From Syntrophorhabdaceae bacterium (GTDB lineage Bacteria > Desulfobacterota > Syntrophorhabdia > Syntrophorhabdales > Syntrophorhabdaceae), in assembly GCA_026415675.1 (NCBI GenBank), contig JAOAGQ010000025.1, forward strand, positions 1-55,454: a stretch of 55,454 nt of DNA, given 5' to 3'. The position numbers and the translations under genes are program-made. Under the pieces are notes generated by a model. The model saw nothing but the letters and a program-made list of their open reading frames with translations, ran no database searches and was not told where the DNA came from. Numbering within the stretch: the stretch's first letter is position 1; every line of letters starts with the position of its first letter. Shown piece after piece: positions 1 to 55,454 of the stretch.

Positions 1-338
1 TTCATAATCGGTTCAGGCCAAAAGAATACACCCTTCCAATACATAGTCGAAATTAGAGCATAGAAAAAAGGGTTGTGTCTTACAACCTTCGACACAACCC
101 TTAAGGGATTATTTTTATTGTTAAAGATTTTTATATACCCCATCCCAATCTGTGTATCCATTTTTAGTAGATGATGCCAAAACTTTATATCTTTTGTCAA
201 GCAAATATTAAAAAATTATAATAAAAATGAAAGAGAAATTAAGACATATTATGTGAAAAATATCTTTAAGCATAAGAAAAGCATCTCCGGAAGATTTTTT
301 ACTGCCAGGATTAATTAGTTTTTTTATCAGGTAATTTA
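1..338. other. AT-rich noncoding stretch after the dsr operon
   Basis: No convincing open reading frame or RNA gene is visible here. It contains the perfect-stem terminator at 64-102 for minus-strand transcripts. The 103-338 part is strongly AT-rich and would be a 3' untranslated region of about 240 nt if the dsr transcript runs to that terminator. The first 60 bases show nothing I can assign. Confidence 0.6.
64..102 (-). terminator. Rho-independent terminator of the dsr operon
   Basis: A perfect 12-bp inverted repeat (arms 68-79 and 91-102, 11-nt loop) is followed, when read on the minus strand, by a run of T (complement of the A run at 64-69). Orientation and place fit the end of the dsrMKJOP transcript, although it lies about 240 nt past the dsrP stop. 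Confidence 0.8.
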
Positions 339-1481
339 TTAACCTTTTTTGATTTTAATCTTGATAGAAAACCTATAAAAGATGGTGAGAAAGAGAAACC
401 CGAGGGCGTATATTCCTATGGAGATCAGTATTTCAGGGATGGTGGGGGAATAGGAGGGTAACTCGTTTAATGGGGACGGGATAAAGCCGGTTACGACAAA
501 GCCAACCCCTTTCTCTATCCATATGGAGATGATAATCGCTATCGAGGCCCCCATGAATACCCATTCATTCTTTCTTGTTCCCGAATATAGGAGAAAAAAT
601 GCGGATAACCAGGAAAGGATAAGGGAAAACCATATATAGACCGCATAGGGAGGTTCTTTAAGCATGATCCTAAAATGTTCGGTATGTTCCGGGATAGCGC
701 TATAAAAGACGGTGAAAAGCTCAACAAGAAAAAAGAAGATATTGATTATAAGTGCATAGGTCATAATCTGGACGAGTTTCTCGATTGCCTGTCTGCCTGC
801 ATCAAATCCGGTTGTCCTTTTGATAATCATACAGAGGAGGAGAAGCATGGCGGGGCCTGAGGCAAAGGCAGAGGCAAGAAAACGAGGAGCAAGGAGGGCG
901 GTCAACCAGAAAGGTCTTGCCCCGAGCCCTGAGTATATAAAGGCAGTTACAGTATGGATACTCACCGCCCAGGGAATGGAAATTAAGACAAAAGGTTTTA
1001 GCCATTTCGGGGTAGGCTCCGAATGCTCTTCTGCCTTTAAGGTTTGCCATGCCACCAAGAGGTTGAGGATTAGATAACCGCTTAAGACAAACACATCCCA
1101 GAAGAGCAAAGATCTTGGAGAGGGGTGGAGGATGATGTTCAAGACCCTTGAAGGCTCCCCTAAGTCCACAAAGACGAAAAGGATCGCCATTAATACCGCG
1201 GATACAGCGAGAAACTCCCCGAGAACGGTAATCTTCCCGAAGGCTTTGTAGTTATGGATGTAATAAGGCAGGACAACCATAACCGCCGAGGCTGCAACAC
1301 CAACAAGGAAAGTGAAATTGGCGATATAGAGCCCCCATGATACATCCCTTCCCATCCCCGTTATCGACAACCCTTCCCTCAACTGTATGAGGTAACAGCT
1401 AAAACCTGACAGGATAAGGATGAGAAGAAGGCATAACCATACCCATAAAGACCTGCCTTCCTGTTGTGTCTTATCCATCAT
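339..1481 (-). CDS. dsrP: DsrP, NrfD-family membrane subunit of the DsrMKJOP complex
   Basis: This 380-residue polytopic protein belongs to the NrfD/PsrC family of quinone-interacting integral membrane subunits. Several hydrophobic segments are visible along its whole length, starting near residue 13. Directly upstream on the same strand are a Tat-exported ferredoxin, a triheme cytochrome, an HdrD-like protein and a NarI-like protein, exactly the dsrM-K-J-O-P order, so the call rests on family plus synteny. In sulfur-metabolising bacteria DsrP is thought to exchange electrons between the menaquinone pool and DsrO/DsrJ. The start has two consecutive ATG codons behind a GGTGAG-like ribosome site; either could be used. 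It is the last gene of the operon, 21 nt after dsrO. Confidence 0.9.
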   Translation of the reverse strand: MMDKTQQEGRSLWVWLCLLLILILSGFSCYLIQLREGLSITGMGRDVSWGLYIANFTFLVGVAASAVMVVLPYYIHNYKAFGKITVLGEFLAVSAVLMAILFVFVDLGEPSRVLNIILHPSPRSLLFWDVFVLSGYLILNLLVAWQTLKAEEHSEPTPKWLKPFVLISIPWAVSIHTVTAFIYSGLGARPFWLTALLAPRFLASAFASGPAMLLLLCMIIKRTTGFDAGRQAIEKLVQIMTYALIINIFFFLVELFTVFYSAIPEHTEHFRIMLKEPPYAVYIWFSLILSWLSAFFLLYSGTRKNEWVFMGASIAIIISIWIEKGVGFVVTGFIPSPLNELPSYSPTIPEILISIGIYALGFLFLTIFYRFSIKIKIKKG

Positions 1482-1502
1482 TCTCTCTCACCTTTAAAAT
1501 CT

Positions 1503-2249
1503 TTATAGAACATAATAGACCCTGGGCTTTGTTCCCAAATGTGTCTTCCTTGCTATGATATGTCTATCCTTTATGGATGGATATGAATCGAGTCTTCCCG
1601 CACTTGTGTCCACAAGAGCCATACCTTTATGCTTGCATGCCTCGACACAGGCAGGGAGTTTGTTTAACGCTATCCTCTCTTCGCATAGGCTACATTTTTC
1701 TACAACACCCTTTGTTCTTGTGGGATAGTCGGGATTTATCTTTTTTATATACGGTCTTGGTTCCCTCCAGTTAAAGCTCCTCGCCCCATAGGGACATGCG
1801 GCCATGCAGTATCTGCAACCTATGCAACGGTGGTAGTCCATCATTACGATCCCGTCCTCCCTTTTCCATGTAGCCTTTGTGGGACAGACCTTTACGCAGG
1901 GCGGGTTTTCACAGTGATTGCAAAGTACAGGTATGGGGATCGACGGTAGTCTCTCCTTTGTCAATTCAAGGGCCGAATCGTGGAAGACATCCCCGTATCG
2001 GGCCTTCCAGATCCACTTTACCTCATCCTTTCTGTTATTAAAATCAGGGATATTGTGGGTCAAAACACAGGCATCGACACAGTCTCTACATTCGGGGTTT
2101 TTTAAGCATACCCCAATATCTATGACCATTGCCCATCTCTTTACATTTTGTGGGGAGGCATAGACCTTACCGAAAAGGCTATCTCCCATACCCAGGGTGA
2201 CGCCTGCAAGGGTAATCCCTGTAATTTTTATAAATTTCCTTCTATCCAT
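1503..2249 (-). CDS. dsrO: DsrO, periplasmic ferredoxin-like iron-sulfur subunit
   Basis: This 248-residue protein opens with a twin-arginine signal (RRKFIK at residues 3-8, then a hydrophobic stretch to about residue 31), so the mature protein should be exported folded by Tat. Cysteine clusters follow: a CLKNPEC..C region near 48-60, CNHCENPPCVKVCP, CIGCRYCMAACP and a late CSLC plus CVEAC pair, typical of the multi-[4Fe-4S] subunits that partner NrfD proteins. In the Dsr complex it is the likely electron carrier between DsrP and the periplasmic heme protein DsrJ. It lies 4 nt after dsrJ and 21 nt before dsrP. A tatA/B-tatC pair sits about 10 kb away in this window. Confidence 0.92.
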   Translation of the reverse strand: MDRRKFIKITGITLAGVTLGMGDSLFGKVYASPQNVKRWAMVIDIGVCLKNPECRDCVDACVLTHNIPDFNNRKDEVKWIWKARYGDVFHDSALELTKERLPSIPIPVLCNHCENPPCVKVCPTKATWKREDGIVMMDYHRCIGCRYCMAACPYGARSFNWREPRPYIKKINPDYPTRTKGVVEKCSLCEERIALNKLPACVEACKHKGMALVDTSAGRLDSYPSIKDRHIIARKTHLGTKPRVYYVL

Positions 2250-2253
2250 CTAT

Positions 2254-2652
2254 CTATACCTTTGAACCTTCCTCCTTTGGTATATTATGGCAATCCCAGC
2301 ATTTTGGTGTTTTAACACCACTATACCCGTGGCACCTGTCACAAAACCCGGCCTTATCGATATGGCAGGAGAGACACGTCCCGGTGAGGCTTATCCTATA
2401 TACCTTACCATCCAACCCTTTATATGTCCTTATCCCTTTCCTTACCGCATCATCCCGCCATTTGATGAGAAGGTCCATGTGGTTTGACCTCATAAACATC
2501 CGTTCTTCTATACAGCTCTTTTCTTCTTTCGGCATGCTAAGTTTAAGGGACGGTTCTACCTTCCCTGATAGGGCATTATACCAGAGGGGGCTTAGAAGGA
2601 TTATGAGAAAAACAACTAAACCTGTAATCACCTTTCCTTTATCGTATACCAT
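2254..2652 (-). CDS. dsrJ: DsrJ, membrane-anchored triheme cytochrome c
   Basis: This 132-residue protein has one N-terminal hydrophobic anchor (about residues 8-25) and three CxxCH heme c motifs at 93-97, 104-108 and 118-122. That is the size and heme count of DsrJ. A single cysteine at residue 47 lies in the position where DsrJ proteins carry the cysteine proposed as an unusual heme ligand; this comparison is from knowledge of the family, not alignment. It would act on the periplasmic side with DsrO. The gene sits 28 nt after dsrK and 4 nt before dsrO. Confidence 0.92.
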   Translation of the reverse strand: MVYDKGKVITGLVVFLIILLSPLWYNALSGKVEPSLKLSMPKEEKSCIEERMFMRSNHMDLLIKWRDDAVRKGIRTYKGLDGKVYRISLTGTCLSCHIDKAGFCDRCHGYSGVKTPKCWDCHNIPKEEGSKV

Positions 2653-2680
2653 TTAACCACCCTTTTATCATGGTCCTTTC

Positions 2681-4258
2681 TCAATCCGTCAGGGGTTCGC
2701 CCCTTAAATTTTTCTCCCTTACCTTTTCCCCTTTCATCAAAAGGGCATTTCCAACAAGTTCATGGACACCGCAGACCTCAACGCCTGATACCCAGTAATC
2801 GAGTAGTTGAGGCAATGAAGCCTTATCTATAGCGCACATGCAGGCAACCATATTTACCCCATGCTTTTCCTTTACGTATTTGACGGCATTTGCCCTGGGG
2901 AAACCGCCTTTGAGCCTCATCTCGAGGTTTTCATCGGCACCGAGGCCTGCCCCACTGCCGCAGCAGAATGTCTTCTCCCTGATGGTGTTCTCAGGCATCT
3001 CGTAAAAATTGTTGCATACCTTTTTTATAATGTACCGGGGTTCCTCGAGGAGCCCCATGGACCTCGCGGTGTTACAGGAATCGTGGAATGTGACTACCCA
3101 TCTATCATTTCTCGTTTTATCGAGTCTTAATTTATTGTTGTATATGAGATCCGCGGTGAATTCCGAAATGTGTACCATCTTGGTCGATTTTGCCTGCTCG
3201 AACCTTGTGCCTGTGATGGGCGATACGGGAACCTCGAGAAAATCGGCAGGACCGTTCATGGTGTCCATGTACTGGTGTATAACCCTCCACATATGGCCGC
3301 ACTCACCCCCTAAAATCCATTTTACCCCGAGCCTCTTTGCCTCTGCATATATCTTTGCATTTAGCCTTTTCATAAGCTCCGAAGAATGGAAGAGGCCGAA
3401 ATTACCCCCCTCTGAGGCGTAGGTGCTCCACGTGTAGTCGAGACCTATCTCATGGAATAGCATGAGATAACCGAGGAATGTATACCAGTGAGGGTTTGCA
3501 AAATAGTCTGCCGAAGGGGCAACAAAGAGTATCTCCGCCCCCTTCCTGTTTATCGGTGCCTCAACGGAAAGACCTGTCAGATCCTTTATCTCATCGAGGG
3601 CGAAATCGAAGGTCTCCTTCATCGCATGGGGGGGGACACCGAGATGGTTGCCCGTTCTGAAGCAGTTTGATGCAGGCTCTACCACCCACTGTATATTACA
3701 CCCAACGAGGTTCAATAGTTCTCTTACCATCATGGTGATTTCACATGTATCTATCCCGTAGGGGCAGTAAACGGAGCAGCGTCTACACTCTGTGCACTGG
3801 AAAAAGTAATAAAACCACTCTTTTATAACATCCTCTGTAAGCTCCCTTGCCCCGACCAGTTCACCAAAGAGTCTCCCTGATACGGTAAAATACCTTTTAT
3901 AAACAGAACGTATCAACTCTGCCCTTAGAACAGGCATGTTGTTCGGGTCCCCCGTTCCAAGAAAGAAATGGCATTTATCCCCGCAGGCCCCGCATCTCAC
4001 ACAGATATCGAGAAAAAGCCTGAAGGAGCGGTGCCTTTTTAAGAGTTTTGCCATGCCCTCGAGTATGATCTCCTTCCAGTTTTTGGGGAGCTTCCAGTCC
4101 AAATCCGCGGGATTCCATTCCCTCGGATTTGGAAGGCCAAGATAGTTCTGATGTTTAAGGGGGGCGCTGTAACAGTACGTGCCCTTTCTAAAGAGTTGCT
4201 CCTCTTTTTTCGGTGATTGCAAATCTACATCGTTTAATATCTCTTCCGCCTTTTTCAT
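2681..4258 (-). CDS. dsrK: DsrK, HdrD-like catalytic iron-sulfur subunit
   Basis: This 525-residue cytoplasmic protein has two [4Fe-4S] binding motifs (CVRCGACGDKC and CTECRRCSVYC, roughly residues 86-185). The C-terminal half resembles the CCG domain of heterodisulfide reductase, with DSCN, FCCGSG and CMCAID elements. In DsrK this domain is thought to carry a special [4Fe-4S] centre that reduces the DsrC trisulfide during sulfite reduction. No dsrC or dsrAB is present in the window. It starts 6 nt after dsrM, with a purine-rich ribosome site directly before the ATG. Length and synteny fit DsrK rather than HdrD or GlcD-type relatives. Confidence 0.92.
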   Translation of the reverse strand: MKKAEEILNDVDLQSPKKEEQLFRKGTYCYSAPLKHQNYLGLPNPREWNPADLDWKLPKNWKEIILEGMAKLLKRHRSFRLFLDICVRCGACGDKCHFFLGTGDPNNMPVLRAELIRSVYKRYFTVSGRLFGELVGARELTEDVIKEWFYYFFQCTECRRCSVYCPYGIDTCEITMMVRELLNLVGCNIQWVVEPASNCFRTGNHLGVPPHAMKETFDFALDEIKDLTGLSVEAPINRKGAEILFVAPSADYFANPHWYTFLGYLMLFHEIGLDYTWSTYASEGGNFGLFHSSELMKRLNAKIYAEAKRLGVKWILGGECGHMWRVIHQYMDTMNGPADFLEVPVSPITGTRFEQAKSTKMVHISEFTADLIYNNKLRLDKTRNDRWVVTFHDSCNTARSMGLLEEPRYIIKKVCNNFYEMPENTIREKTFCCGSGAGLGADENLEMRLKGGFPRANAVKYVKEKHGVNMVACMCAIDKASLPQLLDYWVSGVEVCGVHELVGNALLMKGEKVREKNLRGEPLTD

Positions 4259-4264
4259 CCTCTC

Positions 4265-5260
4265 TCAGTTTTCCTTTTCTACAGGTAGACCCACATCCTT
4301 CATGGCAGCCCTGAACTCATCCTCCCATTCCTCATAGGTATGGACCAAAACGGGATAATCCCAGGGGTTTATATGCCTCTCCATCCTGCTCGAATTTTTG
4401 AGGTTTCTCGTAGGGCTAAAGAAAACCCCTGCCATATGGATAAGTTTGCTGAATGGCAGATAGGATAGTAGGGTCGCCACAAGAAATAGATGTATATAAA
4501 AGATGGTATTTGACTCCTTGGGAAGGGAAGGGTTGAATGAGAAAAGGCCGATCAGAAAAGCCTTTATCCCCATGATATCCACCTTCTGGACATGCCTTAT
4601 GAGAAGGCCTGTTATAACAATGGCGAAGATGAGCATCAAGGGGAAATAATCCGTAGAAATCGAGATGTACCTTGTCTGGGGATCGAATAACCTCCTGAAA
4701 AAAAGATATATGATACCTAAAAGGATAAGGAGATCCGTGATTAGAAGAGGGGGGGTAAATAGCTCAAATAGACCATCTAAACCATAGATAAACTCAACAA
4801 AAGATGGTACAGGCTCAAGAAAAAGCCTTAAGTGTCTGATTATGATAATGAATAATGACCAGTGGAAGAGAACCCCCCCGAACCAGAGCAGGAGGTTTCT
4901 ATAGAAGAGGAGTCTTCCCCCTGTCTTTAATCTCCCCTTTTCATTTCTCAGAAGGGAACGGAAAAAGAGTACCTCAAGGAGCATCCTTTTTATAACACCC
5001 CATGAGGTGTGGGGGCTCTCTATCTTATTCTGCCTTATCCAGGGAAGGGATTTTGCCTGACCGCATACGGTGGGGATAGAAAATGGCACCGGGGATTTTG
5101 CCCATATAATCACCCTGTATATTACCCCTGAGATGAAGATTAGAAAGGCTCCATATAGGACTACAATGCCAAAGAGGGCCTTCATATTGAAAAGACCGAT
5201 GCCTATCCCCGGGATAAGTATCAAAAAAAGGGTCAGTAAGGATGCGTAAAGAACGGGCAT
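4265..5260 (-). CDS. dsrM: DsrM, NarI-like cytochrome b membrane subunit
   Basis: This 331-residue membrane protein resembles the di-heme cytochrome b (NarI/HdrE-like) family: several transmembrane segments, with histidines near FHWSLF, IRH and LIH that could be heme ligands. With DsrK it forms the menaquinol-to-cytoplasm branch of the complex. It is the first gene of the dsrMKJOP operon. No Shine-Dalgarno is visible before the ATG, and a good promoter (5274-5301) ends only 13 nt upstream, so translation may begin on a leaderless or nearly leaderless mRNA. An internal ATG at residue 26 also lacks a ribosome site, so I keep the long start. Confidence 0.9.
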   Translation of the reverse strand: MPVLYASLLTLFLILIPGIGIGLFNMKALFGIVVLYGAFLIFISGVIYRVIIWAKSPVPFSIPTVCGQAKSLPWIRQNKIESPHTSWGVIKRMLLEVLFFRSLLRNEKGRLKTGGRLLFYRNLLLWFGGVLFHWSLFIIIIRHLRLFLEPVPSFVEFIYGLDGLFELFTPPLLITDLLILLGIIYLFFRRLFDPQTRYISISTDYFPLMLIFAIVITGLLIRHVQKVDIMGIKAFLIGLFSFNPSLPKESNTIFYIHLFLVATLLSYLPFSKLIHMAGVFFSPTRNLKNSSRMERHINPWDYPVLVHTYEEWEDEFRAAMKDVGLPVEKEN

Positions 5261-5273
5261 AGACAGAAATATT

Positions 5274-5301
5274 TTTATATCTACACTATCAGGGAAGTCA
5301 A
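5274..5301 (-). promoter_or_regulatory. Predicted sigma-70 promoter of dsrMKJOP
   Basis: On the minus strand TTGACT (complement of 5296-5301) and TATAAA (complement of 5274-5279) are separated by 16 nt; each matches the consensus at 5 of 6 positions. The -10 box ends 13 nt before the dsrM ATG, so the transcript would have a leader of only about 6 nt. Confidence 0.6.
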
Positions 5302-5347
5302 CCTTTTTTTCTCAACTCTTTAAAAATAGCCTTTAACTTAGAGAGGT

Positions 5348-6232
5348 TTAGGCCTTGCCTATGTCTTTTCCCATCGATTTCCAGAAATGTTCCTCAATAT
5401 CCGTGGTAAGGTGGTTCATGCCCTCCATATCCATCATCTTTACCCTCATATCATAGGCTGCCTCGAGCTGGGGCAATAGCATCCTCACCTCAGGAGAGGC
5501 CTCAAGTTTCTTGTTGATCATCTCCCTCTGTTCCAGGGCCTTTTCGTAACCTTCTGTATCGAGGGGTATGTTATAGAGTAGATTGAGTATCTCCATGAGC
5601 CTCATCTTGCCCATATAATCCTCTTCGAGGACTATATACTGGGGCAGGGATACTATAAAGACGTTTGCCTCGATACCCATCTCTTCCGCACCCTTTGTTA
5701 TGAGGTGGATGATAGTTGAAGGGCCATGATACGTTATAGGCATGGCACAGGCCCTCTTTGCATCGAGGATCGCCTCTTCTCCCAGTCCATAACCATTTAC
5801 GATAAGGGGTTTTGTATGGGGCACAGTATCATACATGCTTCCCAGTAAAATATACCTCTTAACGTTGAGGATGGATAAGATTTTCAATACGGATCTCACA
5901 TAGAGTTCGGAGAAGGCATGGGGCTCTAAAAGATGGAGGAAGAGAAAATCGGGCTCCCCATCCCTTTTTGCAAAAAAAATCTCTGTATTAGGGATCGTCA
6001 AATCCCTGATGCCCTCCTCGAGATGGATTATAGGCCTATATCTCGTGAAATCGTAGAACAGGCCGGGCCTAGCCAGTTCCCCGATCTTTCGAGCTTTAAA
6101 TCTCCCCTCGAGCTCCTGAAGTATCATCGTCCCTACGCCGTTCACATCTATCCAGGGCCTAAGGCTTGCAAAAACATAGATATCTTTTTCATCAGGTATA
6201 AAATCCCAGATATTGAACGCACCGATTTTCAT
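5348..6232 (-). CDS. PAC2-family protein
   Basis: This 294-residue soluble protein resembles the PAC2 (proteasome-assembly-chaperone-2-like) superfamily found in archaea, actinobacteria and some deltaproteobacteria. The central part has the family-like pattern of a hydrophobic strand, GSMYDTVPHTKP, a VNGYGLGEEA turn and a GPSTIIHL segment. The C-terminal third is helical and charged. The bacterial role of these proteins is poorly defined. It lies 87 nt upstream of dsrM in the same direction, but dsrM has its own promoter, so co-transcription is possible rather than certain. A GCAGGGTG ribosome site precedes the ATG. Confidence 0.7.
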   Translation of the reverse strand: MKIGAFNIWDFIPDEKDIYVFASLRPWIDVNGVGTMILQELEGRFKARKIGELARPGLFYDFTRYRPIIHLEEGIRDLTIPNTEIFFAKRDGEPDFLFLHLLEPHAFSELYVRSVLKILSILNVKRYILLGSMYDTVPHTKPLIVNGYGLGEEAILDAKRACAMPITYHGPSTIIHLITKGAEEMGIEANVFIVSLPQYIVLEEDYMGKMRLMEILNLLYNIPLDTEGYEKALEQREMINKKLEASPEVRMLLPQLEAAYDMRVKMMDMEGMNHLTTDIEEHFWKSMGKDIGKA

Positions 6233-6250
6233 ATATACACCCTGCCTGAT

Positions 6251-6280
6251 AATCTAATGCTGATTACGATTACCTGTCAA
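6251..6280 (-). promoter_or_regulatory. Possible promoter of the PAC2 gene
   Basis: A perfect TTGACA -35 (complement of 6275-6280) lies on the minus strand, with a weak TAGATT -10 (complement of 6251-6256) after 18 nt. The -10 match is poor, so only the -35 is persuasive. Confidence 0.35.
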
Positions 6281-6312
6281 GAAAAGGCTTATACTTAATC
6301 GACCGTTTAAAA

Positions 6313-6359
6313 TCACTGTGGTGAAATCACTTGATAAGAAAGGGGAAATGGATTATCGT
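6313..6359 (+). promoter_or_regulatory. Possible promoter with alternating TCAC/GTGA half-sites
   Basis: TTGATA (6331-6336) and TATCGT (6354-6359) are spaced 17 nt apart, upstream of the ferredoxin/ASKHA gene. Immediately 5' of the -35 are three half-sites TCAC (6313-6316), GTGA (6321-6324) and TCAC (6327-6330), forming two overlapping inverted repeats. This is a plausible binding site for an activator, but short enough to arise by chance. Confidence 0.3.
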
Positions 6360-6407
6360 TAGATGATTCTTAAAAATAGATACGAAGACTAGGAAAGGGG
6401 TCTAACA

Positions 6408-8402
6408 TTGAAAAAAGGCATTGAAGACATGTCGATGGTGATATTCCAGCCCTCAGGGAGAAGGGGTTATATAGAGAAAGGAAGAACGATAAAGGATGCC
6501 TCGGAGAGCCTCGGTGTTGATATAGAGGGCATCTGCGGGGAGAGGGGTGTTTGCGGGAAATGTAAGGTGAGGATCGAAGAGGGTATCTTTGAGAAGTACG
6601 GTGTGGTATCGAAGAGGGAGAACCTCTCCCAACTTAAAGAATCGGAGGGGAAATACCTCTCTAAAAAAGAGATAGACGGAGGTTTTAGGCTCGCCTGTCA
6701 GGCCCGTATACAGGGGGATATCGTTATCTTTGTCCCTGAAGAGAGTAGGAGAGAGAAACAGATAGTGAGAAAGGAGGCAAGACACATACCGATAGAGGTA
6801 AAACCTGCTGTAAAAAAGTATTACGTGGAACTCCCGAAGGCAAACCTTAAGGATACGACAGGGGACTGGGAGAGGCTTCAGGAAGCCCTTTTTAAAATAT
6901 ACGGTCTTACAAATTTAAGGATAGATTATCAGGTGCTCCTTGTCCTCCAGGATGTCATCCGTGAAGGGGACTGGAAGATCACGGTCTCCGTCTGGCAGGA
7001 TAAAGAGGTGATAAAGGTGGAGCCCGGGGAGGTAAAGAGTAGCTTTGGCCTTGCCGTAGATGTGGGAACGACAACGGTGGCCGCCTATCTCTCCGACCTG
7101 AGGACAGGAGAACTCGTTGCAACAGAATCGATGATGAACCCCCAGGTGGTATACGGGGAGGATGTGATGTCGAGGATATCTTTTACTATCAACCGTCCCG
7201 ATGGTCTAAAACGGATGAATGGGGCGATCATTGAGGGTTTAAACGGACTCATAGGGGAGATCGCCTCTATAGCCCATATCAAAACAACGGATATTGTGGA
7301 TATGACGATTGTGGGGAATACCTGCATGCACCATCTTTTTTTAAATATCAACCCTGCCCATATAGGTCGCTCTCCCTTCCCCCCTGCCATCCACCATTCC
7401 CTTGATATAAAGGCGAGGGAGTTCGGTATGCCTGCGATACGGGATAATGTTTCATCGGGGAATATAGGGGCAGGGCTATGTATATCTCCAGGGGCCTATG
7501 TCCATGTGCTCCCCGTTGAGGCAGGATTTGTAGGTGCTGACAACGTTGCGGTCCTCATCGCAGAGACCCCCTATTTCAAAGAGGAGATAGAGTTGATCAT
7601 AGATATAGGCACAAATGGAGAGCTCCTTCTCGGGAACAAAGAGAGGATCCTCTGTGCCTCCTGTGCCACAGGCCCTGCCTTTGAGGGGGCCGAGATACGG
7701 TTTGGTATGAGGGCAGCGAAGGGGGCGATAGAGAAGGTATATATAGACAGAAAGACGAAAGATGTGAGGTTCAAGGTGATAGGGAGGGAAGAGTGGAACG
7801 ATGAAGTGGACAATATAGGTGCTAAAGGCATATGTGGTTCCGGGATCATAGACGGAGTATCCCAGTTATACCTTGCGGGGATAATAGATAAGACAGGTCG
7901 CATAAGGGATTTAAAGGGGAACCCCCGCTACAGGATAGAGAACGGTCAGGCAGAGTATGTGATAGCATGGGCCCGGGAGACCACAATCGGTGAGGATATT
8001 GTTATCTGTCAGAAGGATATAAGGGCTGTCCAGCTTGCTAAAGGGGCGATGTACGCCGGGGCAAAGGTGATGATGAAGGTGCTTGGGGTGGAAAGGGTCG
8101 ACAGGGTGATTCTGGCAGGGGGGTTCGGTACCTATATCGATAAAATCTCCGCGGCCATCCTCGGTATGTTCCCTTCCTGTGAGTTAGAGCATATATATTC
8201 TATCGGAAACGCTGCAGGGGATGGGGCGAGGATGGCGCTTTTGAACGTGGACAAGAGGAAAGAGGCGGATCTTTACGGGAGAAAGACGGAATATATAGAA
8301 CTCACGATTGAGGCGGATTTTAACAAAGAATTTGCCCAGGCCATGGGGATACCCCATATGAAGGATACCTTCCCCCATTTAGAATCGATTCTCCCCCCTT
8401 GA
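6408..8402 (+). CDS. Ferredoxin/ASKHA-domain protein, RACo-like corrinoid-activation ATPase
   Basis: This 664-residue protein has an N-terminal plant-type [2Fe-2S] domain (Cys43, Cys49, Cys52, Cys97), a middle linker, and from about residue 212 an ASKHA ATPase fold opening with VDVGTTT. This is the architecture of RACo/RamA-type activators (DUF4445 region), which use ATP to reduce inactive cob(II)amide in corrinoid methyl-transfer proteins. No corrinoid protein or methyltransferase is adjacent, so its partner is unknown. The chosen start is TTG behind a clear AGGAAAGGGG ribosome site; an in-frame ATG at 6429 is the alternative. It is a single-gene unit, divergent from the PAC2 gene and convergent with glmS. 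Confidence 0.82.
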   Translation: MKKGIEDMSMVIFQPSGRRGYIEKGRTIKDASESLGVDIEGICGERGVCGKCKVRIEEGIFEKYGVVSKRENLSQLKESEGKYLSKKEIDGGFRLACQARIQGDIVIFVPEESRREKQIVRKEARHIPIEVKPAVKKYYVELPKANLKDTTGDWERLQEALFKIYGLTNLRIDYQVLLVLQDVIREGDWKITVSVWQDKEVIKVEPGEVKSSFGLAVDVGTTTVAAYLSDLRTGELVATESMMNPQVVYGEDVMSRISFTINRPDGLKRMNGAIIEGLNGLIGEIASIAHIKTTDIVDMTIVGNTCMHHLFLNINPAHIGRSPFPPAIHHSLDIKAREFGMPAIRDNVSSGNIGAGLCISPGAYVHVLPVEAGFVGADNVAVLIAETPYFKEEIELIIDIGTNGELLLGNKERILCASCATGPAFEGAEIRFGMRAAKGAIEKVYIDRKTKDVRFKVIGREEWNDEVDNIGAKGICGSGIIDGVSQLYLAGIIDKTGRIRDLKGNPRYRIENGQAEYVIAWARETTIGEDIVICQKDIRAVQLAKGAMYAGAKVMMKVLGVERVDRVILAGGFGTYIDKISAAILGMFPSCELEHIYSIGNAAGDGARMALLNVDKRKEADLYGRKTEYIELTIEADFNKEFAQAMGIPHMKDTFPHLESILPP

Positions 8403-8411
8403 TATAGAAGG

Positions 8412-10232
8412 CTACTCCACCGTTACACTCTTTGCGAGGTTCCTCGGCTGATCAACATCGGTCCCCAGTAAGTTGGCGATATGGTATGCGAGGAGTTGTA
8501 GGGGTACGACGGATAGAATAGGTTCAAGTTCATAGAGGGTAGAGGGAAAGAAAAACGTCGTCTCAACCCTGCTTAACATCTCATGGGATTTATCATCGGT
8601 AAAGAGAATTGTCTTTCCCCTTCTTGCGAGTACCTCTTCTATGTTGCTGCACGTCTTCTGGTAAGTCCTGTCTTTCGGTGAGAGTACAACGACGGGAAGA
8701 TGCTCATCTATAAGGGCAATCGGTCCATGCTTCATCTCCCCCGCTGCATACGCCTCGGCGTGGATATAGGAAATCTCCTTTAACTTCAATGCCCCTTCGA
8801 GGACGGTTGGATAGTTAATGCCCCTGCCGAGGTACAGAAAATCCTTATAACCCATGTATCTTCTCCCCATCTCCTCGATCTCCCCGGCCATATCGAGTAC
8901 CGTCTGCACCTTCCGGGGTATTCTTTTTATCTCCCCGATCAAGGATTGAAGCTGTTTTTTCTCGATTATCCCGAGCCTTCTTCCAAGATGTAACATAAGC
9001 ATATAGAGGACTGATATCTGGGTTGTGAATGCCTTTGTCGAGGCAACGCCTATCTCGGGTCCTGCATGGGTGAAGATCACCCCATCGGCATCTCTCGCGA
9101 GGGTACTGCCAAGGACATTACAGATCGAAAGGGTATAGGCCCCGGACCTCTTCCCTTCCTTCATGGCAGCTATGGTATCCGCCGTCTCCCCGGACTGGGA
9201 TACGAGGATGAGCATATGTTCTTTTTCTAAAATGGGGTCTCTGTACCTGAATTCAGAGGCGATGTCCGTTTCAACGGGGATACGGAGATTCCCCTCGAAC
9301 ATATGCTTTCCTATCATACAGGCATGATAGGATGTGCCACAGGCGACCATCCATATCTTTTTTACCTGCCCTATATCCGGAAGGGAGAGCTCCTCAAATT
9401 CAACATCCCCCTTCTCCTCATTCACCCTACCGATCATCGTCTCTGTAATCGCCCTTGGCTGCTCGAATATCTCTTTGAGCATAAAATGTTTGTAGCCCCC
9501 CTTCTCCGCCATTGCCCCTGTCCAGTTTACAGTCTGCACCTTTCTCTCAACAGGTCTCCCATCGGTGTCAAAAAGGGCCACCTTCCCGTCCCTGAATACG
9601 GCCATGTCGTTGTCTTCGAGAAAGATAAACCTGTTTGTCCTGTTTATGATCGCAGGGGCATCACTGGCTATGAAGTATTCCCCCTCTCCCACCCCTATTA
9701 TAAGGGGACTCTCCTTCTTTGCGGCGATCAACACCCTCTCCTCTTCCCTTATGATTGCCAGGGCGTAAGAACCTTTTAGGTCTTTCATGGCGAGCCTTGA
9801 GGCCTCAATAAAATCGGCGCCTTGTTTTATGTAATCCATTATGAGATGGGGGATCACCTCTGTATCTGTTTCCGATAAAAAGGTATGCCCCTTTCTTTTC
9901 AGTGTTGCCTTTATGTCCATATAGTTTTCTATGATCCCGTTATGGACAACGACGATGTCCCCTGCCCTGTGGGGATGGGCATTTTTTTCAGAGGGGGCAC
10001 CGTGGGTGGCCCATCTCGTATGGGCTATCCCCATACTCCCCTTTAACCTCTTTTTTGCCGTGATCCTTTTCAGGTCATCTACCTTGCCCTTTACCCGGGC
10101 GATCTCTATCTTCTTCTCATGCCAGAGGGCTATACCGGCCGAGTCATACCCCCTGTATTCAAGCCTTTTTAACGCCTCGATGAGTATATCGCAGGCCTCT
10201 TCCCTACCTTTGTATCCAACTATACCGCACAA
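8412..10232 (-). CDS. glmS: Glutamine-fructose-6-phosphate aminotransferase (isomerizing)
   Basis: This full-length 606-residue GlmS makes glucosamine-6-phosphate from fructose-6-phosphate and glutamine, the first step to UDP-GlcNAc for peptidoglycan and lipopolysaccharide. The N-terminal Cys2 nucleophile (MCGIVGYKG) and the glutaminase domain occupy about residues 1-220. Two SIS sugar-isomerase domains follow, and the protein ends in the characteristic PRNLAKSVTVE. It is the last gene of a tatA/B-tatC-glmU-glmS run, 32 nt after glmU, so no glmS ribozyme leader is expected, and none is seen. The stop lies 9 nt from that of the convergent ASKHA gene. Confidence 0.97.
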   Translation of the reverse strand: MCGIVGYKGREEACDILIEALKRLEYRGYDSAGIALWHEKKIEIARVKGKVDDLKRITAKKRLKGSMGIAHTRWATHGAPSEKNAHPHRAGDIVVVHNGIIENYMDIKATLKRKGHTFLSETDTEVIPHLIMDYIKQGADFIEASRLAMKDLKGSYALAIIREEERVLIAAKKESPLIIGVGEGEYFIASDAPAIINRTNRFIFLEDNDMAVFRDGKVALFDTDGRPVERKVQTVNWTGAMAEKGGYKHFMLKEIFEQPRAITETMIGRVNEEKGDVEFEELSLPDIGQVKKIWMVACGTSYHACMIGKHMFEGNLRIPVETDIASEFRYRDPILEKEHMLILVSQSGETADTIAAMKEGKRSGAYTLSICNVLGSTLARDADGVIFTHAGPEIGVASTKAFTTQISVLYMLMLHLGRRLGIIEKKQLQSLIGEIKRIPRKVQTVLDMAGEIEEMGRRYMGYKDFLYLGRGINYPTVLEGALKLKEISYIHAEAYAAGEMKHGPIALIDEHLPVVVLSPKDRTYQKTCSNIEEVLARRGKTILFTDDKSHEMLSRVETTFFFPSTLYELEPILSVVPLQLLAYHIANLLGTDVDQPRNLAKSVTVE

Positions 10233-10264
10233 TCTCTCTTCCCCTTTCTGTTGTTATCAAAAGA

Positions 10265-11626
10265 TTAGCCCTTTCCCCTTTTCTTCTGCCCGTAACCCTC
10301 TATATGTCTCTGGGGTGACCGGGATACGGCGAGGGCATCTTCAGGTACATCCTTTGTTATCGTTGACCCTGCCCCTATGATAGCCCCCCTCCCTATAACC
10401 ACAGGGGCAACGAGTTCTGTGTTGCTCCCTACAAAGACACTATCGCCTATAACCGTTTTATGTTTCCTCTTCCCGTCATAGTTGCATGTGATCGTCCCTG
10501 CCCCTATATTCACATCGGAGCCTATCTCTGCATCTCCAATATAGGATAGGTGGTTTGCCTTTGTGTTTCTCTTCAAAAGAGAATTTTTAACCTCCACAAA
10601 ATTGCCTATCTTTACCCCGTCCTGAAGGATTGTCTTTGGTCTTATCCTTGAGAAGGGCCCGATTGTAACGTCCTGGGCTATCTCTGCCCCCTCGATCACG
10701 GAAAAACCCTCGATCCTCACATGGTTTCCTATCTTTGTATTCCTTATCATCGTATTGGGACCTACCACCACATGGTCTCCTATGGAGGAATCGCCGAGTA
10801 TGTATGTGTTTGGGAAGACCGTTGTATCTCTGCCGATAGAGACGGAAGCCTCTATATATATGTTATTGTCGAGCATCACGACACCGTTCTCCATGTGCCT
10901 CTCCAGTATCCTGTCCCTCATTATAGTCTGGGCGACGAGTAACTCCTTTTTGTTGTTGATACCGAGGACCTCTTTTGCATCGGGATGGTCAAAGGCCAAT
11001 ACAGTTATGCCCCTATTTCTCGCAATATTACAGATATCGGTTAGGTAGTATTCCCCTTTTCTGTTTCTGTTATCGATGACCCTGAGTAAGGGTAGGTGTT
11101 CCTCCGGGATGATACAGATGCCTGTGTTGATCTCCTTTATCTTCTTTTCCTCCTCCGTCGCCTCCACCTCTTCCACTATCCTTATAATCTCGGCGCCTCT
11201 ACGGATCACCCTGCCGTAACCTTCAGGTTTTTCCACGGTTGTAATCAAAAAGAGGATGGCCCTGTTTTTCCTATAGAAATCGAGGAAGTCGTTAAGGGTA
11301 GATTCTGTTAAAAGGGGAACATCCCCGTAGAGTACAAGGACGTCCCCTCTTTTTAACATTGTTGTTGAAGAGAGAAGGGCATGGGCAGTTCCTTTCTGCT
11401 CCCTCTGAAAGGCAAACTCAACCTTGTATCCTGATAGATAGCGTTCTATCTCCTCCCGACCCGAACCTGTAACGACTATCACATGCTCCTGGGACTTTTT
11501 CTTTGCAAGGTCAACCACATAGGAGATCATGGGTTTGCCCATAATTTCATGCATGACCTTTGGTCTATCGGAGAGCATCCTTTTTCCTTCTCCGGCGGCA
11601 AGAATCACGATATTCAAATCATCCAT
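10265..11626 (-). CDS. glmU: Bifunctional GlmU: GlcN-1-P acetyltransferase / GlcNAc-1-P uridyltransferase
   Basis: This 453-residue protein has the nucleotidyltransferase signature LAAGEGKRM near its N-terminus (about residues 10-18) and a C-terminal left-handed beta-helix of hexapeptide repeats (about residue 250 on). That is the standard bifunctional GlmU order and length. It performs the last two steps to UDP-GlcNAc and so pairs functionally with the adjacent glmS. Its start overlaps the end of tatC by 8 nt, implying translational coupling in a tat-glm operon. Confidence 0.96.
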   Translation of the reverse strand: MDDLNIVILAAGEGKRMLSDRPKVMHEIMGKPMISYVVDLAKKKSQEHVIVVTGSGREEIERYLSGYKVEFAFQREQKGTAHALLSSTTMLKRGDVLVLYGDVPLLTESTLNDFLDFYRKNRAILFLITTVEKPEGYGRVIRRGAEIIRIVEEVEATEEEKKIKEINTGICIIPEEHLPLLRVIDNRNRKGEYYLTDICNIARNRGITVLAFDHPDAKEVLGINNKKELLVAQTIMRDRILERHMENGVVMLDNNIYIEASVSIGRDTTVFPNTYILGDSSIGDHVVVGPNTMIRNTKIGNHVRIEGFSVIEGAEIAQDVTIGPFSRIRPKTILQDGVKIGNFVEVKNSLLKRNTKANHLSYIGDAEIGSDVNIGAGTITCNYDGKRKHKTVIGDSVFVGSNTELVAPVVIGRGAIIGAGSTITKDVPEDALAVSRSPQRHIEGYGQKKRGKG

Positions 11627-12350
11627 CTTCTTTTACCTTTCTACCAAAGAATCTTGTGATTATTATGCTCAATTCGTATAGGCCCCAGAGGGGTATGGCG
11701 AGGAGGATCTGACTCGTTACATCAGGAGGGGTTATGATGGCGCTCAAAATAAAGATCGCGAGGATCGCATATCTTCTCTTTGAAGAGAGAAGCCTATGGT
11801 TTATCAAACCGATTCTCGATAGAAAAAAGGCGATTAAAGGAAGCTCAAAGATGAGCCCGAATATGATGAGCATCCGTAAGGTTAGGCTCATATAGCCTTT
11901 AAGATCCGGCATCGGTATCACAAACTCCGAGGCGTAACTGACAAAGAAGCGATAAAGATAAGGCATAACAACGAAATAACAGAATATCGCCCCGAGGATA
12001 AAGCATAGACTGCCAAAGACGATAAAGGGGAGGGCGTATCTTTTTTCGTTTTCATATAAACCGGGGGAGACAAACATCCAGAACTCGTACAGTATCACCG
12101 GGGAGGTGACGAATATCGCCGCCACAATCGACATCTTGAAGTATGTCAGAAAGGCCTCTGTAACATAGGTGAATATGAAAGAACTCTTCTCCGGCATAAC
12201 CTTAACAAAGGGCTGCATGAGGATTTCAAACAACCTCTCTTTGAAATAAAAGATCACCACAAAGGCGATTGCAAGGGCGATAACACATACGAGTATCCTG
12301 TCCCTTAGTTCTTTGAGATGGGCGACAAATGGTTGTTTCTCGTCTGTCAT
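11619..12350 (-). CDS. tatC: Sec-independent protein translocase TatC
   Basis: This 243-residue polytopic protein has the TatC pattern: an N-terminal cytoplasmic HLKELRDRI motif, six hydrophobic segments, a FWMFVSPGLYENEK loop and a conserved FGLIFELPL helix. TatC recognises twin-arginine signals and with TatA/TatB exports folded, cofactor-bearing proteins. DsrO in this window is an evident client. The start is 11 nt after the tatA/B stop. Confidence 0.96.
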   Translation of the reverse strand: MTDEKQPFVAHLKELRDRILVCVIALAIAFVVIFYFKERLFEILMQPFVKVMPEKSSFIFTYVTEAFLTYFKMSIVAAIFVTSPVILYEFWMFVSPGLYENEKRYALPFIVFGSLCFILGAIFCYFVVMPYLYRFFVSYASEFVIPMPDLKGYMSLTLRMLIIFGLIFELPLIAFFLSRIGLINHRLLSSKRRYAILAIFILSAIITPPDVTSQILLAIPLWGLYELSIIITRFFGRKVKEDG

Positions 12351-12361
12351 GGATCTATCTG

Positions 12362-12709
12362 TCAGGTCAAATCCTTATGTTGTTTTGATGTATCTCCCCC
12401 ATCAACCTTTTTCTCCTCCCCAGGGATCCCGTAAATATCGAAGGATAGATCCTCTTTTACCCCATCCTCCGTCTTCTTTTCCCCATTACCCTGGGTCTTT
12501 TCCTTATCTTTCTCTTCTTCGGTGCCAACCCCTTCCTCTTCCTTTACCACCTCTTCCTCGAGGGTCTCCTTCACCTCATCGGCCATCCTTCTGAATTCAC
12601 CCAGGGCCTTTCCCAGTGATCTCGCGAGTTCAGGGAGTTTAGAAGGACCCACAACAAGTAAAGCCACGATCATTATAACTATAATTTCAGGAAGACCTAA
12701 CCCGAACAT
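12362..12709 (-). CDS. tatB: TatA/TatB-family translocase subunit
   Basis: This 115-residue protein starts with FGLGLPEI, a single membrane helix, then the hinge [20 protein letters not shown] and a long, highly charged glutamate/lysine tail of low complexity. The N-terminal residues look TatA-like, while the length and position directly before tatC suit TatB; many related bacteria annotate this as TatB, so the A/B choice is uncertain. There is no visible Shine-Dalgarno. A TATAAA box (complement of 12715-12720) lies only 5 nt before the ATG, so the message may be leaderless, though the -35 is poor. Confidence 0.85.
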
Positions 12710-12836
12710 GATGGTTTATAGGTTAGCACAAAACCGAATCGAGGTAAAAGGAAAATGAGTCTAACGTATTTGAAGCCTTGATTTTTTCGAGCAGGTATGG
12801 CTTATTGAATATCATGGAAAAAACGGAGGTAGAAGT

Positions 12837-13013
12837 ATGGAAAGGGAGAGGCTTGAAGAGAAAATAAAGAAGCACGCAAAGGAGGGAAAGATAGCGTGCA
12901 AACAGGCATTGAAGATCGCTGAAGAAGAGGGTATCCCTTCCAGAGAGCTGGGAGAATTGTTGAACGAGATGAAGATAAAGATCACAGGATGTCAGCTTGG
13001 CTGTTTTCCGTGA
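12837..13013 (+). CDS. Small 58-residue protein ending in a CxxxC motif
   Basis: An ATG behind a strong GGAGG ribosome site (about 12825-12829) opens a 58-codon frame ending in TGA at 13011-13013. The product is very charged and helical (about residues 1-47), with a lysine-rich start. It holds a lone cysteine at residue 21 and ends ITGCQLGCFP, a conserved-looking C-terminal cysteine pair (Cys52, Cys56). I recall similar C-terminal CQLG motifs in small proteins of sulfate-reducing bacteria, sometimes with a winged-helix-like body, but cannot verify this. It stands alone on the plus strand, divergent from tatA/B and convergent with the metallo-hydrolase. Function unknown; the cysteines suggest a metal or redox role. 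Confidence 0.7.
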   Translation: MERERLEEKIKKHAKEGKIACKQALKIAEEEGIPSRELGELLNEMKIKITGCQLGCFP

Positions 13014-13029
13014 TTAATAGGGTGAAGGG

Positions 13030-13755
13030 TTACATCAGATAGGGCTCCCACATCTTCAATACCTTTCTCACATAGCCATCGGGGAGCCCCTTTACAATGT
13101 CGTTATGGCCGGGCAGTAATATATCGATCTTCAAAGAGGATAAGCGATTTAAAGACTCCCTCAATATTTTTCCGTCGGCACCGAAGAGGTCAAAGCGGCC
13201 AATCGCATAGTCCGCATAGATTACATCCCCCGGGATGAGTACCTCATGGGATGGAGAGTATAGGGCGATCCCTCCCATCGAATGACCGGGAATGGGGATC
13301 ACCTCCCATACCATATCCCCTATCTCCAGAACCTCTCCCCCCTCGAGCATTCTATCGACCTTCATCCTGAAGGCATCTCTCTTTATCCCGTATTGCATGG
13401 TACACATCTCTTTAAACATATCCATACCGTAGACCGCCCTGTCATCACCCTTTTCAAGGAGTTCCCCCTCTGCCCTGTGAACCCATATCTCCGCATGGGG
13501 TATCTCCTTTTTTATCTCTCCTATACATCCTATGTGGTCAAAGTGGGTATGGGTGAGGATGATCCTCCTGATGGAGAGAAGGTCGAGTCCTTCCTTCAGA
13601 AGGGAGTTTATCTTATACCGCCCCTTTCCCGCAAGGCCGACATCTATGATTGAGAGGTCTTTTGAAGAGGGATCCCCTATGACATAGACATGGGAATCGG
13701 GGATCATCTCGTCCTGACCCTTTATAAAATATACGCCCTTAGTAACCAATGCCAT
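13030..13755 (-). CDS. Metallo-beta-lactamase-fold hydrolase
   Basis: This 241-residue MBL-fold protein has the zinc motif HTHFDH (residues 69-74), the downstream PGHSMGG histidine, an IPGDVIY aspartate and a C-terminal PGHND histidine. All expected dinuclear metal ligands are present. The family covers glyoxalase II-like thioesterases, lactonases and related hydrolases, and the substrate cannot be inferred. Its promoter region (13756-13909) is shared with the divergent reductase-like operon. A GGGGTG ribosome site precedes the ATG. Confidence 0.85.
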   Translation of the reverse strand: MALVTKGVYFIKGQDEMIPDSHVYVIGDPSSKDLSIIDVGLAGKGRYKINSLLKEGLDLLSIRRIILTHTHFDHIGCIGEIKKEIPHAEIWVHRAEGELLEKGDDRAVYGMDMFKEMCTMQYGIKRDAFRMKVDRMLEGGEVLEIGDMVWEVIPIPGHSMGGIALYSPSHEVLIPGDVIYADYAIGRFDLFGADGKILRESLNRLSSLKIDILLPGHNDIVKGLPDGYVRKVLKMWEPYLM

Positions 13756-13850
13756 ATTTCACCCCTTAAACGTTTCTTTTTTGTTGGACTGCTATTTTAA
13801 GTTTTCTCAAGTATTAAGGTCAAGGCAAATTTTTTAAATTTTACATATCC

Positions 13851-13879
13851 TTGACAATGTTTTATCCATTTTCTATAAT
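13851..13879 (+). promoter_or_regulatory. Perfect-consensus sigma-70 promoter
   Basis: TTGACA (13851-13856) and TATAAT (13874-13879) both match the consensus exactly and are 17 nt apart. The expected start near 13886 gives a leader of about 24 nt with a GGAGGG ribosome site before the ATG at 13910. Confidence 0.85.
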
Positions 13880-13888
13880 AGGGCACAT

Positions 13889-13896
13889 TGTATACA
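13889..13896. promoter_or_regulatory. Short palindrome at the transcription start, possible operator
   Basis: TGTATACA is a perfect 8-bp palindrome placed about +3 to +10 from the predicted start of the 13851 promoter. The same TGTATA/TATACA half-sites recur in the dyad at 51709-51724 at the other strong promoter of the window. The palindrome is short, so this is suggestive only. Confidence 0.3.
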
Positions 13897-13909
13897 TTAT
13901 GGAGGGAAG

Positions 13910-15040
13910 ATGTGGGAAGGTTTAGACATTAAAGAGATTGTGGAGATGGCAAAAGACCCGTATCCTTCGATAAAGGAATGGGCGGAGCGGTCGGGGAAAA
14001 AGGTTGTGGGGAGCACCTTTGCCGATGCTCCAGAAGAGGTAATATACGCCTTTGGTCTTCTTCCTGTTACGATTATGGGTACAACAAAACCGCTGAAGAG
14101 GGCCCCCAGCCACCTCCCTGATAACGCATGCTCTCTCGCGAGGAGTAACCTTGAACTTGTGTTGAGCTATGCAGGGGACGTATTTCACGGTTTCGTCCTT
14201 CCCCAGGTGTGCGATACAACCCAGCATCTATCTGATATCTGGAGGATAAATCTTCCAGGAAAGTACGTTGAAAGCTATCTCGCCCCCCGTCAGGTGGATA
14301 GACCCAGTGCGCGATACTGGGTAAAAAAGGAGTTGGAGAGGCTCATAGATTCCCTATCGAATTGGACAGGTATGAAGATAAACGACGGGGAACTCGTAAG
14401 ATCCATTGCCATCCACAACGAAAACAAGGCTCTTCTCAAGGAACTCTACGAACTAAAAAAGAAAAACCCCTCTTCTCTTACGAACAAAGAACTCTTTTCT
14501 ATGATAAAACTCTCCCAGCAGGTCGATAAGGAAGAGTTTAACAGGAGTTTGAGGAGGATAAGGGACACCATAAAACCGAGAGGCGATTCCGACGGGTTTA
14601 CAGACATTGTACTTGCCGGCATCACCTGTGACCCCCCCGAAATATACGACCTCTTCGATGAAATAAAACTAAATGTTGTAGGGGATACCCTTCTCATCGG
14701 GACGAGATACATCCAGGGTATGGTTCCCGAGGGGGGAAATCCAATAGATGCCTTAACGGAAAGGCATTTTAAAAGAGGTTTTTTCTCCCCCATCCATGAC
14801 GATGTCTTTAAAAATTTTGAGGAGATGAAAACCATATACAGAGAGACAGGGGCAAAGGCGATCGTGTACGTCCACATAGAGTTCTGTGAATCCCAGGAGT
14901 ATGACCTCCCTGATCTGAAAAAGATGATAAAAAAAGAAGGTATCCCCATGCACGTCCTCGATACAGAATATCAGACGTTGTCTCTCTCCCATGTGAGAAC
15001 AAGACTCCAGGCCTTTTTTGAATCGTTGAAGGGGGTTTGA
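13910..15040 (+). CDS. Benzoyl-CoA reductase / 2-hydroxyacyl-CoA dehydratase-like subunit (BcrC/HgdB type)
   Basis: This 376-residue protein belongs to the HgdB/BcrC (2-hydroxyglutaryl-CoA dehydratase D-component) family, whose members form [4Fe-4S] heterodimers that take very low-potential electrons. Family-like cysteines are in ADAP..., NACSLARS, QVCDTTQH, ITCDPPE and EFCESQEYD regions. The FCESQEYDLPDLKK element, with the following leucine-rich end, is typical of the C-terminal half. It is followed after 1 nt by a second family member, so the two probably form the heterodimer. No HgdC/BcrA-type ATPase activator is adjacent. Substrate unknown: it could be a dehydratase, an aryl-CoA reductase, or a double-cubane-type reductase relative. 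Confidence 0.8.
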   Translation: MWEGLDIKEIVEMAKDPYPSIKEWAERSGKKVVGSTFADAPEEVIYAFGLLPVTIMGTTKPLKRAPSHLPDNACSLARSNLELVLSYAGDVFHGFVLPQVCDTTQHLSDIWRINLPGKYVESYLAPRQVDRPSARYWVKKELERLIDSLSNWTGMKINDGELVRSIAIHNENKALLKELYELKKKNPSSLTNKELFSMIKLSQQVDKEEFNRSLRRIRDTIKPRGDSDGFTDIVLAGITCDPPEIYDLFDEIKLNVVGDTLLIGTRYIQGMVPEGGNPIDALTERHFKRGFFSPIHDDVFKNFEEMKTIYRETGAKAIVYVHIEFCESQEYDLPDLKKMIKKEGIPMHVLDTEYQTLSLSHVRTRLQAFFESLKGV

Positions 15041-15041
15041 T

Positions 15042-16259
15042 ATGACGGAAAAAATCACGTCCAAGGAGCTATCGAAGAAAATAACGGAAGAATATCTCGA
15101 TGAGGCGTTTCACGCCCATGAAAAAGGGAAGCTCATAGGTTATTCGACGGCCATCTCCCCTGTTGAGATTTTTGTTGCCCACGATATCATACCCATATAC
15201 CCTGAGAATCATGCGGTGGCAAATCTCACGGCAAAAAAAGGGGCAGAGTTATGCTCCGTTGTGGAGAGTATGGGTTATACGAGCCATCTATGCGCCTATG
15301 CGAGGAGTGACCTTGCTTATAGGGCAACGGGGAAGACGGTGACAAGGGGAATACCGGAGCCGGATCTTTTCCTCGCCTGTAATGCCCAGTGTTTCACCCT
15401 TACAAAATGGTTTCAGGTACTCGCCCGAAAGGGGAACCTCCCCCTCTTTGTCTTTGATACCCCGGAATTTATCATGGATAAAAGGGCGAGGGAAGAGATC
15501 GTGAAGTACTGTGTAATCCAGCTGAAGGAACTGATCTCTTTTCTCGAAGAGATCACAAAGAAAAAGTTTGACTACGACCGACTAAGAGAGGTGATCAAAT
15601 ACTCGGCCGAATCAAGCATCCTCTATAAAAAGTTTCTCGATATGGCCCAGTATATACCCTCCCCCATCAGCATATTCGATGCGTTAATCGGCATGGCCAT
15701 CGCCGTATACAGAAGGGGTACCCCTGAATGTGTGGAATACTACCGTGTCCTGTGCGATGAGATACAGGAAAAGGTGGATAAGGGTATTGGGGTACTTCCA
15801 AAGGAAAAAGAGAAGTACCGTCTATACTGGGAGAATCTCCCCGTATGGTTCAAATTTAGTGACCATGCAAAACTCCTCGGCTCATACGGCGGGGTAATCC
15901 TCACATCCCTTTACGTCCATGCCTGGAGTTTTGAATTCGACCTCGATAAAGACCCCCTTGTGACCCTTGCGGAGAACTATGTATCGAGGTTCTCCAATTC
16001 TACCATAGAGGACAGGGCATCTATGGCCCTTGAACTCTTCAAGAAATATTCGATGAACGGTATGATCATGTTTATGAACAGGAGTTGCAAGGCCGTATCC
16101 TTTGCGGTACCAACACTGAAGGATGTTTTGACAAAGAAGACAGGTATCCCTGCCCTTGTCTTTGAGAGTGACATGGGGGACCAGCGCTTCTATTCTGAGG
16201 CCCAGATCAGGACGAGGATAGAGGCATATTTCGAGACCCTCGACGGCTTAAAAAAATAG
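15042..16259 (+). CDS. Benzoyl-CoA reductase / 2-hydroxyacyl-CoA dehydratase-like subunit (BcrB type)
   Basis: This 405-residue protein belongs to the same HgdB/BcrB superfamily as the preceding gene. Cysteines that may hold the cluster occur at AELCSVVESMGY, SHLCAYARSD, LACNAQCFTL and NRSCKAV. The N-terminal helix-rich part and the motif GYTSHLCAYAR resemble the larger BcrB-type subunit. Its ATG is 1 nt past the upstream stop, so the two are translationally coupled. It would complete a two-subunit catalytic core, with the required ATP-driven electron donor encoded elsewhere. The exact reaction is not determinable from sequence alone. Confidence 0.8.
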   Translation: MTEKITSKELSKKITEEYLDEAFHAHEKGKLIGYSTAISPVEIFVAHDIIPIYPENHAVANLTAKKGAELCSVVESMGYTSHLCAYARSDLAYRATGKTVTRGIPEPDLFLACNAQCFTLTKWFQVLARKGNLPLFVFDTPEFIMDKRAREEIVKYCVIQLKELISFLEEITKKKFDYDRLREVIKYSAESSILYKKFLDMAQYIPSPISIFDALIGMAIAVYRRGTPECVEYYRVLCDEIQEKVDKGIGVLPKEKEKYRLYWENLPVWFKFSDHAKLLGSYGGVILTSLYVHAWSFEFDLDKDPLVTLAENYVSRFSNSTIEDRASMALELFKKYSMNGMIMFMNRSCKAVSFAVPTLKDVLTKKTGIPALVFESDMGDQRFYSEAQIRTRIEAYFETLDGLKK

Positions 16260-16349
16260 GCTTTCTTTAACTAGGCCTATATATTATGTTTTTTGCTCTG
16301 GAAGGGGTGCCTTTCTTAAAACCTTCACAATAATCGCTTAAAAGAGAGG

Positions 16350-17837
16350 ATGTCTTTGACAAACAACACACCTTATGGTAAAAAATATGCCATGTCTATA
16401 AGGGTTTATAACACATATACAGGAAAAAAAGAGGATTTTATCCCTGTTGAGGAAGGTAAATTGAAATTATACGTCTGCGGGGTTACGGTATACGACCACT
16501 GTCATATAGGGCACGGTAGAAGTGCCGTGGTCTTCGACGTGATCTACAGGTATTTCCTGGCAAGGGGATACGACGTTACCTTTGTAAAGAATTTTACAGA
16601 TATAGATGACAAGATCCTGAAAAAGTCCTGGATGGAGGGGATCCCCTGGAGAGAGGTGGCGGATAAGTATATTGAGTCCTACTATGAGGATATGGAGAGG
16701 CTAAATATCTTAAGGCCGACATACGAACCGAAGGCTACAGAACATATAGAAGAGATGATTGAGCTTGTGGATACCCTCTTAAAAAAGGGCTATGCCTATG
16801 CAGTAGATGGAGATGTGTACTTCTCTGTGGATAGTTTCAAGGGTTACGGAGAGCTCTCAAAGAGGAGCCTCGATGAGATGATGGCAGGGGCGAGGATAGA
16901 GGTGGACGAGAGGAAGAAGAACCCCCTTGATTTTGCCCTGTGGAAGTCCTCTAAAGAGAATGAACCTTCCTGGGATGCCCCTTTTGGAAGGGGAAGACCG
17001 GGCTGGCATATAGAATGTTCTGTGATGAGCACAAAATACCTGGGAAACCCCTTTGATATCCATGGCGGTGGCAAGGACCTTATCTTCCCCCATCATGAGA
17101 ATGAGAAGGCCCAGTCAGAGGCTGCAACAGGGAAGAGGTTTGTGAATTACTGGATTCACAACGGTTTTGTGAATATGGATAAGGAGAAGATGTCAAAATC
17201 GCTGGGGAATTATCTTCTCCTGAAGGATTTCATGAAATCTTTTAGCCCCGAGACCCTTCGACTCTTTTTCCTCTCCACACACTACAGAAGCCCTGTAGAT
17301 TATAACGATAGAGCCATAGAGGATACTAACCAGGCCCTCCATAGACTCTACTACACAGTAAAGAGGGTTGCCGAAATTAATAAGGCCTATGGGGTTGAGA
17401 CAAGGGAGTTTCCTGAGACGAAGGACATCGTCGAAGGTTTTTACAGGGCGATGGATGATGATTTCAATACTGCCCTGGCCCTTTCCTACGTATTTGAACT
17501 GACAAAGGTTATAAATAGACTGATAGATGAAAACGATGAGAGTACCCTTCCTTATGTTCTATATACAAAAGACGCCCTTTTATCCGTCTGCAATATATTA
17601 GGGCTTGCAGGCTATGAGATACACGATTTTGAGGCACAGGAGAAATTAAGGCACCTGAGGCGGGTAGGTCTCGACATAAATACCGTCGAGGGGTTGATAG
17701 ACGAGAGGAATACGGCGAGGAAAAGTAGGGACTTTAGAAGGGCTGACGAGATAAGGGAGTATCTTCTGAAATTTGGCATTATACTTCAAGATACCCCTTC
17801 AAAAACCGAATGGCGGGTCAAACATAAAATACATTAA
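16350..17837 (+). CDS. cysS: Cysteinyl-tRNA synthetase
   Basis: This is a full-length class I synthetase charging tRNA-Cys. The zinc/substrate cysteine Cys43, the HIGH motif (52-55), the zinc ligands Cys223 and His248, and KMSKS (280-284) are all present, numbered from the first ATG. The first 14 residues precede the usual MSIRVYNT start, so the true start may be the ATG at 16392. A TTG at 16356 has the best spacing from the AGAGAGG ribosome site (which abuts the 16350 ATG). The C-terminal anticodon-binding region is intact. It leads a cysS-porG-ade run. Confidence 0.96.
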   Translation: MSLTNNTPYGKKYAMSIRVYNTYTGKKEDFIPVEEGKLKLYVCGVTVYDHCHIGHGRSAVVFDVIYRYFLARGYDVTFVKNFTDIDDKILKKSWMEGIPWREVADKYIESYYEDMERLNILRPTYEPKATEHIEEMIELVDTLLKKGYAYAVDGDVYFSVDSFKGYGELSKRSLDEMMAGARIEVDERKKNPLDFALWKSSKENEPSWDAPFGRGRPGWHIECSVMSTKYLGNPFDIHGGGKDLIFPHHENEKAQSEAATGKRFVNYWIHNGFVNMDKEKMSKSLGNYLLLKDFMKSFSPETLRLFFLSTHYRSPVDYNDRAIEDTNQALHRLYYTVKRVAEINKAYGVETREFPETKDIVEGFYRAMDDDFNTALALSYVFELTKVINRLIDENDESTLPYVLYTKDALLSVCNILGLAGYEIHDFEAQEKLRHLRRVGLDINTVEGLIDERNTARKSRDFRRADEIREYLLKFGIILQDTPSKTEWRVKHKIH

Positions 17838-17850
17838 AAGGAGAAGATTG

Positions 17851-18399
17851 ATGATTGAGGTCAGGTTTCATGGAAGAGGTGGCCAGGGAGCAGTAACATC
17901 TGCTGAGCTTGTTGCCCAGGCGGCGATCAAACAGAATCTTTATGCACAGGCTTTCCCGAGCTTTGGTCCAGAGAGGAGGGGTGCCCCTGTTCAGGCATAT
18001 CTCAGGGTATCTCCAACCCCCATAAAACTCAGATCAAAGGTATATCATCCAGATGCTGTTGTGATCCTCGATGCAACCCTTTTAAAGACTATCAATCCTG
18101 CGGAAGGGATAAAGGATGACGCGGTGATTGTTATCAACTCCAATAAAGACGAGGAAGAACTGATTAAGTTGTTCCCAAAATTGAGAATCGCCTATGTGGA
18201 TGCCTCAAAGATCGCAAAGGAGGAACTGGGGGTGTCCATAACGAATACGACGATGATAGGCGCCTTGGTAAAGGCCACAAACATAACGGAGCTTGAAAGC
18301 CTTGAGGGCCCGGTAAGGGAGAGGTTCGGTATCCTTGCCCAGAGAAATATAAATGCCTACACAAGGGCATTCAAAGAGACAAAAGTAATCAATCCCTAA
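17851..18399 (+). CDS. Pyruvate/2-ketoisovalerate ferredoxin oxidoreductase gamma subunit, orphan
   Basis: This 182-residue protein matches the PorG/VorG (POR gamma) family: it starts MIEVRFHGRGGQGAVT, followed by a SFGPERRGAPVQAYLR segment that is highly characteristic. In the usual enzyme gamma joins alpha, beta and delta subunits to oxidise a 2-oxoacid to acyl-CoA with ferredoxin reduction. None of these is adjacent here; cysS is upstream and adenine deaminase downstream. The start was set at 17851, behind AAAAGGAGA, because longer in-frame extensions run into cysS. The subunit may serve an oxidoreductase encoded elsewhere. Confidence 0.85.
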   Translation: MIEVRFHGRGGQGAVTSAELVAQAAIKQNLYAQAFPSFGPERRGAPVQAYLRVSPTPIKLRSKVYHPDAVVILDATLLKTINPAEGIKDDAVIVINSNKDEEELIKLFPKLRIAYVDASKIAKEELGVSITNTTMIGALVKATNITELESLEGPVRERFGILAQRNINAYTRAFKETKVINP

Positions 18400-18437
18400 A
18401 GACGCCCTTTCGACGGAAAAACGGGGTAAAAGAGGGA

Positions 18438-20060
18438 ATGGAAGTCGCTGCCAACATAGTGGATGTGTTGAGGGCTTCCATCTACCCCGGGATAATCCGT
18501 ATAGAAGGCGGTGTCATAAAAGAGGTCTCAAGGGTAACATCTAAATTTAGTACGTATATCATGCCGGGGTTTATAGACTCCCATGTCCACGTGGAGAGTT
18601 CTATGTTGACCCCTTCTCAATTCGCAAGACTTGCCGTAATTCACGGAACCGTTGCGTCCATCTCCGATCCCCATGAGATGGCAAATGTCCTCGGTATGGA
18701 GGGTGTTAAATACATGATAGATAATGGAAAAACGGTTCCCTTCAAGTTTTTGTTCGGTGCCCCGTCCTGCGTCCCTGCCACCGATTTTGAGACATCAGAG
18801 GGGAGGATAGATGTGGATGGGGTTGAGGATCTGTTTAAGAGTGGGGATGTGGGTTATTTGGCTGAAATGATGAACTATCCCGGGGTGATCGATCGAGTGC
18901 CTTCTGTGGTTTCAAAGATAGAGTGCGCGAAGAAATACGGGAAACCCATAGACGGCCATGCCCCCGGTCTGACTGGAGAGGCCTTAAAAAGGTATGTGGA
19001 GTCAGGCATATCAACAGACCATGAGACATTAAGTTACGAAGAGGGCATTGAGAAGATCCATTACGGTATGAAGCTTCTCATAAGAGAAGGTTCCGCCGCA
19101 AAGAATTTCGATGAACTGTTCCCTATAATTGAGCGATACCCTGATATGTGTATGCTCTGTAGCGACGATAAACATCCGGATAGTCTTGTGGAAGGTCATA
19201 TAGATGCCCTTGTCAGGAGGGGAATAGAAAAGGGTATCGGTATTATGACCATGCTTAAATGCGCCTGTGTCAACCCCGTATTACATTACGGATTAAATGT
19301 GGGGTTGTTAAGACCGGGGGATCCTGCCGATTTCATTGAGGTTGAAAATCTGGTAGATTTCCGTGTAAAAAGGACTTTTATAGAGGGCTTTATCGTTGCG
19401 GAAGATAACCTGCCAAAGATAACACCTCCGGTAAGCCATCGGGTGAACAATTTTAAATGCCCTACCTTAAACGAGGATAGTTTCAAAATAAGGGCAAAAA
19501 GAGATAGAGTCCCTGTAATCGAGGCGATAAACAATCAGATCATAACAGGGAGTATCTGGGTAATACCGAAGAGGGAAGGGGATTTCGTGGTATCCGATAA
19601 GGATAGGGATATACTGAAGATAGCCGTTGTAAATAGGTACAGGGAGACAAGACCGGCCCTTGGGTTTGTAAAAAATTTTGGTTTAAAAAGAGGGGCTATC
19701 GCATCCTCCGTTGCCCATGATTCCCATAATATCGTCGCCGTAGGGGTGGATGACAGGGATCTGTGTAGTGCCGTAAACCTTGTGATAAAGAACAGAGGGG
19801 GGCTGGCGATCGCAAATGGTACGATGGAGGCGGTTCTTCCCCTTCCTATAGGGGGTTTAATGAGCGATGGGGACGGTTTTTCCGTGGCAAGAGAGTATGT
19901 CCGTATGGATCGCATTGCAAAAGAACTGGGCTCAACCCTTGATGCCCCCTTTATGACCCTCTCTTTCATGTCCCTTATCGTGATACCGAAGCTGAAAATA
20001 AGTGATATGGGCCTCTTTGACGGGGAGACCTTCAGGTTCATCGATGATTTTAAAGGATAG
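18438..20060 (+). CDS. ade: Adenine deaminase
   Basis: This 540-residue amidohydrolase-superfamily protein follows the Ade pattern. PGFIDSHVHVESSM gives the metal-binding HxH, SDPHEMANVLG follows, then DGHAPGL, DHE, and a CSDDKHPD aspartate. A C-terminal domain with HDSHNIVAVG and NGGLAIANG-like elements is specific to adenine deaminase rather than other cyclic amidohydrolases. It hydrolyses adenine to hypoxanthine and ammonia in purine salvage. It begins 38 nt after the porG-like gene. The AGAGGG ribosome site is only 2 nt from the ATG, so the start has some uncertainty. Confidence 0.93.
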   Translation: MEVAANIVDVLRASIYPGIIRIEGGVIKEVSRVTSKFSTYIMPGFIDSHVHVESSMLTPSQFARLAVIHGTVASISDPHEMANVLGMEGVKYMIDNGKTVPFKFLFGAPSCVPATDFETSEGRIDVDGVEDLFKSGDVGYLAEMMNYPGVIDRVPSVVSKIECAKKYGKPIDGHAPGLTGEALKRYVESGISTDHETLSYEEGIEKIHYGMKLLIREGSAAKNFDELFPIIERYPDMCMLCSDDKHPDSLVEGHIDALVRRGIEKGIGIMTMLKCACVNPVLHYGLNVGLLRPGDPADFIEVENLVDFRVKRTFIEGFIVAEDNLPKITPPVSHRVNNFKCPTLNEDSFKIRAKRDRVPVIEAINNQIITGSIWVIPKREGDFVVSDKDRDILKIAVVNRYRETRPALGFVKNFGLKRGAIASSVAHDSHNIVAVGVDDRDLCSAVNLVIKNRGGLAIANGTMEAVLPLPIGGLMSDGDGFSVAREYVRMDRIAKELGSTLDAPFMTLSFMSLIVIPKLKISDMGLFDGETFRFIDDFKG

Positions 20061-20074
20061 GCCTCCTAGGCCGT

Positions 20075-22201
20075 TTATATTAGGGTCTTTTTCTGTTCCC
20101 CTTTTAATACGATGAGGGCATCTACAGCCACTCCCTTTCCATCAGATATGATAAAGGGGTTTATGTCAATCTCCATGATCTCGGGATAGGAGAGGCCTAT
20201 CTGGCCGATAGTTATAAGTATACGGGCTATTTCGTCCTTATCTGCCCTTGCCATCCCCCTTATTTCTTCCATGATAGCCTTTGACCTGATCCCCTCTATC
20301 ATCCCATAGGCATCGTCCATATCAAGAGGGGCTACCCTGAACGTATGGTCTTTCAGGATCTCCGTAAAGATACCTCCTAAACCGAACATCACAGAAGGGC
20401 CGAACTGCCTATCCCTTATTAAACCTACTATCAGTTCCCTTTTCCCTTTTACCATTTCCTGAACGAGAACGGCCCTTTCCTTGTCCGTCCTCTTTTTTGT
20501 AATCTCATGGAACACAAAAAGGGCATCTCTTTCACATCCAATGTCCAGGTACACAAGACCGTGTTCGCTTTTATGGGGCACACTTTTGCCCCCTGCCTTA
20601 ATTGCAATGGGAAAACCTATACGCTTTATCGCCTCCTTAAGGCCCTTCTCATCGCAGACCTCTTCTTCCCTTGTGATGGGGATCCCATGGATATTCAAAA
20701 ACATTTTTGATTCGTGTTCCGAGAGAAAGGACCTCCCTTCCCCTATGGCCTTTTCGATGATACCCAAAGCGGAGGGTAAAGGCATATCCATATCGATAGG
20801 CATCCCTTTTTTCTGTGCCTTTTTTCTGTAATTCCCATAAGACCAAAGTTTTGATAAGGCCTTCGTTGCCCTTGAGGCATCGGGGTATGGGGATATCCCC
20901 TTTTTGCACAGATAGGAGAGGTGTTTCCCGAAAGACTCTATGTCATCTTCCATTACAGTTACGGCGAGGGGTTTCTTTAGGGGTTTTTCTCCGTAACCTT
21001 CAAAGAGAATCTTATACAACCTTTCGCCGCCTACGATAGATATGAGGAGTAACATATCTATCCGTTCCTCTTCATCCATTACCCTTAGGGCCTTTCCATG
21101 GATTTCAGGGTCTACAAGGGAAGCAAGGCTTAGATCCACGGGGTTTTTTATACTCCCCCCAACGGAGGGTACGATCTCCTTTAGCCTGTTGAGGCTTTGT
21201 TGAGACAGGTCAGGGACATCAAGACCCATTTCAAAGCAGGCATCTGTGGTGGCAACGGCCATTCCTCCTGGCGCACTTATGATCCCTACTCTATTCCCTT
21301 CTGGTAAAGGCTGGAGGTTGAAGGCAATGAGGGTATCTATAGTCTCCTCAAAACTCTTCACCCTTATAACCCCTGTCTGCTCTATCACACCATCCCATAT
21401 CCGATGGGAGCCTGAGACTGCCCCGGTATGGGAGGCCGCAGCCTTTGAACCTCCCTCGGTTGTACCCCCCTTCCATAGGATGATCGGTTTTTTTCTGGAT
21501 ATGTGCCTCAATACCTCTACAAATCTTCTTCCGTCTTTAACCCCTTCGACATATACGATTATGATCTCCGTTTTGGGGTCTTCCCCCATATACTCGAGGA
21601 AGTCCGTTATCGTCAGATCGCATTCGTTCCCGCAACTCACCGCCTTGCTAAAATTGATACCGTAACGGGTTGCTGTATAGGTCAGATAATCGGCAAAAAA
21701 ACCGCTCTGGGATACAACACCTACATTACCTGGCTCCATCCCGGGTTTTAACGTATATGGCAGTCTCGATTCAGGACAGTATATACCTATACAGTTGGGG
21801 CCTATGACCCTTGTCCCGCCCCTTTTTGCTATGGTGGCGATCTCTTCCTGGAGCTTTCTGCCATCCTCATCGGCTTCTCCAAAACCGGATGTGGTGATCA
21901 CAATAGCCCTCACCTTTTTTTCCGTACATTCCTTTACAGTTTTTAGTACCGCCTCTTTTGGTGTCACAATGATGGCGAGATCCACATCATAAGGTATATC
22001 GAGTATCGAAGGATAGGCCCTTATACCTGAAATCTCATTCTCCGCTGGGTTTACAGGGTATAATTTGGGGAAACCCACCTCAAGGAACCTATCCATCATG
22101 ACTTTACCTATTTTACCTATTTTTCCTGAGGCGCCGATTAGGGCCACCCCCTTTGGATTAAATATAGGATCGAGCTCCTTAAAAATCTCACCATCGGGCA
22201 T
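20075..22201 (-). CDS. ADP-forming acyl-CoA (acetyl-CoA) synthetase, fused alpha-beta
   Basis: This 708-residue protein starts with a CoA-binding Rossmann domain (IFNPKGVALIGASG) followed by a succinyl-CoA-synthetase-like ligase region carrying the SHTGAVSG histidine that is phosphorylated in this family. From about residue 490 an ATP-grasp domain follows, with GGIFTEILKD and IDINPF elements. It converts acyl-CoA plus ADP and phosphate to the acid plus ATP (or the reverse), an energy-conserving step in fermenters and syntrophs. No GNAT domain is attached, so it is not a Pat-type protein acetyltransferase. It is monocistronic, with an AAAGGGGG ribosome site, and convergent with ade. Confidence 0.9.
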   Translation of the reverse strand: MPDGEIFKELDPIFNPKGVALIGASGKIGKIGKVMMDRFLEVGFPKLYPVNPAENEISGIRAYPSILDIPYDVDLAIIVTPKEAVLKTVKECTEKKVRAIVITTSGFGEADEDGRKLQEEIATIAKRGGTRVIGPNCIGIYCPESRLPYTLKPGMEPGNVGVVSQSGFFADYLTYTATRYGINFSKAVSCGNECDLTITDFLEYMGEDPKTEIIIVYVEGVKDGRRFVEVLRHISRKKPIILWKGGTTEGGSKAAASHTGAVSGSHRIWDGVIEQTGVIRVKSFEETIDTLIAFNLQPLPEGNRVGIISAPGGMAVATTDACFEMGLDVPDLSQQSLNRLKEIVPSVGGSIKNPVDLSLASLVDPEIHGKALRVMDEEERIDMLLLISIVGGERLYKILFEGYGEKPLKKPLAVTVMEDDIESFGKHLSYLCKKGISPYPDASRATKALSKLWSYGNYRKKAQKKGMPIDMDMPLPSALGIIEKAIGEGRSFLSEHESKMFLNIHGIPITREEEVCDEKGLKEAIKRIGFPIAIKAGGKSVPHKSEHGLVYLDIGCERDALFVFHEITKKRTDKERAVLVQEMVKGKRELIVGLIRDRQFGPSVMFGLGGIFTEILKDHTFRVAPLDMDDAYGMIEGIRSKAIMEEIRGMARADKDEIARILITIGQIGLSYPEIMEIDINPFIISDGKGVAVDALIVLKGEQKKTLI

Positions 22202-22456
22202 AACTGATTACCCCCTTTTGATTTTGTGAACAGAACATTTTCCTCTCCTTAAGACTTTATCGGTCATATCTTAACAGAGAGGGGTCCCTTTTTAAAGGGG
22301 ATTGAGGGAAGGGTTGACCTATTTTTTAAGCAAAACCGTAAAAAATCCGATAATAAGATAGAGAAATTCTTTATGATTTTTTTATCAAAATATACCATAA
22401 TGGAAGAGAGTGTGGTATGTTACACTATATTTTTCTATTATACGTAGAGGTGGGCA

Positions 22457-23017
22457 GTGAAGGATAGGTCATCTTTTTACAGGAGAAACTTTTATCTTTT
22501 TCTTTTTTTAAGCATTTTAACGTGTAATACCCTTATGGCAGGTCAACTAAACGGAAATGATACGGATTTGACAAGGCGTACCATGCAAGGACTGAAAGGT
22601 ATAGGTGTTATAGTGGAGGAGTTTCAGGCGAATTTTCAAAAGTATGGCCAGAAGGCAGGGTTAACGAGGGAACAGGTACAGTCGAATATAGAGGGTAAAC
22701 TCAAATCAGCCGGTATCACTGTGCTTACATGGGATGAATGGCTTAAAACGGTGGGAAGACCGGCCCTTTATGTAAGGATAAACACCCATGAGCATGAGAG
22801 GTACTCCTATGCCTATGATATAAGAATCGAATTACGGCAGATAGTCTCCCTGGAGGCAAATCCTTCGATAAAGACACTGGCAAACACCTGGTCTCTGGGT
22901 ATGACTGGGACGGCCCATATAGGAAATTTAAATGTGATCAAGGGTAACCTCGATGCCCTGATCGACAGATTTATCAGTTCCTTCAAGAAGGCAAACGAGA
23001 ATGGTAAGAAGAGATGA
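22457..23017 (+). CDS. Exported protein of unknown function
   Basis: This 186-residue protein has an N-terminal signal peptide (about residues 8-29, ending near MAG) and a mature part of mixed helix and strand, with GITVLTWDEW, YVRINTHEHERYSYAYDIR and a helical end. The alternating strands and final amphipathic helix suggest a small periplasmic domain; I recognise no named family. The likely start is GTG behind GAGGTG. It stands first in a row with a penicillin-binding protein and an M48 protease, suggesting an envelope role, but function is unknown. Confidence 0.75.
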   Translation: MKDRSSFYRRNFYLFLFLSILTCNTLMAGQLNGNDTDLTRRTMQGLKGIGVIVEEFQANFQKYGQKAGLTREQVQSNIEGKLKSAGITVLTWDEWLKTVGRPALYVRINTHEHERYSYAYDIRIELRQIVSLEANPSIKTLANTWSLGMTGTAHIGNLNVIKGNLDALIDRFISSFKKANENGKKR

Positions 23018-23050
23018 CGTTTTTAAAAAAATATTGTTAATTTTTTTTAC

Positions 23051-23989
23051 ATGTTATATAAAAGAGTGATGATTTTTATTATAATCGCCCTCCTTACCGT
23101 GTTTCCTCTATCCCTTGAGGCAAACACGGATATCGATGCAGCCTCATACCTCCTGATAGAAGCGGATTCCCTGCAGGTAATTTCAGGGAGAAATTACCAC
23201 ACCCCCATGGCTCCGGCGAGCACAACGAAGGTGATGACGGCGATAATAGCTATGGAGAGGCTCGATGGGAATGAGATGGTCATACCGGATAGCCATGTCC
23301 TTGCAATCCCGGCCTCAAAACTAAGCTTAAAACCTGGAAAGAGGTATAAGGCTATTGATCTGATAAAGGGTCTTCTAATAAAATCTGCAAACGATGCGGC
23401 CTATGCCCTTGCGGTTCATATCGGTGAAAACGAGCAGAATTTCGCAAAGATGATGAACGATAAGGCAAAGGTTTTAGGGGCTTTTAACACACAATTCAAA
23501 AATGCCTCCGGTTTATATGTGGAGGACCAGTACACCACATGTTATGACCTTGCCTTAATATTCAGATACGCCCTGACTAACGATAAGTTCAGACAAATCG
23601 CCGCAACGAAGTATTTTAATTTCAGTGAGGGAATGGATTTTGTTACATATAAAAACCATAACAGACTCCTCTTCTGTTTTGAGCCAACCATTGCCGGCAA
23701 AACAGGTTTTACCCGTAAATCGAGGCACTGCTATGTAGGGGCCTTTGAAAAGGATGGAAGGGTGTATATCCTTTCTATTCTTGGGAGTAACGATTTATGG
23801 GGTGATGCGGTGCAGATCCTAGGTATACTTTTCAATAAGCTCCCCACCGCAGGGGAGATCAAACTTGCAAGGGCAAATTCCGTAATGTTTGCAGCTTACA
23901 GAGAGAAGAAGGAAAAGCCTGTGCTTAAGAAAAAAACCAAGAAATCGAAACAGAAAAAGATGAGAATAGCCTTAAAAAGGCAAAGATGA
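23051..23989 (+). CDS. D-alanyl-D-alanine carboxypeptidase, DacF/PBP5-like
   Basis: This 312-residue serine peptidase (family S11) has a signal peptide and all three active-site motifs: STTK (Ser57-Lys60), SAN (112-114) and KTG (about 217-219). It would trim the terminal D-alanine of peptidoglycan side chains in the periplasm. Unlike E. coli PBP5 it lacks a recognisable C-terminal beta domain and amphipathic anchor. Instead it ends in a strongly basic tail of about 30 residues (KKKTKKSKQKKM...). No Shine-Dalgarno is seen before 23051; a start at the ATG of residue 7 (23069) has a weak one. It overlaps the M48 gene by 4 nt. Confidence 0.92.
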   Translation: MLYKRVMIFIIIALLTVFPLSLEANTDIDAASYLLIEADSLQVISGRNYHTPMAPASTTKVMTAIIAMERLDGNEMVIPDSHVLAIPASKLSLKPGKRYKAIDLIKGLLIKSANDAAYALAVHIGENEQNFAKMMNDKAKVLGAFNTQFKNASGLYVEDQYTTCYDLALIFRYALTNDKFRQIAATKYFNFSEGMDFVTYKNHNRLLFCFEPTIAGKTGFTRKSRHCYVGAFEKDGRVYILSILGSNDLWGDAVQILGILFNKLPTAGEIKLARANSVMFAAYREKKEKPVLKKKTKKSKQKKMRIALKRQR

Positions 23990-25323
23990 AACGGGTAACA
24001 GCGGTACTCTTATCCCTTATTTTATTCTTGCCCCTATCTCTTTCTTGCCTTACCATAGAGGAGGAGACAAGGGCAGGGAGGGAAATATTTTTTGAGATAG
24101 GCCGCTCTGCAAACATCAACAACGACCCCTATCTCACCATCTATACGAGGAACTTAAAAGAGAGGATCGAAGCCTCTTCTTCCCTTCCCTTTCCAATCAC
24201 CCTAACCATCATAGAATCAAATAGTGTAGATGCCTTTGCCACGGTAGGCGGTTATGTATTTATCACAACGGGCCTCATAGGATTCTGTGAAAAAGAGGAG
24301 GAGCTAGCCGGGGTTATCGCCCATGAGTTCGCCCACATCGCAAAAAGACATGTGGCAAAGAGGCTTGAGAAGGATAAAATCATAAATGCAGGGATGCTCG
24401 CCGCAGTCCTTCTGGGTATGCTTCTCCCTGATCCGGCTATGAAATCCGCTGTTATTACAACAGGTACCGCCTCAAGTGTTACTATGGCTTTGAAATATTC
24501 GAGGGATGATGAGGAGGAAGCGGACAGATTTGGCTCAAATATGGCGATCAAGGCAGGTTATAGCCCCCTCGGCACCGTAGATTTTTTAAAAAGGCTAAGG
24601 GCAGGGGGGGGCGATAAGATGCTCCCCCAGTATCTCTTGACCCACCCATACCACGAAGAGAGGATACTCAGGCTCGAGTCTTTATGGCCTGATTATAAAA
24701 GGGAAGAAAGGAAAGGTTTTTTCCCTTTTCTCGCTGCCAGGGCAAGGATTTTATACGGCCCTGGCAACAAAAGCCAGGAGGAGATTTGGAAAAACAGGTA
24801 CGAGAGGGACAGGAAGGATCCTGTCGGTGCCTACGGTCTATCCCTTTTATACTCTTTAAAAGGGGATAGCGAGAGGGCGGTAGAGGTCGCAAAATCGATA
24901 GATTCTCCTTATCGGGACCTCCTCCTCGGGGAGATACTCGTCAATGTCAGGCGTTTTGCCGATGCTGTAGAGGTGTTAAAAAACGTGAATTCTCCTATCG
25001 GCCGTTATTATCTTGCGAGGGCATATGAAGGGTTAAACGACAGGGAGAAGGCGATAGGTGCCCTAAAGGATATAATCGCCTATGGAGATTCTTACCCGGA
25101 TATATTTTACAGATATGGAATGCTCGAGGGTAGGGCAGGAAATGAGGCGGCAGGATACGCATACCTCGGTAAATATTACCTTGTAATCGGAAGAATCGCC
25201 CAGGCGAAAATTAATATTGAAAAAGCGATTGCCAAGTATGGGGTAAACTCGAAAGAGGCCCAGGAATTACTAAAACTCATCGAACCCCTCGATAAAAAAG
25301 GAGAGGGAAAATCCGGTAAATAA
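23986..25323 (+). CDS. M48 family zinc metalloprotease with TPR-like C-terminus (BepA-like)
   Basis: This 445-residue exported protein has an N-terminal signal region with a cysteine at residue 21. The lipobox is poor, so lipoprotein status is uncertain. The zinc motif HEFAH (113-117) and a downstream EEADRFG acidic ligand (about 176-182) mark an M48 peptidase. The C-terminal half has helical TPR-like repeats, as in the envelope quality-control protease BepA/YfgC. It starts in the ATGA overlap with the upstream carboxypeptidase gene, so the two are probably translationally coupled in an envelope-maintenance operon. Confidence 0.9.
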   Translation: MKRVTAVLLSLILFLPLSLSCLTIEEETRAGREIFFEIGRSANINNDPYLTIYTRNLKERIEASSSLPFPITLTIIESNSVDAFATVGGYVFITTGLIGFCEKEEELAGVIAHEFAHIAKRHVAKRLEKDKIINAGMLAAVLLGMLLPDPAMKSAVITTGTASSVTMALKYSRDDEEEADRFGSNMAIKAGYSPLGTVDFLKRLRAGGGDKMLPQYLLTHPYHEERILRLESLWPDYKREERKGFFPFLAARARILYGPGNKSQEEIWKNRYERDRKDPVGAYGLSLLYSLKGDSERAVEVAKSIDSPYRDLLLGEILVNVRRFADAVEVLKNVNSPIGRYYLARAYEGLNDREKAIGALKDIIAYGDSYPDIFYRYGMLEGRAGNEAAGYAYLGKYYLVIGRIAQAKINIEKAIAKYGVNSKEAQELLKLIEPLDKKGEGKSGK

Positions 25324-25341
25324 AGGATCCAGGACAGGTCT

Positions 25342-26172
25342 TCAGGCTATGCTAAGGGCTTCCAAGATCCTCTCCTCCACATCTTCTACCCGGATTGAAT
25401 TTATATCCCCTGTTATTGGGTAATTAACCCCCCGGGGATGCCAGATCAAAGGGTCGGAATCTATAAAAATCGTTACTGTTTTCAGTCCACAGAGGCCTGC
25501 GAGATGGGCGATCCCCGAATCGTTTGAGACAAAGACCCCCCCTTCACTAAAAAAGTCCCTGATCTCCGTAAGCTCGTCTATATGTATTTTTTGCTCAACC
25601 GGGATTTTCATGCCGTATTGGCATAATATTAAAACGGGTATCCCTTTTGATTCCAAGGAGATGTATAAATCCAGGAATCTTTCCTTAGGCCATTTACGCT
25701 TTTTTATCGTAACCTCAGGATAGAGGATCACCCTTTCCGCCTTTTTTGTCTTTATATCTATTTTTTTGGGCTCAATACTGTAGAGGCCAAGCTGGGAAAG
25801 CTGGTAATCCTCGACATGGATTCTTTTATCCGTAGGCCCTGGAAACATGTCTATAAAAATCGGGGGCATCCGGGATAAGCCCTTTAACCTCTCAATGAAT
25901 CGCCCCTCTCTGTCTTTTCCTATGAAGATAAACCTTTCGTATTCAAGGGCTTTTTCTTCCTCTTTGAAAAGGGGTAGCCACCTCTGGGAATCGATGGAGT
26001 ATATCTTATTGAAATAACTGTCGAATAGGATTAAAAATCTCCTGTTGCCGAGGGCATCTATCCCTCCCCTGAAATGGTGAGAGAGGGAGTGGATGGTCGA
26101 TTCGGAGAGGCAGATGTCCCCCAATCCGCCAAGATGGATAAGGATGGTGTTTTTTGATATTGGATACTCCAT
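25342..26172 (-). CDS. Glycosyltransferase family 9 protein
   Basis: This 276-residue protein resembles GT9 (heptosyltransferase-type) enzymes: an N-terminal HLGGLGDICLSE loop that corresponds to the family's LGDxV acceptor loop, and a C-terminal FVSNDSGIAHLAGLCG nucleotide-sugar binding motif. At 276 residues it is shorter than usual (about 330-350). It likely adds a sugar in the inner core of lipopolysaccharide. There is no Shine-Dalgarno. A promoter (26185-26213) ends 12 nt before the ATG, so the mRNA may have almost no leader. It is divergent from a GT4 gene. Confidence 0.85.
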   Translation of the reverse strand: MEYPISKNTILIHLGGLGDICLSESTIHSLSHHFRGGIDALGNRRFLILFDSYFNKIYSIDSQRWLPLFKEEEKALEYERFIFIGKDREGRFIERLKGLSRMPPIFIDMFPGPTDKRIHVEDYQLSQLGLYSIEPKKIDIKTKKAERVILYPEVTIKKRKWPKERFLDLYISLESKGIPVLILCQYGMKIPVEQKIHIDELTEIRDFFSEGGVFVSNDSGIAHLAGLCGLKTVTIFIDSDPLIWHPRGVNYPITGDINSIRVEDVEERILEALSIA

Positions 26173-26184
26173 ATTGTTATAAGC

Positions 26185-26213
26185 ATCGTATGGGAATCGA
26201 TTGGAATTGTCAA
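26185..26213 (-). promoter_or_regulatory. Predicted sigma-70 promoter abutting the GT9 gene
   Basis: On the minus strand TTGACA (complement of 26208-26213) lies 17 nt from TACGAT (complement of 26185-26190), which in turn ends 12 nt before the ATG at 26172. The -35 is perfect and the -10 matches at 4 of 6 positions. Confidence 0.5.
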
Positions 26214-26271
26214 CATCACCCTTTTGTTTCCATTTACCCCTTGCAAAAGGAGAAGAATTGAAGGAAAATGA

Positions 26272-27450
26272 ATGGGCTTGGTCTATTACATGGATGGAAA
26301 GGAATTTCCCTTAAAGGTTGGGCTTGCGGTCTATAACTTCGATCCAAAAAAGGGAGGGGCGGAGAGATACGCCTATGACCTCGCCCTACGTCTTCTCCAA
26401 AAGGGACATAAGGTGTATATCTTCTGTTCAAAGGGTATCGAAACAGAAGGGATAAATCTTGTACCCCTTACTGTAGTGCCCTATCCGAGGTGGTTGAGGA
26501 CCCTTTTCTTTGCATTAAAACACAGGGTAGCGATTAAAGGTTTGTCCCTCGATGTGATGCTCGGGTTTGGGAATACCTTTGTCGCCGATGTCTATCAGAG
26601 TCATGGCGGGGTACATAAGGTATGGATGGAGAGGGAGATAGTAAGCTATGAAGACCGAAAGGAGAGAAGACTCAAGGCGTTTCTTTTGAAGAACAACATA
26701 AACCAGAAGATCCAGGAGTGGATAGGGGAATATCCGATAAAAAAAAGGAGTTTTTTTAAAATAGTCGCCATATCGGATATGGTGAAAAGACATATGCTGG
26801 ATCATTACCCCATATCCGATGGGGATATCACCGTTGTCTATAACGGTGTGGATATAGAGAGGTTTATCCCCCCGAAGGAGATACCGAAGGGGCCTCCGGT
26901 GATCCTCTTTTCTGCGGGGAATTTCAGGTTAAAAGGGCTATCGCCGCTCCTTGATGCCATATCGATCCTCTCAAAGACGAAAAGAAGTTTTAAGCTCCAC
27001 ATCATGGGAAGGGGAAATAAAAAGAGGTATGGAAGGAAGATAAAAGAGTATCGTTTAGGGGATATCGTCTATTTCCTCGGAGAACAGAAATCCCCGGAAA
27101 ATATATACAGGTCCTCCCATATCCTTGTCCATCCCACATTTTATGATGCCTGTTCATTGACCACAATGGAGGCAATGGCATCGGGTTTGCCTGTAGTAAC
27201 GACAAGATGGAACGGGTCATCGGCGCTTATAGGAGAAGATGAGGGTTTCGTCATAGACGAACCCCAGGACATAGAGGGGCTCGCATCCTCTATTATCACC
27301 CTTTTTGATGAGAACCTGAGGGTTATAATGGGTAAAAAGGGGAGGAAAAAGATCGAGAATTTTACAATGGAGAGAAATGCTTTTGAAATTGAGAAGGTTT
27401 TATACGAGGCAAAAGATGAAAAGGGGAGGAAAGGGGTGGTGTCAAGATGA
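26272..27450 (+). CDS. Glycosyltransferase family 4 (GT-B) protein, LPS type
   Basis: This 392-residue protein has the GT4 layout: an N-terminal Rossmann half with PKKGGAERYAYDLALRL, and a C-terminal half with YNGVDIERF, the LFSAGNFRLKG strand and the HPTFYDACSLTTMEAMASGLPV nucleotide-sugar-binding motif. The overall pattern recalls WaaG-type lipopolysaccharide glucosyltransferases. An alternative start (ATG at 26290) would shorten it by 6 residues. It pairs with the divergent GT9 gene, and its stop overlaps the thioesterase start. Confidence 0.88.
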   Translation: MGLVYYMDGKEFPLKVGLAVYNFDPKKGGAERYAYDLALRLLQKGHKVYIFCSKGIETEGINLVPLTVVPYPRWLRTLFFALKHRVAIKGLSLDVMLGFGNTFVADVYQSHGGVHKVWMEREIVSYEDRKERRLKAFLLKNNINQKIQEWIGEYPIKKRSFFKIVAISDMVKRHMLDHYPISDGDITVVYNGVDIERFIPPKEIPKGPPVILFSAGNFRLKGLSPLLDAISILSKTKRSFKLHIMGRGNKKRYGRKIKEYRLGDIVYFLGEQKSPENIYRSSHILVHPTFYDACSLTTMEAMASGLPVVTTRWNGSSALIGEDEGFVIDEPQDIEGLASSIITLFDENLRVIMGKKGRKKIENFTMERNAFEIEKVLYEAKDEKGRKGVVSR

Positions 27451-27941
27451 AGGGGTTATTACCTGGGTACAAGAAATGTTTCTTCTGCGGCCCTGCTACA
27501 GGGGGTCTAAGTTTACACATACGGTATGAAGGGGGGTGTACATACTGTGAGTTTTTTCCCGAGGAGAGGTTTCAGGGTTACCAGGGCATGCTCCACGGGG
27601 GTATAGTCTCGGGAATTCTCGATGAGGTGATGTGGTGGGCCCTTTTTGTGGAGACAGGGAAGGTCTGTGTCACATGGAAGCTCGAGGTAAAGTTTAAGCG
27701 GCCTGTGGTCTGCGGGGAAAGGCATATAGCCTCGGGGAGGCTCGTTAAAAATTCCGGAGGCACATACATCCTCGAAGGGAGTATAAAGGACGATCGGGGG
27801 GAAGAATGCGCCCTGGGGCAAGGGTACTTCAAGGTATTCAAGGGGCCGTCCATTCGAGATATTGTGGAGTATCTTGATTTTAGAGGTGTTCAGGGGGAAA
27901 TACGGGACATTTTTAAGTCTTTTTGTGGGGATAACCCTTAA
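27447..27941 (+). CDS. Hotdog-fold thioesterase (PaaI/YiiD type)
   Basis: This 164-residue protein has the hotdog motif LHGGIVSGILDEVMWW (about residues 49-64), in which the HGG and the acidic residue of the central helix mark acyl-CoA thioesterases. A CFFCG pair near the N-terminus is often seen in a subset of this family. It probably hydrolyses an acyl-CoA, identity unknown. The ATG overlaps the end of the upstream GT4 gene, and its stop lies 16 nt from that of the MaoC gene on the other strand. Confidence 0.85.
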   Translation: MKGLLPGYKKCFFCGPATGGLSLHIRYEGGCTYCEFFPEERFQGYQGMLHGGIVSGILDEVMWWALFVETGKVCVTWKLEVKFKRPVVCGERHIASGRLVKNSGGTYILEGSIKDDRGEECALGQGYFKVFKGPSIRDIVEYLDFRGVQGEIRDIFKSFCGDNP

Positions 27942-27957
27942 GGGGTCAATCCCGGTT

Positions 27958-28440
27958 TCACCCTTCTTTATAAGACCTTCTCTTTAATATACTTACCGCG
28001 GTTCTCGTCATCACCACCTCTTTCCTCTGGTTTAATGTCTCCACATAGGCGGTGACAATCCCTCTGTCCGGTTTTGAATTGGATACCCTTGCCTCCTCTA
28101 TCTTCACCCTTATGGAGAGGGTATCCCCGGGCCTCACAGGTTTATACCACACGATGCTATCCGCCCCTGGAGAGCCCATACCGGCAACACTTGAGACATA
28201 GTGGTCAACGAGGAGTCTCATGGTAATCGCTGCTGTATGCCAGCCGCTTGCAATGAGACCGCCGAAGACCGTTTCTTTTGCAGCCACAGGGTCAACGTGA
28301 AAGATCTGGGGGTCATATTTTTTTGCGAAGGCAATAATCTCCTCTTCTTCCACGGTATAAGCACCGAACTCGTAGACACTTCCTGGAAGGTAATCCTCAA
28401 AGTACCTTCTCTCCTTTGGAACGGGGAAGTCAGAATTCAT
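27958..28440 (-). CDS. MaoC-like (R)-specific enoyl-CoA hydratase/dehydratase
   Basis: This roughly 160-residue hotdog protein carries the hydratase-2 type pattern YDPQIFHVDPVAA...FGGLIASGWHTAA, with the catalytic aspartate and histidine. I set the start at 28440, which has a GGAG ribosome site and leaves an 11-nt overlap with the GGDEF gene. The longer in-frame frame from 28479 would overlap that gene by 50 nt. It likely hydrates enoyl-CoA in fatty-acid or aromatic-acid metabolism. It is the last gene of the long minus-strand run. Confidence 0.85.
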   Translation of the reverse strand: MNSDFPVPKERRYFEDYLPGSVYEFGAYTVEEEEIIAFAKKYDPQIFHVDPVAAKETVFGGLIASGWHTAAITMRLLVDHYVSSVAGMGSPGADSIVWYKPVRPGDTLSIRVKIEEARVSNSKPDRGIVTAYVETLNQRKEVVMTRTAVSILKRRSYKEG

Positions 28441-29047
28441 CCTGACTTTCTCCGTTGAAGGGAGGTTTTCCCTGAACATCCTTTATTTGATAGGAAAAGA
28501 ACATAAAATTATCCTTCCCTATTTCTTTTGCGAAGGAAAGGGCTATATCGGCGTTTTTTATAAGTTCATCGGCCCCGATTCCGTGTTCGGGGAATATCGC
28601 TATACCCATACTTGCGGTAACAGACACCTCCTCACTGTCGTTTAACACGAAGGGTCTGTGGAAGAATTCCATTATGCCCTTTGCTACCTTAATAACGTTC
28701 TCCTTTTTTATTATAGAGTTAAGAATCAGGGCAAACTCATCCCCTCCGAACCGTGCTACCGTATCCCCTTTACGGACCGATTTTTTCAACCTTAAGCCTG
28801 CTTCCCTTAGTACTTCATCACCGAAGACATACCCCCTTTGGTGTATCACATCTTTAAAGTCATCTATGTCCAGGATGAACAGAGCGAACCTCTCTTTGTT
28901 TCTATGAGAGTGAGTGATGGCCATTTCAAGCCTGTCATAGAAGAGAACCCTGTTGGGGAGTTCTGTGATCGCATCGTGGGTGAGGAGGTAACTCATCTCT
29001 CTCTTTAGTTTTGTGGCCCTATCCTGCCAGAATTTCTCCCTGTTCAT
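28430..29047 (-). CDS. GGDEF-domain diguanylate cyclase without sensor domain
   Basis: This 205-residue protein consists of a short N-terminal helix and one GGDEF domain (about residues 20-190). The active-site loop GGDEF (101-105) is intact, as is the inhibitory-site RxxD (RKGD, 92-95), so c-di-GMP synthesis with product inhibition is expected. There is no sensory or receiver domain. It follows the hybrid histidine kinase gene by 12 nt with a strong GGAGGAGGGG ribosome site, so it may act as a separately encoded output of that kinase, though no phosphotransfer link is evident. Confidence 0.92.
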   Translation of the reverse strand: MNREKFWQDRATKLKREMSYLLTHDAITELPNRVLFYDRLEMAITHSHRNKERFALFILDIDDFKDVIHQRGYVFGDEVLREAGLRLKKSVRKGDTVARFGGDEFALILNSIIKKENVIKVAKGIMEFFHRPFVLNDSEEVSVTASMGIAIFPEHGIGADELIKNADIALSFAKEIGKDNFMFFSYQIKDVQGKPPFNGESQDEF

Positions 29048-29059
29048 GTTCCCCTCCTC

Positions 29060-31555
29060 CTATGTTCCCCCGTTCTTATCTTTTTTTACCCTTGCGTAGG
29101 TTCTTATCGCATCGAAGAGCTGTGCCTTTTTAATAGGCTTTGTGATATGGCCATCGCAGCCTGCTTTTAGACTCTTCTCTGCGTCCTCTTTCATCGCATG
29201 GGCGGTTAATGCGACTATAGGGGTACGCTCAAGTCCGTTCTCCTCTTCCCACTTCCTCATCATGGACGTCGCCGTATAGCCGTCCATAACGGGCATCTGC
29301 ATATCCATAAATACAAGGTCAAACTCCCCCATGTTATTCTTGAATTTTTCAAGGGCGATGGCACCGTTTTCCGCAAGATGGATGATATGGGGCGTGTTTT
29401 TGAAATATGCCCAGAGAAGCATCCTGTTGTCCTCATTATCCTCTGCGATCAGTATCTTTAAGGGCCTCTCCTTGTAAGGAATCTCAACCGTTTGGACAGG
29501 AGGGTATACCCCTTTCTCCTTCAAATGGCCAAGAGCGGTCTCTATGGCCTCCTTTAATTCTCCCTTTTTAACCGGTTTTTCTATCAGATGGGATATTCCA
29601 GCTTCTTGAGCCTTTTTGATACCCCCTTCCAGCTGGCCTGAAGTAAGCATGATGATGGGGACCTCTTTTATGGTATCGTTCTTTTTTATAAGTTCTGCCA
29701 CCTGTAGTCCGTCTGTATGGGGCATCTGATAATCGAGGAGCACAAGGTTAAAAGGGGAACCTGACATCGCATGTCGCTCAAGGGTTCCGATTGCCTCTAT
29801 CCCATCCTTCTCTTCAATGTAAGAGATGCCCAGAGGGGAAAGCATTTCCCCTAAAATGATCCTGTTTGTACTGTTATCGTCTATGATGAGGGCCTTTATC
29901 CCCTTTAAGGAAGGGGTATCGAGCTTTGCGTATTCCTCTCTCTTCCCCTTTTTTAGGCCGAAACGGGCATAAAAGGACATGGTGGTACCTTCTCCGATTT
30001 TACTTTTTACCCTGATATCCCCTCCCATCAGTTTTATGATCTTCTTTGTTATTGTAAGTCCCAGGCCTGTCCCACCGTATTTCCTTGTTGTCGATGAATC
30101 AACCTGTGTAAATTTTTCAAAGATCGTGTCGAGCTTGTCTTCAGGGATACCTATGCCCGTATCTTTCACGATAAAGGATAACACCACCTCTTCCCGGTTT
30201 TCCGGTCTCTCTCCAACCCTTACCTCAAGGGTCACCTCCCCCCTCTCGGTAAATTTGACGCTATTCCCCACAAGATTTAATAAGACCTGCCTCAATCTTG
30301 CGGGGTCCCCTACAAGCAAGGTCGGCACATCGGGGGCAACCCTGTACCATAGTTCTAAATTTTTCTTGCTTGCAGGGCCTTTTACCACATCGAAGACACT
30401 CTCGATCACCGTCGTTAGATCGAAATCTATAGACTCGAGCTCTATCTTGCCCTCTTCAGCCTTAGAAAGGTCTAACAGGTCATTGATCAGCCTCAAAAGG
30501 TTTTCACCTGCATCCCGGAGGATCGTTACGTATTTCTGCTGTTCCGCGGAAAGGGGTGTTTCCAGAAGGAGTTCCGCCATGCCTATTATGGCATTCATCG
30601 GTGTCCTGATTTCATGGCTGATCCCGGCGAGGAATTCGCTCTTCGTCCTGTTCGCTACTTCCGCATCTTCCTTTGCCTTTTTAAGCCTCTCCTCCGCAGC
30701 TTTCCGCTCCGTTATATCAACGGCGGTCCCCTCATAGAAGAGCACATTACCGTCTTTATCGTAGACCGCTCGGGAGTTTATGGAAACCCAGATCTTCCTT
30801 CTGTCCTTTCTGAAAAGTTCTATTTCAAAATTTTCTACATAGCCTTTTTCTCTGTAGCTGTTTATCAGCCTTTTTCTGTCCTCGGGATTTACGTACTGTT
30901 CTTCCGCTATATTACTTATAGACCTTATCATCTCTTCGGGGGAATCAAAACCGTGCATCTTTGCGAAGGCGGGGTTTACGCTCAAGAAACGCCCTTCGGG
31001 CGTGCTCTGGAAGAATCCCACTATCGCATTTTCAAAGATGTTACGGTATTTCTCCTCACTCTTCCTTATCTTCTCTTCCGCCTCTCTCCGTTCGGTTACA
31101 TCAGATGCGATATGTATGCTCCCTATCAGTTGTCCGCTTTTGTCGTAGAAGGGAAGGGCCGTAATTTCATATATGGCTTTTAAGGGTTCGATATAGAGTT
31201 CCACTTTATGGGGATTGCCGTCCTGCAAAAGCATAAGATGGGGGCAGCTAATTGGCAGGGTCTCGTGGTCATGCTGGAAAAAGATACAGCATTCCTTGCC
31301 AATCAACTCCTGGGGTTTCATACCCAGTTTATTTGCCATCGTTTTGTTGACCCTGACTATTTTTTGCTGGGTGTCGAGAATGGCGATGAGTTCAGGGAGG
31401 GAATCAAAGGTCTGTTCCCATTCCTGTTTTGCCCTTATCAAGGCCTCGCCGAGTTGTTTCTGGGATTGTTCCCTCTCTGTGAGTTCTCTGTATTTTTGGC
31501 GTAAAAAGTTTAACTCAGCTATCAGTTCTTCTTTGGATTTATCTTCGTCCGCCAC
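29060..31555 (-). CDS. Cytoplasmic hybrid histidine kinase, PAS-PAS-HisKA-HATPase-REC-REC
   Basis: This 831-residue protein has no transmembrane segment. It carries two PAS domains (about 45-155 and 165-285), a HisKA domain with the SHEIRTPM H-box (His314), a HATPase domain (N-box LVGNSVKF, G-box DTGIGIP, GGTGLGL), then two receiver domains (about 555-675 and 700-820) with phospho-acceptor aspartates in LLDYQMP and FMDMQMP. It should sense a cytosolic signal. No ordinary response regulator follows; the next gene is a lone GGDEF protein. Start is GTG behind an AAAAGG site, 25 nt downstream of rpoZ. Confidence 0.95.
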   Translation of the reverse strand: MADEDKSKEELIAELNFLRQKYRELTEREQSQKQLGEALIRAKQEWEQTFDSLPELIAILDTQQKIVRVNKTMANKLGMKPQELIGKECCIFFQHDHETLPISCPHLMLLQDGNPHKVELYIEPLKAIYEITALPFYDKSGQLIGSIHIASDVTERREAEEKIRKSEEKYRNIFENAIVGFFQSTPEGRFLSVNPAFAKMHGFDSPEEMIRSISNIAEEQYVNPEDRKRLINSYREKGYVENFEIELFRKDRRKIWVSINSRAVYDKDGNVLFYEGTAVDITERKAAEERLKKAKEDAEVANRTKSEFLAGISHEIRTPMNAIIGMAELLLETPLSAEQQKYVTILRDAGENLLRLINDLLDLSKAEEGKIELESIDFDLTTVIESVFDVVKGPASKKNLELWYRVAPDVPTLLVGDPARLRQVLLNLVGNSVKFTERGEVTLEVRVGERPENREEVVLSFIVKDTGIGIPEDKLDTIFEKFTQVDSSTTRKYGGTGLGLTITKKIIKLMGGDIRVKSKIGEGTTMSFYARFGLKKGKREEYAKLDTPSLKGIKALIIDDNSTNRIILGEMLSPLGISYIEEKDGIEAIGTLERHAMSGSPFNLVLLDYQMPHTDGLQVAELIKKNDTIKEVPIIMLTSGQLEGGIKKAQEAGISHLIEKPVKKGELKEAIETALGHLKEKGVYPPVQTVEIPYKERPLKILIAEDNEDNRMLLWAYFKNTPHIIHLAENGAIALEKFKNNMGEFDLVFMDMQMPVMDGYTATSMMRKWEEENGLERTPIVALTAHAMKEDAEKSLKAGCDGHITKPIKKAQLFDAIRTYARVKKDKNGGT

Positions 31556-31580
31556 AGATTACGCCTTTTAAGTATGGTTA

Positions 31581-31820
31581 TTATGGCGAAAAATTTGATA
31601 ACTGGTACGGTATTTCCTTTTTCTCAAGGGATTCCTTCTTCTCAAAGTATACGAGATGTTTTGCGATCTCCCTTAAGGCCGTGACTATCTCCCTGTTGTT
31701 AGTCTCAACAAGAGGTCGAGCCCCTTTTACGAGTTGTTTTGCCCTCCTCGCGGCGAGATGAACAAGCTCAAAGCGATTTTCAACCTTATCCATGCAGTCT
31801 TCAACTGTTATTCTTGCCAT
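31581..31820 (-). CDS. rpoZ: RNA polymerase omega subunit
   Basis: This 79-residue protein matches the omega subunit: [30 protein letters not shown] at the start (the most conserved part), then the [10 protein letters not shown] helix. It stabilises the beta-prime subunit and holds part of a ppGpp site in many bacteria. Its start overlaps the gmk stop by 20 nt, the usual gmk-rpoZ arrangement. Confidence 0.93.
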
Positions 31821-32385
31821 AAGCCCTCTCCCTTACTCTTCTCACGATTTCTTTGAATCTACCGAATGCGTTCTGCAGATTATCATTTACCACATTATAC
31901 TGAAAATGTTCTTTTTTTTCAATCTCTTCGTCAAACCTTTTCATCCTTAATGGGATCTCCTTCTCCCCTCTCAAGGTGAGGCGTTTGAGCAACTCTTCCC
32001 TTGAGGGGGGTTCAATAAATATCAGCACCGCATCGGGGTATGCCGATTTGACCTTTATGGCACCATTCACATCTATATCGAGAAAGATATCCCTCCCTTT
32101 AGCTAATGCATCGAATATCTCTTTCTTCGGTGTCCCGTAGAGATGGCCATGGACCCTCTCCCATTCGAGGAATCCCCCATCCTTAACCAACTCCATAAAA
32201 TGTTCCTCATCCGTGAAAAAATAGTCTTTCCCTGGAACCTCGTCCTTTCTCTTACCCCTCGTCGTGTAAGATATAGAAAATACGGAGTCTTTGTCCTCTG
32301 AAAGGAACTTTTTAAGGATGGTCGTCTTCCCTGCCCCCGATGGGCCTGATACCACAAAGAGAATCCCTCTTCTTTTTTCTTCCAA
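31801..32385 (-). CDS. gmk: Guanylate kinase
   Basis: This 194-residue GMP kinase has the P-loop GPSGAGKTT near residue 14 and the [18 protein letters not shown]-binding segment, with the usual length. It phosphorylates GMP to GDP, a step of nucleotide supply and (p)ppGpp pathways. It lies between yicC and rpoZ in the standard order, about 15 nt from yicC. Confidence 0.96.
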
Positions 32386-32400
32386 TCAAACCCCCTTTTC

Positions 32401-33270
32401 CTACTCGACGTTCTGAACCTGTTCCCTTATCTTTTCTACCTCAACCTTTATCTGGACCACCCGTTCATTGATATAGAGGTCGTTAGATTTGCTCCCTATT
32501 GTATTCGTCTCTCGGACAAACTCCTGGATGATAAAATCGAGCTTTCTTCCCACACTATCCGATGAGTTTAGGCTCTCCTTAAAGTTTTTTATATGACCCT
32601 TCAATCTCACCACCTCTTCCGTAATGTCGAGCCTTTCCATATAGATGGCGACCTCTTGGAGAACCCTCCTCTCATCGAGGTTTACTTCCCCTGTAACCTC
32701 TTTCAGTCTCTCCTTCAGCTTTGTTTCGTGTTCCTTTATCACTTTAGGCCATCTCTCCTCTATCTCCTTTAGGTGGTCGTTCACCTTTTTCAGTCTCTCC
32801 CTTAAATCTTTCAGTATGATCTTCCCCTCCCTTTTCCTGTCGCTATCGAGTTCCTTCATCAGTTTTTTGAAGAGTCTTACGAGATGTCCTTCGGCTATGC
32901 CGTTATTCTCTTCATATACAAAAATGTCTTTAAATTCGAGGAGGTTTTTAACCGTTGGTTCCCCCTTCAGTTTGAACTCCTTTTTTAAGGTATTTAGCAT
33001 ATTCAGATATGTTTTAACCGCTGCCATATTTATCTTCAAGTTTCCCAGTTCCCCGGCAGATTTATCCCATTTGATCACTATGTCGATCTTACCCCGCTTT
33101 AGATACCCCTTTGCAAGCTCTCTCAACTTCTGCTCAACAGAGTAATCAACTTTGGGGAGTTTAAGGCCTATATCGAGGTATCTGTTGTTTAGGCTTCTTG
33201 CCTCACCGTATAGCCTTCCCTGTTCTGTCTCCATCTCGACCTTTGAAAAGCCTGTCATGCTTTTAATCAT
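32401..33270 (-). CDS. yicC: YicC-family protein
   Basis: This 289-residue protein belongs to the YicC family: it begins IKSMTGFSK, an unmistakable signature, and ends with the GRKLDFIIQEFVRETNTIGSKSND motif. YicC proteins influence RNA turnover and stationary-phase physiology and are reported to be RNases or RNase adaptors. It lies 1 nt from the DUF4416 gene and upstream of gmk-rpoZ, a common genomic arrangement. Confidence 0.94.
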   Translation of the reverse strand: MIKSMTGFSKVEMETEQGRLYGEARSLNNRYLDIGLKLPKVDYSVEQKLRELAKGYLKRGKIDIVIKWDKSAGELGNLKINMAAVKTYLNMLNTLKKEFKLKGEPTVKNLLEFKDIFVYEENNGIAEGHLVRLFKKLMKELDSDRKREGKIILKDLRERLKKVNDHLKEIEERWPKVIKEHETKLKERLKEVTGEVNLDERRVLQEVAIYMERLDITEEVVRLKGHIKNFKESLNSSDSVGRKLDFIIQEFVRETNTIGSKSNDLYINERVVQIKVEVEKIREQVQNVE

Positions 33271-33271
33271 T

Positions 33272-33817
33272 TCACACCTTTATCGATTGATTGTAATGGG
33301 CTATCCCTTCCTTCAAAAGAGCTCTCCAGCCGTTGAAAAGGTCTATTACCTTCTCTTCCCTGTAATCGGGGTATGTCCATTCCAGGGGTCTGAATGTACC
33401 TTTGTAAAACATCAGGGTGAGATCCCCGTATATACCTCTGTCGATATATATCCTGTGGGTGTAACCCTTTGTGGTAGCAAGGATCAAGTTTTCAAGGGAG
33501 ATATACCCGGGATCGATGTTCACCCTTCTCTTCCCCTCATTAGAGAGGATAAGTTCAATTTCATTTGTCCCCTCCTTTATCTCGGGGAGTCTTTGTCTAT
33601 CGATGAGCCCTTCGTACAGGATAAAAAGGCGCATAAGGTCCGTCCCCATTTCATCATTGTAATAATCTGTGTGATGAAAGGGCATATATGGCGTTGATTC
33701 CAGCTCCTTCCCGATTATTTTTGAGACCATGTCCCGAGCCCTGTTTAAAATCCCCTGTTCACTGAAGATGATACTTGCAAAGAACATCACCGGTTTTGGT
33801 GTCCTGATGGAGCCCAT
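33272..33817 (-). CDS. DUF4416 family protein
   Basis: This 181-residue protein shows the DUF4416 pattern: PVMFFASIIFSEQ, FHHTDYYNDEMG, KRRVNIDPGYISLENL and RPLEWTYPDYR. The family is largely confined to deltaproteobacteria and Nitrospirae-like lineages and has no known function, so it supports the lineage assignment. Its start overlaps tlyA by 31 nt and its stop is followed after 1 nt by yicC, implying translational coupling. Confidence 0.9.
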   Translation of the reverse strand: MGSIRTPKPVMFFASIIFSEQGILNRARDMVSKIIGKELESTPYMPFHHTDYYNDEMGTDLMRLFILYEGLIDRQRLPEIKEGTNEIELILSNEGKRRVNIDPGYISLENLILATTKGYTHRIYIDRGIYGDLTLMFYKGTFRPLEWTYPDYREEKVIDLFNGWRALLKEGIAHYNQSIKV

Positions 33818-34536
33818 AGTATGAAGTATTCCCTGTTTTTTTTCTCCCTCTCCCTGGGGGATTCAACCATACCGATCGGTTGAAGCCCGATCTCTTTTCC
33901 GAATGCCTGTATCTCCTCCAGGGCCCTTTCAATTTTGGTTATGTCCTTTACAACGCCCCCTTTGCCTACCTCGTACCTGCCCACCTCGAACTGGGGTTTA
34001 ACAAGGGAGATCAACCTTCCCGTCTCTTTCAAAAACTGTATGGCCGCCGGTAGTATCTTTTTCAGAGAGATGAAAGATACGTCAACGGTTATTAGATCAA
34101 CCTTTTCTCCTATGTGATCAAACTTGAGGTATCGGGCGTTTACACCCTCCTTTAGTATAACCCTTTTATCCTCCGATAGCCTGTGATGTAATTGATGGAT
34201 ACCTACATCAACGGCATAGACCTTCGATGCCCCGTTCTGAAGGAGGCAGTCGACGAAACCTCCGGTGGAGGAGCCTATATCCAAGGCTACAAGACCCATT
34301 ACCGTAACCCCTAATCTTTTAAGGGCCGAATCGAGTTTAACGCCCCCATAGCTTACAAAAGGAATCGTTGCCCCCCTCACCTCGATAGGGATATCTTCCT
34401 CTATCTTTTTATCAGGCTTAAGGATCCGTTCGCTGCCAGAGAATACCTGACCGGCCATGATAATCGCCCTTGCCTTTTCTCGGGAAGGGGCAAACCCCCT
34501 CTTTGTGAGGATCACATCTATCCTTTCTTTACCCAA
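33787..34536 (-). CDS. tlyA: TlyA-family rRNA (cytidine-2'-O)-methyltransferase
   Basis: This 249-residue protein has an N-terminal S4 RNA-binding domain (about residues 1-60) and an FtsJ-like methyltransferase domain with the SAM motif ALDIGSSTGGFVDCLL. TlyA methylates ribosomal RNA 2'-hydroxyls; homologues are sometimes annotated as hemolysin A, which is a misnomer. It overlaps dxs upstream by 19 nt and the DUF4416 gene downstream by 31 nt. Confidence 0.94.
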   Translation of the reverse strand: MGKERIDVILTKRGFAPSREKARAIIMAGQVFSGSERILKPDKKIEEDIPIEVRGATIPFVSYGGVKLDSALKRLGVTVMGLVALDIGSSTGGFVDCLLQNGASKVYAVDVGIHQLHHRLSEDKRVILKEGVNARYLKFDHIGEKVDLITVDVSFISLKKILPAAIQFLKETGRLISLVKPQFEVGRYEVGKGGVVKDITKIERALEEIQAFGKEIGLQPIGMVESPREREKKNREYFILWAPSGHQNR

Positions 34537-36383
34537 TCTCTTATCACCCCTTTTATCCCCTCTGCGTCAAGACCGAGCCTCTCTCTCAGCTTTTTCTGGG
34601 AACCATGGGTTACAAAGGAGTCGGGGATACCCAATCGTTTAACAGGTATGCCTATGCCCTCTTCAGAGAGTATTTCGATAATACCACTTCCAAAACCCCC
34701 TATCAGGGTATTTTCCTCTGCCGTTATTAGGAACCTCGAGTTTTTTGCCGCATCTATGAGCATATCCCTGTCCATGGGTTTGATAAAGCGGCCGTTGATC
34801 ACGTTACATATCACGCCTTCCCTTTCAAGCTCCTCCGCCGCTTTCAATGCGGGGTATACAAGCTGACCTGTGGCAATTACCGTTATCTCTCCCCCTTTTT
34901 TCAGCCATTCCCATGTCCCTATGGGTATTTCATAAAACCCATCCCCGATACCCATATCGGGGATCTCCCCTCTCGGATAACGGATGGCGGCGATTAATCC
35001 CGAACGATATGCCGTATAGAGCATCTGTTTCAATTCATTGCCATCCTTAGGGCTCATCAATACCATGCCGGGGATATGTCTGAAAAAGGAGAGGTCGAAG
35101 ACCCCGTGATGGGTGGGGCCATCCTGACCTACTATTCCCCCTCTATCAACGGCGAATACAACAGGAAGCCTCTGGAGACATACATCCTCAATGATCTGGT
35201 CGTAAGCCCTCTGCAAGAATGTGGAGTATATGGCGACGATGGGTTTTAAGCCTGCCTGGGCCAACGCAGCGGCAAAGGTGACGCCGTGCTGTTCCGCGAT
35301 ACCTATATCGTAAAACCGGTCGGGGAAGAGGGTTGAGAAATTTTCAAGCCCTGTTCCCAACCCCATGGCAGCGGTAATCGCAATGACCTTTTCATCCATC
35401 CTTGCAAGTTCGATAATGGTGTCGCCAAAGACATCCGTATAGGTGATGGAACCTTTTTTTATCGAATTCCCTGTCTCTACCTCGAAGGTGGAGATCCCGT
35501 GGAATTTTGAGGGGTCACACTCAGCGGGGATATAACCCTTCCCCTTCTTTGTTATCACATGGAGGAGGACAGGGCCTTTTAATTTTTTGATGTTTTTCAA
35601 GCTTTCCGTAAGATGATTGAGGTCATGGCCATCGACAGGCCCTATGTATTGAAAGCCAAGCTCCTCGAAGAGAATGCCAGGGGTGAAGAGTCCTTTGATC
35701 GCCTCTTCTATATGTCTTGCCGCCATGTATACCCTATCACCTAACGCTGGGATATTACGCAAGATTTTCTTTACATCCTCCCTTAAGTTTGTTACAAGCT
35801 CCCCTGTCATGATCCTGTTTAAATACGATGAGAGGGCCCCTATGTTTTTCGATATGGACATCTCGTTGTCGTTTAAAATCACTATGATATCGCTTTTTAT
35901 GTGGCCTGCATGGTTTAATGCTTCAAAGGACATACCTCCTGTTAGAGAGCCATCCCCTATTACCACCACGATTTTATATGTTTCATTTAGTTTTTTCCTT
36001 GCCTCGGCGAGACCAACGGCTACGGAAATGGAATTACTCGCATGCCCGGTATTGAATACATCGTATACGCTTTCATCCCTGTTGGGAAAACCGCTGATAC
36101 CATCATCCATCCTCAATGTTGCGAATCTCTCCCTCCTACCCGTTATGATCTTATGGGTGTAACATTGGTGTCCTACATCCCAGATGATCTTATCCTCAGG
36201 GGCGTCGAAGATATAGTGGAGGGCAAGAGTTAGCTCAACGGAGCCGAGATTGGATGATAGATGGCCCCCTGTCTTTGAGACCGTCTCTATGATCAGATCC
36301 CTTATCTCCTGGGAGAGGATGTTGAGTTGAGGAATGGTCAGTTTTTTAATATCTTTTGGAGAGTCTATCCTATCGAGAAACAT
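34518..36383 (-). CDS. dxs: 1-deoxy-D-xylulose-5-phosphate synthase
   Basis: This 621-residue thiamin-diphosphate enzyme makes DXP from pyruvate and glyceraldehyde-3-phosphate, the entry to the MEP isoprenoid pathway. The transketolase-like HQCYTHK segment, the GDGSLTGGMSFEALNHAG thiamin motif and the AIYSTFLQRAYDQI C-terminal domain are present. Its start abuts ispA, whose prenyl chain synthase uses the pathway products, so the two are functionally linked. Confidence 0.97.
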   Translation of the reverse strand: MFLDRIDSPKDIKKLTIPQLNILSQEIRDLIIETVSKTGGHLSSNLGSVELTLALHYIFDAPEDKIIWDVGHQCYTHKIITGRRERFATLRMDDGISGFPNRDESVYDVFNTGHASNSISVAVGLAEARKKLNETYKIVVVIGDGSLTGGMSFEALNHAGHIKSDIIVILNDNEMSISKNIGALSSYLNRIMTGELVTNLREDVKKILRNIPALGDRVYMAARHIEEAIKGLFTPGILFEELGFQYIGPVDGHDLNHLTESLKNIKKLKGPVLLHVITKKGKGYIPAECDPSKFHGISTFEVETGNSIKKGSITYTDVFGDTIIELARMDEKVIAITAAMGLGTGLENFSTLFPDRFYDIGIAEQHGVTFAAALAQAGLKPIVAIYSTFLQRAYDQIIEDVCLQRLPVVFAVDRGGIVGQDGPTHHGVFDLSFFRHIPGMVLMSPKDGNELKQMLYTAYRSGLIAAIRYPRGEIPDMGIGDGFYEIPIGTWEWLKKGGEITVIATGQLVYPALKAAEELEREGVICNVINGRFIKPMDRDMLIDAAKNSRFLITAEENTLIGGFGSGIIEILSEEGIGIPVKRLGIPDSFVTHGSQKKLRERLGLDAEGIKGVIRDWVKKG

Positions 36384-37267
36384 CAGAACTTTCTTGTCCC
36401 TAAATACCTTGCCAAACCTATGAGGGCTTCACCATTATTACCCAAAAAACCTATAGACTCTTCGGCCTTCTCTACGAGTTGCTCCAGTTTCAGTTTTGAG
36501 GCTGTAAGGCCGTAGTGTTTTATATATGTCTGTTTTTTGTGATCCTTTTTTAACCTTTTGCCTACCGCATCCTCGTCACCTTCTTCATCGAGGATATCGT
36601 CCATAATCTGGAAGGCGAGCCCTATACACTCCCCGTACTTTGTAAAACCTTTAAGTTCCTTTGCCTTTGCCCCCCCGACAATGGCCCCAACCCTAACCGC
36701 AGCCCTTATCAAGGCCGTTGTCTTGTGGATATGAATATAGTCGAGGATACTTTTATCCCCTTCCTTACCTTCATAGAGCACATCCATCACCTGGCCTCCC
36801 ACCATACCTTCGGCCCCTGCGGCGTAGGCTATCTCAAAGATGATTTTTTTAAGGGTGCTATTGGGTATACGAGAGGTATAAGAACTGTCCGTCATAATTC
36901 TGAATGCCTCTGTTAAGAGGGCATCCCCTGCGAGTATAGCTATTGCTTCGCCAAATACCTTATGACATGTTGGTTTGCCCCTTCTTAGGTCATCGTTATC
37001 TATGCTTGGCAGGTCATCGTGTATGAGGGAATATGTGTGTATCATTTCGATGGCACAGGCGATAGGTAGTATCCCTTCGGGGTCCTTTCCTTTTGCTTCA
37101 CAGCTTGCAATGGTGAGGATGGGTCTTATCCTCTTTCCGTTTGAAAAAAGTGAATATTCCATTGCGTCCCTCAAAGGTCCAGGGGTTATATGGAAAGAGG
37201 CAAAGATATCCTTTAGCGCATCGTCTACAAGTATCCTCTTTTCTCTCAGATAAGAACCGATTTCCAT
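36383..37267 (-). CDS. ispA: Polyprenyl (farnesyl/geranylgeranyl) diphosphate synthase
   Basis: This 294-residue all-helical synthase has both aspartate-rich motifs: the first, DDLPSIDNDD, and the second, DDILDEEGD. This class of trans-prenyl synthase makes farnesyl (or similar) diphosphate. It lies between xseB and dxs, a usual arrangement. The stop is shared in a 1-nt overlap with dxs and the start abuts the xseB stop. Confidence 0.95.
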   Translation of the reverse strand: MEIGSYLREKRILVDDALKDIFASFHITPGPLRDAMEYSLFSNGKRIRPILTIASCEAKGKDPEGILPIACAIEMIHTYSLIHDDLPSIDNDDLRRGKPTCHKVFGEAIAILAGDALLTEAFRIMTDSSYTSRIPNSTLKKIIFEIAYAAGAEGMVGGQVMDVLYEGKEGDKSILDYIHIHKTTALIRAAVRVGAIVGGAKAKELKGFTKYGECIGLAFQIMDDILDEEGDEDAVGKRLKKDHKKQTYIKHYGLTASKLKLEQLVEKAEESIGFLGNNGEALIGLARYLGTRKF

Positions 37268-37488
37268 CAGTCTTCGTCTCTTGTAAAAGGTCTTTTTTCT
37301 AAAGTACCATCTTCTTTTTTTATGAGAATCTCCACCTTTTTCTCTATCTCGTCAAGTCTCTTCGTCAGCTCTTTTGTAAGGGCAAGCCCTTCTTTAAAGA
37401 GACCAAGGGCCTCATCGAGGGGGATCTTGCCTTCATCGAGTACCTTAACTATTTCTTCAAGTCTTTTTAGGCCATCTTCAAATTTCAT
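37267..37488 (-). CDS. xseB: Exodeoxyribonuclease VII small subunit
   Basis: This 73-residue helical protein begins KFEDGLKRLEEIVKVLDEG, the XseB family start, so the ATG choice is secure. It is the small subunit of ExoVII; xseA is not in this window. There is no Shine-Dalgarno. A promoter (37503-37531) ends 14 nt before the ATG. It heads the xseB-ispA-dxs-tlyA-DUF4416-yicC-gmk-rpoZ run. Confidence 0.9.
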   Translation of the reverse strand: MKFEDGLKRLEEIVKVLDEGKIPLDEALGLFKEGLALTKELTKRLDEIEKKVEILIKKEDGTLEKRPFTRDED

Positions 37489-37502
37489 ATTTGTGAATGC
37501 CT

Positions 37503-37531
37503 ATTATAAGATTTAGCTTTTCCGTTTGCAA
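37503..37531 (-). promoter_or_regulatory. Sigma-70 promoter abutting xseB
   Basis: On the minus strand TTGCAA (complement of 37526-37531) and a perfect TATAAT (complement of 37503-37508) are spaced 17 nt apart. The -10 ends 14 nt before the ATG, so the leader would be only about 7 nt long and contains no ribosome site. Confidence 0.6.
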
Positions 37532-37556
37532 GTATTTGTTTTGTTCAATAAATCTA

Positions 37557-37585
37557 TTGCATTTCCCGAGGAAAGATTGTATTTT
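37557..37585 (+). promoter_or_regulatory. Possible promoter of greA
   Basis: TTGCAT (37557-37562) and TATTTT (37580-37585) are 17 nt apart, each matching the consensus at 4 of 6 positions. The leader to the ATG at 37615 would be about 23 nt and holds a GGAG ribosome site. The match is moderate only. Confidence 0.3.
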
Positions 37586-37614
37586 TGTTCAACTACGGAG
37601 ATTTGGAGTAAAAT

Positions 37615-38082
37615 ATGAAGCTGCCTATTACGAAAGAAGGACACGAAAACCTAAAAAAAGACCTGGAATTTCTTCTAAACACAAAAAGACCTAAAATCAT
37701 CTCGGCGATAGAAGAGGCAAGGGGCCACGGCGATGTTTCGGAGAACGCAGAGCTCGATGCGGCTAAGGAAGAGTACCAGTTTCTCCAGAAAAGGATTGCA
37801 GAACTGGAGGATATGATAACAAAATCTGAGGTGATCGAGGTCAAAAAGGAGACATTCGAAGTGGTTGAATTTGGATGTAATGTTACATTGAAAAACCTTG
37901 ATACGGAAGAGATGGTCGTTTACCAGGTTGTAGGGCCTTTCGAGTCTGATATACAGAAGGGAAAGATCTCCATAAGTTCCCCCCTCGGGAGGGCCTTGAT
38001 GGGAAAGGCCGTGGGGGATGAGGTAAATTTTTCTGCCCCAGGGGGGGAGAGGACATACGAGGTGGTGAAGATCTTCAGGTGA
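37615..38082 (+). CDS. greA: Transcription elongation factor GreA
   Basis: This 155-residue protein has the GreA coiled-coil N-terminal domain, ending in the tip motif GDVSENAELDAAKE whose acidic residues support RNA cleavage in backtracked RNA polymerase. An FKBP-like C-terminal domain with ISSPLGRALMGK follows. Length and motifs are typical. It is monocistronic, divergent from xseB and convergent with the ankyrin gene. Confidence 0.97.
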   Translation: MKLPITKEGHENLKKDLEFLLNTKRPKIISAIEEARGHGDVSENAELDAAKEEYQFLQKRIAELEDMITKSEVIEVKKETFEVVEFGCNVTLKNLDTEEMVVYQVVGPFESDIQKGKISISSPLGRALMGKAVGDEVNFSAPGGERTYEVVKIFR

Positions 38083-38109
38083 TCTAAAGAAATAAAGAAG
38101 AACCTTTAC

Positions 38110-38697
38110 TCATTTCAGCCTTCCTTTAATCATCTCAGCAATCTTGTCTAACCTCATTTTTAATGCCACATCATAGGCGGTCTGGTTCCGTGAGTTTATG
38201 GCCTTCAGATCCGCACCGTTTTCAATAAGGAGTGAAGCGATACCCACATGCATATTCTGGCATGCGTGTATGAGGGGTGTTGTCCCGTACACATCTTTTG
38301 CGTTGATATCCCCATTATGGGCAATGAGAAGTTTCACAACCCCTACATGACCCCTTTTCGTTGCGATAATGATGGGTGTATCGAAGAACTTATCAGGTAT
38401 ATTGGGGTCCGCTCCCCTCGACAGTAGAAGCTTTACCATGCTTTCATTCCCTGTTATACAGGCATAGATCAGGGGGGTGTTACCCAGTCTATTCTTCACA
38501 TTAACGTTGGCACCTCCATCGATAAGGGCCCTTGCCGTATCGGTAAAGCCATGCATGGCAGCGTATATCAAGGGGGTTGAGCCATTTTCGTCAGCGATAT
38601 CAATAATATCGCTTCTCTTTGATAACAGCATCCTGACGGTGGCGGCATCACCTTTTTTGCAGGCATTAAAAAGTATCTCTACCGTAGTTCCATTCAT
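38110..38697 (-). CDS. Ankyrin-repeat protein
   Basis: This 195-residue protein is made almost entirely of ankyrin repeats: about five copies of the 33-residue unit with the DENGSTPLIYAAMHG-type turn and helix pattern, roughly from residue 10 to 180. No signal peptide or catalytic domain is visible. Such proteins mediate binding to other proteins; the partner is unknown. It lies 15 nt upstream of an amidohydrolase-GNAT gene on the other side of the same strand, with a GAGG ribosome site before its start. Confidence 0.9.
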   Translation of the reverse strand: MNGTTVEILFNACKKGDAATVRMLLSKRSDIIDIADENGSTPLIYAAMHGFTDTARALIDGGANVNVKNRLGNTPLIYACITGNESMVKLLLSRGADPNIPDKFFDTPIIIATKRGHVGVVKLLIAHNGDINAKDVYGTTPLIHACQNMHVGIASLLIENGADLKAINSRNQTAYDVALKMRLDKIAEMIKGRLK

Positions 38698-38712
38698 GGG
38701 AAACCTCGATAT

Positions 38713-40017
38713 TTATTTTTTTATCCTCTTTCCCAGTACACAGGACGTCTCAATCTGTCTTATCGGAATATCCCAGTATTTTCTTAAAAGGTCATCCTTG
38801 TTATCCATTATGGTGAAACCGTTTTTTTTATAGAACTCGATCGCCCGTTTATTCGCCTCCCAGGTCCCCACGAGGAGCCACTCCGTTTCCACCCCTTTCT
38901 CAATAAAGGAGAGGAGTTTCGAGCCTATACCCTGGCCTGTCGAATCCCTCCTGACATAGGCGTGTCTTATCAAGGTCATATCCTTCACCCTTTCCTTCGC
39001 CATGACCCCCAAAAGCTTCAAGTCCTTCCTGTACCCGTAAAATCTCATCCTTTCCATCTCTTTGTCAAGTTCATCCATCGGCATATAAGGTTCATGGTAT
39101 CTATCCTCCGGGATCAACCCTTTGTAGACCTTTGACCCATCATCTATCACCCCGAATATCTCATCCCTGTCTTTTACCTCGAAGAGGCCCTCCTTCCAGA
39201 ACCCGAAGAGGTTGTAAGCATTAGAGAAGCATATCTTTTCAACCATCTCCTCATCCTTTAACAGTTCCTGGAGGGTTGTATAGTTTTTCCTTATCCCCGG
39301 TACCCCTGGAAAGTCGCTTCCGAAGAGGTATTTATGGGGGAATCGCTTCATGGAAGGGAAGTATTTTATAAGATTCTGAGGGGGAAGCCCTGAAACATCG
39401 ATATAGACATTTTTAAAGCTCTTCACCATGAACTCTGCGATATGATACCAGAAGCCCCTGCCGCCGTGGCAGAGGATGATCTTCATCTCCGGGAAGTCGC
39501 TTATCACATCGTCAAAGGTGTAGGGGTCAGCGTACCTCATCTTTGCCCCTTTGAAAAGGGTGGTCCCCGCATGGAACAGCACGGGGAGACCTTCGTCCTC
39601 ACATCTTTTGTATAGAGGGTAAAGCCTCTGGTCATTCGCATAGAAAAAGCCATGGATAGGATGTATCTTTAGGCCTTTTGCCCCCCCTTTCAACTGCTCT
39701 CCAAAGGCCTCCATGGGACTACTATGATAGTTTATGTTTATATTTGCGATGGGTATCAGTTCGGGGTGCAATCTATTTATCTCTACCGCCCGCTCAAAGG
39801 GCATAACCCCTGCCGTAAGGGGGGAATATTCTGGGATCAGTATACCCCCAAAGACACCCTCTTCTTTAATTGCATCCCCGTACTCCTGGGGGAGCTGCCT
39901 CTCTTTTGCATCAAAGATCTCGGGCACATAAGGGCCTGTGTCCATCCACACTTTTTTGGCGCCCTCCGTCCATTCAGACCTGTGGCCCACATGTATATGT
40001 ACATCGATGACCCTCAT
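38713..40017 (-). CDS. Amidohydrolase fused to a GNAT acetyltransferase
   Basis: This roughly 434-residue protein joins two unrelated domains. Residues about 1-290 are an amidohydrolase-2 (TIM barrel) type: DVHIHVGH at the start, LFHAGTT, LCHGGRG and FGSDFPG supply the metal-binding residues. From about 340 to the end is a GNAT domain with the acetyl-CoA-binding RRDSTGQGIGSKLL and a typical NKRAIEFYKKNGF motif B. The start is set at the ATG at 40017 (MRVIDVHIH); an upstream in-frame TTG at 40062 would add 15 residues. I know no specific function for this pairing, and the two activities could act on the same substrate. Confidence 0.85.
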   Translation of the reverse strand: MRVIDVHIHVGHRSEWTEGAKKVWMDTGPYVPEIFDAKERQLPQEYGDAIKEEGVFGGILIPEYSPLTAGVMPFERAVEINRLHPELIPIANININYHSSPMEAFGEQLKGGAKGLKIHPIHGFFYANDQRLYPLYKRCEDEGLPVLFHAGTTLFKGAKMRYADPYTFDDVISDFPEMKIILCHGGRGFWYHIAEFMVKSFKNVYIDVSGLPPQNLIKYFPSMKRFPHKYLFGSDFPGVPGIRKNYTTLQELLKDEEMVEKICFSNAYNLFGFWKEGLFEVKDRDEIFGVIDDGSKVYKGLIPEDRYHEPYMPMDELDKEMERMRFYGYRKDLKLLGVMAKERVKDMTLIRHAYVRRDSTGQGIGSKLLSFIEKGVETEWLLVGTWEANKRAIEFYKKNGFTIMDNKDDLLRKYWDIPIRQIETSCVLGKRIKK

Positions 40018-40154
40018 CTTTTTGATACCTTTGGTCTTTTCTTTCTCTGGATAATAACACAACGTTCCTTTGAGGGGAAGAAAAAATAGAATTTAGGGAA
40101 GTATGAGAAAAATTTTTTTATGGGGGGAATGAGAAATATGGTAGTTTATATGCC

Positions 40155-40814
40155 ATGGAAACATCTCTGTACATGATAGGGGTGATACACAGGGACGAGG
40201 AGGGGAGAGACCTCCTCAACAGATGGCTTTCAACGATATCTCCCGAGGTGATCACCCTGGAATTCTCGAAATACGGACTCGCCTTCAGAATGGAAAAGGG
40301 AGACACGTATAAGAGAAAGGTGATGGATGTGATAGATACCCTGGAGGGGAAACATGAAACCTATGATAAAAATGCCCTTTCATTTCTTCTCTCTTCCATC
40401 GAGATACCCTACGAGTATGATGTTGCCTCCGTATACGCCAAAGAGAGACATATCCCCCTCTATCTGATAGACATGGATGTTTTTTCCTGCCTTAAACTAA
40501 AGAAGATGGAAGAGTTGTTTGAGGAGAGAAATATCATGGACCTTCTTGTGGGTTTAAAGGGTATGAAAAACGGAAAAGAGAAGGCACTGGCGAGACTCTT
40601 TTTCGAGAAAGGTCTACGCCTTGTATCCTATACCGATGAGATGTATATAAGGGACATGTATATGAGCAAAAAGATAGAGATACTCATGAAGCATTACAAA
40701 AATAGGAAGTTTCTCCATATATGCGGATGGCAGCATCTCGATGATCCGTACAAATTATATGAAAGACTCAATCCCGTAAAGGTGTTTGTCTATGATAAGG
40801 CTATTCGTATTTGA
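40155..40814 (+). CDS. TraB/PrgY-like protein of unknown function
   Basis: This 219-residue soluble protein starts METSLYMIGVIHRDEEGRDL and includes an ITLEF strand and a late HICGWQHLDD element. A histidine after the first strand, a glutamate on the second and a late histidine are arranged much as in the TraB/PrgY/ChaN hydrolase-like superfamily, whose members are thought to bind metal; the assignment is tentative. There is no clear Shine-Dalgarno before the ATG. The final 23 nt overlap the HAD gene, so the two are likely co-expressed. Confidence 0.6.
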   Translation: METSLYMIGVIHRDEEGRDLLNRWLSTISPEVITLEFSKYGLAFRMEKGDTYKRKVMDVIDTLEGKHETYDKNALSFLLSSIEIPYEYDVASVYAKERHIPLYLIDMDVFSCLKLKKMEELFEERNIMDLLVGLKGMKNGKEKALARLFFEKGLRLVSYTDEMYIRDMYMSKKIEILMKHYKNRKFLHICGWQHLDDPYKLYERLNPVKVFVYDKAIRI

Positions 40815-41421
40815 TTTAGGAAATGTGATTCTCCCTTTCGAGCACAGGCAGATCGCAACAAAATTGCACAGAAAGTCAAAGCTCGCCGACTCGATTTCCC
40901 CCGGAGAAATGTTTGACCATATGTTTGACAGAGCAGGAGGTTTGGTGAATAGGTATGAAACGGGGAATATGTCATCCTATGAATTTTTTGACCAGCTCCG
41001 GGATATGTTCAGGCTCGATATGGATTTCGAAGAATTCAAGGATATATGGAACAACATATTCTGGGAGAACAAAGAGGTTATAGAGGCGATCGAGTACCTG
41101 AAAGGAAGGGGTTATCCCTTATTCCTTTTGAGTGATACAAATGAGCTCCATTTTACGTATATTATAGGACGTTACCCCGTTGTCCACCTTTTCGACGAAT
41201 GGATACTATCCTTTGAGGTGGGTGTGAAGAAACCGGAGAAGAGGATATACGATGTGATCTTCGAAAAATCGGATACAGAGGGTAAAGAGGTATTGTATAT
41301 AGACGATATGGAGAGAAACGTGGAGGCGGCAGAGGCCCTCGGGATGCAGGGTCTTGTTTTTTCTAATGCCGAAGAGCTTTGGAGGATCATAAAGGATAAT
41401 TCGGTAGGTATGAAAAAATGA
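40792..41421 (+). CDS. HAD-family hydrolase, YihX-like phosphatase
   Basis: This roughly 209-residue HAD-superfamily protein has the nucleophile motif FDLGNVIL (Asp), LSDT (motif II), VKKPEKRIY (Lys, motif III) and IDDMERNVEAA (motif IV). The DLGN variant, where most phosphatases have DxD, is typical of the YihX/glucose-1-phosphatase branch. The ATG at 40792 was chosen over the TTG at 40786 because it is 7 nt from an AAAGGTG site. The stop overlaps lgt in an ATGA. Confidence 0.82.
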   Translation: MIRLFVFDLGNVILPFEHRQIATKLHRKSKLADSISPGEMFDHMFDRAGGLVNRYETGNMSSYEFFDQLRDMFRLDMDFEEFKDIWNNIFWENKEVIEAIEYLKGRGYPLFLLSDTNELHFTYIIGRYPVVHLFDEWILSFEVGVKKPEKRIYDVIFEKSDTEGKEVLYIDDMERNVEAAEALGMQGLVFSNAEELWRIIKDNSVGMKK

Positions 41422-42209
41422 TACCTTATCCGTTGATAGACCCTGTACTTATTAAAATCGGTCCCTTTGCGGTGAGATGGTACGGTTTGATGTACATCTT
41501 TGGCTTTCTCTCCTCGTATCTTCTGACCATATACCAGATGAAGAAGAAGGCCTATAAGTTCGGGAGGGCCCCGATAGAGGACCTATATTTTTATCTGATC
41601 ATAGGCCTTATAGTGGGGGCAAGGCTCGGGTATGTGCTCTTTTATAATCTTCACTATTATATTGAAAGGCCCCTTGAGATATTCGAGGTGTGGAAAGGGG
41701 GTATGTCCTTCCACGGAGGTTTGATAGGCACCTTCATAATCGGTTATATCGTTATAAAGAGAAAGGGCCTTGATTTTATAACCGTTCTTGACCTCATAAT
41801 ACCTACATGCCCCCCTGGACTCGCCTTTGGGAGGCTGGGAAATTTCATAAATGGAGAACTATACGGTAAACCGACGGATCTCCCCTGGGCCGTTATCTTT
41901 CCAGGGGGAGGGAATGTACCGAGACACCCATCGCAGCTATACGAGGCCTTGCTCGAAGGGGTTGTGCTTTTTATCATCCTCTGGTTCTATAAGGACAGGA
42001 AGAAGAGGGAGGGCGATGTCTCCGCTATGTTTCTCATGCTGTACGGTATATTCCGTTTTTTCTGTGAGTTTTTCAGGGAGCCGGATGTGCAGATAGGTTA
42101 TGTTTTCAATCTCATTACCATGGGGCAGTTGTTGAGCGGGGCAATGGTACTTGCAGGCATTTTTTTAAAATTTTACTATCTGCCAAAAAAAGGGAATGTT
42201 TATCATTAA
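41418..42209 (+). CDS. lgt: Phosphatidylglycerol-prolipoprotein diacylglyceryl transferase
   Basis: This 263-residue polytopic enzyme shows the Lgt signature: SFHGGLIG, GRLGNFINGELYG and several membrane segments. It transfers a diacylglyceryl group to the lipobox cysteine of prolipoproteins at the inner membrane, and its presence fits a Gram-negative envelope. The start lies in the ATGA overlap with the HAD gene. hutU follows after 22 nt. Confidence 0.95.
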   Translation: MIPYPLIDPVLIKIGPFAVRWYGLMYIFGFLSSYLLTIYQMKKKAYKFGRAPIEDLYFYLIIGLIVGARLGYVLFYNLHYYIERPLEIFEVWKGGMSFHGGLIGTFIIGYIVIKRKGLDFITVLDLIIPTCPPGLAFGRLGNFINGELYGKPTDLPWAVIFPGGGNVPRHPSQLYEALLEGVVLFIILWFYKDRKKREGDVSAMFLMLYGIFRFFCEFFREPDVQIGYVFNLITMGQLLSGAMVLAGIFLKFYYLPKKGNVYH

Positions 42210-42231
42210 GTAAGGTTTCAAGGAGGTATCT

Positions 42232-44265
42232 ATGTTTAAGAACAGCGAAATAGCTTCTGCCATGCATATAAGGCTTGAGGACGAGGTCGGGGGACTACCT
42301 CCCATGCCGGGTTTTGTCGATGGTATAAGGAGGGCCCCAAAGAGGAGTTTTAACCTTACAAAAGAGGAGACGGTCCTTGCCCTTAAAAACGCCTTGAGGT
42401 ATGTCCCCGAAGAATGGCATGGGATACTGGCGAGAGAGTTTCTAACGGAGCTTGTCACGACAGGTCGTATCTATGGATACCGTTTTAGACCCGAAGGCCC
42501 GATAAAGGGGAAACCTATTGACGCCTATCCAGGTAAGTGTATAGAGGGAAGGGCATTACAGGTGATGATCGACAATAACCTCGATTTTGACGTTGCCCTC
42601 TATCCTTATGAACTCGTCACATACGGGGAGACAGGGCAGGTGTGCCAGAACTGGATGCAGTATAGGCTTATAAAGGCCTATCTAAGAGAATTGACAAGGG
42701 AGCAGACCCTTGTGATCGAGTCGGGACACCCCCTGGGTTTATTTCGGTCCCACAGGATGGCCCCCAGGGTTATCGTTACAAATGCCCTTATGGTTGGCTG
42801 TTTTGACAATCAGGAGCAGTGGCACAGGGCAGCAGCCCTTGGGGTAGCAAACTACGGGCAGATGACGGCAGGGGGCTTTATGTATATCGGCCCCCAGGGT
42901 ATCGTCCACGGTACCTATTCCACCATCTTAAATGCGGCGAGAATAAAACTGAACCTCCCCGATGATGCCGATATGTCGGGGAGGCTTTTCGTCTCCTCGG
43001 GCTTAGGGGGAATGAGCGGGGCCCAGGGAAAGGCCACTGAGATCGCAAAGGGCGTTGCCATCATAGCAGAGGTAGACCCATCGAGGATAAAGACCCGTAA
43101 AGCCCAGGGATGGATAGGGGAGGTTACAGATAACCCCGATGAGGCATTCCGTATGGCGGATAATGCAAGGAGAAAGAAGGAGAGCCTATCCATTGCCTTT
43201 TACGGGAATATAGTGGATCTCCTCGAATATGCGGTGGAGAAGAAGAAGGAGATAGACCTCCTATCGGATCAGACCTCATGCCATGTGGCATACGATGGAG
43301 GGTACTGTCCCCAGGGGCTCACATTCGAGGAGAGGACGGAACTATTGAAGACAGACCCGAATAAATTCAGAGAGTACGTGGACATCTCATTGAGGAAGCA
43401 TTTTTCCATTGTAAAGACCCTCGTGGAAAGGGGGGTATATTTCTTCGACTACGGGAACAGTTTCTTAAAGGCTGTATACGATGCAGGGGTAAAAGAGGTG
43501 TGTAAAAACGGGAAAGACCCGATGGACGGTTTTATATTCCCCTCCTATGTGGAAGACATCATGGGTCCCCTACTCTTTGACAGGGGCTACGGACCTTTCC
43601 GGTGGGTATGTTTGAGCGGAAAGGAGGAGGATCTCATAAAGACCGATATGGCCGCCATGTCTCTTATAGACCCAAAAAGGAACTTTCAGGACAGGGACAA
43701 TTACGCATGGATCAGGGATGCCCACAAAAATCGCCTCGTTGTCGGAACCCAGGCGAGGATACTATATCAGGATGCCTTAGGAAGGATGAGGATAGCCCTT
43801 AAGTTCAATGAGATGGTGAGAAACGGGGAGGTGGGTCCCATCATGCTCGGGCGGGACCACCACGATGCAGGGGGTACGGATTCACCGTTCCGGGAGACGG
43901 CGAACATAAAGGATGGGAGCAATATCATGGCAGAGATGGCCACCCAGTGTTTTGCAGGGAATGCAGCCCGGGGCATGAGCCTCGTTGCCCTCCATAACGG
44001 TGGTGGTGTAGGCATAGGAAAGGCGATAAACGGTGGTTTCGGCCTTGTTTTGGACGGAAGTGAAGAGGTGGATCATGTGATAAAGCAGGCGATACCCTGG
44101 GATGTGATGGGAGGGGTGGCCCGGAGGGCCTGGGCGAGGAATAAAAACGCTATAGAGACGGCGATAGAGTATAACAGGGAGAACAGAGATACAGACCATA
44201 TCACCCTCCCTTACCTTGTGGATGAGGATATGTTGAGGGATGTGGTGGAGAGGGGGTTACGATGA
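42232..44265 (+). CDS. hutU: Urocanate hydratase, long form
   Basis: This 677-residue protein belongs to the urocanase family, which adds water to urocanate to give 4-imidazolone-5-propanoate using tightly bound NAD+. The NAD-binding GLGGMSGAQG segment, a DYGN motif, GPFRWVCLSG and the late HNGGGVGIG are visible. It is of the long type (about 670 residues rather than the Pseudomonas length of about 555). Compared with the classical protein, the cysteines of RPLFCRG and ARICW read LLFDRG and ARILY here. A strong AAGGAGG site precedes the ATG. It starts the hutU-ftcD-hutI-fchA-liv cluster, overlapping ftcD by 4 nt. Confidence 0.92.
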   Translation: MFKNSEIASAMHIRLEDEVGGLPPMPGFVDGIRRAPKRSFNLTKEETVLALKNALRYVPEEWHGILAREFLTELVTTGRIYGYRFRPEGPIKGKPIDAYPGKCIEGRALQVMIDNNLDFDVALYPYELVTYGETGQVCQNWMQYRLIKAYLRELTREQTLVIESGHPLGLFRSHRMAPRVIVTNALMVGCFDNQEQWHRAAALGVANYGQMTAGGFMYIGPQGIVHGTYSTILNAARIKLNLPDDADMSGRLFVSSGLGGMSGAQGKATEIAKGVAIIAEVDPSRIKTRKAQGWIGEVTDNPDEAFRMADNARRKKESLSIAFYGNIVDLLEYAVEKKKEIDLLSDQTSCHVAYDGGYCPQGLTFEERTELLKTDPNKFREYVDISLRKHFSIVKTLVERGVYFFDYGNSFLKAVYDAGVKEVCKNGKDPMDGFIFPSYVEDIMGPLLFDRGYGPFRWVCLSGKEEDLIKTDMAAMSLIDPKRNFQDRDNYAWIRDAHKNRLVVGTQARILYQDALGRMRIALKFNEMVRNGEVGPIMLGRDHHDAGGTDSPFRETANIKDGSNIMAEMATQCFAGNAARGMSLVALHNGGGVGIGKAINGGFGLVLDGSEEVDHVIKQAIPWDVMGGVARRAWARNKNAIETAIEYNRENRDTDHITLPYLVDEDMLRDVVERGLR

Positions 44266-45158
44266 AAAAAATCATAGAATCTGTACCAAATTACAGTGAA
44301 GGCAGGGACAGGGAAAAGATAGAGAGGATAGTCGCCCCCTTTAGAGGGAAAGAACAGGTAAAACTTCTCGATTATTCCTCTGATACGGATCACAATAGGC
44401 TTGTAGTAACCGTTGTGGGGGAGCCTGAGCCCCTAAAAGAGGCGATTATTGAGTCTATCGGCATTGCCGTAGAACTGATAGATATGAGGGTCCATAAGGG
44501 GGAGCACCCCCGGATGGGGGCTGTCGATGTGGTCCCCTTTATCCCTGTGAAAGGGGTGACGATGGATGATGCGATCCTCCTCTCAAAAGAGACGGCCAAA
44601 GAGGTGTGGGAGAGGTATGGCCTACCTGTTTTCCTCTATGAGGCCTCAGCAAGCAAACCTGAAAGGTCTGATCTTTCTATCATAAGGAAGGGACAGTTTG
44701 AGGGCATGGGGGAAAAGCTGAAAAAGCCTGAGTGGATGCCCGATTTCGGGGAACCCCGCATTCATCCGACGGCAGGGGTTGTCGCCATCGGGGCAAGGAT
44801 GCCCCTCATCGCCTTCAACGTGAACCTAAATACGGACAGAATAGAGGTTGCAGATGCCATAGCCAGGGCCATACGCCATTCAAGCGGAGGGCTCAGGTAC
44901 TGTAAGGCGATGGGTGTTAACCTGAAAGAGAAGGGTATCGTCCAGGTGTCGATGAACATGACGGACTTCACGAAGACACCATTATACCGGGTATTTGAAT
45001 TGATAAGGGCCGAGGCGAGACGCTATGGTGTCTCAATTGTAGGGAGTGAGATCGTAGGACTCGTTCCTGCCCAGGCCGTTGTGGATGTGGCAGCATACTA
45101 TATGGGTCTTGAGGACTTCCATATGGAACAGGTACTTGAGATGAGGCTTATGGATTGA
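44262..45158 (+). CDS. ftcD: Glutamate formimidoyltransferase
   Basis: This 298-residue protein matches the N-terminal half of FTCD: IESVPNYSEGRDREKIERI, DHNRLVVTVVG, DMRVHKGEHPRMGAVDVVPF. It moves the formimidoyl group from N-formimidoyl-glutamate, made from imidazolonepropionate hydrolysis, to tetrahydrofolate, releasing glutamate. The deaminase half is a separate gene here (fchA, 46440-47069), unlike mammals. It is translationally coupled to hutU and followed after 1 nt by hutI. Confidence 0.95.
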   Translation: MKKIIESVPNYSEGRDREKIERIVAPFRGKEQVKLLDYSSDTDHNRLVVTVVGEPEPLKEAIIESIGIAVELIDMRVHKGEHPRMGAVDVVPFIPVKGVTMDDAILLSKETAKEVWERYGLPVFLYEASASKPERSDLSIIRKGQFEGMGEKLKKPEWMPDFGEPRIHPTAGVVAIGARMPLIAFNVNLNTDRIEVADAIARAIRHSSGGLRYCKAMGVNLKEKGIVQVSMNMTDFTKTPLYRVFELIRAEARRYGVSIVGSEIVGLVPAQAVVDVAAYYMGLEDFHMEQVLEMRLMD

Positions 45159-45159
45159 T

Positions 45160-46434
45160 ATGGCAGGAGATATCATTATAAAGAACGTATCACAACTCGT
45201 TACGGTGAGTGGTTTTGAGGGAAGAAGGGGCGGGGAGATGTCCTCTCTAAACATAGTAGAAGACGGTGCCGTGGTGATAGAAGGGGGGATCATCACGAGG
45301 GTTGGCAGGACAGAGGAGACGTTGAAAGGTATCGACCCTTCAGGGTTTACTGTTATCGATGGGAGGGGCAGGACGGTCCTTCCCGGTTTTGTAGATTCCC
45401 ATACCCATTTTGTCTTCGGAGGATACAGGGAAAAGGAGTTTGCCTTAAGGCTTCAGGGGGCAAGCTATATGGATATCCTTGCAAAGGGCGGAGGGATCAT
45501 TAGTACGGTTAAGGCCACAAGATCCGCAAGTAAAGAGGAACTTATCCGGTCGGGTCTTGAGAGGCTCGATACCATGCTCTCCCTCGGGGTGACGACCGTT
45601 GAGGGTAAAAGCGGTTATGGACTTGATTTAGATACAGAATTAAAACAACTCGAGGTGATGGCAGAGCTCGATTCTATCCATCCTGTAGATGTGGTGAGCA
45701 CGTTTCTCGGGGCCCATGCGGTACCGGAAGAGTTCAAGGGCCGGGCCGGGGGGTACATAGATTTCATCATAAAGAATGTGTTGCCCGTTGTCTCTGAAAG
45801 GGGTCTTGCGGAGTTCTGTGATGTCTTCTGTGAGAAGGGTGTATTTGGCATCGAAGAATCGAGGCGTTTACTTGAGGCCGCAAAGGCAAACGGTCTTGGG
45901 ATAAAGATACATGCCGATGAGATAACACATCTCGGAGGGGCTGAACTTGCCTCGGATCTAGGTGCCACCTCCGGGGATCATCTCCTTTACACATCGTATA
46001 AGGGTATAGAGGCAATGGCAAAGGCTCGTGTCGTGGCAACCCTTCTACCTTTAACCGCCTTTTCATTGAAGGAGCCCTATGCAAGGGCCCGATTTATGAT
46101 AGATAAGGGTTGTACTGTGGCGCTCGCCACAGATTTTAATCCTGGTAGTTCTTTTACGATGTCTATACCTCTTGTTTTTGCGCTGGCAACGTTGTATATG
46201 GGTATGACCCCGGAAGAGGTGATATGTGCCCTTACCATAAATGGTGCCGCAGCGATTAACAGGGCGGATAAGATAGGTAGTATTGATGTTGGTAAAAAAG
46301 GGGATATAGTGGTATTGAAATTCCCTTCGTACCTCTTTCTCCCCTATTATATTGCCATGAATCCTGTTGAGACGGTGGTAAAGGAAGGTGAAATTGTCGT
46401 AGAAAACGGGATCATAAAACACAGAAAAGGGTAG
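45160..46434 (+). CDS. hutI: Imidazolonepropionase
   Basis: This 424-residue amidohydrolase has the HutI set: LPGFVDSHTHFVFGGYRE (HxH metal site and substrate contact), IKIHADEITHLGG, TSGDHLL and ALATDFNPGSS aspartate. It opens the ring of imidazolonepropionate to N-formimidoyl-L-glutamate, the substrate of the upstream FtcD. It lies 1 nt after ftcD and 5 nt before fchA, so expression is coordinated. Confidence 0.95.
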   Translation: MAGDIIIKNVSQLVTVSGFEGRRGGEMSSLNIVEDGAVVIEGGIITRVGRTEETLKGIDPSGFTVIDGRGRTVLPGFVDSHTHFVFGGYREKEFALRLQGASYMDILAKGGGIISTVKATRSASKEELIRSGLERLDTMLSLGVTTVEGKSGYGLDLDTELKQLEVMAELDSIHPVDVVSTFLGAHAVPEEFKGRAGGYIDFIIKNVLPVVSERGLAEFCDVFCEKGVFGIEESRRLLEAAKANGLGIKIHADEITHLGGAELASDLGATSGDHLLYTSYKGIEAMAKARVVATLLPLTAFSLKEPYARARFMIDKGCTVALATDFNPGSSFTMSIPLVFALATLYMGMTPEEVICALTINGAAAINRADKIGSIDVGKKGDIVVLKFPSYLFLPYYIAMNPVETVVKEGEIVVENGIIKHRKG

Positions 46435-46439
46435 GAGAT

Positions 46440-47069
46440 ATGCTGATAGATTTGACAGTAAAGGATTTTCAGAGAACTGTTGCCTCGAAAAATGCAGTCC
46501 CCGGAGGGGGCAGTGTGGCGGCGTATGTGGCATCGTTATCCGCAGGGCTTTCGGAGATGGTAGGACTCTTAAGTGTGGGAAAAAAAGGAGACAAAACCTT
46601 GGATGATAGGATGGCCCGGGTGATAGAGTCGGCCCGGGGCTTAGGAGAGGAGATGTTAAGGGCTGTAGATAAAGATGCGGAGGCGTATAACAGGGTGATG
46701 GGGGCCTATAGACTCCCGAAGGGAACAGATGCGGAGAAGGAGATACGGATGAGAGAAATCCAGGATGCCTTAAAGGAGGCGGCAAGGGTGCCCTTATCCG
46801 TTGCAGAGGCAGGTGTTGCCATTCTTGGCCTTGCAAAGGAGGTGGTCGAGGCAGGGAATGAGAATGCGATAACAGACGGTCTTGTAGGGGCATTGATGGC
46901 AAGGTCTGCGGTATTGGGGGCCCTATGGAATGTGAGGATCAACCTCAAATCTATAAAGGACAACGACTTTTCAAAGGAGATGGAGGCAAGGGTAGTGGTG
47001 CTTGAGAGAGAGGCGATAGAGATCGAAAAGGATATAATATCCCTTGCATCATCTCGATTTTTTTTGTAG
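46440..47069 (+). CDS. fchA: Formimidoyltetrahydrofolate cyclodeaminase
   Basis: This 209-residue, mostly helical protein matches the cyclodeaminase family: LTVKDFQRTVASKNAVPGGGSVAA at the start and the DKDAEAYNRVMGAYRLPK segment. It turns 5-formimidoyl-THF into 5,10-methenyl-THF and ammonia, feeding one-carbon units into folate or formate metabolism. With FtcD it replaces the HutF/HutG branch. It sits 15 nt before livH, suggesting that import and degradation form a single unit. Confidence 0.93.
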   Translation: MLIDLTVKDFQRTVASKNAVPGGGSVAAYVASLSAGLSEMVGLLSVGKKGDKTLDDRMARVIESARGLGEEMLRAVDKDAEAYNRVMGAYRLPKGTDAEKEIRMREIQDALKEAARVPLSVAEAGVAILGLAKEVVEAGNENAITDGLVGALMARSAVLGALWNVRINLKSIKDNDFSKEMEARVVVLEREAIEIEKDIISLASSRFFL

Positions 47070-47084
47070 ATTGATGGCGAGTTT

Positions 47085-47951
47085 ATGAACACCTTTTTTG
47101 AACAACTATTAAACGGCATTGCCATGGGCTCCATATATGCCCTTGTGACCTTAGGGCTTACCCTTGTGTACGGTGTGATGAGGATTCTACATGTAGCCCA
47201 TGCAGCGGTCTATACGGTAGGGGCTTACATGGGCCTTTTCCTCTACAGTAGCACCGGAAGCCTTCTACTTGCCTTTTTCGGGGCTTCCATAGGGTGCGCG
47301 ATCCTCGGGGTGGGTATTGAGAGATTCGTCTATTTCCCCCTGATGAAATACCCGCCTTTCGTCCCTTTGATAGGGAGTATCGCTGTTATGCTCTCGATAG
47401 AAGAGATCATGAGGCTTATAGCCGGGCCGTATATCCTGACCTTTCCAGCGAAGCTGCCCTTTCCTGATCTCTCTTTTTCCGGAATATATGTTTCATCCAC
47501 CATCATAGCGGTATATTCGATAACGGCCTTGATCCTCCTTGTCCTCTGGTATATATCCTCCAGGACAGAACTGGGTCTTGCCATGAGGGCCGTATCCCAG
47601 GATATATCCATTTCAGGGGCCATGGGTATAAATAGCCACCTTATCGTCTCCATCACGTTTGTTATAGGTTCGGCGGTTGCAGCCATAGCAGGTATCCTTG
47701 TGGGCATCTACTATAATCAGGTATACCCAACGATGGGGGCGGTCCCTGCGTATAAGACCCTTGCCCTTATAGTGGTGGGGGGGTTGGGCTCTGTATCAGG
47801 GGGTGTCATCGCATCGATGATCCTGGGGGTTGCCGAGACCATGCTCATAGGTTATGCTAATATACCCTTCCCAAGGGATGCCCTTGCCTTTATCGCCATG
47901 ATAGGGGTTCTCATGTGGCGTTCCGAAGGTATCATGGGTTCGTCGAGGTAG
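47085..47951 (+). CDS. livH: Branched-chain amino-acid-type ABC transporter permease, LivH
   Basis: This 288-residue permease has LivH features: QLLNGIAMGSIYALVTLGLTLVYG at the start and the EAA-like GGLGSVSG loop near residue 230. It pairs with LivM, LivG, LivF and the binding protein LivK. Because the cluster lies directly after the hut genes, the substrate may be urocanate, histidine or a similar imidazole compound rather than a branched-chain amino acid; this is inference from neighbourhood. Confidence 0.92.
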   Translation: MNTFFEQLLNGIAMGSIYALVTLGLTLVYGVMRILHVAHAAVYTVGAYMGLFLYSSTGSLLLAFFGASIGCAILGVGIERFVYFPLMKYPPFVPLIGSIAVMLSIEEIMRLIAGPYILTFPAKLPFPDLSFSGIYVSSTIIAVYSITALILLVLWYISSRTELGLAMRAVSQDISISGAMGINSHLIVSITFVIGSAVAAIAGILVGIYYNQVYPTMGAVPAYKTLALIVVGGLGSVSGGVIASMILGVAETMLIGYANIPFPRDALAFIAMIGVLMWRSEGIMGSSR

Positions 47952-47959
47952 ATAGAGAG

Positions 47960-48841
47960 ATGCTCAGTTCATATGCGATAACGATAGGGACAATCATAGT
48001 GATCCAGGCCATAGCCGTATGCGGCCTAAACGTGATCGTGGGCTTTGCAGGTCAGATCTCTCTCGGTCATGCGGCATTCTTCGGTATAGGGGCCTATACT
48101 TCGGCGATACTTACCGTAAAGGCAGGCCTTTCTTTCTGGACGGCCCTGCCCATTGTAATTGCCATAGGAGGCCTGATCGGTCTTATGCTCGGCCTACCGA
48201 GTATCAGGGTGAGGGAGGATTTCCTCGCCATCACCACAATCGGTATAAACTTTATCGTGGAGGCCCTATTCCGCTATATCCCCTTTTTCGGAGGCGCCCT
48301 GGGCATAGGGGGTATACCCCGTATCATGCTTTTCGATATAAGGATGAAAGGTATCCCCTTCTTTTTCCTCTGCCTTTTCTTTCTGTGCATCGTAATCCTC
48401 ATATGCTGGTGGTTTACCCGCTCATGGGCAAGCCTTGCCTTCTATGCCATAAGGGAAGAGGAGACCGCCGCTTCCGCTATGGGCATATCCCCTGTGAGGT
48501 TTAAACTCCTCGCCTTTGTGATGGGGACATCTATGGCCGCCCTCTCCGGTTCTCTATATGCCCACTACATGCAGTTTATAAACGCAGGGGATTTTTCTTT
48601 CCCGGTCTCTGTGGGCTTTTTGAGTATGCTCGTCCTCGGAGGCATTGGCACCATCTGGGGTCCGGTAATAGGAACGGTGATCCTCGGGGTTCTTCCTGAA
48701 CTCTTCAGACCCCTTGTGGACTATAGAATTCTCTTCTATACCCTTTTGCTTCTCGTCATGATAAGGTTTCAGCCCGGGGGACTCTTGGGGGAGAAGAGCC
48801 TCGTAAAAAATATTCTATCCCGAACTTTTAAGAGGTGTTGA
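47960..48841 (+). CDS. livM: ABC transporter permease, LivM
   Basis: This roughly 293-residue second permease has the LivM pattern: NVIVGFAGQISLGHAAFFGIGAY, GLPSIRVREDFLAITT and MVLGGIGTIWGPVIG-type loops. The start is set at 47960 (MLSSYAIT), the first in-frame ATG after livH; an upstream extension inside livH is not needed. It is 8 nt after livH and overlaps livG. Confidence 0.92.
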   Translation: MLSSYAITIGTIIVIQAIAVCGLNVIVGFAGQISLGHAAFFGIGAYTSAILTVKAGLSFWTALPIVIAIGGLIGLMLGLPSIRVREDFLAITTIGINFIVEALFRYIPFFGGALGIGGIPRIMLFDIRMKGIPFFFLCLFFLCIVILICWWFTRSWASLAFYAIREEETAASAMGISPVRFKLLAFVMGTSMAALSGSLYAHYMQFINAGDFSFPVSVGFLSMLVLGGIGTIWGPVIGTVILGVLPELFRPLVDYRILFYTLLLLVMIRFQPGGLLGEKSLVKNILSRTFKRC

Positions 48842-48843
48842 AC

Positions 48844-49611
48844 GTGGTAGCCCCTATACTCACAGTGAATGGCATCTCAAAGCACTTTGGGGGTTTGAAG
48901 GCGGTAGAGAATGTAGATTTTCAGGTATTTCCCGGGGAGATCCTCGGGATTTTAGGGCCCAACGGTGCGGGGAAGACGGTACTCTTTAACATGATTTCCG
49001 GTGTATACAGGCCCACAGAAGGGACGATAGATTTCAGAGGTGAACGGATAGAAGGACTCCCATCCCACCTTGTGGCGAGAAAAGGCATAGGCAGGACTTT
49101 CCAGATCGTCAAACCCTTCACATCCCTTACCGTGCTTCAGAATGTCCTCGTGGCAAAGGGCATTATGAAGTACGGCCATCTCTCAAGGATATGGGGCCCC
49201 TGGGGGTCGAGAAAGGATATAAACGAGGCAAAAGAGATCCTCGAGAGGGTTGGTCTCATCGAGCTTGCAGATAGAAAGGCAGGTCTTTTGCCCCTTGGGA
49301 ACCTAAGGCGTCTCGAAATAGCGAGGGCCCTTGTGGTCGGCCATACAATGCTTCTTCTGGATGAATCCTTTTCTGGGCTCCGCCATGAAGAGATAGGGAG
49401 ACTCGAGGCATTGATAAGGGACATAAGGGATAGTGGAAGGACGATCATACTGATCGAGCACAATATGCGGGTCACCATGAGGCTGTGTAGTCGTATCATC
49501 GTCCTTGACCACGGAAGGAAGATAGCAGAGGGGGAACCAAAAGACATCCAGAAGAACGAACTCGTCATTGAGGCGTATCTGGGAAGAAAAGGGGTGCTCG
49601 ATGTTCCTTGA
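48844..49611 (+). CDS. livG: ABC transporter ATP-binding protein, LivG
   Basis: This ATPase has Walker A GPNGAGKT, the LivG-type GIGRTFQIVKPF Q-loop and Walker B LLLDESFSGL. The ABC signature reads LPLGNLRRLEIARAL, which differs from the usual GQ-containing consensus at the third to fifth positions, and the Walker B follow-up has DES rather than DEP. Ribosome-site spacing favours the GTG at 48844 (8 nt after AAGAGG) over the GTG at 48835, which overlaps the site. It overlaps livF by 11 nt. It provides energy for import with LivF. Confidence 0.9.
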   Translation: MVAPILTVNGISKHFGGLKAVENVDFQVFPGEILGILGPNGAGKTVLFNMISGVYRPTEGTIDFRGERIEGLPSHLVARKGIGRTFQIVKPFTSLTVLQNVLVAKGIMKYGHLSRIWGPWGSRKDINEAKEILERVGLIELADRKAGLLPLGNLRRLEIARALVVGHTMLLLDESFSGLRHEEIGRLEALIRDIRDSGRTIILIEHNMRVTMRLCSRIIVLDHGRKIAEGEPKDIQKNELVIEAYLGRKGVLDVP

Positions 49612-50311
49612 GGTGAAGGGTTTACACGTCTCATACGGCGACATAGAGGCCGTATCAGGGGTCGATTTCTATCTTGAGAAGGGTGAACTCGTCTCCATCA
49701 TAGGGGCAAACGGCGCGGGGAAGACGACGATATTGAACTGTGTGATGGGGATCATCCCCCCAAAAGAAGGGGCGATCATCTTTAAAGGGAAAGAGATCAC
49801 GGGGATTCCAGATTTTGAAAGGGCCCGCATGGGTATCAGGATTGTCCCTGAACGTTCCAGGGTATTTCCGAGACTCACCGTGTATGAGAATCTTTTAACA
49901 GGTTTTTACAGGATAAGGGATAGGGAGAAATTTTCCGAAAGGCTCTCATGGTTATACGAAGTCTTTCCCGTATTAAGAAATAGACAGGGTCAGCTTGCCA
50001 GTACCCTGTCCGGGGGTGAGCAGCAACAACTCTCCATAGCCAGGGCCCTGATATCGAATCCAGAACTTCTTCTCGTAGATGAGGTGTCCATGGGCCTTAT
50101 GCCAAAGCTCGTGGATCAGGTGTTCGAGATATTAAAGCGCCTAAACGAAGAACACGGTTTGACCATACTCCTTGTGGAACAGAACGCCTATGCCTCGTTG
50201 AACATATCGAAAAGGGCCTATGTTCTTGAGACAGGGACATGTGTGTTAGAGGGAGATGCCCATGAACTTATGTCGAACCCAGAGGTAAAAGAGGTCTATC
50301 TTGGAAATTGA
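49601..50311 (+). CDS. livF: ABC transporter ATP-binding protein, LivF
   Basis: This 236-residue ATPase shows Walker A GANGAGKTT, the LSGGEQQQLSIARAL signature and Walker B LLLVDEVSMGL. The start is the ATG at 49601 (MFLEVKGLHVSYG), 6 nt after AAAAGGGG; a longer in-frame extension lies inside livG. It is the partner of LivG and is followed by the binding-protein gene after 51 nt. Confidence 0.92.
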   Translation: MFLEVKGLHVSYGDIEAVSGVDFYLEKGELVSIIGANGAGKTTILNCVMGIIPPKEGAIIFKGKEITGIPDFERARMGIRIVPERSRVFPRLTVYENLLTGFYRIRDREKFSERLSWLYEVFPVLRNRQGQLASTLSGGEQQQLSIARALISNPELLLVDEVSMGLMPKLVDQVFEILKRLNEEHGLTILLVEQNAYASLNISKRAYVLETGTCVLEGDAHELMSNPEVKEVYLGN

Positions 50312-50362
50312 TCAAATATGTTTAGTTAGGAAGAAAATCATAAGAGTAAGGAGGTTTGTATC

Positions 50363-51517
50363 ATGAAACGGATGAAGGTGTTCTTATTCGTGCTTTTGTT
50401 TTCCGTCTTTTCTTTCACCTATGCTTATGGAGCGGATACGATAAAGATCGGGCTTCTCGCTCCCTTAACCGGCCCTGCCGCAGCCGATGGTTTGAGTGTC
50501 CAGAATTCGGTGAAGCTCGCGGTGGAAAAGGTGAATAGCGAAGGGGGGCTTCTCGGCAAAAAAGTCGATTTCGTCTCCTATGATGACAGGGCCGATCCAA
50601 AAGAGGCCGTTGCCCTGGCAAGAAAGCTCATAGAGCAGGACAAGATCGTCGCCTTTGTGGCAGGTTCTTACAGTGCCCCAACAAGGGCCGTTGCCCCCAT
50701 ATTCCAGGAGGAGAAGATACCCCTTGTTGCGGCATATGCGGTACATCCCGATGTGACAAAGGCAGGAAACTATAACTTCAGAAACGGTTTTCTCGGTATG
50801 GTCGAGGGAAAGGCTGCAGCCTATGTGGCGGTGAAACTCTTAAAGGCAAAGAGGATATCCCTCCTTGTAAGCGACAACGACTTTGGCCGTACCCTTTCGG
50901 AGGGGTTTAAATTCTATATGGATAAATATGCAAAGGGTGTGGCAACAATCGTCTCCCAACAGGCGTATCCTATGCAGGAGAAGGATTTCAGGGCTTATCT
51001 TTCGAAGATCAAACAGGATAACCCCGATGCGATCTTTGCGAGCGGGTATTACTTCCAGACAGGCCCTATCGTAAAGCAGGCGAGGGAGATGGGCATAAAG
51101 GCGTATATCATAGGAGAGGAAGGGGCGGACTCTCCGAAGTTCCTTGAGATTGCAGGGGCCTCCGCAGAGGGTTTTATCATCGTCACCAACCTGAACAGGG
51201 ACGATAAGAGACCTGAAGTCCAGAAATTCTTGACCACATACGAATCGAGATACGGTATCCAGCCCGATATGGTCGGTGCCTCTGCCTACGATGCCTTCAT
51301 GATCATCTGCGATGCGATAAAGAGATCCAAGAGTTTAAAGGGGCCTGATATAAGGGCTGCCATCGCAAGTATTAAGAATTACAACGGCCTCACAGGGGAG
51401 ATCAAGAGGTTTACCCCAGAAGGAGAGGTCGTAAAGGATGTCCAGGTGCAGATCGTGAAGAATGGTAGGTTCCGTAATTTTGGGGTGGTAAAGGATCCAG
51501 AACTTATCACACCGTAA
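50363..51517 (+). CDS. livK: Periplasmic amino-acid-type binding protein, LivK family
   Basis: This 384-residue exported protein has a signal peptide (about residues 5-23, ending AYG/A) and the type I periplasmic-binding fold: IKIGLLAPLTGPAAADG, VNSEGGLLGKKV, YDDRADPKEA, and VGASAYDAFMI. It delivers the substrate to LivHM. It is the last gene of the liv cluster, with a GTAAGGAGG ribosome site. The ligand is undetermined; see the hut neighbourhood. Confidence 0.93.
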   Translation: MKRMKVFLFVLLFSVFSFTYAYGADTIKIGLLAPLTGPAAADGLSVQNSVKLAVEKVNSEGGLLGKKVDFVSYDDRADPKEAVALARKLIEQDKIVAFVAGSYSAPTRAVAPIFQEEKIPLVAAYAVHPDVTKAGNYNFRNGFLGMVEGKAAAYVAVKLLKAKRISLLVSDNDFGRTLSEGFKFYMDKYAKGVATIVSQQAYPMQEKDFRAYLSKIKQDNPDAIFASGYYFQTGPIVKQAREMGIKAYIIGEEGADSPKFLEIAGASAEGFIIVTNLNRDDKRPEVQKFLTTYESRYGIQPDMVGASAYDAFMIICDAIKRSKSLKGPDIRAAIASIKNYNGLTGEIKRFTPEGEVVKDVQVQIVKNGRFRNFGVVKDPELITP

Positions 51518-51541
51518 GGTATTACTCGATAACATTCAACA

Positions 51542-51587
51542 CCGGGACCAGGATAAAAGAGGTCGATGCCTTATTATCTGGTCCCGG
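51542..51587. other. Long hairpin after livK
   Basis: A perfect 10-bp GC-rich stem (51542-51551 with 51578-51587) with a 26-nt internal region follows the livK stop by about 25 nt. It is not followed by a T run in either orientation, so it may be a rho-dependent or weak terminator, or an mRNA-stabilising end. Confidence 0.55.
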
Positions 51588-51665
51588 GTAAACGAAAGTG
51601 GGGGAAAATTAAAATCTTTATAGATCATAATTAATGGATTATAAATTTTTAAAAGCAATATTTTC

Positions 51666-51694
51666 TTGACAATATAGCCACCATTTTTTATATA
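51666..51694 (+). promoter_or_regulatory. Sigma-70 promoter of the xanthine-dehydrogenase-type operon
   Basis: TTGACA (51666-51671) and TATATA (51689-51694) are 17 nt apart in an AT-rich region, giving a leader of about 70 nt to the ATG at 51772, which has a perfect AAGGAGG site. Another TATATT two nucleotides on could serve as -10. Confidence 0.7.
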
Positions 51695-51699
51695 TTAAC

Positions 51700-51724
51700 T
51701 AACATTGTTATACAGACTTGTATA
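51700..51724. promoter_or_regulatory. Two adjacent dyads over the transcription start, candidate operator
   Basis: TAACA-T-TGTTA (51700-51710) and TATACA-GACT-TGTATA (51709-51724) are perfect inverted repeats lying just downstream of the promoter at 51666, near the expected start. Such a position suits a repressor. No regulator gene is adjacent, so the protein is unknown. Confidence 0.45.
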
Positions 51725-51771
51725 TATGATTATGAAATAGCATTTATCTATGAACATAAAGGAGGTCATTT

Positions 51772-52647
51772 ATGGCCATATTTTACAGGAGGTTGCCAAA
51801 GTTTAGATACGTATCACCGAAGACGGTGGAGGAGGCGTTAGATTTCCTCGGGAACCATAAAAACAAGGCAAAGGTAATGGCAGGTGGAACAGATCTGATC
51901 CCCCAGTTGAAGAGTAGGGAGATACCTCCCCCGGAGTATGTAGTTGACATAAAGGGGATACAAGGTCTTGAGGGGATTTCGTATGATGGTTCCACCTTTA
52001 GAATAGGGGCCTTATGTACCATAAACAGAATAGGGAACTCGGATGTTATCCAGAGCCATTTTCCCTCTATCGTCCAGGCAGCACAGTCGATGGCATCCCC
52101 TCAGGTGAGAAACAGAGGCACTTTCGGGGGCAACATCTGCAATGGGGTGCCCTCAGCGGACAGTGCCCCTCCGTTACTCACCCTCTCTGCGGAAGTTACA
52201 ATAAAGGGGCCTGGAGGAGAGAGGGTGATCCCTCTTGAGAGATTTTTTACAGGCCCAAAAAAGACGAGCTTAGAGGGGGATGAGCTCCTCATCGATATCT
52301 CCATACCGAAACCTGAGAAAGGCAGTCGCGGGGTCTACCTGAAACTATCCCCGAGACACTCCATGGACCTCGCCATAGTAGGGGTTGCCGCATGGGGGAC
52401 ATATTTAGATGGTGTATGCACGGATATAAAGATAGGCTTGGGTGCCGTTGCCCCAACCCCTATGAGGGCTATAAAGGCAGAAGGGCTTATAAAGGGTCAG
52501 AAGGTAACCCCGGATGTGATAGAGGAGGCGGCAAGGGTTGCGGGTTCTGAGTGTAGCCCCATAGATGATTTCAGGGCATCTGCCGAATATAGAAGGGATA
52601 TGGTCTATATACTCACAAAAAGGGCATTGAACAGGATATTCTCTTGA
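51772..52647 (+). CDS. FAD-binding subunit of a molybdenum hydroxylase (CoxM/XdhB/HcrB family)
   Basis: This 291-residue protein shows the FAD-binding family elements AGGTDLIPQLK and ASPQVRNRGTFGGNICNGVPSAD, and a CO-dehydrogenase-type C-terminal domain. It lacks the cysteine-rich insertion that carries an extra [4Fe-4S] cluster in the beta subunit of 4-hydroxybenzoyl-CoA reductase of Thauera-type enzymes. It is the first gene of the operon, behind a strong promoter and candidate operator. It transfers electrons between the 2Fe-2S subunit and an acceptor. Confidence 0.9.
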   Translation: MAIFYRRLPKFRYVSPKTVEEALDFLGNHKNKAKVMAGGTDLIPQLKSREIPPPEYVVDIKGIQGLEGISYDGSTFRIGALCTINRIGNSDVIQSHFPSIVQAAQSMASPQVRNRGTFGGNICNGVPSADSAPPLLTLSAEVTIKGPGGERVIPLERFFTGPKKTSLEGDELLIDISIPKPEKGSRGVYLKLSPRHSMDLAIVGVAAWGTYLDGVCTDIKIGLGAVAPTPMRAIKAEGLIKGQKVTPDVIEEAARVAGSECSPIDDFRASAEYRRDMVYILTKRALNRIFS

Positions 52648-52658
52648 AGGGGGTTGAC

Positions 52659-53132
52659 ATGGAGAGATTGAATATAAAGGTGAACGGCAAAGATTATGAA
52701 CTACAGGTGAAACCGTGGGCAACACTGCTCGATGTGATACGGGAGGAGATCGGTTTAACAGGGACAAAAGAAGGCTGCGGTGAAGGGGAATGCGGGGCCT
52801 GTACGGTGATTATGGATGGTATGGCGGTCAATTCCTGTATTGTGCTCGCCATGGAGGCGAACAACAGGGAAGTTATTACGATTGAAGGCCTTGCAGAGGG
52901 GGATAGACTCCACCCCATCCAGGAGGCATTCCTTGAAAAAGGTGGTATGCAGTGCGGCTTCTGTACCCCAGGGATGATCATGTCCACAAAAGTCCTCCTC
53001 GATGGGAACAAAAACCCAACGGACGAAGAGATCCGCAAGGCCCTCGAGGGCAACTTCTGTCGCTGCACGGGCTATACGAAGATTTTCGAGTCTGTGAAGG
53101 CCGCGGCAGAGAAGATGAGAGGTGAGATATGA
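52659..53132 (+). CDS. [2Fe-2S] subunit of a molybdenum hydroxylase (CoxS/XdhC/HcrC family)
   Basis: This 157-residue protein has two 2Fe-2S domains. The first has Cys40, Cys45, Cys48 and Cys60 (CGEGECGAC pattern), and the second has Cys99, Cys102, Cys134 and Cys136 (CGFCTPG and CRC). The start is the ATG at 52659 behind AAGGGGG; a TTG at 52644 is less likely. It relays electrons from the molybdopterin subunit to FAD. It begins 11 nt after the FAD subunit and ends by overlapping the next gene's start. Confidence 0.93.
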   Translation: MERLNIKVNGKDYELQVKPWATLLDVIREEIGLTGTKEGCGEGECGACTVIMDGMAVNSCIVLAMEANNREVITIEGLAEGDRLHPIQEAFLEKGGMQCGFCTPGMIMSTKVLLDGNKNPTDEEIRKALEGNFCRCTGYTKIFESVKAAAEKMRGEI

Positions 53133-55444
53133 CAGAGGGTAAATATAGCGTTATAGGCAAGAGGGTGCCCAGGATAGACGGTAGGGAGAAGGTAACGGGC
53201 TACGGAAAATACGCTGCGGACTATTCCTTACCCGGTATGCTCTGGTGTAAGGTGCTCCGGGCCCCGTATGCCCATGCGAAGATACTGAATATAGATACAA
53301 GCAAGGCAGAACGCCTGCCAGGGGTGAAGGCCGTTATAACGGCAAAGGATTTTAACGGATGGACATGGGGTTTTATGGCTACGACGAGGGATGAGCCTCC
53401 CCTCGCGATGGATAAAGTACGCTATTACATGGAGGGTGTGGCAGCTGTAGCTGCCATCGATGAGGACACAGCGGAGGAGGCCTGTGAGCTCATAAAGGTG
53501 GAGTACGAGGAGTTGCCCGCGGTATTTGACCCTGAGGAGGCGATGAAGGAGGGAGCCCCGGTTATCCACGACTATAGACCAAACAATATAAGCGTTGAAT
53601 ATCACTGGAATTTTGGTGATGTGGAGAAGGCATTTGAAGAGTCGTACCTCGTGATGGAGGATGATTTCAGGACATCGAGGGCAACAAAGGGTTATCTCGA
53701 GCCCCCTGCTTCTCTCGCCTGGTATGACCCTGCCGGCTCTATTACCGTCTGGGCCGCAAAACAGAGTCCCTATTTCCATTACAGACATCTCGCCGCATGT
53801 TTTAAACTCCCCCTTTCAAAGATAAGGGTGATCCAGCCTTTGATAGGTGGGGGTTTTGGTGGTACGAAGAACGATTCTGTCGCTGGAGACTTCTGTGCGG
53901 TGATGGCATCGAAGAAGACAGGGAGGCCGGTAAAATTTGTGTATACCCAGGAAGAGGAGTTGACCGTCTCCAAAAGAAGGCATTCCATGGCCGTCCATGC
54001 GAAGATGGGGATGACGAAAGACGGCCTGATCACCGCAGTTTATACGAGGGTTGTGGCAGATGGCGGGGCCTATACCGCTGTAAGCCCCCTTACCATGTAT
54101 CTCGCGGGATGTGCAACCCCATTACCCTATCGACTTCCCAACTACAAATACGATGCCTATAGACCCTTTACAAATAACCCCATATGCGCTGCCATGAGGG
54201 GACACGGTGTAACCCATACCCGTTTTGCCCTTGAGGTACTCATGGACATGATGGCAGAGAAGCTCGGGATAGACCCCGTTGAGATAAGGATGCGCAATGC
54301 AATTGATAACCCGAAACCAGGGGAGGTGTATCGAACGGTAAACGACATGACGATCAAGACCTGCGGTATAAAAGAGGCGATTGCCGCCCTTGTAAAAGAC
54401 CCCCTCTGGTCAGAAAAGGATAGGTCCCCTAAACGTGTGGGCCCCATATCATACGGGGTCGGCATCTCCGCAACGGCCTATATGAGCGGTGCAAGGCAGT
54501 TGGGACACCAGTCCTGTGCGGCTATTGTGAGGATCTGCGAGGATGGGACCGTAAATCTCATTACAGGGGCCACAGATTGCGGACAGGGTTCGGACACGGT
54601 ACTAACCATGATTGCGGCGGAGACCCTGGGGGTTAAATACGAACACATAGACTTCAAGAGGGTAGATTCCGCATTTACCCCCGTTGATGCGGGGAGTTAT
54701 GGAAGTAGGGTTACAGTCCTTGCCGGTAAAGCGGTACAGCATGCAGCGGCGGATGCAAGGAGGCAGCTTACAGAAATACTATCACAGAAATGGAAGGTTG
54801 CCCCTGAGGAGATAGAGATCAAAGATTCCGTGGTTACCCTGAAATCAAATCCGGCCCAGCAGATGTCCTTTGAGAATCTTGCCAAAATTGCGTGTTATTC
54901 CGGTTCGGGGGCCGTGATCATAGGGAAAGGCTATTCGAGTTACGGCATTGAGCCCCTCGATTTTGTCTCGGGCAGGGGAAATGCAGGGACGGCATTCAGT
55001 TTTACTGCCCAGACAACAAGGGTAGGGGTGGATATGGAGACAGGCCATATAGATGTGACGGATTTTGTGATAGCCCACGATTGTGGAAGACCTTTGAACC
55101 CCATAGGGGCGGAGAGCCAGAACGAGGGTGGGGCCGTCCAGGGTATGGGACAGGCCATATACGAGGATTTTATCATGGAGAGGGGAAAGACGTTGAATGC
55201 AAACTTTCTCGACTATAAGATGCCCCGATCCACCGATGTGCCCAATATAAAGGTGATCGATATTATAACCGATGACCCCGATGGCCCCTTCGGGGCAAAG
55301 GAGGCCTCAGAGGGCAGCCACGTGAGCGCCCCCCCCTCCGTAATAAGCGCCATCCACGACGCCACAGGGGTGTGGTTCAAGGAGCAGCCCGTAACCCCCG
55401 AGAAGATCGTGAAGGCGTTAAAAGCAAGGGGTATGTGGCCATGA
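53129..55444 (+). CDS. Molybdopterin-binding catalytic subunit (CoxL/XdhA/HcrA family)
   Basis: This complete 771-residue subunit has the family pattern: KVTGYGKYAADY, GGGFGGTKNDS near the pterin site, AAMRGHG, GSYGSRVT and the late GAKEASEG containing the catalytic glutamate. Length and several motifs (AMRGHGVTH, SYGSR) recall 4-hydroxybenzoyl-CoA reductase alpha subunits, but also other aryl/heterocycle hydroxylases, so the substrate is not fixed. It overlaps the 2Fe-2S gene by 4 nt and, at its end, a further gene by ATGA. Confidence 0.92.
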   Translation: MTEGKYSVIGKRVPRIDGREKVTGYGKYAADYSLPGMLWCKVLRAPYAHAKILNIDTSKAERLPGVKAVITAKDFNGWTWGFMATTRDEPPLAMDKVRYYMEGVAAVAAIDEDTAEEACELIKVEYEELPAVFDPEEAMKEGAPVIHDYRPNNISVEYHWNFGDVEKAFEESYLVMEDDFRTSRATKGYLEPPASLAWYDPAGSITVWAAKQSPYFHYRHLAACFKLPLSKIRVIQPLIGGGFGGTKNDSVAGDFCAVMASKKTGRPVKFVYTQEEELTVSKRRHSMAVHAKMGMTKDGLITAVYTRVVADGGAYTAVSPLTMYLAGCATPLPYRLPNYKYDAYRPFTNNPICAAMRGHGVTHTRFALEVLMDMMAEKLGIDPVEIRMRNAIDNPKPGEVYRTVNDMTIKTCGIKEAIAALVKDPLWSEKDRSPKRVGPISYGVGISATAYMSGARQLGHQSCAAIVRICEDGTVNLITGATDCGQGSDTVLTMIAAETLGVKYEHIDFKRVDSAFTPVDAGSYGSRVTVLAGKAVQHAAADARRQLTEILSQKWKVAPEEIEIKDSVVTLKSNPAQQMSFENLAKIACYSGSGAVIIGKGYSSYGIEPLDFVSGRGNAGTAFSFTAQTTRVGVDMETGHIDVTDFVIAHDCGRPLNPIGAESQNEGGAVQGMGQAIYEDFIMERGKTLNANFLDYKMPRSTDVPNIKVIDIITDDPDGPFGAKEASEGSHVSAPPSVISAIHDATGVWFKEQPVTPEKIVKALKARGMWP

Positions 55445-55454
55445 GGTTAGAAGG
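55441..55454 (+). CDS. Start of a further gene, cut by the window edge
   Basis: An ATG at 55441 overlaps the stop of the molybdopterin subunit in an ATGA and is open to the end of the window (four full codons visible: M-R-L-E). The same coupling pattern is used elsewhere in this window, so this is probably a fourth operon member, but its identity cannot be seen. Confidence 0.4.

Follow-up and report, generated by a model that had tools for sequence, protein, structure and literature searches.

A candidate start-proximal promoter and a predicted near-leaderless dsrMKJOP message in a Syntrophorhabdaceae bacterium

The dsrM gene and its upstream region

How would translation of dsrMKJOP begin, if the promoter lies so close to the first gene that no Shine-Dalgarno (SD) sequence fits between them? 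The question is raised by a 55,454 nt contig of a Syntrophorhabdaceae bacterium (JAOAGQ010000025.1; this whole stretch is referred to below as the window). All five components of the DsrMKJOP complex are found there in order, each above its curated NCBIfam cut-off, with a PAC2-family gene upstream:

4265 to 5260, minus strand: dsrM, 331 aa, start ATG 5260 (DsrM equivalog, 453 bits, cut-off 300)
2681 to 4258, minus strand: dsrK (DsrK, 727 bits, cut-off 400)
2254 to 2652, minus strand: dsrJ (DsrJ, 152 bits, cut-off 100)
1503 to 2249, minus strand: dsrO (DsrO, 265 bits, cut-off 200)
339 to 1481, minus strand: dsrP (DsrP, 432 bits, cut-off 350)
5348 to 6232, minus strand: PAC2-family gene, 87 nt upstream of dsrM, a possible source of read-through (Pfam PF09754, 87 bits, cut-off 25.8)
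6251 to 6280, minus strand: candidate promoter of the PAC2 gene from the promoter scan, TTGACA-N18-TAGATT, 18 nt before its ATG

A gene at 6408-8402, divergent from PAC2, encodes a corrinoid-activation (AcsV-like) protein, which at 438 bits falls below its curated cut-off of 800. No Rfam RNA families were found in the window.

The start of dsrM at ATG 5260 appears well supported, since several homologues have their first residue here, the frame contains no ATG, GTG or TTG further upstream, and no downstream in-frame start carries an SD. A true start further into the gene, an outcome that the initial annotation had allowed for, is thus not what the homologues indicate. Immediately upstream are the following elements:

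5296 to 5301, minus strand: -35 element TTGACT (counterpart TTGACA in relative G019 and in three species of genus g12)
5280 to 5295, minus strand: spacer of 16 nt, of equal length in relatives G019, G023 and G024
5274 to 5279, minus strand: -10 element TATAAA, lacking the final T (TATAAT in G019)
5261 to 5273, minus strand: 13 nt from the -10 element to ATG, AATATTTCTGTCT, with the predicted transcription start and a leader of 4-9 nt

The minus strand therefore reads TTGACT-N16-TATAAA-N13-ATG, and the range first given for this arrangement, 5258-5301, is exact. Ten of 12 positions agree with the sigma70 consensus, with a 16 nt spacer; T6 of the -10 is absent. This final T is usually invariant, and the strict form of our promoter scan, which demands A2 and T6, therefore does not list the site. 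When the 60 nt before dsrM were dinucleotide-shuffled 5000 times, a 10/12 match (N16-18, gap to ATG of 4-15 nt) arose in 0.36%, and with a gap of 4-20 nt in 0.47%, a chance of roughly 0.4-0.5% for a site that had been picked out visually from some 20 leading genes. At a gap of 4-15 nt, no equally good match precedes any of 676 operon-internal genes. Judged by its sequence, the promoter is probably real.

The 20 nt before the ATG contain nothing resembling an SD (SD score 0), and predicted folding of the start region is weak (-1.2 kcal/mol, the same as in shuffles). The gene has an AUG start and leads its transcription unit, 87 nt from its upstream neighbor, so that read-through is possible.

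Leaderless-type promoters in the genome

The initial annotation had proposed that this organism uses leaderless or very-short-leader messages for some operons, and that most other genes have clear ribosome-binding sites. Genes were called over 1.83 Mb (71% of the genome) with a codon-usage caller blind to both SD sequences and promoters; a first pass of the promoter-gap analysis covered 46%. In the 71%, an SD of at least 4 nt precedes 54% of the leading genes and 72% of the internal ones, so the second proposal is roughly right. As to the first, the 269 leading genes without an SD have 34 promoters (at least 9/12) at gaps of 6-11 nt, compared with 2-9 in every other 6-nt bin, with maxima at 6, 7 and 9; this count excludes genes shorter than 80 aa, xseB among them. 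The 214 leading genes with an SD of at least 5 nt have only 4 promoters at this gap, and their maximum lies at about 18-47 nt; for operon-internal genes the distribution is flat. A count of close promoters without an SD against shuffled sequence, the check proposed at the outset, gave 17 genes (at least 10/12, gap 4-15) to 0.85 in the shuffles (first pass, 46% of the genome). A peak at 6-11 nt in SD-less leading genes is the signature of leaderless messages, so the general proposal holds: statistically, a genuine leaderless class, a minority of operon-leading genes, exists in this genome.

Where does dsrM stand in relation to this class? Its gap of 13 nt is longer than the 6-11 nt peak, and a strict definition, with transcription starting 0-5 nt from the start codon, does not describe it. 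At gaps of 12-17 nt, the range that includes dsrM, the excess is smaller (5 observed, 0.7 in shuffles), which puts dsrM at the edge of the class. Since 13 nt lies outside the peak, its message is predicted to be near-leaderless, with a short leader of 4-9 nt, rather than strictly leaderless; the original estimate of a start about 6 nt from the ATG falls in this range, but its strictly leaderless version is not supported. By a looser criterion used in one paper on archaea, a 5′-UTR below 8 nt (PMC10783764), dsrM could still qualify.

The same scan in E. coli gave no promoters in this class among 46 SD-less leading genes and no peak, although these numbers are small. Deinococcus radiodurans MP1 is too GC-rich for a bipartite scan; with the -10 element alone, it gave 4 at gaps of 6-11 nt and 0-1 in each other bin.

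Mis-called start codons were considered as a source of the class and rejected: downstream SD-bearing starts are found in 9% of the leaderless set, as against 12% and 17% in the comparison sets. At least one member, C5:27024 (read as a CutA-like protein), does look mis-started. For a LexA query encoded behind such a promoter, six relatives matched over residues 1-200 or nearly so, and for a 122-aa protein at C59:59524 (which we named QueD), relatives match from residue 1. The LexA-like gene in this genome (contig C28, 39084, minus strand; named from its sequence) lacks an SD, and its promoter, TTGACA-N17-TACATT, ends 7 nt upstream of the ATG.

Three other genes in the window, xseB, a GT9 gene and tatA/B, had been said to share the dsrM layout:

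37503 to 37531, minus strand: xseB promoter TTGCAA-N17-TATAAT, 14 nt before ATG 37488
26185 to 26213, minus strand: GT9 gene promoter TTGACA-N17-TACGAT, 12 nt before ATG 26172, no SD
12715 to 12720, minus strand: tatA -10-like TATAAA, 5 nt before ATG 12709, with a weak -35

All are present, but they are uneven: at tatA the likeness is limited to TATAAA-N5-ATG.

Layouts in relatives

Several dsrM orthologues of the same family also have a promoter close to the start codon and no SD. The best is in G019 (TTGACA-N16-TATAAT, 12/12, 15 nt before the ATG); G023 and G024 have TTGCTA-N16-TATAAT (10/12, 6 nt before the ATG), and the three g12 species, all of another genus (G031, G034, G036), have TTGACA-N17-TACAGT (10/12, 17 nt before [AG]TG). 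In g12 a second ATG follows in frame 5 codons after this ATG or GTG; it matches the dsrM start found here and would make the gap 32 nt. In five other genomes (G003, G004, G017, G018, G021), dsrM is operon-internal, directly behind another gene, and is preceded by an SD of 4-5 nt, with no promoter; the leaders in G022 and G030, in our reading, include an SD-like stretch. From the close promoters without SD and the internal genes with one, it follows that absence of an SD goes with a close promoter among dsrM orthologues. The gap itself varies (6, 13, 15 or 17 nt), indicating that exact placement of the start is not conserved.

Upstream of dsrM at L005, L007 and L008, in three species of one genus, a block CCGGTTGCTCTGCTACAGTGGAAA is conserved across the spacer and the -10 (TGC-TACAGT, an extended -10). 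It is possibly a regulator site.

In the 39 genomes of the family, the exact pattern TTGAC-N17-19-TATAAT-N6-11-ATG occurs 227 times, compared with 135 at a control gap of 24-29 nt (P 1.5e-6); in the rest of the phylum, the corresponding counts are 207 and 181, with no significant excess (P 0.20), and the family differs from the rest at P 0.01. These P values treat matches as independent, while related species share some of them. A light sample of four relatives (G024, G004, G026, G018; 387 kb), with 7 SD-less leading promoters at gaps of 6-11 nt and 0-3 in other bins, is suggestive only of the same class. The species of genus g4 (G005-G016) have leaderless-type promoters in common, TTGACTTTGCGGAGATTAGACCTTATAATCTCCGCATG being one example, so that the layout is conserved within this genus.

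Possible explanations

The promoter match, the missing SD, the agreement on the start codon, the genome-wide peak and the layouts in relatives can be read directly from DNA, and from them we infer where dsrM transcription would start and how its message might be translated. In the reading we prefer, to which we give a probability of about 0.7, a sigma70-type promoter just before dsrM would start transcription some 4-9 nt upstream of the AUG, and the dsrMKJOP message would have no room for an SD in its leader; dsrM would then be translated by direct recognition of a nearly 5′-terminal AUG, as on leaderless mRNAs, and would be a full or borderline member of a minority of operon-leading genes, in this genome and its family, whose messages have no leader or a very short one. 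Against it stand the -10 without T6, the gap off the peak, the variable gap in orthologues, and the route by read-through from the PAC2 gene, with its own candidate promoter.

The last of these leads to an alternative: the match is due to chance, and dsrM is read through from the PAC2 promoter and translated without an SD where the sequence is AT-rich and weakly structured, possibly with the aid of ribosomal protein S1. The weak -10, the nearness of the PAC2 gene and its promoter, the weak predicted folding around the start and the AT-rich upstream sequence are all consistent with this, but it seems unlikely, given the rarity of such a match in shuffles and the stronger promoter that G019 has in this position. 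Among the relatives checked, including G023, G024 and g12 with their close promoters, no PAC2 gene was found ahead of dsrM either, and where dsrM is operon-internal in relatives it has an SD, as read-through would favor.

As a second alternative, the promoter could be real but the leader longer or mixed, or the starts several, giving a short leader without an SD that is not functionally leaderless. The gaps of 13 nt here, 15 in G019 and 17 in g12 (32 if counted to its second start) point that way. Even so, gaps of 13-17 nt leave a leader of at most about 11 nt, provided that transcription begins 6-8 nt from the -10, and an SD is absent in all of these; this explanation is distinctly unlikely. 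A start of dsrM elsewhere (TTG codon 13, ATG codon 26, or a non-standard codon upstream), with the promoter distance misjudged, is very improbable in view of the homologues and start codons described above, although the NCBIfam model aligns only from residue 12 and the frame is open for 17 codons upstream.

A bolder step can be considered: near-leaderless translation of dsrMKJOP might be a conserved regulatory design in the family, by which capacity for sulfite respiration would track the state of ribosomes and of initiation factors, the strong SD being retained by dsrAB. This is speculative, and we think it unlikely.

Probably sulfite rather than sulfate

The genome (99% complete) has dsrA, with a strong SD and with its only stop at the ordinary stop codon, as well as dsrMKJOP; no match to sat (sopT/sat) and no aprA above cut-off were found in it, although a gene may have been missed. 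Sulfate reducers are recognized by sat and aprAB in addition to dsrAB, and this combination was not found, making the label "sulfate reducer" doubtful. With dsrA and dsrMKJOP but neither sat nor an above-cut-off aprA, respiration of sulfite or organosulfonates appears more likely than reduction of sulfate.

Comparison with known systems

The leaderless strategy is already known; for this family or for dsrMKJOP no description was found in open-access papers. The open-access literature yielded nothing relevant on leaderless transcripts of sulfate reducers or Desulfovibrio, nor on a mapped promoter of dsrMKJOP, with subscription papers mostly outside the scope of these searches. The view that such messages would be unusual in sulfate-reducer genetics is nevertheless hard to maintain: apart from the doubtful label, leaderless genes had been predicted in 207 of 953 bacterial genomes, including 8 of 33 delta-proteobacterial ones, the latter at 5.7-20.6% of genes (Zheng et al., 2011; PMC3160421). 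With the present counts, a Syntrophorhabdaceae-like family is added to the bacteria in which a leaderless class can be shown statistically, and annotation of start codons in this family should not rest on SD sequences alone. A testable prediction is that dsrMKJOP is translated without a ribosome-binding site, in contrast to dsrA, with its strong SD, in the same genome.

The TA-led leaderless genes of that survey (PMC3160421) resemble those found here in that a -10-like signal stands some 10 bp ahead of the start and the genes are leading ones without an SD; the class here seems smaller (34 bipartite promoters in 579 leading genes examined), and the 13 nt gap of dsrM is longer than typical. In Deinococcus-Thermus, roughly one gene in three has its -10 adjacent to the ORF, and the -35 is described as an additional, enhancing element (PMC12340547). 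The likeness again lies in a -10 next to the start codon, a 5′-UTR absent or very short, and translation without a ribosome-binding site; unlike those, the promoters here are bipartite and their class a minority. A third comparison is with the orthologous, SD-led dsrM genes of the five relatives in which the gene is operon-internal, where a position close behind another gene and an SD take the place of the proximal promoter.
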